Source: Clostridiales bacterium
GTDB taxonomy: Bacteria > Bacillota > Clostridia > Oscillospirales > CAG-272
Assembly: GCA_016281775.1 (NCBI GenBank)
Contig: JAEEJH010000034.1
Span: 1-51,502 of the forward strand
Direction of reading: 5' to 3'
DNA: 51,502 bases
Shown here: piece after piece, positions 1 to 51,502 of the stretch
How the letters are laid out: each line of letters opens with the position of its first letter
Position numbering within the stretch: the stretch's first letter is position 1
Program-made: the position numbers and the translations under genes
The notes under the pieces: generated by a model
The model's database searches: none
Seen by the model: only the letters and a program-made list of their open reading frames with translations
What the model was told of the DNA's origin: nothing

Positions 1-935
1 CTGAACGTGTTAAGAAATACGTTTTTGCCGGCTCTGAGCTTGAAATCGGCGGTAAAGTCGCGTATGGAAGTTCTGCATCTTCCGTCGATCAGATGCTCGC
101 CGTAACCTATCTCCATATCGCATTCTTCCGGTACCGTTATATCGAAATCGAGAAAACCGGACGTCTCCGAACCGAGATCGACGATAAAGAATAAATTTTC
201 ACCGTCGTTCGCTTTGAATGAAAGCGGCGCCGAAAAATCGAGCGGACCGCCTCCGATCTCGTGCGGAAAACGGAAAGAGAGGGCGGCGTGCTGCATATCG
301 GTCTGTGTATTGACGCGTTGTGACGGGTATTCAAAAACGCCTTGCATAACGATATCCGAACGCGATCTGTTTTTCATTATCAGCTTTTCGATCGGCCGTT
401 TGTTCAGTTTTTTTGAAATCGCGTTTGTTATTTCGGATCTGCCGAATCCGACGCGTTCGCCGCCGGGTATATACCAGTCGGTCTGGCCTTTGAGATCGCA
501 GTGATACGAGAAACCGAGCTGACCGCTTATCATATGCTTCATACCGCTGATATAATCACGGGATCGGCGCGACAGGACTCTTTCGCAGCTGTACGAAACC
601 GTCTCCCCGTCGGAGACTATCTCGTAGATCAGCCCAGCTTCGCCTTTGACGTATGTCTGCGTATTTTCCCCGTAATACCAGACGCGCACGGCGAGAAGAT
701 TGTCGCCATCAGTAACGAACTCGGATATGTCTATCTCGTCGTAAACCTTGTAATCGGGGTAATCGGCGTACTGACCGAATGCGGCGAGTCTGCCGTTCAC
801 GTACGCCGTATAGTTGGAATCGCACGCTATACGCAGGACCGTCAGCTCACCTGATACGAACGTATCGATGAAATCTGCGTACTCGTCGGCTTCCACATGT
901 TTATTTTGCCATATCCATTCGCTTTTATCAAACAT
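1..935 (-). CDS. Alpha-L-rhamnosidase-like glycoside hydrolase (GH78-type N-terminal part), truncated by window edge
   Basis: Minus-strand ORF open to the window edge (absent from the ORF track); begins MFDKSEWIWQNKHVEADEYADFIDTF..., includes SNYTAYVNGRLAAFGQYADYPDYKVYDEIDISEFV and MEIGYGEHLIDGR-like motifs typical of rhamnosidase N-terminal domains; AAAGGAGAA RBS upstream of the ATG. Confidence 0.7.
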   Translation of the reverse strand, partial: MFDKSEWIWQNKHVEADEYADFIDTFVSGELTVLRIACDSNYTAYVNGRLAAFGQYADYPDYKVYDEIDISEFVTDGDNLLAVRVWYYGENTQTYVKGEAGLIYEIVSDGETVSYSCERVLSRRSRDYISGMKHMISGQLGFSYHCDLKGQTDWYIPGGERVGFGRSEITNAISKKLNKRPIEKLIMKNRSRSDIVMQGVFEYPSQRVNTQTDMQHAALSFRFPHEIGGGPLDFSAPLSFKANDGENLFFIVDLGSETSGFLDFDITVPEECDMEIGYGEHLIDGRCRTSIRDFTADFKLRAGKNVFLNTF

Positions 936-982
936 TTTTCGTTCTCCTTTAACATTTTTATCGATAATTTTTACGATTGCTA

Positions 983-1011
983 TTTACAAATTGAAATAAA
1001 TAGATTATAAT
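983..1011 (+). promoter_or_regulatory. Sigma-A type promoter for the DUF1846 gene
   Basis: TTTACA (983-988), 17 nt spacer, TATAAT (1006-1011). Confidence 0.65.
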
Positions 1012-1031
1012 CATATCAGTTTACTGATATG
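1012..1031. promoter_or_regulatory. Inverted repeat, candidate operator
   Basis: CATATCAGT-TT-ACTGATATG, perfect 9-bp arms, immediately downstream of the -10 box. Confidence 0.5.
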
Positions 1032-1040
1032 GAGACAGAT

Positions 1041-2522
1041 ATGAAGATCGGATTTGACAATGAAAAATACGTTGAGCTGCAGTCTCAGCACATTCTTGAA
1101 AGGATCAACAGATTTGACAACAAGCTTTATCTCGAATTCGGAGGCAAGCTTTTCGACGACTATCACGCGTCAAGAGTTATGCCGGGTTTCGCACCCGACT
1201 CGAAAATAAAACTTCTCAAAAAACTGCGCGACAAACTTGAGATAATCGTTATAATAAACGCCGCGGATATTGAGAGAAAGAAGATACGCGCCGACTACGG
1301 CATCACGTATGATACAGACGTTCTCCGCCTTATCGACGGTCTGCGTTCGCTCGGCATTTACGTTTCTGCGGTCGTGATCACGCAGTATATAGAACAGCCG
1401 TCGGCGGAAATATTCAAAAAGAAACTTGAAATGCGCGGAGAGAGAGTATTCATCCACCGTATTATAAAAGGCTATCCGAACGATATCGACACGATAACGA
1501 GCGATAAAGGTTACGGCGCGAACGATTTCGTACCTACGACGAGACCGCTCGTCGTGGTCACCGCTCCGGGACCCGGATCCGGCAAGCTGGCGACCTGCCT
1601 TTCACAGATATATCACGAGCGAAAGAACGGTGTGAACGCCGGTTATGCGAAATTCGAAACTTTTCCGATCTGGAGTCTGCCTCTTAAACATCCGATCAAT
1701 ATTGCTTACGAAGCGGCAACGGCCGACCTGTCCGATGTAAATATGATAGACCCGTATCATCTGGAGGCGTACGGTCAGACGACGGTAAACTACAACAGAG
1801 ACATTGAGGCGTTCCCGGTAGTCCGCAAGATACTTTCGAGGATCACCGGTACCGACGATATTTACAAATCTCCGACTGATATGGGAGTCAATATGGCCGG
1901 TTTCTGCATCTCTGACGACGAGGTGTGCAGAGAAGCGTCAAAGCAGGAAGTTATCAGGCGTTATTACAAAGCCGTCTGCGACTACAAAAACGGTCTGTGC
2001 GACAGAAGCGTGGCTTACCGCTGCGAAGCTCTTATGGAAGAACTCAACGTAACGAAAGCAGATCGCGGAGTGACTCATTACGCGTTGAAGCGCGCCGAAG
2101 AGACGGGCGTTCACTGTGTGGCGATAGAACTGGCCGACGGTCACGTTGTGACCGGCAAATCTTCGCCGATGATAAGCGCGGCTTCCGCGGCGATGATCAA
2201 CGCGATCAAGTATCTGTCCGGCATATCCGACGATATACATCTGATATCTCCGGTCGTTCTCGAGCCGATAACGGCGCTCAAACGTTCGCTCGGATCAAAA
2301 GCAAGCAAGCTCAATCTTCATGAGGCTCTGCTCGCGCTCAGTATATGCGGCGCGACGAACCCGACCGCGGCGTACGCCCTGACAAAACTGCCGGAACTTG
2401 AACACTGCGAAGCTCATTCCACGAAGATGCTCACACCGAGCGAAGAAGATTACATAAAGAGACTGAAGATCAATCTGACCTGTGAACCGGAATTCATTTC
2501 AAAGGATCTGTATATAAACTGA
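1041..2522 (+). CDS. DUF1846 domain-containing protein
   Basis: MKIGFDNEKYVELQSQHILERINRFDNKLYLEFGGKLFDDYHASRVMPGF... matches the DUF1846 family; start moved from 1029 to 1041 because GGAG at 1031-1034 precedes this ATG. Confidence 0.85.
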   Translation: MKIGFDNEKYVELQSQHILERINRFDNKLYLEFGGKLFDDYHASRVMPGFAPDSKIKLLKKLRDKLEIIVIINAADIERKKIRADYGITYDTDVLRLIDGLRSLGIYVSAVVITQYIEQPSAEIFKKKLEMRGERVFIHRIIKGYPNDIDTITSDKGYGANDFVPTTRPLVVVTAPGPGSGKLATCLSQIYHERKNGVNAGYAKFETFPIWSLPLKHPINIAYEAATADLSDVNMIDPYHLEAYGQTTVNYNRDIEAFPVVRKILSRITGTDDIYKSPTDMGVNMAGFCISDDEVCREASKQEVIRRYYKAVCDYKNGLCDRSVAYRCEALMEELNVTKADRGVTHYALKRAEETGVHCVAIELADGHVVTGKSSPMISAASAAMINAIKYLSGISDDIHLISPVVLEPITALKRSLGSKASKLNLHEALLALSICGATNPTAAYALTKLPELEHCEAHSTKMLTPSEEDYIKRLKINLTCEPEFISKDLYIN

Positions 2523-2541
2523 TGTTATGTAAATAAAAACA

Positions 2542-2567
2542 GGACGCGCATAAAACGCGTCCTTTTT
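2542..2567. terminator. Intrinsic terminator between convergent genes
   Basis: GGACGCG cataaaa CGCGTCC TTTTT, with an A-run on the other side. Confidence 0.8.
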
Positions 2568-2572
2568 CGTAT

Positions 2573-3616
2573 TCATTTTGATTCAAACGTTTCGGGTACG
2601 GAGGAAAGAAGGGCAGAGGCGTCTTCTTCGGTCATATCCGATCTCAGCTTGAATATGCCGTCCGCTATGCCGAGATTCATGACGAAACCGTTGGAACGCT
2701 GTCTGCATTCGGTTATCGTCGCGGTAAGCTTTTCGGTAAGAACGTCGCAGTCAAGGCTGAAAGACATGACCGCGCTTTCGTCTTCGTAGATGCTCGCATA
2801 TTTTTTGCCGGCTTTTACCGCGGCTTCTTTTGCGGTGACGTAAGTCATTTCATCGCCTATCACAACTTCACACGCACCGCAGAGCGCGTCTGCTTTTTCG
2901 GAAACGACGGCTTCGCTCGGGCCGGACGTTATTATTTCGGTCTTGAGTTCGGGTTCGGCTGTTCCTTTTACTTCGGCGGCGGCTTTACAGCCGTTTTTGA
3001 TACCGGCTATGAAATCTTCGGACGTTTTGCCCTCCGCGCCTATATATCCGATTGACGCAAAACCGGAAGACGTCAGAACGTAACCGAATACGTAACCGTA
3101 CTGTACCGTATTTATAACTACCGCGGTCGTTTTGCCGTTGAGCGCGACTACGTCGTCAGTCTTCGAACCCGGGACAGTGAGTACTATAAAGTTGATGTTG
3201 CCGTAAGCCTTGCTGTTGTCTTTTACCGACAGATACGCGTCGGAATACGCGTCTGACGGAAGAAAGATAACTTCCGCTCCGCCTGCCGCGGCAAGTTCGA
3301 GCTGTTTTTTCGCCGCTTCGGTAAACACTTCGGAGTATGATTGCGAATCGCTGCCGGTCACGTCTGCGGGAGCGAAGTACTTTATGGTCGGGAGTTTATC
3401 GTTCGTCGATTCGTCTATCGATTTTTTCTGGTACGCTTTAATGGCGCGCCATATCGCGCCGTTGACCGTCTTCTCTTCGACGTCAGCCAGTCCTCCGATC
3501 ATAACGTACTTGTATTTCGTGTCTGTTGACGACGTATTGACCTGGCACGAGCACAGAAGCAGCAGCGCCGCCAAGACGAGGGAGACTGTTATTATGATTT
3601 TTTTACGTGTTTTCAT
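2573..3616 (-). CDS. BMP/PnrA-family substrate-binding lipoprotein
   Basis: Lipobox LLCSC; KYVMIGGLADVEEKTVNGAIWRAIKAYQ..., periplasmic-binding fold typical of the Bmp family. Confidence 0.7.
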   Translation of the reverse strand: MKTRKKIIITVSLVLAALLLLCSCQVNTSSTDTKYKYVMIGGLADVEEKTVNGAIWRAIKAYQKKSIDESTNDKLPTIKYFAPADVTGSDSQSYSEVFTEAAKKQLELAAAGGAEVIFLPSDAYSDAYLSVKDNSKAYGNINFIVLTVPGSKTDDVVALNGKTTAVVINTVQYGYVFGYVLTSSGFASIGYIGAEGKTSEDFIAGIKNGCKAAAEVKGTAEPELKTEIITSGPSEAVVSEKADALCGACEVVIGDEMTYVTAKEAAVKAGKKYASIYEDESAVMSFSLDCDVLTEKLTATITECRQRSNGFVMNLGIADGIFKLRSDMTEEDASALLSSVPETFESK

Positions 3617-3673
3617 TTTACGTTCCTTTCACTGTTGCATGATTTATCTGATATTCAGCCGACGTTATAATTC

Positions 3674-4363
3674 TTATATGCCGAGCAGCGGGTATAATTC
3701 AGAATGATCTCTTATTTCGTAATCCGGCAAAATGCCCGTAACGTTTACCGTATTATGCGGATTATACCAGCACGTATCTATGCCGAACGCGTTGCCGCCG
3801 GCGATATCAGCGGTGAGAGAATCTCCGTATACAAGCGTTTTCTCTTTGCAGAAGCAGCCGATGGACGAAACAGCTTTTTCAAAGAAAACGGGATCGGGTT
3901 TTTTCGCGCCGAGATCTTCCGATAAAAAAAGGCCGTCCACGAGTTCGGTAATTCCCGCAAGTCTGAACCTTGAAGTCTGAACGTCGGTAATTCCGTTTGA
4001 TATTATGTATACGCGTACTTTGCCTCTGCATCGCCGCAAGAGTTCGTCGGCGCCTTCGGTTTTATATGCGCACCGGCTGAGGATCTGCTTGTATCTGATC
4101 GCGGCATACGCTCCGTCGCCTTTGATATTGTGATCGCTGAAGAATTCCGCAAAACGCAGAGCGACAAGCTGTTTTATGGTTATCTCGCCGCGCTCGAGTC
4201 TTTTCCACAGCTGATCGTTATGTTCGGAATAAGCGGATAACAGACCGTCGTCCGGACAAACTCCGAATTCTTTGAACAGAAGAGTGACGGCCGTCTTTTC
4301 GCACAGGGCGAAATCAAGAAGCGTGTCGTCGGCGTCGGCTAATAGAATATCGTATTTTTTCAT
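3674..4363 (-). CDS. HAD-family hydrolase, YjjG-type noncanonical pyrimidine nucleotidase
   Basis: DADDTLLDF motif, VYIISNGITDVQTSRF, YGDSLTADIAGGNAFGIDTCWYN; AGGTGA RBS favours the internal ATG at 4363. Confidence 0.8.
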   Translation of the reverse strand: MKKYDILLADADDTLLDFALCEKTAVTLLFKEFGVCPDDGLLSAYSEHNDQLWKRLERGEITIKQLVALRFAEFFSDHNIKGDGAYAAIRYKQILSRCAYKTEGADELLRRCRGKVRVYIISNGITDVQTSRFRLAGITELVDGLFLSEDLGAKKPDPVFFEKAVSSIGCFCKEKTLVYGDSLTADIAGGNAFGIDTCWYNPHNTVNVTGILPDYEIRDHSELYPLLGI

Positions 4364-4478
4364 TGTTATCACCTATTGCATTATAAAATATAATCTTTAG
4401 TAATTTATGTATAAAAATTAAAATCCAAGTTAACGTTGATGCGATGCCGGGTAAACGATTGCTTAACCCGAAATGAAC

Positions 4479-4506
4479 AAAACCGCGCCGTATCCGACGC
4501 GGTTTT
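4479..4506 (-). terminator. Intrinsic terminator downstream of the SASP gene
   Basis: AAAACCGCG...CGCGGTTTT hairpin. Confidence 0.7.
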
Positions 4507-4519
4507 GTAAAAAATGAAC

Positions 4520-4711
4520 TTATTTGCTCTTTATCTGGTTTTCGTAGCTTTCGACCATCTTTTTTACCATCTGGCCGCCGATAGAACCGGCCTGCTTGGA
4601 GGTAAGGTCGCCGTTATAACCGTTCTTTAAGTTCACGCCGACTTCGCCGGCTGCTTCGGTCTTGAATCTTGCAAGAGCTTCCTTCGCTTCGGGAACAACA
4701 TGCTTTGCCAT
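4520..4711 (-). CDS. Alpha/beta-type small acid-soluble spore protein
   Basis: MAKHVVPEAKEALARFKTEAAGEVGVNLKNGYNGDLTSKQAGSIGGQMVKKMVESYE; SASP motifs. Confidence 0.93.
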   Translation of the reverse strand: MAKHVVPEAKEALARFKTEAAGEVGVNLKNGYNGDLTSKQAGSIGGQMVKKMVESYENQIKSK

Positions 4712-4815
4712 AATATTTCAGATCCTTTCAAAATCTTTATAGAAACGCGGGCAAAGGGCGCACCCTCGTACGTCACATGACCGCGGTGGAGAAACCGTTT
4801 TTTCGGTTCCGAGCA

Positions 4816-4844
4816 TATTATGTGCCGATTTTTTATAACTATAA
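4816..4844 (-). promoter_or_regulatory. Possible SigG/SigF-type forespore promoter for the SASP gene
   Basis: On the minus strand: TTATA, 17 nt, CATAATA (compare GHATR - N17/18 - CATNNTA). Confidence 0.4.
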
Positions 4845-4876
4845 CAAGGTATTTTGTTCCAACAAGTGAAAAAAAC

Positions 4877-4901
4877 AAAAAGGCTGAAAAACAGCCTTTT
4901 T
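4877..4901 (-). terminator. Intrinsic terminator downstream of the methionine gamma-lyase family gene
   Basis: AAAAAGGCTG aaaaa CAGCCTTTTT. Confidence 0.75.
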
Positions 4902-4904
4902 GAA

Positions 4905-6158
4905 TCATTTTGTGATCTGCGTGACTTCATCGTAAGCGCGCATGATGCCGATACGACCGGTCTCGTACGTGAGGCCTCCCTGAAAATATACCGTATACGG
5001 AGGACGGATCGGCGCGTCCGCCGAAAGCTCTATCGAAGCTCCCGAAGTGAACGTACCCGCCGCCATCACGACGCGGTCGGTATAACCGGGCATGTCCCAC
5101 GGCTCGGGCGTTACGTAAGAGTCGATCGGAGAGCCGGACTGTATGCCGCGGCAGAAAGCGCAGATGTTTTTTTCAGACCCGAGATCGACGGTCTGTATGA
5201 TGTCGTATCTTTCTTCGTCGTAAGAAGGCGAAGTCCTGAAACCCGCGTGAAAGAAAAGATAAGAAGCGAGCGCGGCGCATTTCAGAGCCGAAGCGACTAC
5301 CGTCGGAGCAAAGAACAGCCCCTGATACATATTCCGGTTCTCGTCAAGCGAAGCGCCGACCTCGGCGCCGATACCGGGCGACGTGAGGCGGTATGAACAT
5401 AACTCCACCGCTTTTTTCGTACCGGCGAGATAACCGCCCGTACGGCAGAGACCTCCGCCGGGGTTTTTGATGAGCGAACCTATCTGCAGATCCGCTCCGA
5501 GCGCGACCGGCTCGTCGGTCTGCACGAATTCGCCGTAGCAGTTATCGACGACCAGAAATACGCCGGGATGCTTGTGTACCGTACCCGCAAGCGAGCCGAT
5601 CTCTTCGACGGGCAGAGTGCGTCTGTCGGCGGCGTAGCCTTTCGATCTCTGAACGAAAACGATTTTAACTCCGCCGGAAGCAAGTCTTTTTTCAACCGCT
5701 TCACAGTCGATAAAGCCGTCTTTCATATCGATCTGCTCGTATTTTATTCCGAAATCGCGGAGACTGCCGTTACCTGCGTCGCCTTGCAGACCTATTACTT
5801 CATCGAGCGTGTCGTAAGGCTTGCCGGTAACCGAAAGAAGAGTGTCGCCGGGGCGCAAAAGACCGAAAAGACCTACAGCCAGCGCGTGCGTGCCGGAGAC
5901 GATGCTCGGTCTTACGAGCGCCGCTTCACAGCCCATGACCTGCGCGTATATCTTTTCGAGCGTATCTCTGCCGCGGTCGTCGTAACCGTAACCGGTCGTA
6001 CCGTGAAGATGGGCTTCGGAAACCCTGTTATCATAAAACGCCGAAAGTATCTTTTCTGCAACAGTCTTCGCCGTTTCGTCGAACCGCGCGAAAACCGGGG
6101 CGAGAACAGCCTCTGCTTCCGATACGGCCGCCAGTGTGGCTGCGCTTATATTTCTCAT
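4905..6158 (-). CDS. Methionine gamma-lyase family protein (aluminium resistance/YnbB-like PLP enzyme)
   Basis: HLHGTTGYGYDDRGRDTLEKIYAQVMGCEAALVRPSIVSGTHALAVGLFGLLRPGD; SLIKNPGGGLCRTGGYLAG PLP-lysine region. Confidence 0.88.
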   Translation of the reverse strand: MRNISAATLAAVSEAEAVLAPVFARFDETAKTVAEKILSAFYDNRVSEAHLHGTTGYGYDDRGRDTLEKIYAQVMGCEAALVRPSIVSGTHALAVGLFGLLRPGDTLLSVTGKPYDTLDEVIGLQGDAGNGSLRDFGIKYEQIDMKDGFIDCEAVEKRLASGGVKIVFVQRSKGYAADRRTLPVEEIGSLAGTVHKHPGVFLVVDNCYGEFVQTDEPVALGADLQIGSLIKNPGGGLCRTGGYLAGTKKAVELCSYRLTSPGIGAEVGASLDENRNMYQGLFFAPTVVASALKCAALASYLFFHAGFRTSPSYDEERYDIIQTVDLGSEKNICAFCRGIQSGSPIDSYVTPEPWDMPGYTDRVVMAAGTFTSGASIELSADAPIRPPYTVYFQGGLTYETGRIGIMRAYDEVTQITK

Positions 6159-7153
6159 AAATCGAACGAGCAGCAGAGAACGCCGAGCTCGATGCAGGCT
6201 TCAACGTCTCTCATATCGATCACTTCGTTTTGAGTGTGACAGTATCTCGTCGGTATGGATATACACCCGGCGCGGGAGCCGCCCGCGACAGTCTGCATGG
6301 ACGATGTGTCGGTTCCGCCGTAAGTCAGAACTTCAGTCTGATGCTTTATCCCGTTTTTCTTCGCCGTATCGAACATTGCAGCCACGAGAGCGCGGTCGCA
6401 CATTACTGAACTGTCTTTTATCTTTATTGCCGCGCCGTCGCCGAGTTTTACCGAGAAATTGGTTGACGCGTTGATAACGTCGCCGGACGGAGTCACGTCG
6501 AAAGCTATGCCGATATCCGGCTGTACGTTATACGAAGCCGCGTGCGAACCGCGGCAGCCGACTTCTTCCTGCGCCGAAAATACGAAATACACGTCGTTAT
6601 CGCATTTTCCGAGCTTTTTGGCTATCTCCATAACGACGTAACATCCTATCCTGTCGTCAAACGGTCTGCCGGTATATTTCGTTCCGTACAGTTTATAAAG
6701 ATCGGTCTTTACGGCACACATTTCACCGAGTTTTACCTTGCGTTCCGCTTCAGCCTTTGTCTTGACTCCGAGGTCTACGTAATACTTTTCGGGCGTGAGA
6801 TCTTTTATTTCCGTCTTGCCTTCCGGTACAAGTATACCGACGGCGCCGTTTTCAAATTCAACGCGATTATGTGCGTAAGCGTAATAGTTTATACCGCCTA
6901 CACGCGTTATTCTGACGATGCCGTTATCCTGAATATAATTGACCATGAACCCGATCTCGTCCATATGGGCGCAGAGCATTACTTTCTTCGCTTTTTTCGA
7001 TGTACCGCGTTTGAGGCATATAAGGTTGCCGAGCGGATCTTTCTCTATCTCGTCTACGTAAGGTCTGACGGTCTCTTCAATAAAGGCGGCGACTTTGTCT
7101 TCACGTGAAGATACGCCTTGTATCTTCATAAGTTTTTTAAGTTCGTTTATCAT
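6155..7153 (-). CDS. M42 family metallopeptidase (copy 1)
   Basis: AHMDEIGFMV, GRPFDDRIGC, SAQEEVGCRG, YGGTDTSS, TRYCHT motifs. Confidence 0.88.
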   Translation of the reverse strand: MINELKKLMKIQGVSSREDKVAAFIEETVRPYVDEIEKDPLGNLICLKRGTSKKAKKVMLCAHMDEIGFMVNYIQDNGIVRITRVGGINYYAYAHNRVEFENGAVGILVPEGKTEIKDLTPEKYYVDLGVKTKAEAERKVKLGEMCAVKTDLYKLYGTKYTGRPFDDRIGCYVVMEIAKKLGKCDNDVYFVFSAQEEVGCRGSHAASYNVQPDIGIAFDVTPSGDVINASTNFSVKLGDGAAIKIKDSSVMCDRALVAAMFDTAKKNGIKHQTEVLTYGGTDTSSMQTVAGGSRAGCISIPTRYCHTQNEVIDMRDVEACIELGVLCCSFDL

Positions 7154-7169
7154 GACATCTGATCCTTTC

Positions 7170-8231
7170 TTATCTTTCGGGAATATCGTCCGGTGACGAA
7201 AGCGCTATCTGAAGCGCGAGTTTATACATCTCAAAGTAATCGCTTTCTTTTATGACGCACGAAGCGGAATGGATATATCTCGTCGGGCACGCCATGTTTA
7301 TCGTTCTTACGCCGCCGACCGCTTTATGTATTTTTCCGGCGTCGGTACCGCCGGCGACGTACTTTTTAGGCTGACATTTTATGCCGTGTTTTTTTCCGAG
7401 ATCCAATGCAAAGTTGACGAGTGCCTGCTCGTAAACGGTGCCGAGGTCCATAAGAGAAACGCACGGACCGTCGCCGGTTTTGGCGGCTCTTTTATGATCG
7501 GGTGTTTCGGCTATGTCGGCGATCGCAGTTGATTCGAGCACGAGCGCGAGATCCGGCTTGATCCTGTTGGCGGTTATGAGCGCGCCTGTTCTGCCGACTT
7601 CTTCACGTACGGTGAAACAGAAATACAGATCGTATTCGGGGGTTATTTTATTTTCGTGGATATAGTTTATGATATCGCAAAGAACAGAGCAGCCGAGACG
7701 GTCGTCGATCGCTTTGCTTTTGATCATGCCGTCGCCGAAACGTATGAAATCGGAATCGAATACCGCGTAGTCGCCTATTTGTACTGACGATTCCGCGTCG
7801 GCTTTGTCTTTCGCGCCTATATCGATGAACATTTTATCGATGGGCGTCGCTTTCCTGCGTTCTTCATAAGACTGCTGATGTATCGCTTTGGAAGCGATAA
7901 GACCGCTTATCTTTTCTTTACCGTAATCGCCGACGAAAAGCTTTCTGCCGCAAAGTACCTTGACGTCGAAACCGCCGACAGGCTGAACGTACAGATAGCC
8001 GTTGTCGTCGATATCGGAGATCATAAGCCCGACTTCATCCATATGAGCCGAGAGCATCATTTTTTTACCGGTTCTGCCTTTGATTTTGAAAATCCTGTCG
8101 CCGATAAAATCGGTGAATTCTTCGTCGTATTTTCCTTTTACTTCTTCGGCGATAATGTCGGCAACCTCGTATTCACAGCTAGTCGGACCGAATGCGCAGC
8201 ATAGTTTTTCGAGCAGTTCCGTGCCTTTCAT
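7170..8231 (-). CDS. M42 family metallopeptidase (copy 2)
   Basis: AHMDEVGLMI, SKAIDDRLGC, FTVREEVGRTGA, AGGTDAGKI, TRYIHS motifs. Confidence 0.88.
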   Translation of the reverse strand: MKGTELLEKLCCAFGPTSCEYEVADIIAEEVKGKYDEEFTDFIGDRIFKIKGRTGKKMMLSAHMDEVGLMISDIDDNGYLYVQPVGGFDVKVLCGRKLFVGDYGKEKISGLIASKAIHQQSYEERRKATPIDKMFIDIGAKDKADAESSVQIGDYAVFDSDFIRFGDGMIKSKAIDDRLGCSVLCDIINYIHENKITPEYDLYFCFTVREEVGRTGALITANRIKPDLALVLESTAIADIAETPDHKRAAKTGDGPCVSLMDLGTVYEQALVNFALDLGKKHGIKCQPKKYVAGGTDAGKIHKAVGGVRTINMACPTRYIHSASCVIKESDYFEMYKLALQIALSSPDDIPER

Positions 8232-9262
8232 ACGTTTGCCTCCTTTCCGATTTCTTTTATAAACGCGGCGACCAGTTTCGCCGTATCTTCAACGTCGTCA
8301 AGCGATACGACCTCGCTGTAAGTGTGCATATTGCGAAGCGGTATCGATACGAGCACCGTAGGTATACCGAGACCGACAAGCGGAATGTCGTTCGCGTTCG
8401 TACCGGTGCTTATCGCTTCAACCGTCACCGTGTGCTTCAATTCGTTTTCTTCGGCGAATCTGATGAGTTTTTTCGTGAGTCTTACGTCGGTTATGGCTGA
8501 AAGAGATATTTCGGGTCCGTCGCCGACTCCCGTCTTGCGTCTTGAGTCGGCTCCCGGCACCCACGCGCAGCAGACGTCGGAGACGATCGCGTAATCAGGC
8601 TGAAGTCTGTAAGCGGCCGTAACGACGGCGCGCGATATTTCTTCTTTAGTTGAGAGAAGCAAGTCGATCTCGCCTTCGTACCCGTCGCCGATCAGGATCT
8701 CAACAGCTTCGATAAGAGCGACTGCGCATATTTTATCGTCAAAACCCTTGCCGCAGATACGGTTGTTTTTCAGCTCTGTGAGCTTGTATCTGTAACCCAC
8801 GGGCGTACCGATGGGGATAAGCTCTTCGGCGCGTTCTTTGGTAAGACCCGTATCGATCATAAGATCCGACACCGGGGGCAGAACCGATCTGTCGCCGGTC
8901 TGCAGATGCGGCGGTGTGGAGACGATAACGCCGTAAAGCGTTTCTTTCCCGTAGATCGTGACGTCGGCGGCCTGAAGGATTCTCGTATCGAGCCCGCCGA
9001 TATTCGTAAATCTTAAGAATCCCCCGTCGAGCACCTGCGTTACCATCATACCGACCTCGTCCATATGAGCGTCGAGCATTATTTTAGGCAGGCCTTCTTT
9101 ACGGGCTTTTCTCGTCAGAATGTAGCTCCCTGCGGGTTCACGCGTCAACTCGTCGAAATACGCGTCGCGTATCTCTTCGATCGCCGCAAGACCGCCGTCT
9201 TCGAACCCGGATATGGAACAACCCGACGTCAAAGACTGAGCCAGTTTGAGCAGATTAGCCAT
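8228..9262 (-). CDS. M42 family metallopeptidase-like protein (copy 3, diverged motifs)
   Basis: AHMDEVGMMV, GKGFDDKICAV, STKEEISRAV, STGTNANDI, LRNMHT. Confidence 0.82.
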   Translation of the reverse strand: MANLLKLAQSLTSGCSISGFEDGGLAAIEEIRDAYFDELTREPAGSYILTRKARKEGLPKIMLDAHMDEVGMMVTQVLDGGFLRFTNIGGLDTRILQAADVTIYGKETLYGVIVSTPPHLQTGDRSVLPPVSDLMIDTGLTKERAEELIPIGTPVGYRYKLTELKNNRICGKGFDDKICAVALIEAVEILIGDGYEGEIDLLLSTKEEISRAVVTAAYRLQPDYAIVSDVCCAWVPGADSRRKTGVGDGPEISLSAITDVRLTKKLIRFAEENELKHTVTVEAISTGTNANDIPLVGLGIPTVLVSIPLRNMHTYSEVVSLDDVEDTAKLVAAFIKEIGKEANV

Positions 9263-9276
9263 TTTTTGTAACTCCT

Positions 9277-10674
9277 TTATATTGAATTAACTATTTGCTT
9301 ATAACGTTTGCCGCGTTCTTCGAAGTTTTTGAAACAATCAAAGCTTGCGGCCGCAGGCGAAAGTATCACAACGTCTCCCGGCTGCGCGGCGTTTGCCGCC
9401 GCCGAAACGGCTCTTTGAAAATCGGGTTCCTTTATGACGGTAAAGTCTTCAGGTATACCGTATTCAAACATGGAGCGGTATATCTTTTCGCCGTTCTGAC
9501 CGGTAAGTATCGCCGCCCGCGCGTGGTCGAACAGCGGTTTGCAGAGCGGAGCATAGTCGAGATTTTTGTCGTAACCGCCAAGTATGATAACTACCGGACA
9601 GTCGAAACACGATAGCGCCGCCGCGGTGCGCGTGGGAGACGAGTCAATGGAACCGTTATAGAATCTTACGCCGTCTTTTTCACGCACGAATTCGAGCCTG
9701 TGTTCAACGCCGTTGAAATTCTTTGCAACGTAATAAACCGCCTCTTTACTTACAAGTCCCGCCGTCAGACCGATCGCGGTCATGTAGTTTTCGACGTTGT
9801 GTCTTCCGGGTATTTTAATATCGGCAGTTTTTATTATTTCCTCTGTTCTGCCGTCATATCTTAAATAAATCGATCCGTTCTCTTCATAAACGGCGTCGCC
9901 TGCAGGAGGTATGCGTTTGGAAGAGAAGAAGCAAACTCTCGACGCGGCGTTTTCCGCATATCGCCTCGTAACGTCGTTTTCATAGTTCAAAACAACGCGG
10001 CAGTTATCGTCCTGATGAGCGAAAACGTTCGCTTTTGCGGCGATATATTCGTCCATACCGGTATGCCAGTTGAGATGATTGGGTGTAACGTTTGTCACCG
10101 CCGCGACGCAGGGAGACGTATTCATCGTTTGAAGTTGAAATGAAGACAGTTCGAGAACCGCGATATCGTCCGGATCCATCAGACCGACTTTGTCGATCAG
10201 AGGCGTGCCGATGTTGCCGCCGAGATAGATCTTTCTGCCGGAACCGGTAAGTTCGGCTTCTTTTTTCAAAATCAGCGAGGTAACGGTTGTGGTCGTCGTT
10301 TTTCCGTCGCTGCCGGTTATTGCAATGATCGGGCAGGGGCATAATTCGAAAAACAGCTCCATCTCGCTCGAGAGTATGCTGCCGTTTGCGACTGCACGGG
10401 CTATCTCCGGCACGTCAGGGCGTATACCGGGCGATCTGAATATATAGTTCTCACATAAACCGTCAAGATAATCCGGACCGAGCGCAAAACGCGCGCCGAG
10501 AGCTTCAAGTTTCGCGGCGTCCGGTCCGAGCTCATCTTTGCCTTTTTTATCGCGTACGGTAACTTTCATCCCGCACGATAACAGAAAATAAGAAAGCGGA
10601 ACGTTGCTGATACCGAGACCGAGTACGGAAGCGGTTTTGCCCGCCGCAGAGCTTTTGAAAGAGCTGATAGTCAT
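9277..10674 (-). CDS. murD: UDP-N-acetylmuramoyl-L-alanine--D-glutamate ligase
   Basis: ITGSDGKTTTTT P-loop, LGGNIGTPLID, NVTPNHLNWH, GGYDKNLDY. Confidence 0.92.
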   Translation of the reverse strand: MTISSFKSSAAGKTASVLGLGISNVPLSYFLLSCGMKVTVRDKKGKDELGPDAAKLEALGARFALGPDYLDGLCENYIFRSPGIRPDVPEIARAVANGSILSSEMELFFELCPCPIIAITGSDGKTTTTTVTSLILKKEAELTGSGRKIYLGGNIGTPLIDKVGLMDPDDIAVLELSSFQLQTMNTSPCVAAVTNVTPNHLNWHTGMDEYIAAKANVFAHQDDNCRVVLNYENDVTRRYAENAASRVCFFSSKRIPPAGDAVYEENGSIYLRYDGRTEEIIKTADIKIPGRHNVENYMTAIGLTAGLVSKEAVYYVAKNFNGVEHRLEFVREKDGVRFYNGSIDSSPTRTAAALSCFDCPVVIILGGYDKNLDYAPLCKPLFDHARAAILTGQNGEKIYRSMFEYGIPEDFTVIKEPDFQRAVSAAANAAQPGDVVILSPAAASFDCFKNFEERGKRYKQIVNSI

Positions 10675-10774
10675 AATAACTCCGAAAAAAGAATTTTAAC
10701 GTTCTTATTATATAATAAAATCTTGCAATTTGCAATATTATTTCAGAAAAAATCGGCGAATTTTCAAATTAGCC

Positions 10775-10803
10775 TTGAAAATTCTATATATTAATGCTAT
10801 AAT
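10775..10803 (+). promoter_or_regulatory. Sigma-A type promoter for the aminotransferase-trpS unit
   Basis: TTGAAA, 17 nt, TATAAT. Confidence 0.65.
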
Positions 10804-10839
10804 GCAAAATGTATTTTTGTATACGCGGGAGAATTCAGC

Positions 10840-12030
10840 ATGGATTTTGTGTTTTCCGACAATACCGCGCCGCTCAAACCGTCGGCAATCAGAGAAATAT
10901 TCAAGTCGCTTACCGATCCTGAGGTGATTTCCTTCGCCGCGGGCAATCCGTCGCCTGAGAGTTTTCCCGTTGCGGATATGAATAGGTTCGCCGACGCGAT
11001 CTTCGACGAATGTCCTTCGACAGCTTTACAGTACGGCATAACGGAAGGATATACCCCTCTGCGCGAAGCGGTGAGGATCCGCGCCGGATCGAGATTCGGC
11101 GTCTGTAAAGACAACGACACGGTCATAATAACTTCCGGCGGTCAGCAGGGCATAGATCTGACGGCGAAAGTATTCTGCAACAAAGGCGATACCGTTATAT
11201 GCGAAGAGCCGACTTTCATCGGTGCGCTGAACGCTTTTCGCGCTCACGGCTGTATTACCGCCGGCGTGCCTATGGACGAAGACGGTATCAATACGGACGC
11301 GCTTGAATTCGCGATCAAGACAGCGGTAAATCCGAAACTCATATATCTTATACCGACTTTTCAGAATCCGACCGGGAGGACTATGTCGGCGGAAAAGCGT
11401 GAAAGATGTCTGCAGCTTGCAAAGAAATACGGTCTGATGATACTCGAAGACGACCCATACGGCGAACTGCGGTTCTCGGGGAGTGAAATACCCCCGATCA
11501 AAAGCATGGATGCGGAAGGGAGAGTCGTTTACTGCAGCTCGTTTTCGAAGATACTCTCGTCAGGCATGCGTGTCGGTTACGTTATATGCGACGGCAAAGC
11601 CGCCTCGAAGATATCCGTATGCAAACAGGTAAACGACGTGCACACGAATCTGTTTTTCCAGATGGTGTGCCATAAATTCTTAACGGAATTCGATCTGGAT
11701 TCTCATATAAAAAAGATAAGAGAGCTTTACAGAAGAAAAAGCGCTCTGATGCTCGCTCAACTTGACGAAAAACTGCCTCGGTCGGTCCGGTATACGCGTC
11801 CCGACGGCGGACTGTTCATCTGGGCGGATCTGCCCGAAGAACTTGACTCAGACGCGATCATAAAAGAACTTGTCAGGAGGAAACTCGCCGTCGTACCGGG
11901 CGATACGTTCATTTGCGACAACGGCTCTCATTTGAACGGCTTTCGGATGAATTACTCAACGCCTTCAGACGAACAGATAATAAAAGGCGTCGGAATACTT
12001 GCAAACGTAATCAAAGAGAGGTCATTATAA
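10840..12030 (+). CDS. PLP-dependent class I/II aminotransferase (2-aminoadipate/MocR-type aminotransferase domain)
   Basis: ISFAAGNPSPESFP, ITSGGQQGIDLTAKVF, YLIPTFQNPTGRTMS, SSFSKILSSGMRVGY. Confidence 0.87.
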   Translation: MDFVFSDNTAPLKPSAIREIFKSLTDPEVISFAAGNPSPESFPVADMNRFADAIFDECPSTALQYGITEGYTPLREAVRIRAGSRFGVCKDNDTVIITSGGQQGIDLTAKVFCNKGDTVICEEPTFIGALNAFRAHGCITAGVPMDEDGINTDALEFAIKTAVNPKLIYLIPTFQNPTGRTMSAEKRERCLQLAKKYGLMILEDDPYGELRFSGSEIPPIKSMDAEGRVVYCSSFSKILSSGMRVGYVICDGKAASKISVCKQVNDVHTNLFFQMVCHKFLTEFDLDSHIKKIRELYRRKSALMLAQLDEKLPRSVRYTRPDGGLFIWADLPEELDSDAIIKELVRRKLAVVPGDTFICDNGSHLNGFRMNYSTPSDEQIIKGVGILANVIKERSL

Positions 12031-12031
12031 A

Positions 12032-13030
12032 ATGGAAAACGAAAGAAAGAAAACGGTATTTTCCGGCATACAGCCGAGCGGCAATCTCACCGTCGGCAAC
12101 TATCTCGGCGCGCTGCGCAACTTTTCGGAGTTTACCGATAAATACAACTGCCTTTACTGCGTGGTGGATCAGCACGCAATAACGGTAAGACAGCAGCCCG
12201 CGGAGCTACGCAGAAGGACTTACGAAGTCCTCGCGCTTTATATTGCGTGCGGACTCGACCCGGAGCAGAGCATACTCTACGTACAAAGCCACGTACCTCA
12301 GCATGCTCAACTCGCTTGGGTGCTCGACTGTTATACAATGTTCGGCGAGCTGTCGAGAATGACGCAGTTCAAGGATAAATCCGCAAAGAACGAAAACAAT
12401 ATCAACGCCGGTCTTTTCACGTATCCGGTGCTTATGGCGGCCGATATACTGCTCTATCAGACCGATCTCGTTCCGATAGGCGAAGACCAGAAACAGCATC
12501 TCGAACTTACGCGCGATATTGCGGCAAGATTCAACGCGGTATACTCCGATACGTTCGTGATACCCGAACCGTATATGAAGTCGGGCGCGAAAATATATTC
12601 TCTTGCGGAGCCGACGAAAAAAATGTCGAAATCGGATCAAAACGAAAACGCGGTCGTACGCATACTCGATCCTAAAGATACGATAATCAAAAAATTCCGC
12701 CGCGCCGTTACCGACTCCGAAACGGAAGTCAGACGGGCGGAAGGCAAAGAAGGCATTTCGAATCTGATGACGATCTATTCTTGCTTTACCGGCAAAAAGG
12801 ACGAAGAGATCGAAGCCGAATTCAAAGGCGTCGGATACGGCGAATTCAAGACCGCCGTCGGCGAAGCCTGTGCGGCGGAACTCGAGCCGATACAGAAGAG
12901 ATATAACGAGATCCTTTCCGATAAATCATATCTCGAATCGGTTATGAAAAACAACGCCGAAAAAGCGTCGTATCTCGCGAGAAAGACTCTTTCAAAGGTA
13001 TACAGAAAAGTTGGTTTCACGACGTTGTGA
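12032..13030 (+). CDS. trpS: Tryptophan--tRNA ligase
   Basis: FSGIQPSGNLTVGNYLGALRNF, PIGEDQKQHLELTRDIA, KKMSKSD. Confidence 0.95.
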   Translation: MENERKKTVFSGIQPSGNLTVGNYLGALRNFSEFTDKYNCLYCVVDQHAITVRQQPAELRRRTYEVLALYIACGLDPEQSILYVQSHVPQHAQLAWVLDCYTMFGELSRMTQFKDKSAKNENNINAGLFTYPVLMAADILLYQTDLVPIGEDQKQHLELTRDIAARFNAVYSDTFVIPEPYMKSGAKIYSLAEPTKKMSKSDQNENAVVRILDPKDTIIKKFRRAVTDSETEVRRAEGKEGISNLMTIYSCFTGKKDEEIEAEFKGVGYGEFKTAVGEACAAELEPIQKRYNEILSDKSYLESVMKNNAEKASYLARKTLSKVYRKVGFTTL

Positions 13031-13046
13031 TAATAACGGGGACTAA

Positions 13047-14243
13047 ATGAAAAAGAAAAAGTTCGACACGATAACGAAAATTTCAGCAATTCTCACAGCG
13101 GTACTTATAGTACTCGTGGGCGTTTTCTGTACGTCGCCTTCAAAAGCGGCCGACGAACCGTTTTTCCCGGTTTTTTCAGATACCGATGACGGTACGGAAG
13201 CAGCCGTTACGGAGACGGAAGCCGTCAGAGAAACCTATGAGACGATAGGCGAGATCCCGACAGACGATCCTGAAACAGATACAGTATCGCCAAGCGAAAC
13301 CGAAAAAGATACAAAAACCCCGGATACCGATATGACAGGTCATTCCGGGTCAGAGCAGACGAAAGATTATCCGCCAGATACGGAACCGGTCACTGTCAGA
13401 GTCACGGAACCCGTGACGACGAAAGCCCCTGCGTCTGCCGTAAAAGAGACCGAGCCGCCGGATCTGCCTGAATTTTCCGAACAGAGTTTCAGAGAGTATA
13501 CCGGCAGAGATCTCGGCGAAAACGAGACGATTTACGACAGATATGAAAACGATCGCTTTTCGGTCATTATAACGACTGTTGAAAAAGGCGATCTCAAGTA
13601 TTTTATCTGTGATATAGAGATAGAATCTCCGAAGGACTTTCATACGGCTTTTGCCGGTAATTCGATAACGGGCAGAGCGTATACGTCGAAGACCGCGTCG
13701 CAGGTCGGCGCAGTATTCGCCGTAAACGGCGATTTCTGCGGTTTCCGTACCTCGGGCATCATAATCAGGGAAGGCAATCTCTACAGAAACAGAGGTTCAA
13801 ACTGGGATTTCTGCTATCTCGACAAACACGGAGATATGATAACTACGAATCATTCCGTAGACGCAAAAAAACTTGTGGCGGAAGGGGCGTGGCAGTCCTG
13901 GAGCTTCGGTCCGACGCTCGTAAAGAACGGCAGAGCTCTCACTAAAGACGAATTCGTTACGCCCGGACTGAGCAGGACCGCGCGCGAACCGCGCACCGCG
14001 ATAGGTCAGGCCGGTAAACTGCACTATATCATAATCGTCGTAGACGCGGTAAGATCCGGCGGCAAAACGATAGGCGGCATGACGTTTGCGGATCTCGCGA
14101 AGACGTTTGCCGATCTCGGATGCACGACGGCTTACAATCTCGACGGCGGAGGATCGACGACGTTGTACTATAAAGGCAAGGTTATCAACGCTCCGTGCGT
14201 CAACGGTGAACGCAGCGTCAGCGACATCGTTTATTTCAAATAG
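13047..14243 (+). CDS. Membrane-anchored phosphodiester glycosidase (NAGPA/DUF2233 domain) with Thr/Pro/Glu-rich stalk
   Basis: N-terminal TM, low-complexity stalk, then GAVFAVNGDFCGF...SFGPTLVKNGRAL...PRTAIGQAG...AYNLDGGGSTTLYYKGKVIN. Confidence 0.87.
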   Translation: MKKKKFDTITKISAILTAVLIVLVGVFCTSPSKAADEPFFPVFSDTDDGTEAAVTETEAVRETYETIGEIPTDDPETDTVSPSETEKDTKTPDTDMTGHSGSEQTKDYPPDTEPVTVRVTEPVTTKAPASAVKETEPPDLPEFSEQSFREYTGRDLGENETIYDRYENDRFSVIITTVEKGDLKYFICDIEIESPKDFHTAFAGNSITGRAYTSKTASQVGAVFAVNGDFCGFRTSGIIIREGNLYRNRGSNWDFCYLDKHGDMITTNHSVDAKKLVAEGAWQSWSFGPTLVKNGRALTKDEFVTPGLSRTAREPRTAIGQAGKLHYIIIVVDAVRSGGKTIGGMTFADLAKTFADLGCTTAYNLDGGGSTTLYYKGKVINAPCVNGERSVSDIVYFK

Positions 14244-14244
14244 G

Positions 14245-15336
14245 ATGGAATTTATGCACGATCTTAAAAGATTTGTTATACTTATACCGGCTTACAAACC
14301 GGTATATGATCAGATGATACCTTTCGTAAAAGAACTTCTGACGAGCTTTGACAAGATAGTTACCGTAGACGACGGCGGAGGAGAAGCTTACGCCGACGTG
14401 TTTACGCATTGCGAATCGCTCGGATGCCGCGTACTGCGGCACGACGTGAACCGCGGCAAAGGCGCCGCGCTCAAAACGGGACTTAAATATATAGGTGAAG
14501 AGATCGCTGAAGCGGCGGGCGTGATAACGGCGGACTGCGACGGTCAGCACGCCGTATCCGATATTATCAAAGTCGCCGAAGCGCTCGAAGAACATCCTGA
14601 ATGTCTCGTTCTCGGCGGCAGACGTTTCGACGGCGACGTGCCGTTCAGATCACGTTTCGGCAACGCTTTTACAAGATGCGTGTTCAAGCTCGCGACGGGG
14701 CTTTCCGTCTACGATACGCAGACGGGCCTTCGCGGTATTCCGTCAGCGCTTATACCTGAGATGCTTACGCTTCAGGGTGACAGATACGAATTTGAGATGA
14801 ACATGCTCTTGAAGCTTCGCGAATGGGGAGTGACTCCGTTCGAGGTCACGATAAGAACGATATATTTGAACGACAACAAGGGCAGTCATTTCAACGCGTT
14901 CAAAGACGGACTGCGTATAAGCGCAAGAATAATAAAATATGCGGCGGGCAGCATACTGTCGTTTATAATAGATTACGCGCTGTTCCTGCTGCTGATGCTT
15001 GCCGTGTTTCCGCATCTCGAAAGCGAACTGAAGTATGCGCTTTGCTTCGGTCTTGCCCGTGCAGTGTCTTCGGTCGTGAATTATTTATACAACAGATTCG
15101 CGGTATTCGGCGGCAAGAACTATAAAAGAGGCGCGACGGTAAAGTATTTTTCGCTCGTTGTAGTTGTTATGCTTCTCGGTATGCTCGTTCAGCGGCTTAC
15201 CGCTTACGTTCCGGGCGGCGACGGGATTCATACGGTTATTAAAATAGTATACGATGCGGTTATGTTTTTCGTCAACTACATTATACAGCGCGATTTCGTA
15301 TTTAAAATTAAGGAAAGAAAAAGAGACGCTAAATGA
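14245..15336 (+). CDS. Glycosyltransferase family 2 fused to GtrA-like membrane domain
   Basis: VILIPAYKPVYDQ, TADCDGQHAV, DTQTGLRGIP (GT2), then multi-TM GtrA module with FGLARAVSSVVNYLYNRFAVF; start moved downstream of the preceding stop. Confidence 0.85.
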   Translation: MEFMHDLKRFVILIPAYKPVYDQMIPFVKELLTSFDKIVTVDDGGGEAYADVFTHCESLGCRVLRHDVNRGKGAALKTGLKYIGEEIAEAAGVITADCDGQHAVSDIIKVAEALEEHPECLVLGGRRFDGDVPFRSRFGNAFTRCVFKLATGLSVYDTQTGLRGIPSALIPEMLTLQGDRYEFEMNMLLKLREWGVTPFEVTIRTIYLNDNKGSHFNAFKDGLRISARIIKYAAGSILSFIIDYALFLLLMLAVFPHLESELKYALCFGLARAVSSVVNYLYNRFAVFGGKNYKRGATVKYFSLVVVVMLLGMLVQRLTAYVPGGDGIHTVIKIVYDAVMFFVNYIIQRDFVFKIKERKRDAK

Positions 15337-16328
15337 AACTTCCCCTGATATCCGGAGTATTCACGATGCACGGTGTATTCATCGCCTCAGCGCTTGTGCT
15401 GACGGTTTTTATATCAATCATATATTATAAAAAACGCGACGGCGATGAAACGCTGCTTTTGCAGATCGCCCCGTTTGCCGTATTCTTCGGATTTGCAGGC
15501 GCGAGATTCATGTACGTCACCGTATGCGATTCTCTGTATATAGAAGAAGCGGAGAAATGGCGTCTTCTTGACGGCGGTTACGCGCTTTTCGGCGCTCTGT
15601 ACGCGGTTGCGATAACTATAGTTATATTCTGCCTTGCGGTCAAAAAACGCGACAAGATATCCGGTGTGTTCGACGCCGTGTCTTTCGCCGCTCCGATAGC
15701 GATAGCCGTAGGAAGAATGGGCAGCGTGTTTTCGGAAGACTGCCTAGGTGAAACCGTCGAGTCGGATAAACTGAAATTCTTTCCCGTTGCGTTGTATTCG
15801 AATACTTACGGAGAATATCAGTACGCCGTGTTTTTCTATGAAGCCGCTTTCTGTATACTTGCGTTCGTTCTTATAGCTTACGTATGCAAAAAAACAAACA
15901 GAAAAGGCGTTGCGACGTATATGTTAACGGTCCTGTACTGCGGCGGCAGGAGTTTTTTCGAAACTCTGCGCTCCGACAGTATCTACGTCGCTTTCGTAAG
16001 AATATCGCAGGTCCTGGCGGCGCTGACGCTGATCGCGGCTTTCGTCGTGATGTGCGTAAAACTCGCTAAAAAGACCGGAGTCAAAGTAAAGCACCTGATC
16101 GCCTATACCGTTTTCACGGCGGCATTCGCGATCGCGTTCGTCTCGGAATTCTTCATGGGTTCCGAATCGAGATTCGGCAATACGCTCATAGTGTTCATCT
16201 GCTGTATCGTCCTGACGGTCACAGCGCTTTACGTCGGTTACGAGTATCTGCGCGCCGCAAAAACCGAAAAAAAGAAAAAAACCGCGACCGATAAATCTAA
16301 AAGAAGACGTAGGATTGCGGCAAGGTAA
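15333..16328 (+). CDS. Prolipoprotein diacylglyceryl transferase (Lgt)-like membrane protein, degenerate motifs
   Basis: Multi-TM; DGGYALFGALYA and AVGRMGSVFSEDCLGE resemble the Lgt HGG and GRxGNF regions; GGRSFFETLRSDS resembles the C-terminal Lgt motif. Confidence 0.65.
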   Translation: MKLPLISGVFTMHGVFIASALVLTVFISIIYYKKRDGDETLLLQIAPFAVFFGFAGARFMYVTVCDSLYIEEAEKWRLLDGGYALFGALYAVAITIVIFCLAVKKRDKISGVFDAVSFAAPIAIAVGRMGSVFSEDCLGETVESDKLKFFPVALYSNTYGEYQYAVFFYEAAFCILAFVLIAYVCKKTNRKGVATYMLTVLYCGGRSFFETLRSDSIYVAFVRISQVLAALTLIAAFVVMCVKLAKKTGVKVKHLIAYTVFTAAFAIAFVSEFFMGSESRFGNTLIVFICCIVLTVTALYVGYEYLRAAKTEKKKKTATDKSKRRRRIAAR

Positions 16329-16423
16329 ATACTGACAGAGAGATAAAAAATCAGGTTCCGGTATTGACAAATAAATCGGAATATGATAATTTATAGATAT
16401 AAAATATTTTTAAGGCGGTCGAA

Positions 16424-18049
16424 ATGAAAAACAGAGTAATAAAAGTGATTTGTCTGCTTATAACCGTTATGCTCCTTCTGCCGGCGGCGAGCTGTACCGG
16501 CAGCCCGGCAAATACCGATACTTCCGCGGAAATAACGGAAAAGCGGGCGGATACGACGGGAAAAACAGCGGCAACCGCAGAGGCGACGACTGAAGAAGCT
16601 CCGACCGGGAAGGTCACCGAAGCGGTGATTACCGAAGCGCCGGAAACCGAACCCCCTGCGACCGAGGCGCCGGCTGCTACCGAAAAGGTTACCGACCCCC
16701 CGACGACGGAGGCGCCGGCAACGACCGAGAAACCGGAAACTACGAAGGAGCCTGAGACTACGAAAGAGCCTGAGACCACGAGAGAACCCGTGACGACAAG
16801 GGAACCCGTTACGACGAAAGAACCGGTTACTACAAAAGAGCCGGTAACTACAGCCGCGCCTCCGGCGACGGACCCGCCTACCGAAGCGGCAGATAAAACG
16901 GAAGCGCCTGAAGTCATAGCCATGACGTCGCTTTCCGAAGACAGAGTACTCATTTACGGTTCGTGCGAAAAAGATTCCGTCATCAGAGTCTTCGGGACAA
17001 ACATTGCGGAAGAAATAAACGACGCGAACAGCACGTACTTTTATATTGAAGTCAGCGGCAGCGGAACACGGCTTGCGAAGATAACGGCTACTGCGCCGGG
17101 TAAAGCCGAGAGCAACCCGGTCGCCTTCAACGTAACTTTCGGCGGCGAAGGTAAAGAGGTGTGGGGCGGCAGAAACTCAAGACTGTTCTATCGTCCGACG
17201 CTCGACTTCCTTCTCGGAAACGTAAGAGCGAACGACGACACTCTGCAAAACGTGAAGGGTTATCTCTTGAACGGCGTTCTGCCGAACGTGCAGAACGCGA
17301 CGGGAAAAGATACTAAACTTATTTACGCGATAATCCCCGATCCCGCAACCTGTTATTATGACGAACAGAGAAGCTACGTCGCGAACAGCCTGACCGGGAG
17401 CGATCCGGTTTCACCGATGAGGCAGTTCGTTCAGACGATGAACGGAGCAAGCGACGATATATACGCCCTCGATCTTCTCACGGTACTGCGCCAGCATAAA
17501 GACGACAGGATCTATTTCACGACCGATACTCACTATACGGAATACGGCGCGTATTACGTATACCGTGAGATCATGAAAGTAGTCAAAAAATATCATCCTT
17601 CGTCAAGAGTAAGGACCGTGGAAGACGGCGATTACAGAATCGACTTTATAGACGTCAACGGCGGAGATATGTGCGGCATGGTGGGCATCAGCATGCGCGA
17701 AGTCGTACCGTTCTTTATAGCGAACTTTGAAGATACGGGATCTTACTATATATCCAAGCGTAACGACGGCATCAAATCAGCCGGCTTCGGCCCGGGCGGC
17801 TGGGAACGTTTCTCAACGCTCAACGATTCGAACAATCCGACGGCGTACGTGATCGGCGACTCTTACGGCTGCTACATACTGCCGTTTATAGGCGCCAACT
17901 TCTCTAAAGTCTGGACGAACGAAGGCGTGCTTTGGAATTACGGGATCGACTATTCTTTACTGGCTGAACAGAAACCGGATTACATAATCTTCGTCGTATG
18001 CGAGAGAAACGTACGCGGAGACCTCGGCCAGATACTGTCCATGACCTGA
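16424..18049 (+). CDS. DHHW/AlgX-type SGNH lipoprotein with Thr/Pro/Glu-rich stalk (paralog 1)
   Basis: Lipobox-like PAASC; ETTKEPETTKEP repeats; TDTHYTEYGAYYVY and VIGDSYGCYI motifs; C-terminal KPDYIIFVVCERNVRGDLGQ. Confidence 0.78.
   Translation: MKNRVIKVICLLITVMLLLPAASCTGSPANTDTSAEITEKRADTTGKTAATAEATTEEAPTGKVTEAVITEAPETEPPATEAPAATEKVTDPPTTEAPATTEKPETTKEPETTKEPETTREPVTTREPVTTKEPVTTKEPVTTAAPPATDPPTEAADKTEAPEVIAMTSLSEDRVLIYGSCEKDSVIRVFGTNIAEEINDANSTYFYIEVSGSGTRLAKITATAPGKAESNPVAFNVTFGGEGKEVWGGRNSRLFYRPTLDFLLGNVRANDDTLQNVKGYLLNGVLPNVQNATGKDTKLIYAIIPDPATCYYDEQRSYVANSLTGSDPVSPMRQFVQTMNGASDDIYALDLLTVLRQHKDDRIYFTTDTHYTEYGAYYVYREIMKVVKKYHPSSRVRTVEDGDYRIDFIDVNGGDMCGMVGISMREVVPFFIANFEDTGSYYISKRNDGIKSAGFGPGGWERFSTLNDSNNPTAYVIGDSYGCYILPFIGANFSKVWTNEGVLWNYGIDYSLLAEQKPDYIIFVVCERNVRGDLGQILSMT
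16735..16855 (+). repeat. Degenerate 21-bp tandem repeat encoding ETTKEP/VTTKEP stalk
   Basis: ETTKEPETTKEPETTREPVTTREPVTTKEPVTTKEPVTT. Confidence 0.8.
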
Positions 18050-18064
18050 TGCAAGGAGAAAACA

Positions 18065-20101
18065 ATGAAGCGTTTTATAAGAATCATATCCGCGCTGATC
18101 GCGGCGCTGATGCTGATATCCGTATTTGCATGCGAGCCTGCCAGGCCCGTACCGGTCACCGATACGGCGGCCGCGTCGGAAACGGTCAAACAAACCGAGG
18201 CGCAGACCGAACCCGAAACCGAAACGCCGGAAACGGTGACGGACAAAGTTACCGAGACCGAAAAGATCACCGAACCGGCAACTACAGAGAAACTGACCGC
18301 GGCTCCCGATACCGAACCGCCCACGGAACCGCCTACCGAGGCGCCGACGACGGAACCCCCGACCGAACCTCCTACCGAACCTCCGACGACAGAACCTCCG
18401 ACGGATCCGCCTACCGAGGCGCCGACGGAACCGCCGACGGAGCCGCCGACGACGGAGGAACCGCCGATCGACTACAGAACTACCGACAGTAAGTATTTCA
18501 CGTTCACGGAACTTGACGACGGCACTTACGAAATAGCCGCGAAAGACATTAGAAAAATGCCTTACACCGTCGTTTTGCCTTCGACATACAACGGCATCCC
18601 CGTAACGCGTGTAGCGACCAACGGCTTTGCGTACTGCACGCCGATAAAGAATCTTATAATACCGGAAAACTACGTAATTCTGAGAAACTACTGTTTTTTC
18701 CACTGTACGAATCTTAAATACGTAGAGCTTACGGACGGATTGAATACTTTGGAATACGGAGTATTCGGCGGCTGCACAAAACTCCCCGAAATAATTCTGC
18801 CAGCAGGTATATCTTCTCTGTATCCGCTCATATTCAAAGAATGCACGGCGCTTAAAAGCGTTAAGTTCGACGATCCCGACGGCTGGATCGCCGGCGTGGA
18901 CAAGATAGCGAGATCCGTGCTTTCTAATCCGACTTCGGCGGCTAAAGCGCTGAAGAACGAATACCTTGAGAGATCGCTCAAGAAAGAAACTGCAGCGGCG
19001 ATCAAGAATATCAAGATGAAGACGATAAACGACGGTATAAACGGCAACGTTCTCGTGCTTTACTGCGAGACGGAAGAGTATGCGACCGTCACGGTCACAG
19101 ATCTCGTTACCGGCAAAGTCCTTGTCAAAGAAAAAGCCCTCGGTCCGTATTTCTACGGCATGGTACTTCTGCCCGCAGGTCAGACCAAGCTTGTTTCCAT
19201 AAAGGCTCAGGCGGACGGAAAACCCGTTTCAAAAACTCTTATCAGAAGACTTCAGCATACCGCCGACGTCGGCAACGGAGCTTTTATAGGTAAGAACAGC
19301 CACGTTTACCTAAATTATTACGATGCGTTTTACTGGGGCGGCGTCGCAGTTTCACAGGAACATATGAATAACGTGAGAGGCTACCTCAAAAACAGACTGC
19401 AGGCTGTCAGAGATCTTACCGGCAAAAACACGAAGATAATAATGGTGATATGCACCAACCCCGCCACCATATATCACAGCCTGCAATATCCGCGCGAGCA
19501 GGGAGGCAGAGGCGACTATTTCCTTAGCACGCCGTCTACCCAGTTTGCCGAATTTATGAAGGACGACGAGGATATATACGTTCTCGATCTGCGCGAGATA
19601 CTTTCGCAGCATACAGACAGACTGCTGTTCATGCAGGCGGATTCACACTGGACTCAGATAGCGGCGTATTACGCATATTATCTTGCGATTCAGAAGATAA
19701 AAATCGATTTTCCCGCTCTGCCTACGTACGATCTCGACCGTGATTTCAATGTAACTCATAACACTTCCGGCGGAGATCTGCTCAACTTCATGGGCATGTC
19801 CGGAATGGGCGCCCGCGCTCTGAACGCGTCCGTTTCCCCGAAGCGCGACGATATGAAGGTAGGTCCCGACGCCCCGACCGCGTACATAATGGGCGACTCC
19901 TACTACTGGGCTATGTCGAATTATTACGACTATATGTTCAGCGAAGTATATCTCAATGAACCGGAGTCGAACCCGCCGCTGTACGACTATCATCTGAACA
20001 ATCTCGCCGAGAGAAAACCCGATTATCTGTTATACGTATGGACGGAAAGAAACATCGGCGGCGACCTCGGTATCATGCTGCAGATGAACGAGATCAACTG
20101 A
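18065..20101 (+). CDS. DHHW/AlgX-type SGNH lipoprotein with stalk and inserted BspA-type LRR module (paralog 2)
   Basis: Lipobox VFAC; TEPPTEPPTEAP stalk; LRR_5-like FAYCTPIKNLIIPENYVILRNYCFFHCTNLKYVELTDGLNTLEYGVFGGCTKL; DSHWTQIAAYYAY; IMGDSYYWAM. Confidence 0.8.
   Translation: MKRFIRIISALIAALMLISVFACEPARPVPVTDTAAASETVKQTEAQTEPETETPETVTDKVTETEKITEPATTEKLTAAPDTEPPTEPPTEAPTTEPPTEPPTEPPTTEPPTDPPTEAPTEPPTEPPTTEEPPIDYRTTDSKYFTFTELDDGTYEIAAKDIRKMPYTVVLPSTYNGIPVTRVATNGFAYCTPIKNLIIPENYVILRNYCFFHCTNLKYVELTDGLNTLEYGVFGGCTKLPEIILPAGISSLYPLIFKECTALKSVKFDDPDGWIAGVDKIARSVLSNPTSAAKALKNEYLERSLKKETAAAIKNIKMKTINDGINGNVLVLYCETEEYATVTVTDLVTGKVLVKEKALGPYFYGMVLLPAGQTKLVSIKAQADGKPVSKTLIRRLQHTADVGNGAFIGKNSHVYLNYYDAFYWGGVAVSQEHMNNVRGYLKNRLQAVRDLTGKNTKIIMVICTNPATIYHSLQYPREQGGRGDYFLSTPSTQFAEFMKDDEDIYVLDLREILSQHTDRLLFMQADSHWTQIAAYYAYYLAIQKIKIDFPALPTYDLDRDFNVTHNTSGGDLLNFMGMSGMGARALNASVSPKRDDMKVGPDAPTAYIMGDSYYWAMSNYYDYMFSEVYLNEPESNPPLYDYHLNNLAERKPDYLLYVWTERNIGGDLGIMLQMNEIN
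18310..18466 (+). repeat. Low-complexity TEPPTEPP/TEAPT-coding repeat
   Basis: TEPPTEPPTEAPTTEPPTEPPTEPPTTEPPTDPPTEAPTEPPTEPPTTEEPP. Confidence 0.8.
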
Positions 20102-20108
20102 TTTTACC

Positions 20109-20134
20109 TATCACCGCGCAATAACGCGGTGATA
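20109..20134 (+). terminator. Hairpin between SGNH paralogs 2 and 3, possible terminator/attenuator
   Basis: TATCACCGCG caataa CGCGGTGATA followed by cttttaac. Confidence 0.5.
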
Positions 20135-20151
20135 CTTTTAACGGAGATATT

Positions 20152-21507
20152 ATGAAAACTAAACTCATACAGATTCTTGCGGCTTCTCTGACTCTTTTGC
20201 TTCTGTTTTCCTGCACGCCCGCCGCACCTACCGAGACCGAAAGACAGGATACCGAAACTGCCGAGACCGAAAGACAGGATACCGAAACTGCCGCGGCCAC
20301 GGCGCAGGAAGGAACGGAAAACGTTACCGAAACAATCACGGAATGCGTGACCGAGGCCGTTGACGACAAGGAGATCAGACTTCCCACCGATAAGGGAAAA
20401 TATAAAGAAAAGACTTCGCTCGTTACGTCGGCGACTTTCAAAAGCGTCAGACAGCGTACGGATTCGGATGTAAGAGACGTAATAATCTACTGCGAGACCG
20501 AACCGAATGCGACGGTTTACGTATGCGACAAGCACAAAACCGTTTTGAGATGCGAAAGAGCGTACGGTCCCTGTTTTTACACCGCTTTGCCTCTTGCGGA
20601 GGATGAGACTTTGGGGATAAGTATCTACGCGCAGGCGGACGGCAAGGCGTTATCGAACGCGGTGAAAATGACGCTGAAGCATACAGACAGCGTGGGCGTG
20701 AACGTCTTCTGCGGAAAAGACAGCAAAATATATCTTAACTGGTATGACGATCATTACTACGGCAGGGTTGCGTCCTCCGACGATGATCTCGCCGTTGCGG
20801 AAATGATGATCAGAGAAAACGTCAGGCAGGCAAGAGAACTGACCGGCAAAAACACGAAGATCATTGTTCTGGTCGCCACCAACCCCGCGGTCATATATCA
20901 CGACAGACAGTATGAAGAGCCTTTCGGCAGAGGCGACAGTCTTTCGGAGACGTCTTCAACGCTCATGGCTAAACGGCTTAAAGACGATCCCGACATATAT
21001 TTTATAGACTGCCGTGAAGTACTTTTATCGCACAGAGACGAGGAGATATTCTACCAGACCGATTCGCACTGGACACATCTCGGCGCGTATTACTGTTATC
21101 TTGAGATGATGAATTACGTTCACAAAGATTTTCCGAACGCGCCGGTCGCTGAGCTGTTGAAGTACAATATTATACGCGATTACAGAATAAGCGATTTAAT
21201 GACGGATAACTTTTTAAACGGTTACGGTATCGGTATGAGAGAATACACTTCGTATATCTATCAGACTCCCGTATCGCGAGTGATAAACAATTATTCGCCT
21301 TCGATATATTACGTCGGCGATTCGTATACGGGTGCGATAAACGGATTTTTCTATGACACGTTTTCGGCTTGCACCACAAACGAACTTTACAACTATACGT
21401 TCAAAAATCTGAAAAAACTTCAGCCTGATTATCTTGTATACGTTTTTACCGAACGTAATCTTGACAGTCAGTGCAGCATCGTCTGGGCGCAGACGACGGT
21501 GGAATAA
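20152..21507 (+). CDS. DHHW/AlgX-type SGNH lipoprotein (paralog 3)
   Basis: Lipobox LFSC; ETERQDTETA repeats; DSHWTHLGAYYCY; YVGDSYTGAI; C-terminal QPDYLVYVFTERNLDSQ shared with the other two. Confidence 0.78.
   Translation: MKTKLIQILAASLTLLLLFSCTPAAPTETERQDTETAETERQDTETAAATAQEGTENVTETITECVTEAVDDKEIRLPTDKGKYKEKTSLVTSATFKSVRQRTDSDVRDVIIYCETEPNATVYVCDKHKTVLRCERAYGPCFYTALPLAEDETLGISIYAQADGKALSNAVKMTLKHTDSVGVNVFCGKDSKIYLNWYDDHYYGRVASSDDDLAVAEMMIRENVRQARELTGKNTKIIVLVATNPAVIYHDRQYEEPFGRGDSLSETSSTLMAKRLKDDPDIYFIDCREVLLSHRDEEIFYQTDSHWTHLGAYYCYLEMMNYVHKDFPNAPVAELLKYNIIRDYRISDLMTDNFLNGYGIGMREYTSYIYQTPVSRVINNYSPSIYYVGDSYTGAINGFFYDTFSACTTNELYNYTFKNLKKLQPDYLVYVFTERNLDSQCSIVWAQTTVE
20231..20292 (+). repeat. 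Perfect 30-bp tandem duplication
   Basis: CCGAGACCGAAAGACAGGATACCGAAACTG repeated twice exactly, followed by CC; encodes ETERQDTETA x2. Confidence 0.9.
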
Positions 21508-22632
21508 ATGAATATTAAAAAAGTATATAACGGTATTGACCGCACCGATACGCTTCCGCTCTTAAAAGAAGGCCGACTCGGACTTATCACGAACCATTCC
21601 GGCGTAACGAGGGAAATGAAACCTTCGTATGAACTTTTGTACGAAAAGTATCGGCTGACGGCTCTGTTTTCACCCGAGCACGGCATTTACGGAGCTGCTC
21701 AGGCGGGCGCGAAGGTCGACGAAGTCGAATATGAAAGCGTTACCGGCACACCGGTTTACAGCCTGTACGGCGGAAAGACCGCGCCCGATATGCAGATGCT
21801 TGAAAACGTCGACGTTCTGTGTTTCGATATACAGGACGTCGGCGCGAGATTCTACACGTATCTGTACACCATGACTCGCAGCATGAAAGCCGCGAAAGCT
21901 AAAGGAATACCTTTCGTTGTTTTTGACAGGATCAATCCGGTCGGGCTTGAGAGCGTTCAGGGTGAGATACTCGACGAAGCGAACGCTTCTTTTGTCGGCG
22001 AGTATTCAGTACCGCACAGATACGGGTTGACTATCGGCGAGTTTGCAAGGTATATAAATTCAGAAAAGAATATAAACGCTGAACTTTACGTGATACCGTG
22101 CCGCGGACTTGACAGAAGTACGTACTTCAGAGATACCGATTTGTGTTTCGTTGCTCCGTCGCCGAATATGTCGTCGCCGGAAACAGCGCTCGTATATACG
22201 GGAACTTGCATTTTCGAGGCGGTCAAAAACGTCAGCGAGGGCAGGGGAACGACTCAGCCGTTTGAGCTGATCGGCGCTCCGTATATCGACGAACGCGAAC
22301 TGTGCGATTATATGAACGCATACGGCCTGCCCGGGGCTGTCGCAAGAAAAGTCAGATTCGTACCGACTTTTTCAAAATTTCAGGGTGAGCTTTGCCGCGG
22401 CATACAGATCCACGTTACCGACAGAGAAGCGTTTTCACCTTTCGAATACGGATATATACTTATATCTCATCTTCGCGAGCTGTACGATATACAGCTTACC
22501 GAGGCAGGCTCGAAACGTATTTTCGGCACGTCGCGTTTATACGAAAAAACGCCCCCCGATATACTGTTTCCGGATTGCCGCAGAAAGTGTGAAGAATTCA
22601 GAAAAAGCACCGAAAAATACAAACTGTATTAA
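21508..22632 (+). CDS. DUF1343 / NamZ-like exo-beta-N-acetylmuramidase family protein
   Basis: GRLGLITNHSGVTRE, ALFSPEHGIYGAAQAGAKV, VDVLCFDIQDVGARFYTYLYTM, VAPSPNMSSPETALVYTGTCIFE. Confidence 0.9.
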   Translation: MNIKKVYNGIDRTDTLPLLKEGRLGLITNHSGVTREMKPSYELLYEKYRLTALFSPEHGIYGAAQAGAKVDEVEYESVTGTPVYSLYGGKTAPDMQMLENVDVLCFDIQDVGARFYTYLYTMTRSMKAAKAKGIPFVVFDRINPVGLESVQGEILDEANASFVGEYSVPHRYGLTIGEFARYINSEKNINAELYVIPCRGLDRSTYFRDTDLCFVAPSPNMSSPETALVYTGTCIFEAVKNVSEGRGTTQPFELIGAPYIDERELCDYMNAYGLPGAVARKVRFVPTFSKFQGELCRGIQIHVTDREAFSPFEYGYILISHLRELYDIQLTEAGSKRIFGTSRLYEKTPPDILFPDCRRKCEEFRKSTEKYKLY

Positions 22633-22640
22633 AACAAAAA

Positions 22641-22665
22641 ACTGCCGCGGATTTGCCGCGGCAGT
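22641..22665. terminator. Intrinsic terminator between convergent namZ-like and gap genes
   Basis: ACTGCCGCGG atttg CCGCGGCAGT. Confidence 0.7.
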
Positions 22666-22679
22666 TATGCGTTTTGTAA

Positions 22680-23750
22680 TTATTTGAGTTCTGCGAAGTA
22701 TTTGATCGTTCTGACCATCTGGCTGGTGTAGGAGTTTTCGTTGTCATACCACGAAACTACCTGTACCTGATAAGTGTCGTCGTCGATCTTGGTGACCATC
22801 GTCTGGTTGGCGTCGAACAGAGAACCGTAGGTCATACCTATAACGTCGCTCGAAACGAGTTTTTCGGTCGTGTAGCCGAAAGATTCGGAAGACTGAGCTT
22901 TCATCGCGGCGTTGATCGCTTCTTTCGTGACGTCTTTGCCTTTTACGACAGCCACGAGGATCGTGGTGGAACCGGTGACTACCGGAACTCTCTGAGCGGA
23001 ACCGATGAGCTTGCCGTTGAGTTCGGGAATGACGAGACCGATAGCTTTTGCAGCGCCCGTGGAGTTCGGAACGATGTTGGCGGCGCCGGCGCGGGCTCTC
23101 TGAAGGTCGCCTTTTCTGTGCGGACCGTCGAGTATCATCTGGTCGCCCGTGTAAGCGTGAACGGTCGTCATGATGCCGGAAACGATCGGGAACGTATCGT
23201 TAAGGGCTTTCGCCATAGGAGCGAGGCAGTTGGTCGTGCAGGACGCAGCGGAGATGATGGTATCTTCGGGCGTAAGCACTTCGTTATTTACATTATAAAC
23301 TATCGTAGGCAGATCGTTGCCGGCGGGAGCGGAAATAACGACTTTCTTCGCGCCTGCGTCGATGTGAGCCTGGGATTTCGCTTTGCTGGTATAGAAGCCC
23401 GTGCATTCGAGAACTACGTCGACTCTGAGCTTTTTCCAGGGCAGGTTAACAGCCTTGGGTTCTGCATATATCGTGATCTCTTTGCCGTCGACCGTGATGG
23501 AGCCGGGTTTTACGACGGTTTTGCCGTCTTCTGCGTATTCGGGTTCTTTGGAAGTAACGGTATGCTTGTTTTCGCCGATAACGCCGCAATAGCCTTTCTG
23601 CGCCGTATCATACTTGAGAAGCTGTGCAAGCATCGCAGGGCTCGTAAGGTCGTTGATCGCGACTATTGTGTAGCCCTTCGCGCCGAACATCTGACGGAAC
23701 GCAAGACGTCCGATTCTGCCGAAACCGTTGATTGCAACTCTAACTGACAT
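22680..23750 (-). CDS. gap: Glyceraldehyde-3-phosphate dehydrogenase, type I
   Basis: [65 protein letters not shown]. Confidence 0.97.
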
Positions 23751-23858
23751 TTTTTTATCCTCCGGATATTTAAATTTTTCAATATATTATACCGCCGTAC
23801 AGCGTTTTTTTCAATTACAATTTTGTTAATAAAATTGATTTTATTGATAAAATGAGGC

Positions 23859-25145
23859 TTATTTTATTTCATACGTTACTTTAGGCGACTTATCGCATTC
23901 AACGCTTACGGAAAGCGTTCTGCCTCCTCCTACGCTCAGACCTGATATAGAGATAGTATGACCGTATAATTGCGGCGGTATGTTCGGGCAGACGCTCACC
24001 TTGCCGTTCCATGCGTCGTAATCGACGCCGAACAAGAATTCTACGATGAGTTCTATATACTCGGAAGCGCTCCAGCCGTAACGCTCAACACCCTGACCTG
24101 CGCCGGTCGACGGATTTATGAATTCAGCGTAATTGCCGTTGAAAGTCATGACCGTTTGGTAAGCTATATGAGCAGCTTCTTCGTACAGACCGCAGTCGCG
24201 CAGTCCGTTTGCGATTATTTCGTTTCTAAACGTCCAGATATTTCCGCTCCAGCTCGTCCAACCCTTATAAACTCCGACGGTCTCGCAGAATTCGGGACTG
24301 TCGTAAGGCGCGGTTGTTATACCGTACTTGTTGTAATAACCGTATTTCGAATTATCCTTCATGACCTTGAGCAGAGCGGGGATACGGTCGGAGGGAACGA
24401 TCCTGCGGTTGAAGGTATCAAAAGCGGAATTATAAGGACGGTTTTTAAGCAAAGTTCCGGTTTTCACGTTTCTCGTATAATAAAATCCGTCTGTTTCGTC
24501 ATACAGATATCTGTTGATTATCCCGCGCTGTTCATAAAATATCTTTTTGAACTTCAACGTGTCATCGGGCAGATCGAGATAAGAAGCGAATTCAGCGAGT
24601 ATATCGGCTCCGACACAGACCTGAACGTTCAGATCGACCGGCGCAAAAGTCAACTGCTCGGTATAGTCCGACGGATCGCTTTCTTCCATTATACCGCATA
24701 CAAGGCCTGTTTTACGGTCGCGTTTTATATCGGATAACCACCAGTAAAGATAGCGGCAGAGCATACCGTATATCGCAGAAACGTATTTTTTATCAGCTGT
24801 TCTTTTACAAATCCTGTACGCGGCGCCGAAAATAACGGGTATCGCACTGAGCTCTTCGTCGAGATCGCCGACGCGGTCGTTGCCCCAAAGCGGTATCCTG
24901 CCGTTTTCTTTCTGAACAAGTGTGAAATTGAATAATGCGTCTTCTGCGAATTTCTGATCGAGCCAGCAGTAACCGTTCAGAGTGAGCGAGCTGTCGCGTT
25001 CCCACCAGCAGTTGCCGTATTGGCCGCCCGGTCCCATGAAAGGGTTGACGAACCCGTGAGACGGGACGGCTTTGCATTCTTCAAGCACGGCGAAAGCTTC
25101 GTCGAACTGTTCTTGAGATATACCGGGAAAACTGATTTTGATCAT
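23859..25145 (-). CDS. MGH1/GH63-like (alpha/alpha)6-barrel glycoside hydrolase
   Basis: GGQYGNCWWERDSSLTLNGYCWLDQKFAEDAL, YKGWTSWSGNIWTFRNEIIANGL, GAGQGVERYGWSASEYIELI. Confidence 0.7.
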   Translation of the reverse strand: MIKISFPGISQEQFDEAFAVLEECKAVPSHGFVNPFMGPGGQYGNCWWERDSSLTLNGYCWLDQKFAEDALFNFTLVQKENGRIPLWGNDRVGDLDEELSAIPVIFGAAYRICKRTADKKYVSAIYGMLCRYLYWWLSDIKRDRKTGLVCGIMEESDPSDYTEQLTFAPVDLNVQVCVGADILAEFASYLDLPDDTLKFKKIFYEQRGIINRYLYDETDGFYYTRNVKTGTLLKNRPYNSAFDTFNRRIVPSDRIPALLKVMKDNSKYGYYNKYGITTAPYDSPEFCETVGVYKGWTSWSGNIWTFRNEIIANGLRDCGLYEEAAHIAYQTVMTFNGNYAEFINPSTGAGQGVERYGWSASEYIELIVEFLFGVDYDAWNGKVSVCPNIPPQLYGHTISISGLSVGGGRTLSVSVECDKSPKVTYEIK

Positions 25146-25157
25146 ATCACTTGCCTC

Positions 25158-27374
25158 TTATTTTTCGGAACAGTCGTTTATAAGACATCCGGAGAGTATT
25201 ATTTCCCGTTCTTTGACTGAAAGATTGCGCATATAAAGCGTAATGATTTTCGTTTTGCCGCCGCTTATCAGCGCGGCGTCGACCGATTCCGCACCGTTCT
25301 TGATCGCTTCGCGAATGCCGCGAACGTATATGTGATCTCCGACAGAAAAGGCGGATGGATCGTCGCAGGTAAAAGGTATCATGCCCCAGTTTATGAGGTT
25401 GCTTCTGTAACGCTTGGTCGCGTATTCAGCGCAGATATTAGCGGCGCCGCCGAGGACTCTCTGGCATGAAGCGGCCTGCTCGCGCGCCGAGCCGTCGCCG
25501 GGTTTGACGGATACGACGACAGAACCTATTTGAGTTCTCGCCGGATCGGGGTTGAAACCGAGCGCGCCTGTTACGAAAGACAATTCGCCGCGGAAAGGAT
25601 CTTTGCCCGTCCGTCGCTCGTCTTCAAGCGCTTTAACGTCTTTTGCCCGCTTGACGTAATCGGGGCATTTGCGGCTGAGAGCGAATTCGGAAAGTTTATA
25701 CGGATTGGATCTGTAAGAAGACGTCTCTCCCGACGGAATCAGTTCGTCAGTCGTCGTGACAGGATCCGAAATACACGCGGCGGCGCATAAAAGCATATCG
25801 TCGGCAAGCGGCGGTATTTCGGGCCAGTCTGCGATACCCGGACCGTAAACGAGAGAAGCGGACGGATCCGGCTTTCCGAGCCCGTCGTAAACGCTTCTTT
25901 CATAAGGAGACGGGTCGAATTCATAACCGTATGCTCTGTATTCCGTATCAAGCTCGGAAGCGGGAGTAAGGATCCCTCCGTTGACCGCCGTTGCGGCAAT
26001 ACTTCTCGCGTCCATGAGCGCGACCGCGGCGGATTGCCCGCCGTTCGGCTTGCTGCCTTCGCGGTTGGGGAAATTTCTCGTCGTATGACGTATCGAAAGC
26101 GATGAATTCGACGGCGTATCGCACGCGCCGAAGCAAGGCCCGCAGAACGCGGTCCTTACGGTCGCGCCTGCTGAGATGAGTCTCGCTGTGACGCCGTTTT
26201 TGATCAGCTGCAGCGCTTCGGGTTGGCTTGCGGGGTATACGGAGAGCGAAAAACCGCCGACGCCTTTGTCACCGAGTATATCGGCGGCCGCGCATACGTT
26301 ATCGAAAATACCTCCCGCGCATCCCGCGATCACACCCTGATCGACGGTCACGGCGCCGTTTCTGACTTTATCCGTCAGGCGCAGACCGCTCATGCCGAGA
26401 TTTTCTTCTGCGTATTTTTCAACGCTGTTCAGGATATCGCGGGCGTTTTTGATAAATTCTTTGACAGTATAAACGTTCGACGGGTGAAACGGCAGAGCGA
26501 TCATAGGTTCTATCTTCGACATGTTGACTTCGATCAGCGCGTCGTAATATGCGCCGTCTTCGACCGACAGCTTTTTGTAATCGTTTTTTCTGCCGTGTTT
26601 ATTCAAATATTCTTCTGTTTTTCCGTCAGTTTCCCACACAGAAGAAAGACACGCCGTCTCGGTCGTCATAACGTCAACACCGTTACGGTATTCGACGGAC
26701 AGAGAAGAAATACCGTCGCCGCAGAATTCGAGTATCGCGTTTTTGACTATACCGGAATCGAAAACCGCGCCTATCAAGGCAAGGGCAACGTCGTGAGGAC
26801 CTACGTACGGAGCGGGTCTGCCTGTCAGACGAACGCAGACAACGCGCGGAGGATTGATCTCGTAAGATATACCGAGAAGCTGTTTTGCAAGCTCCGGACC
26901 GCCTTCACCGATACCGAGAGTACCGAGCGCGCCGTAACGCGTGTGTGAATCGGAACCGAGGATCATTTTGCCGCATCCGGCGAACCGTTCACGCATAAAT
27001 GAGTGTATAACGGCTTCGTGAGCGGGTACGAAAATACCGCCGTATTTTTTACAAGCGGAAAGGCCGAAACGGTGGTCGTCTTCGTTTATCGTGCCGCCCA
27101 CTGCACAAAGAGAGTTGTGGCAATTCGTAAGAACGTACGGTATGGGGAAGCGTTCAAGCCTGCCCGTGGCGCGCGCGGTCTGTATTATCCCGACGTAGGT
27201 AATATCGTGTGAAGCCATAGCGTCAAAACGGAGATGAAACTTACCGTCCGGTTCTGACAAGCCGTGCTCCGACATGATCTTATATGCAAGAGTTTTAATG
27301 CGGTTTGAAGTGTTTTCGGACGGCACGAATCTGCCGTTACTGTATATTACGCCTCTGTTTGTTATTTTTATCAT
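25158..27374 (-). CDS. Aconitase-family hydratase (single-chain, YbhJ-like)
   Basis: Fe-S cysteines in AGCAGGIFDN and AFCGPCFGACDTPSNSS; RNFPNREGSKPNGGQSAAVALMDARSIAATAVNGG; MILGSDSHTRYGALGTLGIGEGG. Confidence 0.83.
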   Translation of the reverse strand: MIKITNRGVIYSNGRFVPSENTSNRIKTLAYKIMSEHGLSEPDGKFHLRFDAMASHDITYVGIIQTARATGRLERFPIPYVLTNCHNSLCAVGGTINEDDHRFGLSACKKYGGIFVPAHEAVIHSFMRERFAGCGKMILGSDSHTRYGALGTLGIGEGGPELAKQLLGISYEINPPRVVCVRLTGRPAPYVGPHDVALALIGAVFDSGIVKNAILEFCGDGISSLSVEYRNGVDVMTTETACLSSVWETDGKTEEYLNKHGRKNDYKKLSVEDGAYYDALIEVNMSKIEPMIALPFHPSNVYTVKEFIKNARDILNSVEKYAEENLGMSGLRLTDKVRNGAVTVDQGVIAGCAGGIFDNVCAAADILGDKGVGGFSLSVYPASQPEALQLIKNGVTARLISAGATVRTAFCGPCFGACDTPSNSSLSIRHTTRNFPNREGSKPNGGQSAAVALMDARSIAATAVNGGILTPASELDTEYRAYGYEFDPSPYERSVYDGLGKPDPSASLVYGPGIADWPEIPPLADDMLLCAAACISDPVTTTDELIPSGETSSYRSNPYKLSEFALSRKCPDYVKRAKDVKALEDERRTGKDPFRGELSFVTGALGFNPDPARTQIGSVVVSVKPGDGSAREQAASCQRVLGGAANICAEYATKRYRSNLINWGMIPFTCDDPSAFSVGDHIYVRGIREAIKNGAESVDAALISGGKTKIITLYMRNLSVKEREIILSGCLINDCSEK

Positions 27375-27391
27375 TTCGGATCCCTCCGGTT

Positions 27392-29206
27392 TCAGAATTT
27401 ATTGATAAGAGATTCACTTTTGTAAACGGAGCCGGAATAAGGCAAAACGTCAACGGTCAGCGAACAGTCGCATCCGTCGCATGGCGAGTTTTTGGCTCTG
27501 ATCGGCAGAGAAAGACCGCCGCTGCCGCCGTAAGAAGGCGACGTTGTCGAGAAAACTTCGGAATAAAACCCGGGTTTGGGTACGCCTATGATCCGGTTTA
27601 CGGACGCTTCCCGCGTAAAATTGAATACGCAGACGACAAATCCGGAAGAGCAGTATCTGACGAACGCCGTAAGGTTTTTTTCGTTTTTAAGCAGTTTGAA
27701 CCCGTTCCATCCCGAATCTGATCCCCAAAGTTCCTGCGAATTGAGATAAAAGTAATTCAGATCCGAAGAAAAAACGAGCGCTTTTGAATTAAGGTCGGAC
27801 GAGGCGTTGTACCAGTTCACGAGAGCAGACGTTTTTCTGCCGTCAAAATCAGCGTATTCACAACCGGAATAAACGGATCTTTTGCCCGGTATACAGGTGG
27901 TGAAAAGCAGGTAAGCGCGGTAAAACGATATCTTGTCAGACAAAGAAGAGAATCTCTCTTTGAGTACGCGGTCGGTCGGACGGATCGGAATAATGTAATT
28001 CTCGTCGAATCTCGAAGCGAGCATCGATACCTGTCCGGGACCCGGCGCCGAAAGGGTTGACGTATCGCCGGTCCTCGCCTTGTCTATAACGTAGTCGAAG
28101 CCCATACCGCCCGAAAAGAGAGGTTTCGTTATGGCGGATCTTACCGGTCCCGGCTCGCATATAAGTAATACGTCGGGATATTTTTCGTAAAGGACCCGTG
28201 TGATCTTCTTCAGAAGAGTCGAAACGCTCTTCGATCTGTGACCGTCGTCAGACATCGAATATCTTGAAAGATCAAGACAGATCCCATCCGCGCGGTATTC
28301 GGCGGCGAGCATCACGATACCGGATATCAGAAAAGACACGACTTCATTTTTATCGATATCAAAAGTACGGTATTCGCCGTTTTCTTTTCGATCGTAAATC
28401 GCTCCGCCGTCGAATTCGTTCAGTCCTGATTCGCTTTCTTCAAAGCCGAGCAGCGGCACGTCGAAGATCACTCCGACTGAATATCTGTGCATTTTTAAAA
28501 CGAACGACGTCAGATCTTCCGGTGTGCCGAAACGGCTGTCGACGGAAAATCTGCCCGCGGTGATCTTTCCCTGACCGTCGCATCGTGTAAAAACAGGCAT
28601 TTTTACGTGAGTAAAACCCATTTTCTTCATATAAGGGGCGATCATATCCGCAAGAGCAGCGTAAGTCATAAACGAGCCGCCGCGGTTGCGGTAAAACGTG
28701 CCTGGGTCGAATTCGTATATATTGAGCGCCGAGTTCACACTCTTGAATCTGCCTCTCGAAGCGAGCCATACCGCGTCGTCACTGTCCGAAGCGGGAGGCT
28801 CGTAAAGATATGAAGCGCCGTCGTCGGCGCATTCGCCGTACAAGGCGAACGGATCGGCTTTGACTGTTATCTTGCTTTTATTGAAAATGAGATATTTATA
28901 TCTTATCTTGTCCCCGTTTGAAAAATCGAGCGGAACTGAGGCTTGCCATATGCCTTCGTCGTGCGTCTTTTTCATCATACAGGTTTCTTCCCAGTTGTTG
29001 AAATCGCCGACGACGAAGACGCTGTCGGCGTTCGGAGCCCATACGCGGAAGACCGTGTATACCGAGCCGTCGTCGTCTTTGCGCTTGTGAGCGCCGAAAT
29101 AATTATACAGATTATAATGATTTCCGTGGCTGAAAAGATAATGGTTTGTCGCTTTGTTTTTTGCCATGTTTATATTCCCGATAATATTTTTTTCATTATA
29201 CACCAT
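27392..29206 (-). CDS. CBM48-GH13 GlgB-like protein with altered active-site motifs
   Basis: CBM48 region YTVFRVWAPNADSVFVVGDFNNWEE; GH13_9-like ADMIAPYMKKMGFTHVKMPVF, SRFGTPEDL, ENYIIPIRPTDRV; homologous to the GlgB scaffold. Confidence 0.8.
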   Translation of the reverse strand: MVYNEKNIIGNINMAKNKATNHYLFSHGNHYNLYNYFGAHKRKDDDGSVYTVFRVWAPNADSVFVVGDFNNWEETCMMKKTHDEGIWQASVPLDFSNGDKIRYKYLIFNKSKITVKADPFALYGECADDGASYLYEPPASDSDDAVWLASRGRFKSVNSALNIYEFDPGTFYRNRGGSFMTYAALADMIAPYMKKMGFTHVKMPVFTRCDGQGKITAGRFSVDSRFGTPEDLTSFVLKMHRYSVGVIFDVPLLGFEESESGLNEFDGGAIYDRKENGEYRTFDIDKNEVVSFLISGIVMLAAEYRADGICLDLSRYSMSDDGHRSKSVSTLLKKITRVLYEKYPDVLLICEPGPVRSAITKPLFSGGMGFDYVIDKARTGDTSTLSAPGPGQVSMLASRFDENYIIPIRPTDRVLKERFSSLSDKISFYRAYLLFTTCIPGKRSVYSGCEYADFDGRKTSALVNWYNASSDLNSKALVFSSDLNYFYLNSQELWGSDSGWNGFKLLKNEKNLTAFVRYCSSGFVVCVFNFTREASVNRIIGVPKPGFYSEVFSTTSPSYGGSGGLSLPIRAKNSPCDGCDCSLTVDVLPYSGSVYKSESLINKF

Positions 29207-29336
29207 GATAAAGAAAAAAGCAATACTTTTTTGATTTTTTTGAACCGATCGGGATGTTTAGTAACAATTTGGATATTGAAATATCAAACTATTTAATGTA
29301 TATTAAAAGCAGCCGATCAAGAAAAGAGAAAATTAT

Positions 29337-30014
29337 ATGATTAAAATAGCTCCTTCTATCCTCTCAGCTGATTTTTCAAAGCTTGGAGAAGATATACTGA
29401 AAACCAAAGATGCAGGCGCGGAATACCTGCATATAGACGTTATGGACGGGGTATTCGTACCGAACATTTCGTTCGGAGCGCCTGTGTATAAATGTATCAG
29501 AAAACTGACTGATCAGTTTTTTGACGTTCATCTGATGATCGTAGATCCTATCAGATATATTGACGCTTTTGCAAAAGCCGGCGCTGACGGAATCACGATA
29601 CACCACGAAGCGTGTTCCGACCAGATCGAAACGCTCGAATATATAAGAAGCAAAGGCTGCAGACCCGCGATCTCCATAAAGCCCAAGACCGATCCGTATG
29701 TACTTGAAGGGTATCTGCCGTACGTCGATATGATACTGATAATGTCGGTAGAACCGGGGTTCGGAGGGCAGTCGTTCATACCGTCGGCGATCGACAGCAC
29801 ACGCGTCGCCGCTGAACTCGTAAAAGCGAGCGGGCGTGATATAGATATTGAAGTCGACGGAGGCCTGAGCGCGGCAAATGTCGGTCTCGTAACGTCAGTC
29901 GGCGCGAACGTGATCGTTGCCGGTTCGGCGATTTTCGGCGCGCAGAATATAAGCGCGGCGGTGAAAGAGATACGGGATAACGGCGAAAACGAATACCGCA
30001 GACTGCTCAAATAA
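29337..30014 (+). CDS. rpe: Ribulose-phosphate 3-epimerase
   Basis: IAPSILSADFSKLGEDI, HIDVMDGVFVPNISFG, FDVHLMI, MSVEPGFGGQSFIP, EVDGGLSAAN. Confidence 0.96.
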   Translation: MIKIAPSILSADFSKLGEDILKTKDAGAEYLHIDVMDGVFVPNISFGAPVYKCIRKLTDQFFDVHLMIVDPIRYIDAFAKAGADGITIHHEACSDQIETLEYIRSKGCRPAISIKPKTDPYVLEGYLPYVDMILIMSVEPGFGGQSFIPSAIDSTRVAAELVKASGRDIDIEVDGGLSAANVGLVTSVGANVIVAGSAIFGAQNISAAVKEIRDNGENEYRRLLK

Positions 30015-30038
30015 ATCTCAAACTTAACGGAGGCTGTT

Positions 30039-30929
30039 ATGAAAAAGGGATATCTGTTTTTGATATTGATTTTCTGCGCGGCCTTTCTGTCGTATTACCG
30101 TGCTTACGCAGTCATACAGACGTCGCCGAAACAAGAACATATAGAACTGACCGTCGAGAAGACGTCGGTCCCTCCGGTTGTAGACGGGATCCTCGCTGAA
30201 GACGAATACATAAAACTTGATATCAGCGATGATATGCTTTCATACGTAGTCGCGTCCGAAACGGACTGGGCGCGTATAAAAAAGACCGGGTTTGAAGCGT
30301 ACGCGGCGGTATACGACGGCAGATTTTTTGTAGCGGTCGAATACAGGCTTGATCCGGAATACAGAAAGACCGAATGCGAGGCAAAAAACATGTGGGCGCA
30401 GTCTTGCCTGCTAATGTCTTTTGCCGGTAAAGGCGCATCCGGCAGATGCGCGCTTGAACTCGGTATAAGAGAAGACGGCTGTTATATATGGCGTCTGGCG
30501 GACGGAGGAAAAGCACCTGATACGGAACAGAGCGTAAGATATGATAACGGCGTCTATACTTATGAGTTCTCTCTCGACATCGCTTCGTTTTGTGAAGAAG
30601 AAGACGGGTTCCTGTTTTGCTTCAGCATCTCCGCGGGTGATTTTTACAATAACGGAAGATACGCATATATCCAGTTAGGTAAAGGTATTTCCGGGTTTTC
30701 GTCGTCTGAAAACGCAGACGCCGGAAAAGACGCGGCTCTGTTTCCCGAGATAAAAATAACGGAGCGGATCGAAGAGACCGCTATCGAAACGGAGATCGTG
30801 CCAGAGACAGAAAACGAGATCCCTCCTTCCGGAGACGACGGTTTGATCTTCATAACCGCGGCAGCGGCGGCGATATGCGCTGCGCTTGCCGTCTTGAGTG
30901 TAAAATACGGAAAAAATCTTTATAATTGA
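30039..30929 (+). CDS. Secreted/membrane-anchored protein with CBM9/DOMON-like domain
   Basis: Signal peptide, VVDGILAEDEY motif, beta-rich domain, acidic linker, C-terminal TM. Confidence 0.5.
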   Translation: MKKGYLFLILIFCAAFLSYYRAYAVIQTSPKQEHIELTVEKTSVPPVVDGILAEDEYIKLDISDDMLSYVVASETDWARIKKTGFEAYAAVYDGRFFVAVEYRLDPEYRKTECEAKNMWAQSCLLMSFAGKGASGRCALELGIREDGCYIWRLADGGKAPDTEQSVRYDNGVYTYEFSLDIASFCEEEDGFLFCFSISAGDFYNNGRYAYIQLGKGISGFSSSENADAGKDAALFPEIKITERIEETAIETEIVPETENEIPPSGDDGLIFITAAAAAICAALAVLSVKYGKNLYN

Positions 30930-30942
30930 TTGTTGATTATTA

Positions 30943-30971
30943 TTGACAAAAGCGCCGTTTGGTGTTATAAT
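30943..30971 (+). promoter_or_regulatory. Consensus sigma-A promoter of the ileS leader
   Basis: TTGACA, 17 nt, TATAAT. Confidence 0.85.
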
Positions 30972-30977
30972 ACTAAA

Positions 30978-31197
30978 AATGCCATGATGAAGACAGTAGT
31001 TTTGCATCTGTGAAGATCAGCGAGCCGGGTACGGTGTGAGCCGGCGCTTCGCCGCAAAACGAATATCACTTCGGAGCAGCGCACCGAAAGGGTCACCGAG
31101 TAGACTGCGACGTAAGCTTCACGTCAGAAGCGGGCATATGTCGGTATGTTATCTTATAATGTATAACTATGCTCTCGATATGGGAGCATTTATTTTT
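30978..31197 (+). promoter_or_regulatory. T-box-like (tRNA-Ile) leader upstream of ileS
   Basis: GATGAAGACAGTAG box, stem I GTTTTGC/GCAAAAC, GAAG/CTTC, GCCGG/CCGGC, distal AGCGAGCCGGGTACGGTG, specifier region GAATATCACTTCGGAGC with ATC (31065-31067), ACCGAAAGG/GAGTAGACTGCGACG, followed by a terminator. Confidence 0.8.
31169..31197 (+). terminator. Leader terminator of the ileS T-box
   Basis: ATGCTCtcgatatggGAGCAT followed by TTATTTTT. Confidence 0.75.
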
Positions 31198-31217
31198 GTA
31201 AAGGATCGGAGTAAACT

Positions 31218-34200
31218 ATGTACAAGAAAGTCGATACCTCTCTCGATTTCGTCTCGCGTGAAAAAGAGATAAAAGAATTCTGGGAGAAAAACAGAATATT
31301 CGAAAAGAGTATGGAGATCCGCGACGGAGCTCCGGATTATACGTTCTACGACGGACCGCCTACGGCTAACGGCAAGCCGCACATCGGTCACGTGCTCACG
31401 AGAGTTATAAAAGATATGATCCCGCGTTACAGAACGATGAAGGGTTACCACGTCCTTCGTAAAGCGGGCTGGGATACGCACGGTCTGCCTGTCGAGATTG
31501 AAGTCGAAAAAATACTCGGTCTGAACGGAAAAGATCAGATAGAACAGTACGGTCTCGAACCGTTCATCAAAAAATGCAAGGAATCCGTGTGGAAATACAA
31601 AGGTATGTGGGAGGATTTCTCCGGCACGGTAGGATACTGGGTCGATATGGATCACCCTTATATCACCTACGAAGACGATTATATCGAATCCGAATGGTGG
31701 GCGCTTAAAGAGATATGGAACAAGGGGCTTTTGTATAAAGGCTTCAAGATCGTCCCGTACTGCCCGCGCTGCGGCACGCCGCTTTCGTCAGCCGAGGTAT
31801 CTCAAGGATATAAGACCGTAAAAGAAAGATCCGCGGTAGTCAGATTCAAATGCAAGGACGAAGACGCTTACTATCTTGTTTGGACGACCACGCCTTGGAC
31901 GCTGCCGTCAAACGTAGCGATCTGCGTAAACCCCGACGATACTTATGTTAAAGTCAAATGCACGGACGGTCATACCTATTATATGGCTGAACCGCTGCTC
32001 GACGCAGTGCTTGGCAAACTGTCTGAAAACGGCGAAAAGGCGTACGAGATAATCGAAAAATTCAAGGGCAAAGACCTTGAATATAAAGAATACGAACCGC
32101 TTTTCGACTGCTCGAAAAAAGTCGCGGACAAACAGGGCAAAAAAGGCTTTTACGTCACCTGTGACGGCTACGTCACGATGTCGGACGGTACCGGTATCGT
32201 CCATATTGCTCCGGCGTTCGGCGAAGACGACGCAAACGTCGGCAGAAACTACGATCTGCCGTTCGTTCAGCTCGTAAACGGCAAAGGCGAAATGGTCGAA
32301 GGCGCGCCCGGTGAAGGCCTGTTCGTAAAGAAAGCCGATCCGGAGATACTCAAACTGCTCAAAGAAGAGGGCAAGCTTTTTGACGCGCCCAAATTCGAAC
32401 ACGAATATCCGCACTGCTGGCGCTGCGACACTCCGCTGATATATTACGCACGCGAATCGTGGTATATCAAGGAGACCGCCGTCAGAGACGATCTTTTGAA
32501 AAACAACGATACCGTAAACTGGATCCCCGAGTCGATAGGCAAGGGCCGTTTCGGCAACTGGCTCGAGAACATTCAGGACTGGGCGATATCGAGAAACAGA
32601 TACTGGGGCACGCCGCTCAATATATGGGAATGCGAATGCGGTCATCAGGAGTGTATCGGCTCGCGCGCCGAGCTTGCCGAAAAGACGGGCGATCCTGAAA
32701 CGGCGAAAGTTGAGCTCCACCGTCCGTATATCGACGCGGTGACGTTCAAATGCCCGATATGCGGCAAAGAAATGCACAGAGTGCCGGAGGTCATAGACTG
32801 CTGGTTCGACTCCGGCGCGATGCCTTTCGCGCAGTGGCATTATCCTTTTGAAAACAAAGAACTGTTCGAGACGCAGTTCCCGGCTGATTTCATATCCGAA
32901 GCTATAGACCAGACGCGCGGCTGGTTCCATTCGCTTATGGCTGAATCAACGCTTCTGTTCAACAAGAGTCCGTATAAGAACGTCATCGTTCTCGGTCACG
33001 TTCAGGACGAAAACGGTCAGAAGATGTCCAAATCAAAGGGCAACGCCGTCGATCCGTTCGAGGCTCTCGACGCGCACGGAGCCGACGCGATACGCTGGTA
33101 TTTCTATTCCAACAGCGCCCCGTGGCTGCCGAACAGATTCAGCAAAAACGCCGTCGTCGAAGGTCAGCGCAAATTTATGGGAACGCTTTGGAACACCTAC
33201 GGATTTTTCGTACTGTATGCGAATATCGACGAATTCGACGCGTCGAAATATCGCCTTGAATACGATAAACTTCAAGTTATAGACAAATGGGTGCTTTCAA
33301 AGCTCAATACGCTGGTGAAGACGGTAGACGGTCACCTCGAAAACTACCGCATAACAGAAACCGCAAGAGCGATGGAAAAATTCGTGGACGAGCTTTCCAA
33401 CTGGTACGTACGCCGCTGCCGCGAACGCTTCTGGGCTAAGGATATGACCGACGACAAAATCGCCGCTTATATGACGCTTTATACCTGTCTCGTAACGTTT
33501 GCCGAAATATCGGCGCCGCTGATTCCGTTCATGGCTGAACAGATATATCAGAATCTTGTAAAGAGCGTCGACGCGTCCGCTCCCGAATCGGTACACCTCT
33601 GCGATTTTCCGAAGGCGGACGAAAAACTCATCGACCCCGAGCTTGAAAAGACGATGGACGAGGCGGTCAATATCGTTTCGCTCGGCCGCGCCTGCAGAAA
33701 CGCCGCCGTTATAAAGAACCGTCAGCCGCTTTCAAGAATGTTCATCAGCGCGCCGACAAAGCTCAACGAGTTCTATATTGACATAATAAAGGACGAGCTG
33801 AACGTAAAACAGGCGGAGTTTACCGACGATCTGCGCGCGTTCACGACTTATTCGCTCAAGCCTCAGCTCAAAACGCTCGGCAGAAAACTCGGTAAGAATA
33901 TTAACGCTTTCCGCGAATACCTGCAGACGATCGACGGCAACGCAGCGATGGATGAGATCAAAGCGACCGGCGGGCTCAAAGTGACGCTTAACGGCGAAGA
34001 GATGTTCATAGAAGAAGCCGATCTGCTTATCGAAGCGGCTAAGGTCGAAGGCTACGAATCCGTTTCGGATTTCGGCGTTACGGTAGTGCTCGATACGACT
34101 CTTACCGAAGAGCTGATAGAAGAAGGTTTCGTTCGTGAGATCATATCGAAGATCCAGACCATGAGAAAAGAAGCCGGGTTTGAAGTTATGGACAGAATTA

Positions 34201-34376
34201 ACGTTACCTTATCCGTATCCGACGCGCTCTGCGGTTACGTAACGCGAAATACCGAACAGATCTGTGACGAAACTCTCGCTGATTCGGTGGAACGCAAAGA
34301 ACCGTCAGGCTACGTGAAAGAATGGAACATCAACGGTGAAAACGCCGTATTCGGCGTTGTGAAAGTCGGAGGATAA
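31218..34376 (+). CDS. ileS: Isoleucine--tRNA ligase
   Basis: DGPPTANGKPHIGHVLTRVIKD, GWDTHGLPVEIEVEK, KMSKSKGNAVDPFE. Confidence 0.97.
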   Translation: MYKKVDTSLDFVSREKEIKEFWEKNRIFEKSMEIRDGAPDYTFYDGPPTANGKPHIGHVLTRVIKDMIPRYRTMKGYHVLRKAGWDTHGLPVEIEVEKILGLNGKDQIEQYGLEPFIKKCKESVWKYKGMWEDFSGTVGYWVDMDHPYITYEDDYIESEWWALKEIWNKGLLYKGFKIVPYCPRCGTPLSSAEVSQGYKTVKERSAVVRFKCKDEDAYYLVWTTTPWTLPSNVAICVNPDDTYVKVKCTDGHTYYMAEPLLDAVLGKLSENGEKAYEIIEKFKGKDLEYKEYEPLFDCSKKVADKQGKKGFYVTCDGYVTMSDGTGIVHIAPAFGEDDANVGRNYDLPFVQLVNGKGEMVEGAPGEGLFVKKADPEILKLLKEEGKLFDAPKFEHEYPHCWRCDTPLIYYARESWYIKETAVRDDLLKNNDTVNWIPESIGKGRFGNWLENIQDWAISRNRYWGTPLNIWECECGHQECIGSRAELAEKTGDPETAKVELHRPYIDAVTFKCPICGKEMHRVPEVIDCWFDSGAMPFAQWHYPFENKELFETQFPADFISEAIDQTRGWFHSLMAESTLLFNKSPYKNVIVLGHVQDENGQKMSKSKGNAVDPFEALDAHGADAIRWYFYSNSAPWLPNRFSKNAVVEGQRKFMGTLWNTYGFFVLYANIDEFDASKYRLEYDKLQVIDKWVLSKLNTLVKTVDGHLENYRITETARAMEKFVDELSNWYVRRCRERFWAKDMTDDKIAAYMTLYTCLVTFAEISAPLIPFMAEQIYQNLVKSVDASAPESVHLCDFPKADEKLIDPELEKTMDEAVNIVSLGRACRNAAVIKNRQPLSRMFISAPTKLNEFYIDIIKDELNVKQAEFTDDLRAFTTYSLKPQLKTLGRKLGKNINAFREYLQTIDGNAAMDEIKATGGLKVTLNGEEMFIEEADLLIEAAKVEGYESVSDFGVTVVLDTTLTEELIEEGFVREIISKIQTMRKEAGFEVMDRINVTLSVSDALCGYVTRNTEQICDETLADSVERKEPSGYVKEWNINGENAVFGVVKVGG

Positions 34377-34377
34377 A

Positions 34378-35157
34378 ATGGGCAGACTGATGGGCGCTTA
34401 TGATATCGATGAAGATCACGATATCCCCGAACTGAATAAATGCCCCGACTGTCAGTCGTATTTCGAAGGTGAAAACTGTCCGATCTGCGGCAAACCCTGC
34501 CCCGAGAATATGAAAGCGGGCAACAGGCCTGCAGTCAAGGCGAAGAAAAAGAAGAGAAAAAGCGGCGATACGGGAAGAGTGACTTTCATCAGCTGGTATC
34601 ACTCCTGGTGGTTCATAATACTTATGATGATCATATTCCCGGTCGTCGGAATAATCCTTCTTATAACGAGTCCGCACGGCAAAGGAACCAAAGCGCTTCT
34701 TGTCGTCGCTCTTATCGTGATACTCCTGTTCAGATACGGCGGTACTTTGTATTACTATTTCAATTATATCTTCGAAAAACCCCCTGTTTACGTCAATACA
34801 GACATATCCGAAGCAGAATACAGAAGCAAATGTGAAAAAGCAGATCCGGAGACGCTTTTCAGATCTGCGGACGAGTACAAGGATAAATACGTCTGCGTGA
34901 CGCTAACCGTCACCGGAAGAGACACTTCGTTCAATGACGAGTATTATCCGACGTATTATATCTGTCAGCCTGCCGACAACGGCAACGTCACGTTTCTTGT
35001 AAGGAACTGCCTCGTTATGACGAAAAACTATATCGTCGGCGACACCGTTACGATATACGGAGAGTTCAAAGGCAATCAGACAGTATGGTCGGAAAAGTCA
35101 TCATACGATTTTCCGTGTATCTATATGGCGTACGCCGATATTGAGAAAGAACAATGA
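34378..35157 (+). CDS. Zinc-ribbon membrane protein with tRNA_anti-like (OB-fold) domain
   Basis: CPDCQSYFEGENCPICGKPC, two TM segments, DKYVCVTLTVTGRDTS...VGDTVTIYGEFKGNQTV. Confidence 0.6.
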   Translation: MGRLMGAYDIDEDHDIPELNKCPDCQSYFEGENCPICGKPCPENMKAGNRPAVKAKKKKRKSGDTGRVTFISWYHSWWFIILMMIIFPVVGIILLITSPHGKGTKALLVVALIVILLFRYGGTLYYYFNYIFEKPPVYVNTDISEAEYRSKCEKADPETLFRSADEYKDKYVCVTLTVTGRDTSFNDEYYPTYYICQPADNGNVTFLVRNCLVMTKNYIVGDTVTIYGEFKGNQTVWSEKSSYDFPCIYMAYADIEKEQ

Positions 35158-35726
35158 ATGCTTTAACGATTATCGGGCAGGTCGTCGGTTTTGTCGCTGC
35201 GGCGCTGATGATACTGTCGTTCCAGTTCAAAGAAAACAAAAAACTGTTCATATGCCAGGTGCTGTCCACATCGCTGTTTTCGCTTCATTATCTGCTTCTT
35301 GCGCTCGGCGGCAACACGAACGCGTTCTCGGGTATGGCGCAGAACGTAGGCGGTCTGCTTATAAGGATAGTAATGCTTTTGCAGCAGAAGTACAAATGGG
35401 CAAAAAGTCCGGTCACGATGTCGGTATTATGCACTTACTGCGCCGTTATGGCTGCTCTGACGTATACAGGCAATCCGATCGCTTTATTGCCTACGGTCGG
35501 GAATATCGTGCTTATCGGCGCGATGTGGACGAACGATCCCGATAAGATACGCATCGGTCAGTTTGCCGTCACAACGCCCTGCTGGCTTACTTATAATTTT
35601 ATCGCGTGGTCGATATCGGGTATCATAACCGAATCGTTCAATCTCGTTTCGATAGGCATTTACTATATCAGACAGGCTATAAAAAAGAAAAATGAAAAGA
35701 AGGTTGAAGAAAATGCAGAACCGTAA
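35154..35726 (+). CDS. YgjV family membrane protein
   Basis: IIGQVVGFVAAALMILSFQFKENKKLFICQVLSTSLFSLHYLLLALGGNTNAF; overlaps the upstream ORF by 4 bp. Confidence 0.75.
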   Translation: MNALTIIGQVVGFVAAALMILSFQFKENKKLFICQVLSTSLFSLHYLLLALGGNTNAFSGMAQNVGGLLIRIVMLLQQKYKWAKSPVTMSVLCTYCAVMAALTYTGNPIALLPTVGNIVLIGAMWTNDPDKIRIGQFAVTTPCWLTYNFIAWSISGIITESFNLVSIGIYYIRQAIKKKNEKKVEENAEP

Positions 35727-36636
35727 GATTACAGTTATCGGAAGCTACAATACCGACCTTACAGTAACGACGCCGCATCTGCCGGCTAACGGTGAATCGG
35801 TGCTCGGAACGTCGCTCGAATACAATCCCGGCGGTAAAGGTTCTAATCAGGCGGTCGCCGCGCACAAAGCGGGTGCCGACGTAACGCTGCTTGCAAAACT
35901 CGGCCGCGACAGTATGTCGAAGACGGGGCTTGATCTTTACGGTAAGATCGGACTCGACACGTCTCATATCGTATTCGACGAAAAAAACAATACCGGTGCG
36001 GCACTTATCGAGGTAGACGGGCAGAGCGGAGAAAACCGCATCATCGTTATACCCGGCTCGAATATGAATATTACAAAAGAAGACGTCGGATCCGTCGCGG
36101 AATGCATCAAAGATTCGGATATTCTTCTTATACAGCTTGAGATAAACGCGGACGCAATAAGAGAAGCCGTAAGGATCGCAAAAGAAAACGGTACGTCGGT
36201 CGTACTTAATCCGGCGCCTTATTCGGATCTTGCAAAAGAGCTGATAAAAGACGTCGATTTCATAACTCCGAATGAAACCGAAGCTTCGTTCATAACGGGT
36301 ATAAACGTGAACGGTGCGAAAGACGCTCCCGCCGCCGCCGGCAAAATGCTCGAAATGGGTGCGAAAAATGTGATAATAACTCTCGGTTCGCAGGGTTCGT
36401 ATTATAAAGGCGAATACGGAGAAATAATATTGCCGACGAGAAAAGTCAGACGCGTGGATACGACCGGAGCGGGCGACGCTTATAACGGAGCGTTCTGCTG
36501 CGCTCTGTCCGAAGGCAAAAGCGTTTACGACGCAATGCGTTTCGCCGACGCGTTCGCTTCGATCTCGGTCACGAGAAAAGGCGCGGCGTCATCGATGCCG
36601 ACGCGTGAAGAAGCCGAAACGTTTATGAATTCATAA
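35713..36636 (+). CDS. rbsK: Ribokinase (PfkB family)
   Basis: YNTDLTVTTPHLPANGESVLGTSLEYNPGGKGSNQAVAAHKAGADV; VDTTGAGDAYNGAF; start moved to the internal ATG. Confidence 0.87.
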   Translation: MQNRKITVIGSYNTDLTVTTPHLPANGESVLGTSLEYNPGGKGSNQAVAAHKAGADVTLLAKLGRDSMSKTGLDLYGKIGLDTSHIVFDEKNNTGAALIEVDGQSGENRIIVIPGSNMNITKEDVGSVAECIKDSDILLIQLEINADAIREAVRIAKENGTSVVLNPAPYSDLAKELIKDVDFITPNETEASFITGINVNGAKDAPAAAGKMLEMGAKNVIITLGSQGSYYKGEYGEIILPTRKVRRVDTTGAGDAYNGAFCCALSEGKSVYDAMRFADAFASISVTRKGAASSMPTREEAETFMNS

Positions 36637-36648
36637 CGGGGTATAATA

Positions 36649-39156
36649 ATGAAAACACTGCTCGCAATAGACGGCAACAGTATTCTGAACCGCGCATATT
36701 TCGGTATGAGACCGCTCACGACCAAAAGCGGCCTTTTTACCCACGCGGTCTTCGGTATGATAAATATAATCGACTCGCAGATAAAAGCCGTGTCTCCCGA
36801 TATGATCGCCGCGGCGTTCGACTTGAAAGCCCCTACTTTCCGTCATAAAATGTACGACGGATATAAGGCAACGCGCAAAGGTATGGATCCCGAGCTTGCG
36901 ATGCAGCTGCCTTATGCAAAAAAGGTACTCGACGCGATGGGCGTCACGGTCATCGAAAGAGAAGGCTATGAAGCCGACGACATCCTCGGCACGCTTGCCG
37001 CGATGGCAAACGAAGAACTGCGCGTATACGTTCTTACCGGCGACCGTGATTCGCTTCAGCTGATCACGCCTTATGCTACTGTTTTGCTCGCGTCGACCGG
37101 CGAGACAGTTGTATATGACAGAGATAAGTTTTTCGAAAAATACGGTATCGAACCGTCGGAATTCGTAGATGAAAAGGCTCTTATGGGAGACAGCTCCGAC
37201 AACATCCCCGGTGTTAAAGGCATAGGTCCCAAGACGGCGGGCGATCTTATCGCGAAATACAAAAACATCGACGCGCTCTACGAAGATATCGAAAATGCGC
37301 CGGTAGGCAAATCGGCGAAGCAGAAACTCGTCGACGGCAAAAAAGACGCATATCTTTCGCGTGAACTTGCAAGGATATATAAAGAAGTGCCGCTCGGCGT
37401 TACACTCAAAGAGATCGAAAGCAAAGAGCGTGACGGAAAAACTCTCTACGATCTTTTTACCGAACTTGAATTCTTCGCGTTCATAAAAAGGTATTCGCTT
37501 ACCGAAAGTGAAGCGGAAGAGCGCGTTGCGGCTTTTGAAAAGACGGATTCGCTGCCTGACTGTAAAGACAAAACGTTTTCTTTGTATTTCGGCGACCGTA
37601 TTTATCTGTACGACGGTGTAAACGGTTACGCTTACAGCGGAGAATGTGACGGAGATTTCTTTGTGCAGAACCGTTTCATACTTTCCGACAGTAAATCTGC
37701 TTTTTATAAAAACGAGAAGATCAACGCCGTTTTCGATACTTCCGTAGCGGCATACCTGATAAACTCTTCAGACGGCGATTATTCACCGGAAAAGCTTGCA
37801 AAAAGATATCTGTCAAGCTCGGGCGAAGCCGCGGAAGAAGAGACCGACCGTACGGTATGCAACGCATACACCGTAATATGCCGCGACATATTTAATTTAC
37901 AAAAGATTTTGGCGCAAAGGATTGAAGAAGAGGGCGTATCGCAGTTATACTACGGTACGGAGCTGCCGCTTTGCCGCGTTCTTTACGAAATGGAAAAGAC
38001 AGGCTTTACGGTCGATACCGACGGGCTGACCGCTTTCGGCGATGAGTTGAACAGAACGCTTGAAGCGATAAAGACAAGAGTATTCATGATGTGCGGCGAA
38101 GAGTTCAATATCAATTCGCCCAAACAGCTCGGTCACGTGCTTTTCGAAGTTTTGAAACTTCCATCGCAGAAAAAGACGAAGACGGGTTATTCGACAAACG
38201 CCGAAGTACTTGAAAAGCTTCGGCCTTACTCTCCGGTCATTGACGAAATACTGGAATACAGAGCAATATCGAAACTTATCGGCACCTACGTTGACGGAAT
38301 GATCAAAGTCTGCGACGAAAAAGGCGTTATTCATACGAGTTTCAATCAGACCGTGACGGCTACCGGCAGGCTTTCTTCTACGGAGCCGAATCTTCAGAAT
38401 ATACCCATCCGTACCGAGACGGGCAGACAGCTCAGAAGGTTTTTCATTGCCGGTTCGGCTGACAGAACGCTCGTGGACGCCGACTATTCACAGATCGAAC
38501 TGAGGATACTGGCGGCGATATCGGGCGACCAAACGATGATAAACGCGTTTGCAAACGGAACGGATATCCACACGCTGACCGCTTCTCAGGTTTTCGGCGT
38601 ACCGGTCGAAGATGTTACGAAAGAGATGAGAAAACGCGCCAAAGCCGTTAATTTCGGCATCGTCTACGGCATCGGCGCTTATTCGCTCTCTCAGGATATA
38701 GGCGTAAGCGTAAAAGCGGCGGGGCAGTATATAGACAGCTATCTGAGCAAATATCCCGCCGTCAACGAATATCTTGAGAATATCAAAAAGCAGGCGAAGC
38801 GCGACGGATACGTCAAAACTCTTTTCGGACGCAGAAGATATATCCCCGAGCTTTTCTCGGCAAAAAAGCCGGAGCAGGCTTTCGGAGAACGCGTCGCCAT
38901 GAACAGCCCGATACAGGGTACGGCGGCCGATATTATAAAAATTGCGATGGTAAACACGAACAGAGCTCTTAAAGAGAGCGGTCTGCCCGCAAAACTGATC
39001 CTTCAGGTACACGATGAACTGATCGTCGAGACGGATAAAAGCTGTGTCGACGAGGTAAAGGCTCTTCTCGTATCTGAAATGGAAAACGCGGTAAAGCTGA
39101 ACGTCAGACTGAGCGTTGAAGCGACGGACGGAGAAACCTGGTATAAATGCAAATAA
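36649..39156 (+). CDS. polA: DNA polymerase I
   Basis: 5' nuclease domain MGDSSDNIPGVKGIGPKTA; polymerase motifs DYSQIELRILA, RAKAVNFGIVYG, QVHDELIVE. Confidence 0.96.
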   Translation: MKTLLAIDGNSILNRAYFGMRPLTTKSGLFTHAVFGMINIIDSQIKAVSPDMIAAAFDLKAPTFRHKMYDGYKATRKGMDPELAMQLPYAKKVLDAMGVTVIEREGYEADDILGTLAAMANEELRVYVLTGDRDSLQLITPYATVLLASTGETVVYDRDKFFEKYGIEPSEFVDEKALMGDSSDNIPGVKGIGPKTAGDLIAKYKNIDALYEDIENAPVGKSAKQKLVDGKKDAYLSRELARIYKEVPLGVTLKEIESKERDGKTLYDLFTELEFFAFIKRYSLTESEAEERVAAFEKTDSLPDCKDKTFSLYFGDRIYLYDGVNGYAYSGECDGDFFVQNRFILSDSKSAFYKNEKINAVFDTSVAAYLINSSDGDYSPEKLAKRYLSSSGEAAEEETDRTVCNAYTVICRDIFNLQKILAQRIEEEGVSQLYYGTELPLCRVLYEMEKTGFTVDTDGLTAFGDELNRTLEAIKTRVFMMCGEEFNINSPKQLGHVLFEVLKLPSQKKTKTGYSTNAEVLEKLRPYSPVIDEILEYRAISKLIGTYVDGMIKVCDEKGVIHTSFNQTVTATGRLSSTEPNLQNIPIRTETGRQLRRFFIAGSADRTLVDADYSQIELRILAAISGDQTMINAFANGTDIHTLTASQVFGVPVEDVTKEMRKRAKAVNFGIVYGIGAYSLSQDIGVSVKAAGQYIDSYLSKYPAVNEYLENIKKQAKRDGYVKTLFGRRRYIPELFSAKKPEQAFGERVAMNSPIQGTAADIIKIAMVNTNRALKESGLPAKLILQVHDELIVETDKSCVDEVKALLVSEMENAVKLNVRLSVEATDGETWYKCK

Positions 39157-39166
39157 AGGAGAGATT

Positions 39167-40195
39167 ATGAGAGTTATAAAAACAGCGGCGATACTGCTTT
39201 TGACGGTATTCGCGGTCTGCTCGTTTTGCAGCTGCAGCCGGATCATGGGACTGCTCCCTAAAGAAGATCCCGACAGAACTGTTTCGTATACGAATGAAGA
39301 CTATCATTTCACCCTTACACACCCGGCGTATTTCAGCAAGACGGAGATAAAAGAGTCTGAGGAGAACGGTGACGAGATAAATATCAAACTGATCGCGTCC
39401 GACGATGATCTTATAGATATAGATATCAGGTATAAAAACGAAAACGGCGAAAGCTCACCGTCTTTATACGGATATATCACGCGAAACGGTTTTGACAAAG
39501 ACAGGATAATCCCGCTGACGACGAACAGTTTTGCATACGACGATAGAGAAGGCGAAGCGGCGGCGTATTTCATTTACGCCGCTACGAAGAGAATGATTTA
39601 CGTTATCTCTTACTCGCACAAAGAAAACAACGAGAAAGAACAGCTCGTCATAGATTCGCTTAATTTTTCGTTCGATTCATACGCGAACCTTCCGAAAAAC
39701 AACGCATTTCTTTCTGATCAGATAAAATTCGCGGGCAATCTGTTCAAACTGCGTTTTCTTGCGGAATCTGAAGCCGGATTCGACGTTGAACCCTACCGCA
39801 ACGAAGACGGCACGGCAAATTATATGTTCTGCCGTATGATCACGGTTTCGTCGAGATACTGTAAAGCCGTGTTCAACGTTCCGATGGCGCAGCGTTATCA
39901 ATATCTCGAATACGATAAGATAGATATTGAGGCTGATGCGGAGACTGTCATAAGTGAAATATGCCCCGGCTTTGAAGATATAGTTTATGGCGAATCAGAC
40001 GACCGTACCAACGGAACGATCATATACAAGATCATAACGTTTTACTGTAAATACAACGGAAAGACCGCCGTAGGCTCGCTGACGGTAGGTTTTAACGGAC
40101 TTTCATATTTTGAATACGTCAGCGTGATATGCGAAGACGCGACTGACGCTGAGTTAAGAAATTATACTGATATGATAGCTTCTTTCTGCATTTAG
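39167..40195 (+). CDS. Hypothetical lipoprotein
   Basis: RBS AAAGGAGAG; MRVIKTAAILLLTVFAVCSFCSCSRIMG lipobox; start moved from 39116. Confidence 0.6.
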   Translation: MRVIKTAAILLLTVFAVCSFCSCSRIMGLLPKEDPDRTVSYTNEDYHFTLTHPAYFSKTEIKESEENGDEINIKLIASDDDLIDIDIRYKNENGESSPSLYGYITRNGFDKDRIIPLTTNSFAYDDREGEAAAYFIYAATKRMIYVISYSHKENNEKEQLVIDSLNFSFDSYANLPKNNAFLSDQIKFAGNLFKLRFLAESEAGFDVEPYRNEDGTANYMFCRMITVSSRYCKAVFNVPMAQRYQYLEYDKIDIEADAETVISEICPGFEDIVYGESDDRTNGTIIYKIITFYCKYNGKTAVGSLTVGFNGLSYFEYVSVICEDATDAELRNYTDMIASFCI

Positions 40196-40292
40196 GTTGA
40201 CATTTTTGTGAAATAATAACAAAAAAACAATTATAAAATACATAATTTACTGCGAAATGCCGCTTTCGTCATAAAAAATACGAGAATCGGTA

Positions 40293-40321
40293 TTGACAAT
40301 TTATAAAAACGAATGTATAAT
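40293..40321 (+). promoter_or_regulatory. Consensus sigma-A promoter
   Basis: TTGACA, 17 nt, TATAAT. Confidence 0.8.
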
Positions 40322-40366
40322 AATAAAAAACCTGCAAAACAGCGGGAATATTAAATGGAGGAAATT

Positions 40367-41515
40367 ATGAAAAAAATTATCTCAGCGGTCATAGCTGTCG
40401 TAATGATTGCGGCTATGGTCACAACGTCGGCTTTTGCGGCTGATGCGGACAACTATGTTTCTCCCGGTAATATTATAGTTCCGTATATCGCAGAATCCAA
40501 CATTACGATCGACGGTACTCTTGAACAGGGCGAATGGTCCGAAACGAACAAGATACTGCTCAACGAGACAAACCTCGTACCGTGGGTAGGCGAATATGAA
40601 GGTCCGATAGAATTCTTCTATTCCTGGACTGACAACGGCCTTCTCATAGCTGCGAAAGTATCCGATCCGTACGTAACGTTCAACAGCGTAGGCGCCGGTG
40701 CAAACAACTCGAGATTCCAGCTCGCATTCGACCCCGCAGGTATAATCAAAGAAGATTACAACGGTCTGTTCTTCTCGTTCTGCCTTGACGATCCGGAAGA
40801 AAGCTCGAACGTAAATGCTTACAAGCATAACTGGGAATCTTCTGCAGACGCCTGCACGTACATCGATCCTGAAGAAGAAGAGCATTTCAACGGCAAATAT
40901 TCTCTTAATAAAGATGACGAAGGCAATCTGCTCGGCTTCAATATGGAAGTTCTGCTTCCTTGGACGCTCATAGCAACTCCCGATAGAGACATCGACCTCG
41001 ACCTTGACCGTGACGACGCCATTCTGCTCACCTCCTTCAACCCGAAGGATGAAAACAGAGCCAGAGCGTTCCTTACCGCTAAGATCTGCTACGTCGGTTT
41101 TGACGCAGCCGGCGCTCTTTACGCAGCAGGTACGTTCACCGATGCCGATACGTCCGACTGGAACACGAGTTCTTATGACGTCGTTCTGTTCCTCGCTGCC
41201 GAAGGTCAGACCGAACGCGAGACCGTAACGGAATACTTCACGCTCGAAGGCGAAGGCCAGGAAACCGAACCGAAAGAAACCGAACCCCCGAAGGAAACCG
41301 AACCTCCGAAGGAAACCGAACCTCCGAAGGAAACCGAGCCTCCGAAGGAAACCGAACCTCCGAAGGATACCACTCCGAAGGATACAAAACCGGTCGATAA
41401 ACCCGCTAAAAACGATGATAAACCGTTCCCGTGGTGGATAATCGTTGTTGCTGTAGTAGTCGTAGCGGCAGTAGTCGTCGGCATAATACTCGCAGGCAAA
41501 AAGAAAAAAAAGTAA
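40367..41515 (+). CDS. Surface protein: signal peptide, CBM9/DOMON-like domain, ETEPPK repeat stalk, C-terminal TM with poly-Lys
   Basis: MKKIISAVIAVVMIAAMVTTSAFA; NITIDGTLEQGEW; ETEPPKETEPPK; WWIIVVAVVVVAAVVVGIILAGKKKKK. Confidence 0.65.
   Translation: MKKIISAVIAVVMIAAMVTTSAFAADADNYVSPGNIIVPYIAESNITIDGTLEQGEWSETNKILLNETNLVPWVGEYEGPIEFFYSWTDNGLLIAAKVSDPYVTFNSVGAGANNSRFQLAFDPAGIIKEDYNGLFFSFCLDDPEESSNVNAYKHNWESSADACTYIDPEEEEHFNGKYSLNKDDEGNLLGFNMEVLLPWTLIATPDRDIDLDLDRDDAILLTSFNPKDENRARAFLTAKICYVGFDAAGALYAAGTFTDADTSDWNTSSYDVVLFLAAEGQTERETVTEYFTLEGEGQETEPKETEPPKETEPPKETEPPKETEPPKETEPPKDTTPKDTKPVDKPAKNDDKPFPWWIIVVAVVVVAAVVVGIILAGKKKKK
41261..41365 (+). repeat. 18-bp tandem repeat encoding ETEPPK
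   Basis: Unit gaaaccgaacctccgaag, about 5-6 near-identical copies. Confidence 0.9.
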
Positions 41516-41529
41516 TATAAATGCCAGAT

Positions 41530-41557
41530 AAAAAACCCGGAATTTTCCGGGTTTTTT
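41530..41557. terminator. Intrinsic terminator between convergent genes
   Basis: AAAAAACCCGGAA tt TTCCGGGTTTTTT. Confidence 0.8.
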
Positions 41558-41750
41558 ATATCTCTTCTTTTTCTTCGAGCGTCAGCTTTTTAACTCTGCG
41601 CGGTATCCGTTTGAGCGGGTCGTAGACGAAACGGGAACATTTATATGAGCATGAAACGATGCCTCGTTTGCTGCATAACATTTTATCCGGTTCATACGTC
41701 GGAGCCGCATGCTCGCAGTACATACAAAGTTTTTCATATTCGGGCTGCAT
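41556..41750 (-). CDS. Small cysteine-rich protein (putative metal-binding)
   Basis: MQPEYEKLCMYCEHAAPTYEPDKMLCSKRGIVSCSYKCSRFVYDPLKRIPRR; five Cys. Confidence 0.55.
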   Translation of the reverse strand: MQPEYEKLCMYCEHAAPTYEPDKMLCSKRGIVSCSYKCSRFVYDPLKRIPRRVKKLTLEEKEEI

Positions 41751-41805
41751 GATCTCACCTGCTTTCGACATAATGATACCACATCACAAAGTAAATGTCA
41801 AGACG

Positions 41806-42738
41806 TTAAGATAAAATAAACGGATACAGAGTATAACAAAGAAAGAACGATATGACGGACTGTATCAGTTTGCCGATAACGTAATAACCCGATCCGAGCT
41901 TTGCGTTTTCAGTCTCGGTCTTGACTTGCGCAAGTATACACAAGCCCGAAAAAGAACAGAGCATACATACTATAGACGCGGTCAGTCGGCTGCTGAATCC
42001 TAGCGAGCAGATCGACTTCAAACCTGAAGTTATCTCAAAGACAGAGCAAACGGTCACGGCGACGGTCTTGTACGGTATAATGTCTGTAACGATATTTGAT
42101 ACTGCCGAAAACATGATCACGAAACCGCAGATGACGACTGCCGAGTAAGCGCTCTTTGAGACTGCCGTTGAAAATGAGATCTTATTTTCGTTTTTATAAC
42201 GTGCGGACGCTTCGGGAGCTTTTCGACGTATCATAACTCCCCATATAAACGATGCGGCAAGCACGCATAAGTAACAAAATATACCTGTCAACGAAGAACC
42301 GAGAAGTGAGCCGACGCAGTTGATCATAAAAGCCGGCGTTGGGTTATTTGAATATGATATGAGTCTTTCCGCTTCGCTTTTGCCGATAAGACCGGTCCGG
42401 TACAACTCCGATGCGGCGTACGCTCCGGTCGGAAAACCGCCGACCGCGCCGAGCAGTATGACGCCGGCGCCATGTTCCGTGACGCCGAATAATCTGCCGA
42501 CGGTCTTACCGGCAAAACCCGAAGAAACGATCGCTCCGGATCCGATCAGAAGGCTTGCCGCAACTGAAAAAGGAAAGACGGAAACAAGAATAACGTCGCG
42601 GCATATAAGCAGACCTTCCGCGGCGCCGTCGCGGGCTTGATTTGAAAAAACGATCAGCGACAGAGCGAATACGATCGCAAAAATCATAACGGTCGCCGAA
42701 TGCAAACCGTGTAATTTATTTTTCAGCGCAGTAATCAT
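41806..42738 (-). CDS. YlbJ-like sporulation integral membrane protein (nucleoside-recognition/Gate domain)
   Basis: GAVGGFPTGAYAASELYRTGLIGKSEAERLISYSNNPTPAFMINCVGSLLG; polytopic. Confidence 0.75.
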   Translation of the reverse strand: MITALKNKLHGLHSATVMIFAIVFALSLIVFSNQARDGAAEGLLICRDVILVSVFPFSVAASLLIGSGAIVSSGFAGKTVGRLFGVTEHGAGVILLGAVGGFPTGAYAASELYRTGLIGKSEAERLISYSNNPTPAFMINCVGSLLGSSLTGIFCYLCVLAASFIWGVMIRRKAPEASARYKNENKISFSTAVSKSAYSAVVICGFVIMFSAVSNIVTDIIPYKTVAVTVCSVFEITSGLKSICSLGFSSRLTASIVCMLCSFSGLCILAQVKTETENAKLGSGYYVIGKLIQSVISFFLCYTLYPFILS

Positions 42739-42797
42739 ATTGCAAGCCTCCCGTAAATAGTATTTAGCAGATGAATAAAATATTACGGAGGGTCATA

Positions 42798-43091
42798 ATG
42801 AAAGATTTGAAGAACAGAAAAAGTATTTTTGATTTTCCGGTCGATACGTTTGAGAGAATGCCCGGCGTTTATATATACGGTATAAGCGAACTTTTGATCG
42901 ACGGCAGAGCGGAGCTGTGCGATTATTCAGACGCTTGCGTCATATTCGATCTTTTCTACAGAGGTCTCAAACTCAAAATCGAAGGATCGGGGCTGGCGAT
43001 CCGGTGCGCCGGCAAGGACGTAAGCGAAATAAACGGCAAAATACATAAGATCTCGTACATAAGAGGATCGATTCGCGATGAAGATAACTGA
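42798..43091 (+). CDS. yqfC: YqfC family sporulation protein
   Basis: GGAGGGTCATA RBS; FPVDTFERMPGVYIYGISELLIDGR; adjacent to yqfD. Confidence 0.75.
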   Translation: MKDLKNRKSIFDFPVDTFERMPGVYIYGISELLIDGRAELCDYSDACVIFDLFYRGLKLKIEGSGLAIRCAGKDVSEINGKIHKISYIRGSIRDEDN

Positions 43092-44247
43092 ATATCTACT
43101 CGGTTACGTCGTCTGCTGCGCCGGGACCGATAAAATACGCGCCTTGAATTATATGAACCGCCGGGGTATAGAGTATTACGACGCTAATGAAAAGGACGGC
43201 GCGCTTACATTCAAAATTCGAAGAAAAGACGCAAGAAAGAATCCCGATCTGTTAAAACTGTGTGCAAAGACGTACGAAAAAGGTCTTATTCACACGCTGA
43301 AAAAAAGAATTACCCGCCCGGGGCTTTTTATCGGATTGCTTTTGTTCGCGGCGGTTTTGTTTGTATCCGGTCTTTTCATTTGGGACGTGACGCTTACTAC
43401 CGGCGGATGCGAAGACGCCGCCAGAATAATCGGAGTGCTTGAAGAAAACGGGCTCAGGCGCGGCGCGCTGAAATCCGATATCGACAAAAAGAAACTTGAA
43501 AATATCGTTATGCTCTCGTGTCCCGACGTATCGTACGTATCTGTAAACGTAACGGGCAATACTGCATCGGTTCGGACGGACGAGCGCGTTATAAAAGAAC
43601 GCGCCGACGTTGACGGACCGTGCGATCTTGTCGCAAAAGAGGACGGATATATAATCAGATACGAGACTTATAAAGGTCAGGCCGTTTGCGAAGCGGGCAA
43701 ACCGGTAAAGCAGGGAGATCTGCTCATATCCGGGTTCGTCGAGACGAAACATCACGGATACGTGAAGGTACATTCAAGCGGAAAAGTTTATGCAGTCGTT
43801 AAGCGCAGCTATCTTGTAAAAGCAAACGCCGAATATAAGGAGAAATACTATAACGGTAACGAATATGAAACAGTGAGGGTAAGCGTGTTTTCAAACGAAT
43901 TCACAGTAAAAAACGGAAATCATACCGATAACTGCGACGTTTTCGAATCTAAAAAACAGGTATCGGTCGGTGGTTACGTGGATCTGCCGATCTTTATAAA
44001 TACGACTTTATTCAGAGAATACGATTACGTAACGGTCGAAAGAACAGACGAGCAGATCAAAGCCGAGCTCAAAAGGCTTTCGGATGAGCAGTTCAAAACA
44101 GTGACCGAGGGCTGTGAAGTTCGGTCTTCGTCCGAAACCGTCTATCAAAAAGACGGAGTATATTACCTTTACTGCGACGTCTGGTGCGTTGCAGATATTG
44201 CGAAAGAGTCGCCGATACGGCCAAATATTACCGAAAATAAGAAATAA
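43078..44247 (+). CDS. yqfD: Sporulation protein YqfD
   Basis: Single N-terminal TM region; ENGLRRGALKSDIDKKKLENIVMLSCPDVSYVSVNVTGN; DLVAKEDGYIIRYETYKGQAVCEAGKPVKQGDLLISG. Confidence 0.85.
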   Translation: MKITEYLLGYVVCCAGTDKIRALNYMNRRGIEYYDANEKDGALTFKIRRKDARKNPDLLKLCAKTYEKGLIHTLKKRITRPGLFIGLLLFAAVLFVSGLFIWDVTLTTGGCEDAARIIGVLEENGLRRGALKSDIDKKKLENIVMLSCPDVSYVSVNVTGNTASVRTDERVIKERADVDGPCDLVAKEDGYIIRYETYKGQAVCEAGKPVKQGDLLISGFVETKHHGYVKVHSSGKVYAVVKRSYLVKANAEYKEKYYNGNEYETVRVSVFSNEFTVKNGNHTDNCDVFESKKQVSVGGYVDLPIFINTTLFREYDYVTVERTDEQIKAELKRLSDEQFKTVTEGCEVRSSSETVYQKDGVYYLYCDVWCVADIAKESPIRPNITENKK

Positions 44248-44332
44248 ATTCGGAATTTGCTCTTGAAAAATCTGTTTGTATGTGATATTATATAAAATAA
44301 GATAATTATATTCATAAATCTCGGAAGGTAAT

Positions 44333-45361
44333 ATGATCCAAAAGAAACTGACAGCCGATACGCCCGACGAGGCGTCAAAGATATTCGGCGTCTATAACTG
44401 CTACGCCGAACGGATCGAGCAGACTTTCGGCGTGACCGTCTCGACTAAAGATTCAGAGACCGGCATCGGCGTTGATATCGCGGTAACCGGCGAAGACGCC
44501 GACGCGGTAGGCAAGGCGTATAACGCTCTTAATTCACTGAAACGGATAGCAAAGCTCAACGACGACATAACCGATCAGAACGTGGATTACGTAATATCTA
44601 TGGTGACTGACGGCAGAGCGGACGAGCTCTCCTCTTACGACGACGAGTGTATCTGCATAACCACGCGCGGCAAGCCCATAAAGGCTAAGACGGTAGGGCA
44701 GAAAAGATATATCGACGCGATCAAAAAGAATACCGTAGTGCTGGGCATAGGTCCGGCGGGCACGGGCAAAACGTTCCTTGCGGTCGCTATGGCGACGAAA
44801 GCTCTGCGCGCAAAAGAAGTGAACAGAATAATCCTCACGCGTCCCGCAGTCGAAGCAGGCGAAAAGCTCGGTTTTCTGCCGGGCGATCTGCAGAACAAAA
44901 TAGATCCGTACTTGCGCCCGCTGTACGACGCGCTGTACGAAATGCTCGGTCCGGAAACGTATCAGAAATACGTAGAACGCGGCACGATAGAGATCGCTCC
45001 GCTCGCTTATATGCGCGGCAGAACGCTTGACGATTCGTTCATCATTCTTGACGAAGCTCAGAATACAACGCCTGAGCAGATGAAAATGTTTTTGACAAGA
45101 CTCGGGTTCAATTCAAAAGCCGTAGTCACGGGCGACATTACTCAGACAGACCTGCCGTTCGGCAAAAAGAGCGGTCTGGTCGAAGCCGTGAAGATACTCG
45201 AAGGCATAGACGATATCGCGGTACACAGGTTCACCGAAAAAGACGTGGTGCGTCACAGACTCGTGCAGAGGATAATCCTCGCATACGAAAAATACGAGCG
45301 CAAACAAGCTGAAAAAGCGGAGAAACCGAAAGTAAAGAGATATATAAAACGGGATAACTGA
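44333..45361 (+). CDS. phoH: PhoH family ATPase
   Basis: GIGPAGTGKTFLAVAMATKAL, LTRPAVEAGEKLGFLPGDLQNKIDPYLRPLYDAL, FIILDEAQNTTPEQMKMFLTRLG. Confidence 0.93.
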   Translation: MIQKKLTADTPDEASKIFGVYNCYAERIEQTFGVTVSTKDSETGIGVDIAVTGEDADAVGKAYNALNSLKRIAKLNDDITDQNVDYVISMVTDGRADELSSYDDECICITTRGKPIKAKTVGQKRYIDAIKKNTVVLGIGPAGTGKTFLAVAMATKALRAKEVNRIILTRPAVEAGEKLGFLPGDLQNKIDPYLRPLYDALYEMLGPETYQKYVERGTIEIAPLAYMRGRTLDDSFIILDEAQNTTPEQMKMFLTRLGFNSKAVVTGDITQTDLPFGKKSGLVEAVKILEGIDDIAVHRFTEKDVVRHRLVQRIILAYEKYERKQAEKAEKPKVKRYIKRDN

Positions 45362-45362
45362 T

Positions 45363-45842
45363 ATGAAACACAGAATATACATCAAAAACGAACAAAAAGA
45401 AGAAGCGTACACGCCGGCAATGAGATCGTATATCGTCTGCGCTGTCGTCAAAACGCTTGATTATGAAGAATTCGAAGATCCTTGCGAGGTCTCGGTAACG
45501 CTTACGAACGATGAGGGAATCAGAGTCCTTAATAAAGAATACAGAGATAAAGACAGCGCGACCGACGTATTGTCCTTTCCGCTGATCGACGGCGAATATA
45601 CTGAGGAAGACATTATAGACGGATATCTGCCGCTCGGCGATATCGTGATATCGCTGCAGAGAGCGAGAGCGCAGGCTGAATCTCTCGGTCACGGCATAAA
45701 CGAAGAGACGGCGTTTTTGTGCGTCCACTCAACGCTTCACTTACTCGGATACGATCACGAAACGTCAAAAGAAGATGAAGAAGAGATGTTCACACATCAG
45801 AAAGCGATAATGAAACTCGTACGGGGTGAAAAAGATGAGTGA
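45363..45842 (+). CDS. ybeY: Endoribonuclease YbeY
   Basis: LNKEYRDKDSATDVLSFPL, LGDIVISLQRA, HSTLHLLGYDHE. Confidence 0.93.
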   Translation: MKHRIYIKNEQKEEAYTPAMRSYIVCAVVKTLDYEEFEDPCEVSVTLTNDEGIRVLNKEYRDKDSATDVLSFPLIDGEYTEEDIIDGYLPLGDIVISLQRARAQAESLGHGINEETAFLCVHSTLHLLGYDHETSKEDEEEMFTHQKAIMKLVRGEKDE

Positions 45843-46728
45843 GAATAAAAAATGCGGTTTTGTAGCGATAATCGGCAGACCGAACGTAGGTAAATCGACC
45901 CTGTTGAACTGTATGCTCGGGGAGAAGATCGCCATAGTATCAAAAAAGCCGCAGACGACAAGAACGGCTATAAACGGAATACTTACAAAAGACAGCGTAC
46001 AGTATATATTTATTGATACGCCCGGTGTGCATAAACCTAAAAACCGGCTCGGCGACTATATGGTAAAAGCGGCGTTTTCTTCGATCTCGGGCGCGGACGT
46101 CATTTTATTCGTCACGGAAGCCGGCGGCAAACCTGACAGGACAGAACAAAAACTGATCGAGAGATTCAAAAAACTCGAGATACCGGTATACCTGATCATA
46201 AACAAGATCGATGCGGTCAACAAAGAAAAACTCGGGCAGACGATTCTTGATTATTCAACCCTTATGGAATTCAAAGACGTCATTCCCGTATCAGCAGTTA
46301 AAAACGACGGCGTCGATATAATACTCGATGAGATAAAGAATGATTTTTCAGAGGGTGATTTCTACTTTCCCGATGATATGATAACCGATCAGCCGGAAAG
46401 AAAAATCGTTTCCGAGGTCATACGCGAAAAGATACTTCGTCTGACCGATGAGGAAATACCGCACGGAGTCGCCGTGGTCATTGAAGAGTTTACCGAGAAA
46501 AAAGACCTTATCTCGGTACGCGCCGAGATATTCTGTGAGAAACCTTCTCACAAAGGTATCATCATAGGCAAAAACGGCGAGATGCTCAAAAAGATAGGTA
46601 CTTACGCAAGAGAAGATCTTGAGTCGTTTTTCGGCTGCCGCTTCTATCTCGATCTTTGGGTAAAGGTCAAGAAGAACTGGCGCGACAGCGTAGCAGCGGC
46701 GAAAAACTTCGGATACGACGATAACTGA
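45835..46728 (+). CDS. era: GTPase Era
   Basis: IIGRPNVGKSTLLNCMLGEKIAIVSKKPQTTR, DTPGVHKPKNRLGDYM, NKID, KH domain GIIIGKNGEMLKKIGTYAREDLE. Confidence 0.95.
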   Translation: MSENKKCGFVAIIGRPNVGKSTLLNCMLGEKIAIVSKKPQTTRTAINGILTKDSVQYIFIDTPGVHKPKNRLGDYMVKAAFSSISGADVILFVTEAGGKPDRTEQKLIERFKKLEIPVYLIINKIDAVNKEKLGQTILDYSTLMEFKDVIPVSAVKNDGVDIILDEIKNDFSEGDFYFPDDMITDQPERKIVSEVIREKILRLTDEEIPHGVAVVIEEFTEKKDLISVRAEIFCEKPSHKGIIIGKNGEMLKKIGTYAREDLESFFGCRFYLDLWVKVKKNWRDSVAAAKNFGYDDN

Positions 46729-46729
46729 T

Positions 46730-47509
46730 ATGCTGCTGCAGGTCGAAGGATTCGTTGCAAATACTACCGACTGCGGCGAATCAGATAAAATGCTTACGCT
46801 CATAACCCGCAGATACGGAAAACTCTCCGTATACGCCCGCGGATGCAGAAAGCTCACGAGCAAATTCATGACTGCGTCGCTGAAGTTCAGTTACGGCGAT
46901 TACGTCATCAACAAGACGGAGAAAAGCTGCATTTTAAACGAGGCGTATGCGAAAATGACATTTTTCGGTTTACGTAGAGATATGGTCAATCTTGCTCTCG
47001 CCGATTACGTTGCGGAGGTCACCGCCGACGTCATCATGCCCGAAGAACCGGAAGATCAGATACTCGAGCTTGCGCTCAACAGTATATATCTTCTGTCTGA
47101 GCAGAAAAAACAGCACAGAACGGTCAAGACGGCTTTTGAGACGAGACTTATGACGTATCTCGGTCTAGCGCCTCATCTCGACCGCTGCTGCAAATGCGGC
47201 AAAAACGAAGACGATACGTATTATCTCGATATAATGGACGGCACGGTGATCTGCTCAAAATGCACCGAAAAGAGTGCCGGTGTAAGAACCGCGGAAGCCG
47301 ACGAGGGAAAAGCATATATAGTTTCCGTATTGTCCAAAGAAGCAAAAGATTTTATGAAACGTACAGCAGAGTGCGAAAAGACAAAGATATTCGCAAATCC
47401 GCCGGAAAGTATCATAAAGGAGATAGGCGCCGCTTCGGAAAGATACCTTATCAACCAGCTTGAAAAGAACTACAAAACGCTTGATTTCTATAAGGAGATC
47501 GCAGACTGA
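46730..47509 (+). CDS. recO: DNA repair protein RecO
   Basis: VEGFVANTTDCGESDKMLTLITRRYGKLSVYARGCRK; zinc motif CCKCGKN..CSKC. Confidence 0.9.
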   Translation: MLLQVEGFVANTTDCGESDKMLTLITRRYGKLSVYARGCRKLTSKFMTASLKFSYGDYVINKTEKSCILNEAYAKMTFFGLRRDMVNLALADYVAEVTADVIMPEEPEDQILELALNSIYLLSEQKKQHRTVKTAFETRLMTYLGLAPHLDRCCKCGKNEDDTYYLDIMDGTVICSKCTEKSAGVRTAEADEGKAYIVSVLSKEAKDFMKRTAECEKTKIFANPPESIIKEIGAASERYLINQLEKNYKTLDFYKEIAD

Positions 47510-47514
47510 TTCAA

Positions 47515-49896
47515 ATGAACGAAAACAACAGATTTGATAAAGCGAAAAAAACGCTTGAATTTGAAAAGATACTTCAGATGTTAGCCGAATGCGCTTCGAC
47601 GGAAGGCGCGAAAGAAGAGGCTCTTTCGGTGTGCCCGTATTCGGACAGAAAGAAAATCGTTGAGCTTCAGAAAGAGACCGACGACGCGAGACGGCTTTTT
47701 ATATCAAAAGGCGAGCCGTCTTTCGGACAGATAAAAAACATACTGCCTCTGATCGAGCGAGCCGATAAAGGCGCCGTACTTTCCGCCGCCGAGATCCTCG
47801 AATGTGCGAATGTTTTAAGAACCTCGAGAGGCGTGTGCGATTATTTTAAGACCGAAAGAAAATATGAAACGTCGCTCGACGTCGTATTCGAACGGCTCAT
47901 GCCTGACAGGGATCTCGAACGTTCGATATATTCAGCGATAATCAGCGCCGATATGATCGCGGACGACGCAAGTACGGCTCTTTCCGACATCAGAAGAAAG
48001 ATCAGAAACGCAAACAACAAAATCAGAGAAACGCTTCAAAAATATATAACCGGCGACGCGTACTCAAAATATCTGCAGGAGAATATAATAACTCTGCGTA
48101 ACGGCAGATACGTCATACCCGTCAAGCAGGAATACCGCAACGAGATAAAAGGTCTCGTACACGATACGTCTTCTTCCGGAGCGACGCTGTTCGTTGAACC
48201 TATGGCGGCCGTCGAAGCCAACAACGAGCTGAAAGTGCTCGAACGCGCCGAGCAGGACGAGATAGAACGTATTCTTTCCGCTTTTTCGGCGAGGATCTCG
48301 GACAAATCGGAAATACTAAAGCTCGATTATTATAATCTGATATACTTATCTTACGCTTTCGCGAGAGGAAAGTTCGCGGTCAGGCTCAACGCTTTTATGC
48401 CGGAATATACCGATAAACGCGAAATAGAACTTATAAACGCCCGCCATCCGCTGCTTGATCCGAATAAAGCCGTGCCGATAACGGTGCGTCTCGGCGGCAG
48501 CTTCGACACGCTTGTTATCACCGGACCTAATACCGGCGGCAAGACGGTAACGGAAAAGACGATAGGCTTGCTTGTTATGATGGCACAGACAGGACTTCAT
48601 ATACCCGCGGCAGAAGGCAGTAAGCTCTGCGTTTTCGACGGTATATCGGCCGATATAGGCGACGAGCAGTCGATAGAACAGTCACTTTCCACGTTTTCGG
48701 CGCATATGGTGAATATTGTGGATATACTGAACGAAGTAACGAGTGAAACGCTCGTTCTGTTCGACGAGCTCGGCGCCGGTACCGACCCTGTTGAAGGCGC
48801 GGCGCTTGCCGTCGCAATACTTGAAGCAGTCAGAGAAGCGGGGGCGCTGTGCGCCGCGACCACTCACTACGCGGAGCTGAAAGCATACGCGATAGAGACG
48901 CCGGGAGTTATGAACGCTTCGTGCGAATTCGATATAGAAACCCTCAAACCGACGTACAGACTGATCATAGGCGCGCCGGGCAGATCGAACGCGTTCGCGA
49001 TCGCGTCGAAACTCGGCTTGCCTGAGCGGATCATAGAAAAAGCTTCCGCTTCGGTAAATCGCGAAAACAAGCGGTTCGAAGACGTGATAACGAAACTCGA
49101 CGAACAGCGTACGGAAATGACGGCGGCAAGAGAAGAAGCCGAACGTATGAAAGCCGAACTCGAACGTTACAAAGCGGAGGCAGAGGAACAGATCAGAAAG
49201 AACGTTGAAAAATCCGAATCTGAGCTTGAAAGAGCGCAGGAAACGGCGAGAAAGACTATAGAATCTGCAAGAGCTTCAGCCGAGTTCATCTATGCGGAGC
49301 TCGACCGGGCGAATAAGCGTAAGTCGAAAGAAGAACGCGCAAAGTCGCTTGAGGAATCGCGGGCGGCCGTTAAAGCCAAGCTCGAAGAATACGACGAACT
49401 TGATAAAGAGCCTGAAGACGATTACGTTCTGCCGAGAATGCCGCGCATCGGTGAAATGGTATATATCAAAAAATTAAAAACGAACGCAGTTGTCAAAACC
49501 GAACCCGATAAGAACGGCATGCTTACCGTCGAATCGGGCGCGATGAAGATCAAGGTCAGACTTGCCGACGTAAGGATCGGAGAAGAATATACGTCGAAAA
49601 AAGCTCCTAAGAAAAAAGAAACGCCTAAGCCCGTCGAATCAATGCCTTCAGCGGTAAGGTCGGAGATCGATCTGCGAGGCAAAAACGGAGAAGAGGCTTG
49701 GCATGATACGGATCTGTATCTCGACGCGGCTAAGAGAGCGAATTACGGTCAGGTGACCCTCATACACGGTAAAGGAACCGGAAAACTGCGCGAAATACTG
49801 AGACAGAGACTCAAAAGCGACAGCCGCGTGGCGTCTTTCCGTGAAGGGACCTGGGGTGAAGGAGACGCGGGAGTCACGGTCGTAACACTTAAATAA
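47515..49896 (+). CDS. mutS2: Endonuclease MutS2
   Basis: VITGPNTGGKTVTEKTIGLL, LVLFDELGAGTDPVEGAALAVAIL, C-terminal Smr domain IDLRGKNGEEAWHDTDLYLD..LIHGKGTGKLRE. Confidence 0.95.
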   Translation: MNENNRFDKAKKTLEFEKILQMLAECASTEGAKEEALSVCPYSDRKKIVELQKETDDARRLFISKGEPSFGQIKNILPLIERADKGAVLSAAEILECANVLRTSRGVCDYFKTERKYETSLDVVFERLMPDRDLERSIYSAIISADMIADDASTALSDIRRKIRNANNKIRETLQKYITGDAYSKYLQENIITLRNGRYVIPVKQEYRNEIKGLVHDTSSSGATLFVEPMAAVEANNELKVLERAEQDEIERILSAFSARISDKSEILKLDYYNLIYLSYAFARGKFAVRLNAFMPEYTDKREIELINARHPLLDPNKAVPITVRLGGSFDTLVITGPNTGGKTVTEKTIGLLVMMAQTGLHIPAAEGSKLCVFDGISADIGDEQSIEQSLSTFSAHMVNIVDILNEVTSETLVLFDELGAGTDPVEGAALAVAILEAVREAGALCAATTHYAELKAYAIETPGVMNASCEFDIETLKPTYRLIIGAPGRSNAFAIASKLGLPERIIEKASASVNRENKRFEDVITKLDEQRTEMTAAREEAERMKAELERYKAEAEEQIRKNVEKSESELERAQETARKTIESARASAEFIYAELDRANKRKSKEERAKSLEESRAAVKAKLEEYDELDKEPEDDYVLPRMPRIGEMVYIKKLKTNAVVKTEPDKNGMLTVESGAMKIKVRLADVRIGEEYTSKKAPKKKETPKPVESMPSAVRSEIDLRGKNGEEAWHDTDLYLDAAKRANYGQVTLIHGKGTGKLREILRQRLKSDSRVASFREGTWGEGDAGVTVVTLK

Positions 49897-50004
49897 CATT
49901 AAATTTAAGTTTGATTTAAAAAATTGTTAAATAAACTGATAGGATTGTAAGACTATAAGTTTTATATTTTATATGATAATATTTGCAAGGAGGATAGAAT
50001 AATT

Positions 50005-50430
50005 ATGTCTGTCGGTAAATTTTACGACGAGATCGACGGTATACTTGATTCCATGACTGAATATCTGGGGATCCGCGATGAGGACGAAGACGATTATTAC
50101 GACGATATTTTCGGTGAAGACGACGATGACGACAATGATTATATCGACGATGTGATCTGTACGCGCGACGACGTCGATAAATGCGGGATCGTACTTGAAA
50201 AATACATAGACGAACTGATAGAATTGTCAAAAGAACCCCACGACGATCTTATTATGAAGGCGGTTGAAAAGGCCGTCAGAAAGCTCAACAAGCTCAACGA
50301 AGCCTGCGAATGCGAGCTGCTTGATTCAACTGTCGGAGACGATATCTGCGATTTTATCCACAATGCTGCCGTTGAAGCCGGACTTTCGGTCGTTCCCGAA
50401 AACGTCTGTGACGACTGGAGAGAATTCTGA
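50005..50430 (+). CDS. Acidic Asp-rich small protein, possibly DUF5713-like
   Basis: DEDEDDYYDDIFGEDDDDDNDYIDD tract; C-terminal helical region ending DDWREF; AAGGAGG RBS. Confidence 0.45.
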   Translation: MSVGKFYDEIDGILDSMTEYLGIRDEDEDDYYDDIFGEDDDDDNDYIDDVICTRDDVDKCGIVLEKYIDELIELSKEPHDDLIMKAVEKAVRKLNKLNEACECELLDSTVGDDICDFIHNAAVEAGLSVVPENVCDDWREF

Positions 50431-51200
50431 TGAACAGATCAGATATGATACTCGGCGCACAGTTGTATACCGTACGCGAGTACATGAAAGACCGTGACGG
50501 ATTCAGAGACACAATGAGAAAAGTCGCCGCGATCGGATACGGCTCTGTTCAGGTATCCGGCGCGGCTGACGCTCCGGCTCATATAATAAAAGAAATGAGC
50601 GAGGAAACGGGCGTTGACGTTATAATAACACATTCGCCCGCAGACAGGATCCTGCACGATACGGACAGGCTCATCGAAGAGCATTTGTCATACGGCGCGA
50701 AAGCTATAGGTATAGGTTCGATGGGCGCCTACAGTCACGATCCGGACGGATATAAACGCTTCTGCTCGGATTTTGCCTCGGCGGCGGAAAAGATCAGAAG
50801 CGCGGGTCTCGTATTCAGTTATCATAATCACAGATTTGAATTCGAAAAATACGGTGATAAAACGGGTATCGAGATATTACTTGAAAATTCCGACCCCGAA
50901 GCGTTAAAAATGACGTTCGATACGTATTGGGCTGTCGCCGGAGGCGTCGATCCGTGCAAATTCATTATAGATCATAAAGATCGCATATTCTGTACGCATC
51001 TTAAAGACATGACGGTCAAAGACGACAAACAGACTATGATCGAGGTAGGCGACGGAAATATGAACTTTCCCGCGATACTTCAAACCTGCAGCGAATGCGG
51101 CGTAAAGTATCATTTCGTCGAACAGGATATTGTCACGATGAACGCTTTCGATTCGCTTCAGCGAAGCTATCGCAACCTTACGGAGATGTATTTCGGATGA
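50430..51200 (+). CDS. Sugar phosphate isomerase/epimerase (xylose isomerase-like TIM barrel)
   Basis: LGAQLYTVREYMKDRDGFRDTMRKVAAIGYGSVQVSG; FSYHNHRFEFEK; HLKDMTV. Confidence 0.85.
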   Translation: MNRSDMILGAQLYTVREYMKDRDGFRDTMRKVAAIGYGSVQVSGAADAPAHIIKEMSEETGVDVIITHSPADRILHDTDRLIEEHLSYGAKAIGIGSMGAYSHDPDGYKRFCSDFASAAEKIRSAGLVFSYHNHRFEFEKYGDKTGIEILLENSDPEALKMTFDTYWAVAGGVDPCKFIIDHKDRIFCTHLKDMTVKDDKQTMIEVGDGNMNFPAILQTCSECGVKYHFVEQDIVTMNAFDSLQRSYRNLTEMYFG

Positions 51201-51502
51201 AGAATTTCACGCTTTCGGCTTTTGCGGACGAGTATTCGTCCGATGTGACGTTACAGATAAAAGCGCTCGCGGAAAACGGGATAGATCTTATAGAACCGCG
51301 CGGAGTTTTCGGCAAGAACATTTCCGAACTGACCGAAAAGGAAGCCGCTAGGCTTGCGTCTATGCTTGACGAAGCCGGTATCGGAATTTCCGCGATCGGA
51401 TCGCCCGCCGGAAAAGCGACCTTTGAAAACATAGACGAGCATCTTGCGGTTTATGAAAATATAATCCGCATATCAAAAATACTCGGCGCAAAACGCATAC
51501 GC
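51197..51502 (+). CDS. Sugar phosphate isomerase/epimerase-like protein, truncated by window edge
   Basis: ATGA overlap with the previous gene; MKNFTLSAFADEYSSDVTLQIKALAENGIDLIEPRGVFGKNISELTEKEAARLASMLDEAGIGISAIGSPAGKATFENIDEHL, open to the edge. Confidence 0.75.
   Translation, partial: MKNFTLSAFADEYSSDVTLQIKALAENGIDLIEPRGVFGKNISELTEKEAARLASMLDEAGIGISAIGSPAGKATFENIDEHLAVYENIIRISKILGAKRIR

Follow-up and report, generated by a model that had tools for sequence, protein, structure and literature searches.

A conserved operon-like gene module of uncultured gut Clostridia with a GT2-GtrA fusion, a phosphodiester glycosidase and an altered Lgt-like protein, possibly involved in glycan modification

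GT2 glycosyltransferases and GtrA proteins represent two of the three components of classical transmembrane glycosylation systems (PMC8035078). The lipid carrier itself can also be set free, since UshA (YqjL) of B. subtilis liberates UndP from UndP-linked sugars (PMC11898649). For AlgX and AlgJ, a D-x-H motif together with a Ser forms the triad, and an acetylesterase activity of AlgJ has been observed in vitro (PMC4148444). In Lgt of E. coli, the residues Y26 and N146 are absolutely required (PMC13251419). Literature searches combining GtrA with phosphodiester glycosidase, or Lgt with GtrA and SGNH, returned no paper, and no paper was found connecting NAGPA-domain proteins to lipid-carrier sugars.

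Here, a locus is described which brings several of these families together. It lies in a window (the whole stretch of DNA analysed) of 51,502 nucleotides and comprises seven ORFs on the same strand from 13047 to 22632. An initial annotation had proposed that these genes build, decorate and trim a surface glycan. The hosts of the cluster are uncultured gut Clostridia. The features are as follows:

10840..13030, + strand: aminotransferase and trpS, neighbours of the module outside the proposed pathway, same across the genus
13047..14243, + strand: NAGPA protein with an N-terminal hydrophobic segment, a ~100-aa Thr/Glu-rich stalk, then the phosphodiester glycosidase domain
13707-14237, + strand: NAGPA domain (PF09992, E=6e-36)
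14248..15336, + strand: fusion protein of a GT2 glycosyltransferase and a GtrA/DPMS transmembrane domain (PF00535, PF04138)
14935-15303, + strand: GtrA/DPMS transmembrane domain of the fusion (PF04138)
15333..16328, + strand: Lgt-like membrane protein with altered signature residues (PF01790, E=4e-29)
16424..18049, + strand: SGNH lipoprotein 1 (ALGX E=9e-11, DHHW E=5e-9; lipobox AASC)
18065..20101, + strand: SGNH lipoprotein 2 (LRR_5 E=9e-17, ALGX E=9e-7)
about 18611-18871, + strand: BspA-type LRR domain of SGNH lipoprotein 2 (LRR_5)
20152..21507, + strand: SGNH lipoprotein 3, a beta-sandwich-like domain followed by SGNH (ALGX E=8e-10)
21508..22632, + strand: NamZ-type exo-beta-N-acetylmuramidase (NamZ_N E=6e-75, NamZ_C E=7e-43)
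22640-22666, no strand: GC-rich inverted repeat, a consensus match only and a candidate bidirectional terminator

The short or overlapping junctions noted in the initial annotation were borne out (in order +4, -4, +95, +15, +50 and 0 bases), and Pfam profile matches agree with the families it had assigned to all seven genes. The widest internal gap, 95 bases, lies between a NAGPA-GT2-Lgt half and an SGNH-NamZ half, and the module could perhaps consist of two units. The start of the GT2-GtrA gene is most likely 14248; a longer TTG ORF from 14086 overlaps the NAGPA gene. The same-strand run begins before NAGPA with the aminotransferase (10840) and trpS (12032), separated by gaps of 1 and 16 bases. 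The top promoter-like site is located 5' of the aminotransferase at 10775, in a scan which gave 14 matches in total versus 13.9 expected by chance; the terminator scan was also at chance level overall. At the other end, an 11-bp inverted repeat lies between NamZ and the convergent gapdh. In comparison to the nearest relative, dN/dS is 0.065-0.11 in all seven genes with dS near saturation, which indicates constrained genes rather than chance ORFs.

We give roughly an even chance to the explanation that the locus is an operon-like module modifying an extracytoplasmic glycan, as a variant of transmembrane glycosylation. Here, the GT2 part of the fusion protein would place a sugar on undecaprenyl phosphate in the cytoplasm, and the GtrA part would flip the undecaprenyl-phosphate sugar outward. 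Outside the cell, the NAGPA protein would act on this lipid-linked sugar as its most likely sugar-1-phosphodiester substrate, either releasing the carrier or handing over the sugar; alternatively, a phosphodiester-linked sugar of an acceptor polymer might be its substrate. The SGNH lipoproteins, tethered outside, would O-acylate the glycan with acyl groups arriving in trans. The Lgt-like protein retains residues for holding a phospholipid head group but lacks part of the set required to lipidate lipoproteins, and is most likely a lipid-binding or altered-transfer accessory. NamZ, probably cytoplasmic, would salvage MurNAc from wall fragments that re-enter the cell. Points against this explanation are that neither a GT-C nor an MBOAT gene is found in the module, that its distribution is narrow, that the 95-base gap could split it, and that DPMS/GtrB-type GT2 enzymes usually yield beta-linked lipid sugars, whereas animal NAGPA cuts an alpha link.

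The sugar loading and flipping are inferred from the families of the fusion protein. Pfam assigns Glycos_transf_2 (E=1e-10) and GtrA (E=9e-9), and direct reading reveals the motifs DDGGG, DCDGQH and RYEFEMN. The best NCBIfam match is PpgS (E=2e-19), far under the cut-off of that model, and a PDB sequence search gave no match. The GtrA domain (PF04138) is above cut-off in this protein of all 12 genomes of the genus. The fusion is a putative polyprenyl-phosphate sugar synthase and flippase, and lipid-linked sugar synthesis, as initially proposed, is retained as a prediction from these family matches. A profile search of the module detected no GT-C gene. A YfhO is encoded elsewhere in 12/12 genus genomes. 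A second, stand-alone GtrA is encoded in 10 of the 12, so that YfhO need not depend on the product of the fusion protein; the view of the fusion as sole GtrA, and hence obligatory YfhO partner, was rejected for this reason.

The neighbouring NAGPA protein is a predicted extracytoplasmic phosphodiester glycosidase for a sugar phosphodiester, perhaps the lipid-linked sugar of the fusion protein. Every NAGPA ortholog of the genus carries the N-terminal motif G-x-[LF]-CTSPSKA (CSSSSK in a second genus). The L/F before the Cys lies outside the classical lipobox, and a signal-peptidase site (SKA-AD) is another possible reading of the motif. CTSPSKA as a marker of a whole protein class was not supported, since genus-wide pattern matches did not exceed the reversed-pattern control.

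The pairing of both genes extends beyond the module. At order level, 18 other loci with a GT2-GtrA homolog were counted; in nine of these, NAGPA directly adjoins the homolog or is separated from it by one gene on the same strand, and in a tenth it lies three genes away. A PAP2 phosphatase gene is also nearby in four of the order-level loci. In the class-level sample, NAGPA adjoins GT2-GtrA in 7/29 loci (P about 1e-8, assuming a 1% chance per locus). NAGPA-domain proteins as such were found in 76 of 98 relatives searched. The adjacency also occurs at loci harboring neither NamZ nor the module SGNH genes. This suggests a two-gene core, so far uncharacterised. A possible, still tentative reading is that GT2-GtrA and NAGPA are a recurring core in Clostridia, with the undecaprenyl-phosphate sugar itself as the substrate of NAGPA, which would be a carrier-releasing hydrolase or a transglycosidase in place of the GT-C transferase. 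The altered Lgt and the SGNH acyltransferase-like lipoproteins would then be lineage-specific additions to this core at the present locus.

For the glycan-modifying module, the SGNH half would provide the acylation. The ALGX profile matches all three lipoproteins and DHHW is above the Pfam cut-off in two. The triad of D-x-H and Ser is invariant across 28 aligned SGNH proteins, with DTH and GDSY as the corresponding motifs in lipoprotein 1. The AlphaFold model of lipoprotein 3 (pLDDT 90.7) has PDB matches with E<=1e-3 solely to AlgJ, AlgX, PatB1 and a DHHW protein. Glycan acylation, suggested in the initial annotation, thereby stands as a prediction from fold and triad. An MBOAT gene is absent from the module; 11 of the 12 genus genomes contain one on other contigs, and in those of its loci that were read it has its own DHHW-type partner. 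Since the only MBOAT gene is located elsewhere, the acyl groups would have to be supplied in trans.

These genes would also fit a rather unlikely scenario of wall turnover, with the SGNH proteins as de-O-acetylases, NAGPA stripping a phosphodiester-linked wall polymer, cytoplasmic NamZ finishing MurNAc fragments and the GT2-GtrA fusion acting in a separate, unrelated glycosylation step. The NamZ family consists of peptidoglycan enzymes, no MBOAT accompanies the SGNH genes and the in vitro activity of AlgJ would be in line with this. However, the solved structures matched at E<=1e-3 comprise glycan O-acetyltransferases and a DHHW protein, with no esterase among them, and the GT2-GtrA/NAGPA pairs at loci devoid of NamZ and module SGNH genes indicate a link to lipid sugars. 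Regarding NamZ itself, no signal peptide was seen by eye at the N-termini of the window protein or of its orthologs, for which recycling is a better fit than the trimming of a surface glycan; this last role is unsupported.

Whether the genes belong together at all was judged from their order. NAGPA - GT2/GtrA - Lgt-like - 1 to 3 SGNH - NamZ was observed in 9/9 genus genomes with spanning contigs; three further genomes, in which contig ends interrupt the module, were left out of this count. NAGPA-GT2/GtrA-Lgt is present in 12/12 (in G008 a contig end cuts the Lgt). Within the genus, the upstream order murD-aminotransferase-trpS is likewise kept, and adjacency in the genus only is therefore weak evidence. 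In its place, the variable 3' flanks (gapdh versus GNAT and TIM barrel) and the site in a second genus (G023) were used. In the latter, the same order is present at a different chromosomal site behind recG-mscS instead of trpS, and the aminotransferase and trpS neighbours are missing. The synteny anticipated by the initial annotation, at least four genes conserved in relatives, hence exists in both genera, and the homologs are not scattered. Gene-order inertia, in which unrelated envelope genes simply stay together within a trpS operon of a young genus, would account for the conserved upstream genes. It is nevertheless improbable, since the order recurs at the unrelated site, GT2-GtrA and NAGPA genes also lie side by side in other families of the class, and most module orthologs have diverged to only about 50-70% identity although the 3' flanks changed. 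The complete module was found in one genus and one genome of another. Among 395 family genomes, Lgt-like orthologs score at least 453 bits (one contig-cut fragment 185) and the next best at most 129; no such ortholog was detected in the roughly 380 other family genomes of the sample.

The Lgt-like protein, initially called degenerate, was confirmed as such, and the altered residues can be named: Y26H, N146S, N149S/T and E151D (E. coli numbering). Residue 146 is S in 12/12 proteins of the module clade versus N in 48/48 Lgts of relatives, and residue 26 is H in 11/12 versus Y in 48/48, which makes an ordinary Lgt function unlikely. On the other hand, the likewise essential R143 (12/12), G154 (12/12) and R239 (11/12) are kept, as are the equivalents of E243 and R246. 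Position 103, with H103 as a further essential residue, is F/Y in the module clade; because 47/48 canonical Lgts of relatives also carry Y, the absence of H103 is not diagnostic in this lineage, and its loss was rejected as proof of a dead Lgt. At its C-terminus, the protein is extended by about two TM helices, and its AlphaFold model (pLDDT 69, medium confidence) matches E. coli Lgt (5azb, Foldseek E=9e-5) best in the PDB. In the tree, the module proteins form a separate clade on a long stem. The GRxGCLxAGCCHG-type Lgt paralogs found in other genera fall outside this clade, at loci without the module. That the protein serves as a dedicated lipidation enzyme for the neighbouring SGNH lipoproteins or the N-terminal Cys of NAGPA is quite improbable. 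In its favour, the gene sits between those of NAGPA and the lipoproteins, it retains R143, R239, E243 and R246 equivalents, and the Cys motif is common to all NAGPA orthologs with genus-wide matches beyond NAGPA at no more than control level, but the required Y26 and N146 are replaced, the same genome already encodes a canonical Lgt, the SGNH lipoboxes are ordinary and the NAGPA motif may be no lipobox at all.

The recurring GT2-GtrA/NAGPA pair offers a concrete, testable substrate for NAGPA proteins, which are common in these bacteria. Furthermore, the Lgt-like clade represents an Lgt fold under selection in which two residues that E. coli Lgt requires are lost. The SGNH lipoproteins, acyltransferase-like but with no MBOAT nearby, are relevant to how acyl groups are delivered to such proteins.

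Compared to known systems, the NamZ-type protein has both domains of NamZ exo-beta-N-acetylmuramidase and differs in that no signal peptide was seen. The carrier release performed by UshA is one job predicted for the NAGPA protein, although UshA is of another family and resembles alpha/beta hydrolases. With AlgI/J/X, PatA/B and PatA1/B1 (PMC12148441), the locus shares the extracytoplasmic SGNH half, its fold and the Asp-x-His/Ser triad; in contrast, no MBOAT is adjacent, and the lipoproteins occur in 1-3 tandem copies, one with LRR. The Lgt-like protein resembles Lgt in its fold and conserved Arg, Gly and Glu positions and deviates by its four substitutions, extension and separate clade. Its nearest described parallel is MSMEG_5408 of M. 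smegmatis (Y26H, N146C, presumed low activity; PMC13251419). The CsbB-GtcA-YfhO system (PMC8035078) likewise combines a GT2-type carrier-sugar synthase with a GtrA-type flippase, a likeness drawn here from sequence only. In the present locus, however, both are fused, and the place next to them is taken by a phosphodiester glycosidase gene instead of a GT-C.

The seven-gene module is real, conserved and under selection. All seven ORFs that the initial annotation placed on one strand of window 13047-22632 are present, and each family named there (NAGPA, GT2-GtrA, Lgt-like, three SGNH lipoproteins, NamZ) was matched by Pfam. Gene 2 (GT2-GtrA) most likely starts at 14248, the intergenic distances are in order 4, -4, 95, 15, 50 and 0 bases, and the same-strand run extends upstream into an aminotransferase gene and trpS (10840-13030). 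For all seven genes, dN/dS was 0.065-0.11 in comparison with G005, the nearest genome; since dS is near saturation (0.9-2.1), these values show constraint and not precise rates.

Synteny was read on contigs around the Lgt-like matches of relatives, with genes assigned by BLASTP against the window. NAGPA, GT2-GtrA and the Lgt-like gene lie in this order 3' of trpS in all 12 genomes of the genus (the Lgt-like gene of G008 is truncated at a contig end), and the module is complete through NamZ in 9/9 genomes with contigs spanning the region, being interrupted by contig ends in G004, G006 and G008. Complete loci of the genus contain two or three SGNH genes, and the 3' flank varies, with gapdh in G000 and G005 and a GNAT acetyltransferase plus a TIM-barrel gene in other genomes. 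G023, from another genus of the same family, carries NAGPA, GT2-GtrA, Lgt-like, one SGNH gene and NamZ in identical order, here after recG and mscS. Thus, the adjacency that the initial annotation had set as a check is conserved in relatives. In a search of 395 family genomes, the Lgt-like profile scored at least 453 bits in module genomes (185 for the truncated G008 fragment); the next-best stayed at or below 129 bits, where ordinary Lgt proteins score. G126, the sole other genome of G023's genus in this sample (73% complete), gave no match of the module type. According to public records the loci derive from MAGs of uncultured Clostridia, several from rumen and G023 from sheep rectum.

The Lgt-like protein has an Lgt fold and is very likely not an ordinary Lgt. 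E. coli Lgt absolutely requires Y26, H103, R143, N146, G154 and R239 (PMC13251419; cf. PMC4728403). The module clade (n=12) was aligned with 48 Lgt proteins of relatives, using E. coli numbering (PDB-chain numbers are one higher); Y26, which falls outside the aligned E. coli fragment, was located via the conserved WY-[GA] motif. Here, Y26 is replaced by H in 11/12 (Y in one), N146 by S and N149 by S/T in 12/12, and E151 by D in 11/12, whereas the relatives keep all four in 48/48. The equivalents of R143, G154, E243 and R246 are kept in 12/12 and R239 in 11/12; H103 is uninformative because the relatives' Lgts likewise carry Y. The clade is monophyletic (support 1.0) on a long stem, the medium-confidence structure model (pLDDT 69) has E. 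coli Lgt as top match, and a canonical Lgt gene lies at another site in the genome. One further non-canonical Lgt-like protein (L068:8585-9298, G000:C178; 237 aa), its signature replaced by MRVGCFFNGCCGG, adjoins genes for very large surface-type proteins. Most Lgt-like paralogs of other genera (L046-L053) share a GRxGCLxAGCCHG motif, N146 becoming C as described for MSMEG_5408 and Leptospira Lgt.

Among 28 aligned SGNH proteins (27 from modules, one encoded 4.5 kb downstream in G023), the D-x-H pair and the serine in D-S-Y are invariant, the same arrangement as the AlgX/AlgJ triad (PMC4148444). The g6 domain model (pLDDT 90.7) matched at E<=1e-3 only solved structures of AlgJ, AlgX (one an AlgKX complex entry), PatB1 and a DHHW protein. 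No local MBOAT was found for these proteins in the genus genomes; 11/12 encode one MBOAT, followed by its own SGNH/DHHW-type gene in 3/3 loci read (L126-L128), while in G000 the contig stops within the MBOAT gene, the partner position lying beyond it. The MBOAT thus sits elsewhere, leaving the module SGNH proteins without a local one. In g5, BspA-type leucine-rich repeats (window 18611-18871) lie between stalk and SGNH domain. Outside the module, two tandem ~770-780-aa proteins (L106:248-5223, G003:C51) are strong matches to the module SGNH profile (469 and 327 bits), and three genus genomes carry a tandem ~700-aa AlgX-like pair at a site without module genes (L102:7787-12218, L103:7303-11569, L104:6403-10712).

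For NamZ, trimming of a surface glycan had been proposed. As judged by eye, no signal peptide is visible at the N-termini of its orthologs, and cytoplasmic recycling therefore fits better.

GT2-GtrA and NAGPA are also paired beyond the module. In 18 non-module loci with GT2-GtrA homologs (family and order), NAGPA is directly adjacent in L129, L133, L134, L135, L141, L143 and L145, and a single gene intervenes in L130 and L132, which makes 9/18, on the same strand in 9/9; the distance in L131 is three genes. A PAP2 phosphatase gene is nearby in L131 and L134 (Pfam) and a putative one in L133 and L135 (sequence similarity only). L130, L131 and L134 encode a ~500-aa protein without Pfam match close to the pair. 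A GT2-GtrA homolog occurs in 43 of 246 class genomes sampled, and NAGPA is directly adjacent in 7 of the 29 best-scoring, not random, loci (window's own excluded), giving P about 1e-8 at a 1% chance rate, which was estimated from how many NAGPA copies a genome holds and from its size rather than from a matched control. In L164, L167-L170, L172 and L174, as in the nine loci above, GT2-GtrA and NAGPA lie on one strand, adjacent or with one gene between them; all these loci represent further genera and families within the class.

At the NAGPA N-terminus a G-x-[LF]-CTSPSKA motif (window 13119-13148) is present genus-wide, with CSSSSK in G023; its Cys is conserved and the preceding residue lies outside the classical lipobox. 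By family, NAGPA is predicted to act on sugar-1-phosphodiesters, and an undecaprenyl-phosphate sugar is such a compound. UshA of B. subtilis, although of another enzyme family, frees the carrier from undecaprenyl-phosphate sugars (PMC11898649), a job proposed here as one option for NAGPA. Based on this chemistry and precedent, it is a good guess that NAGPA would act on the lipid-linked sugar.

YfhO is encoded outside the module in 12/12 genus genomes and a second GtrA in 10/12, so YfhO need not use the module's sugar. GT2 and GtrA are two components of known transmembrane glycosylation systems (PMC8035078); the module shares both but has no GT-C gene. The pathway is inferred, and the module is a new variant put together from known kinds.
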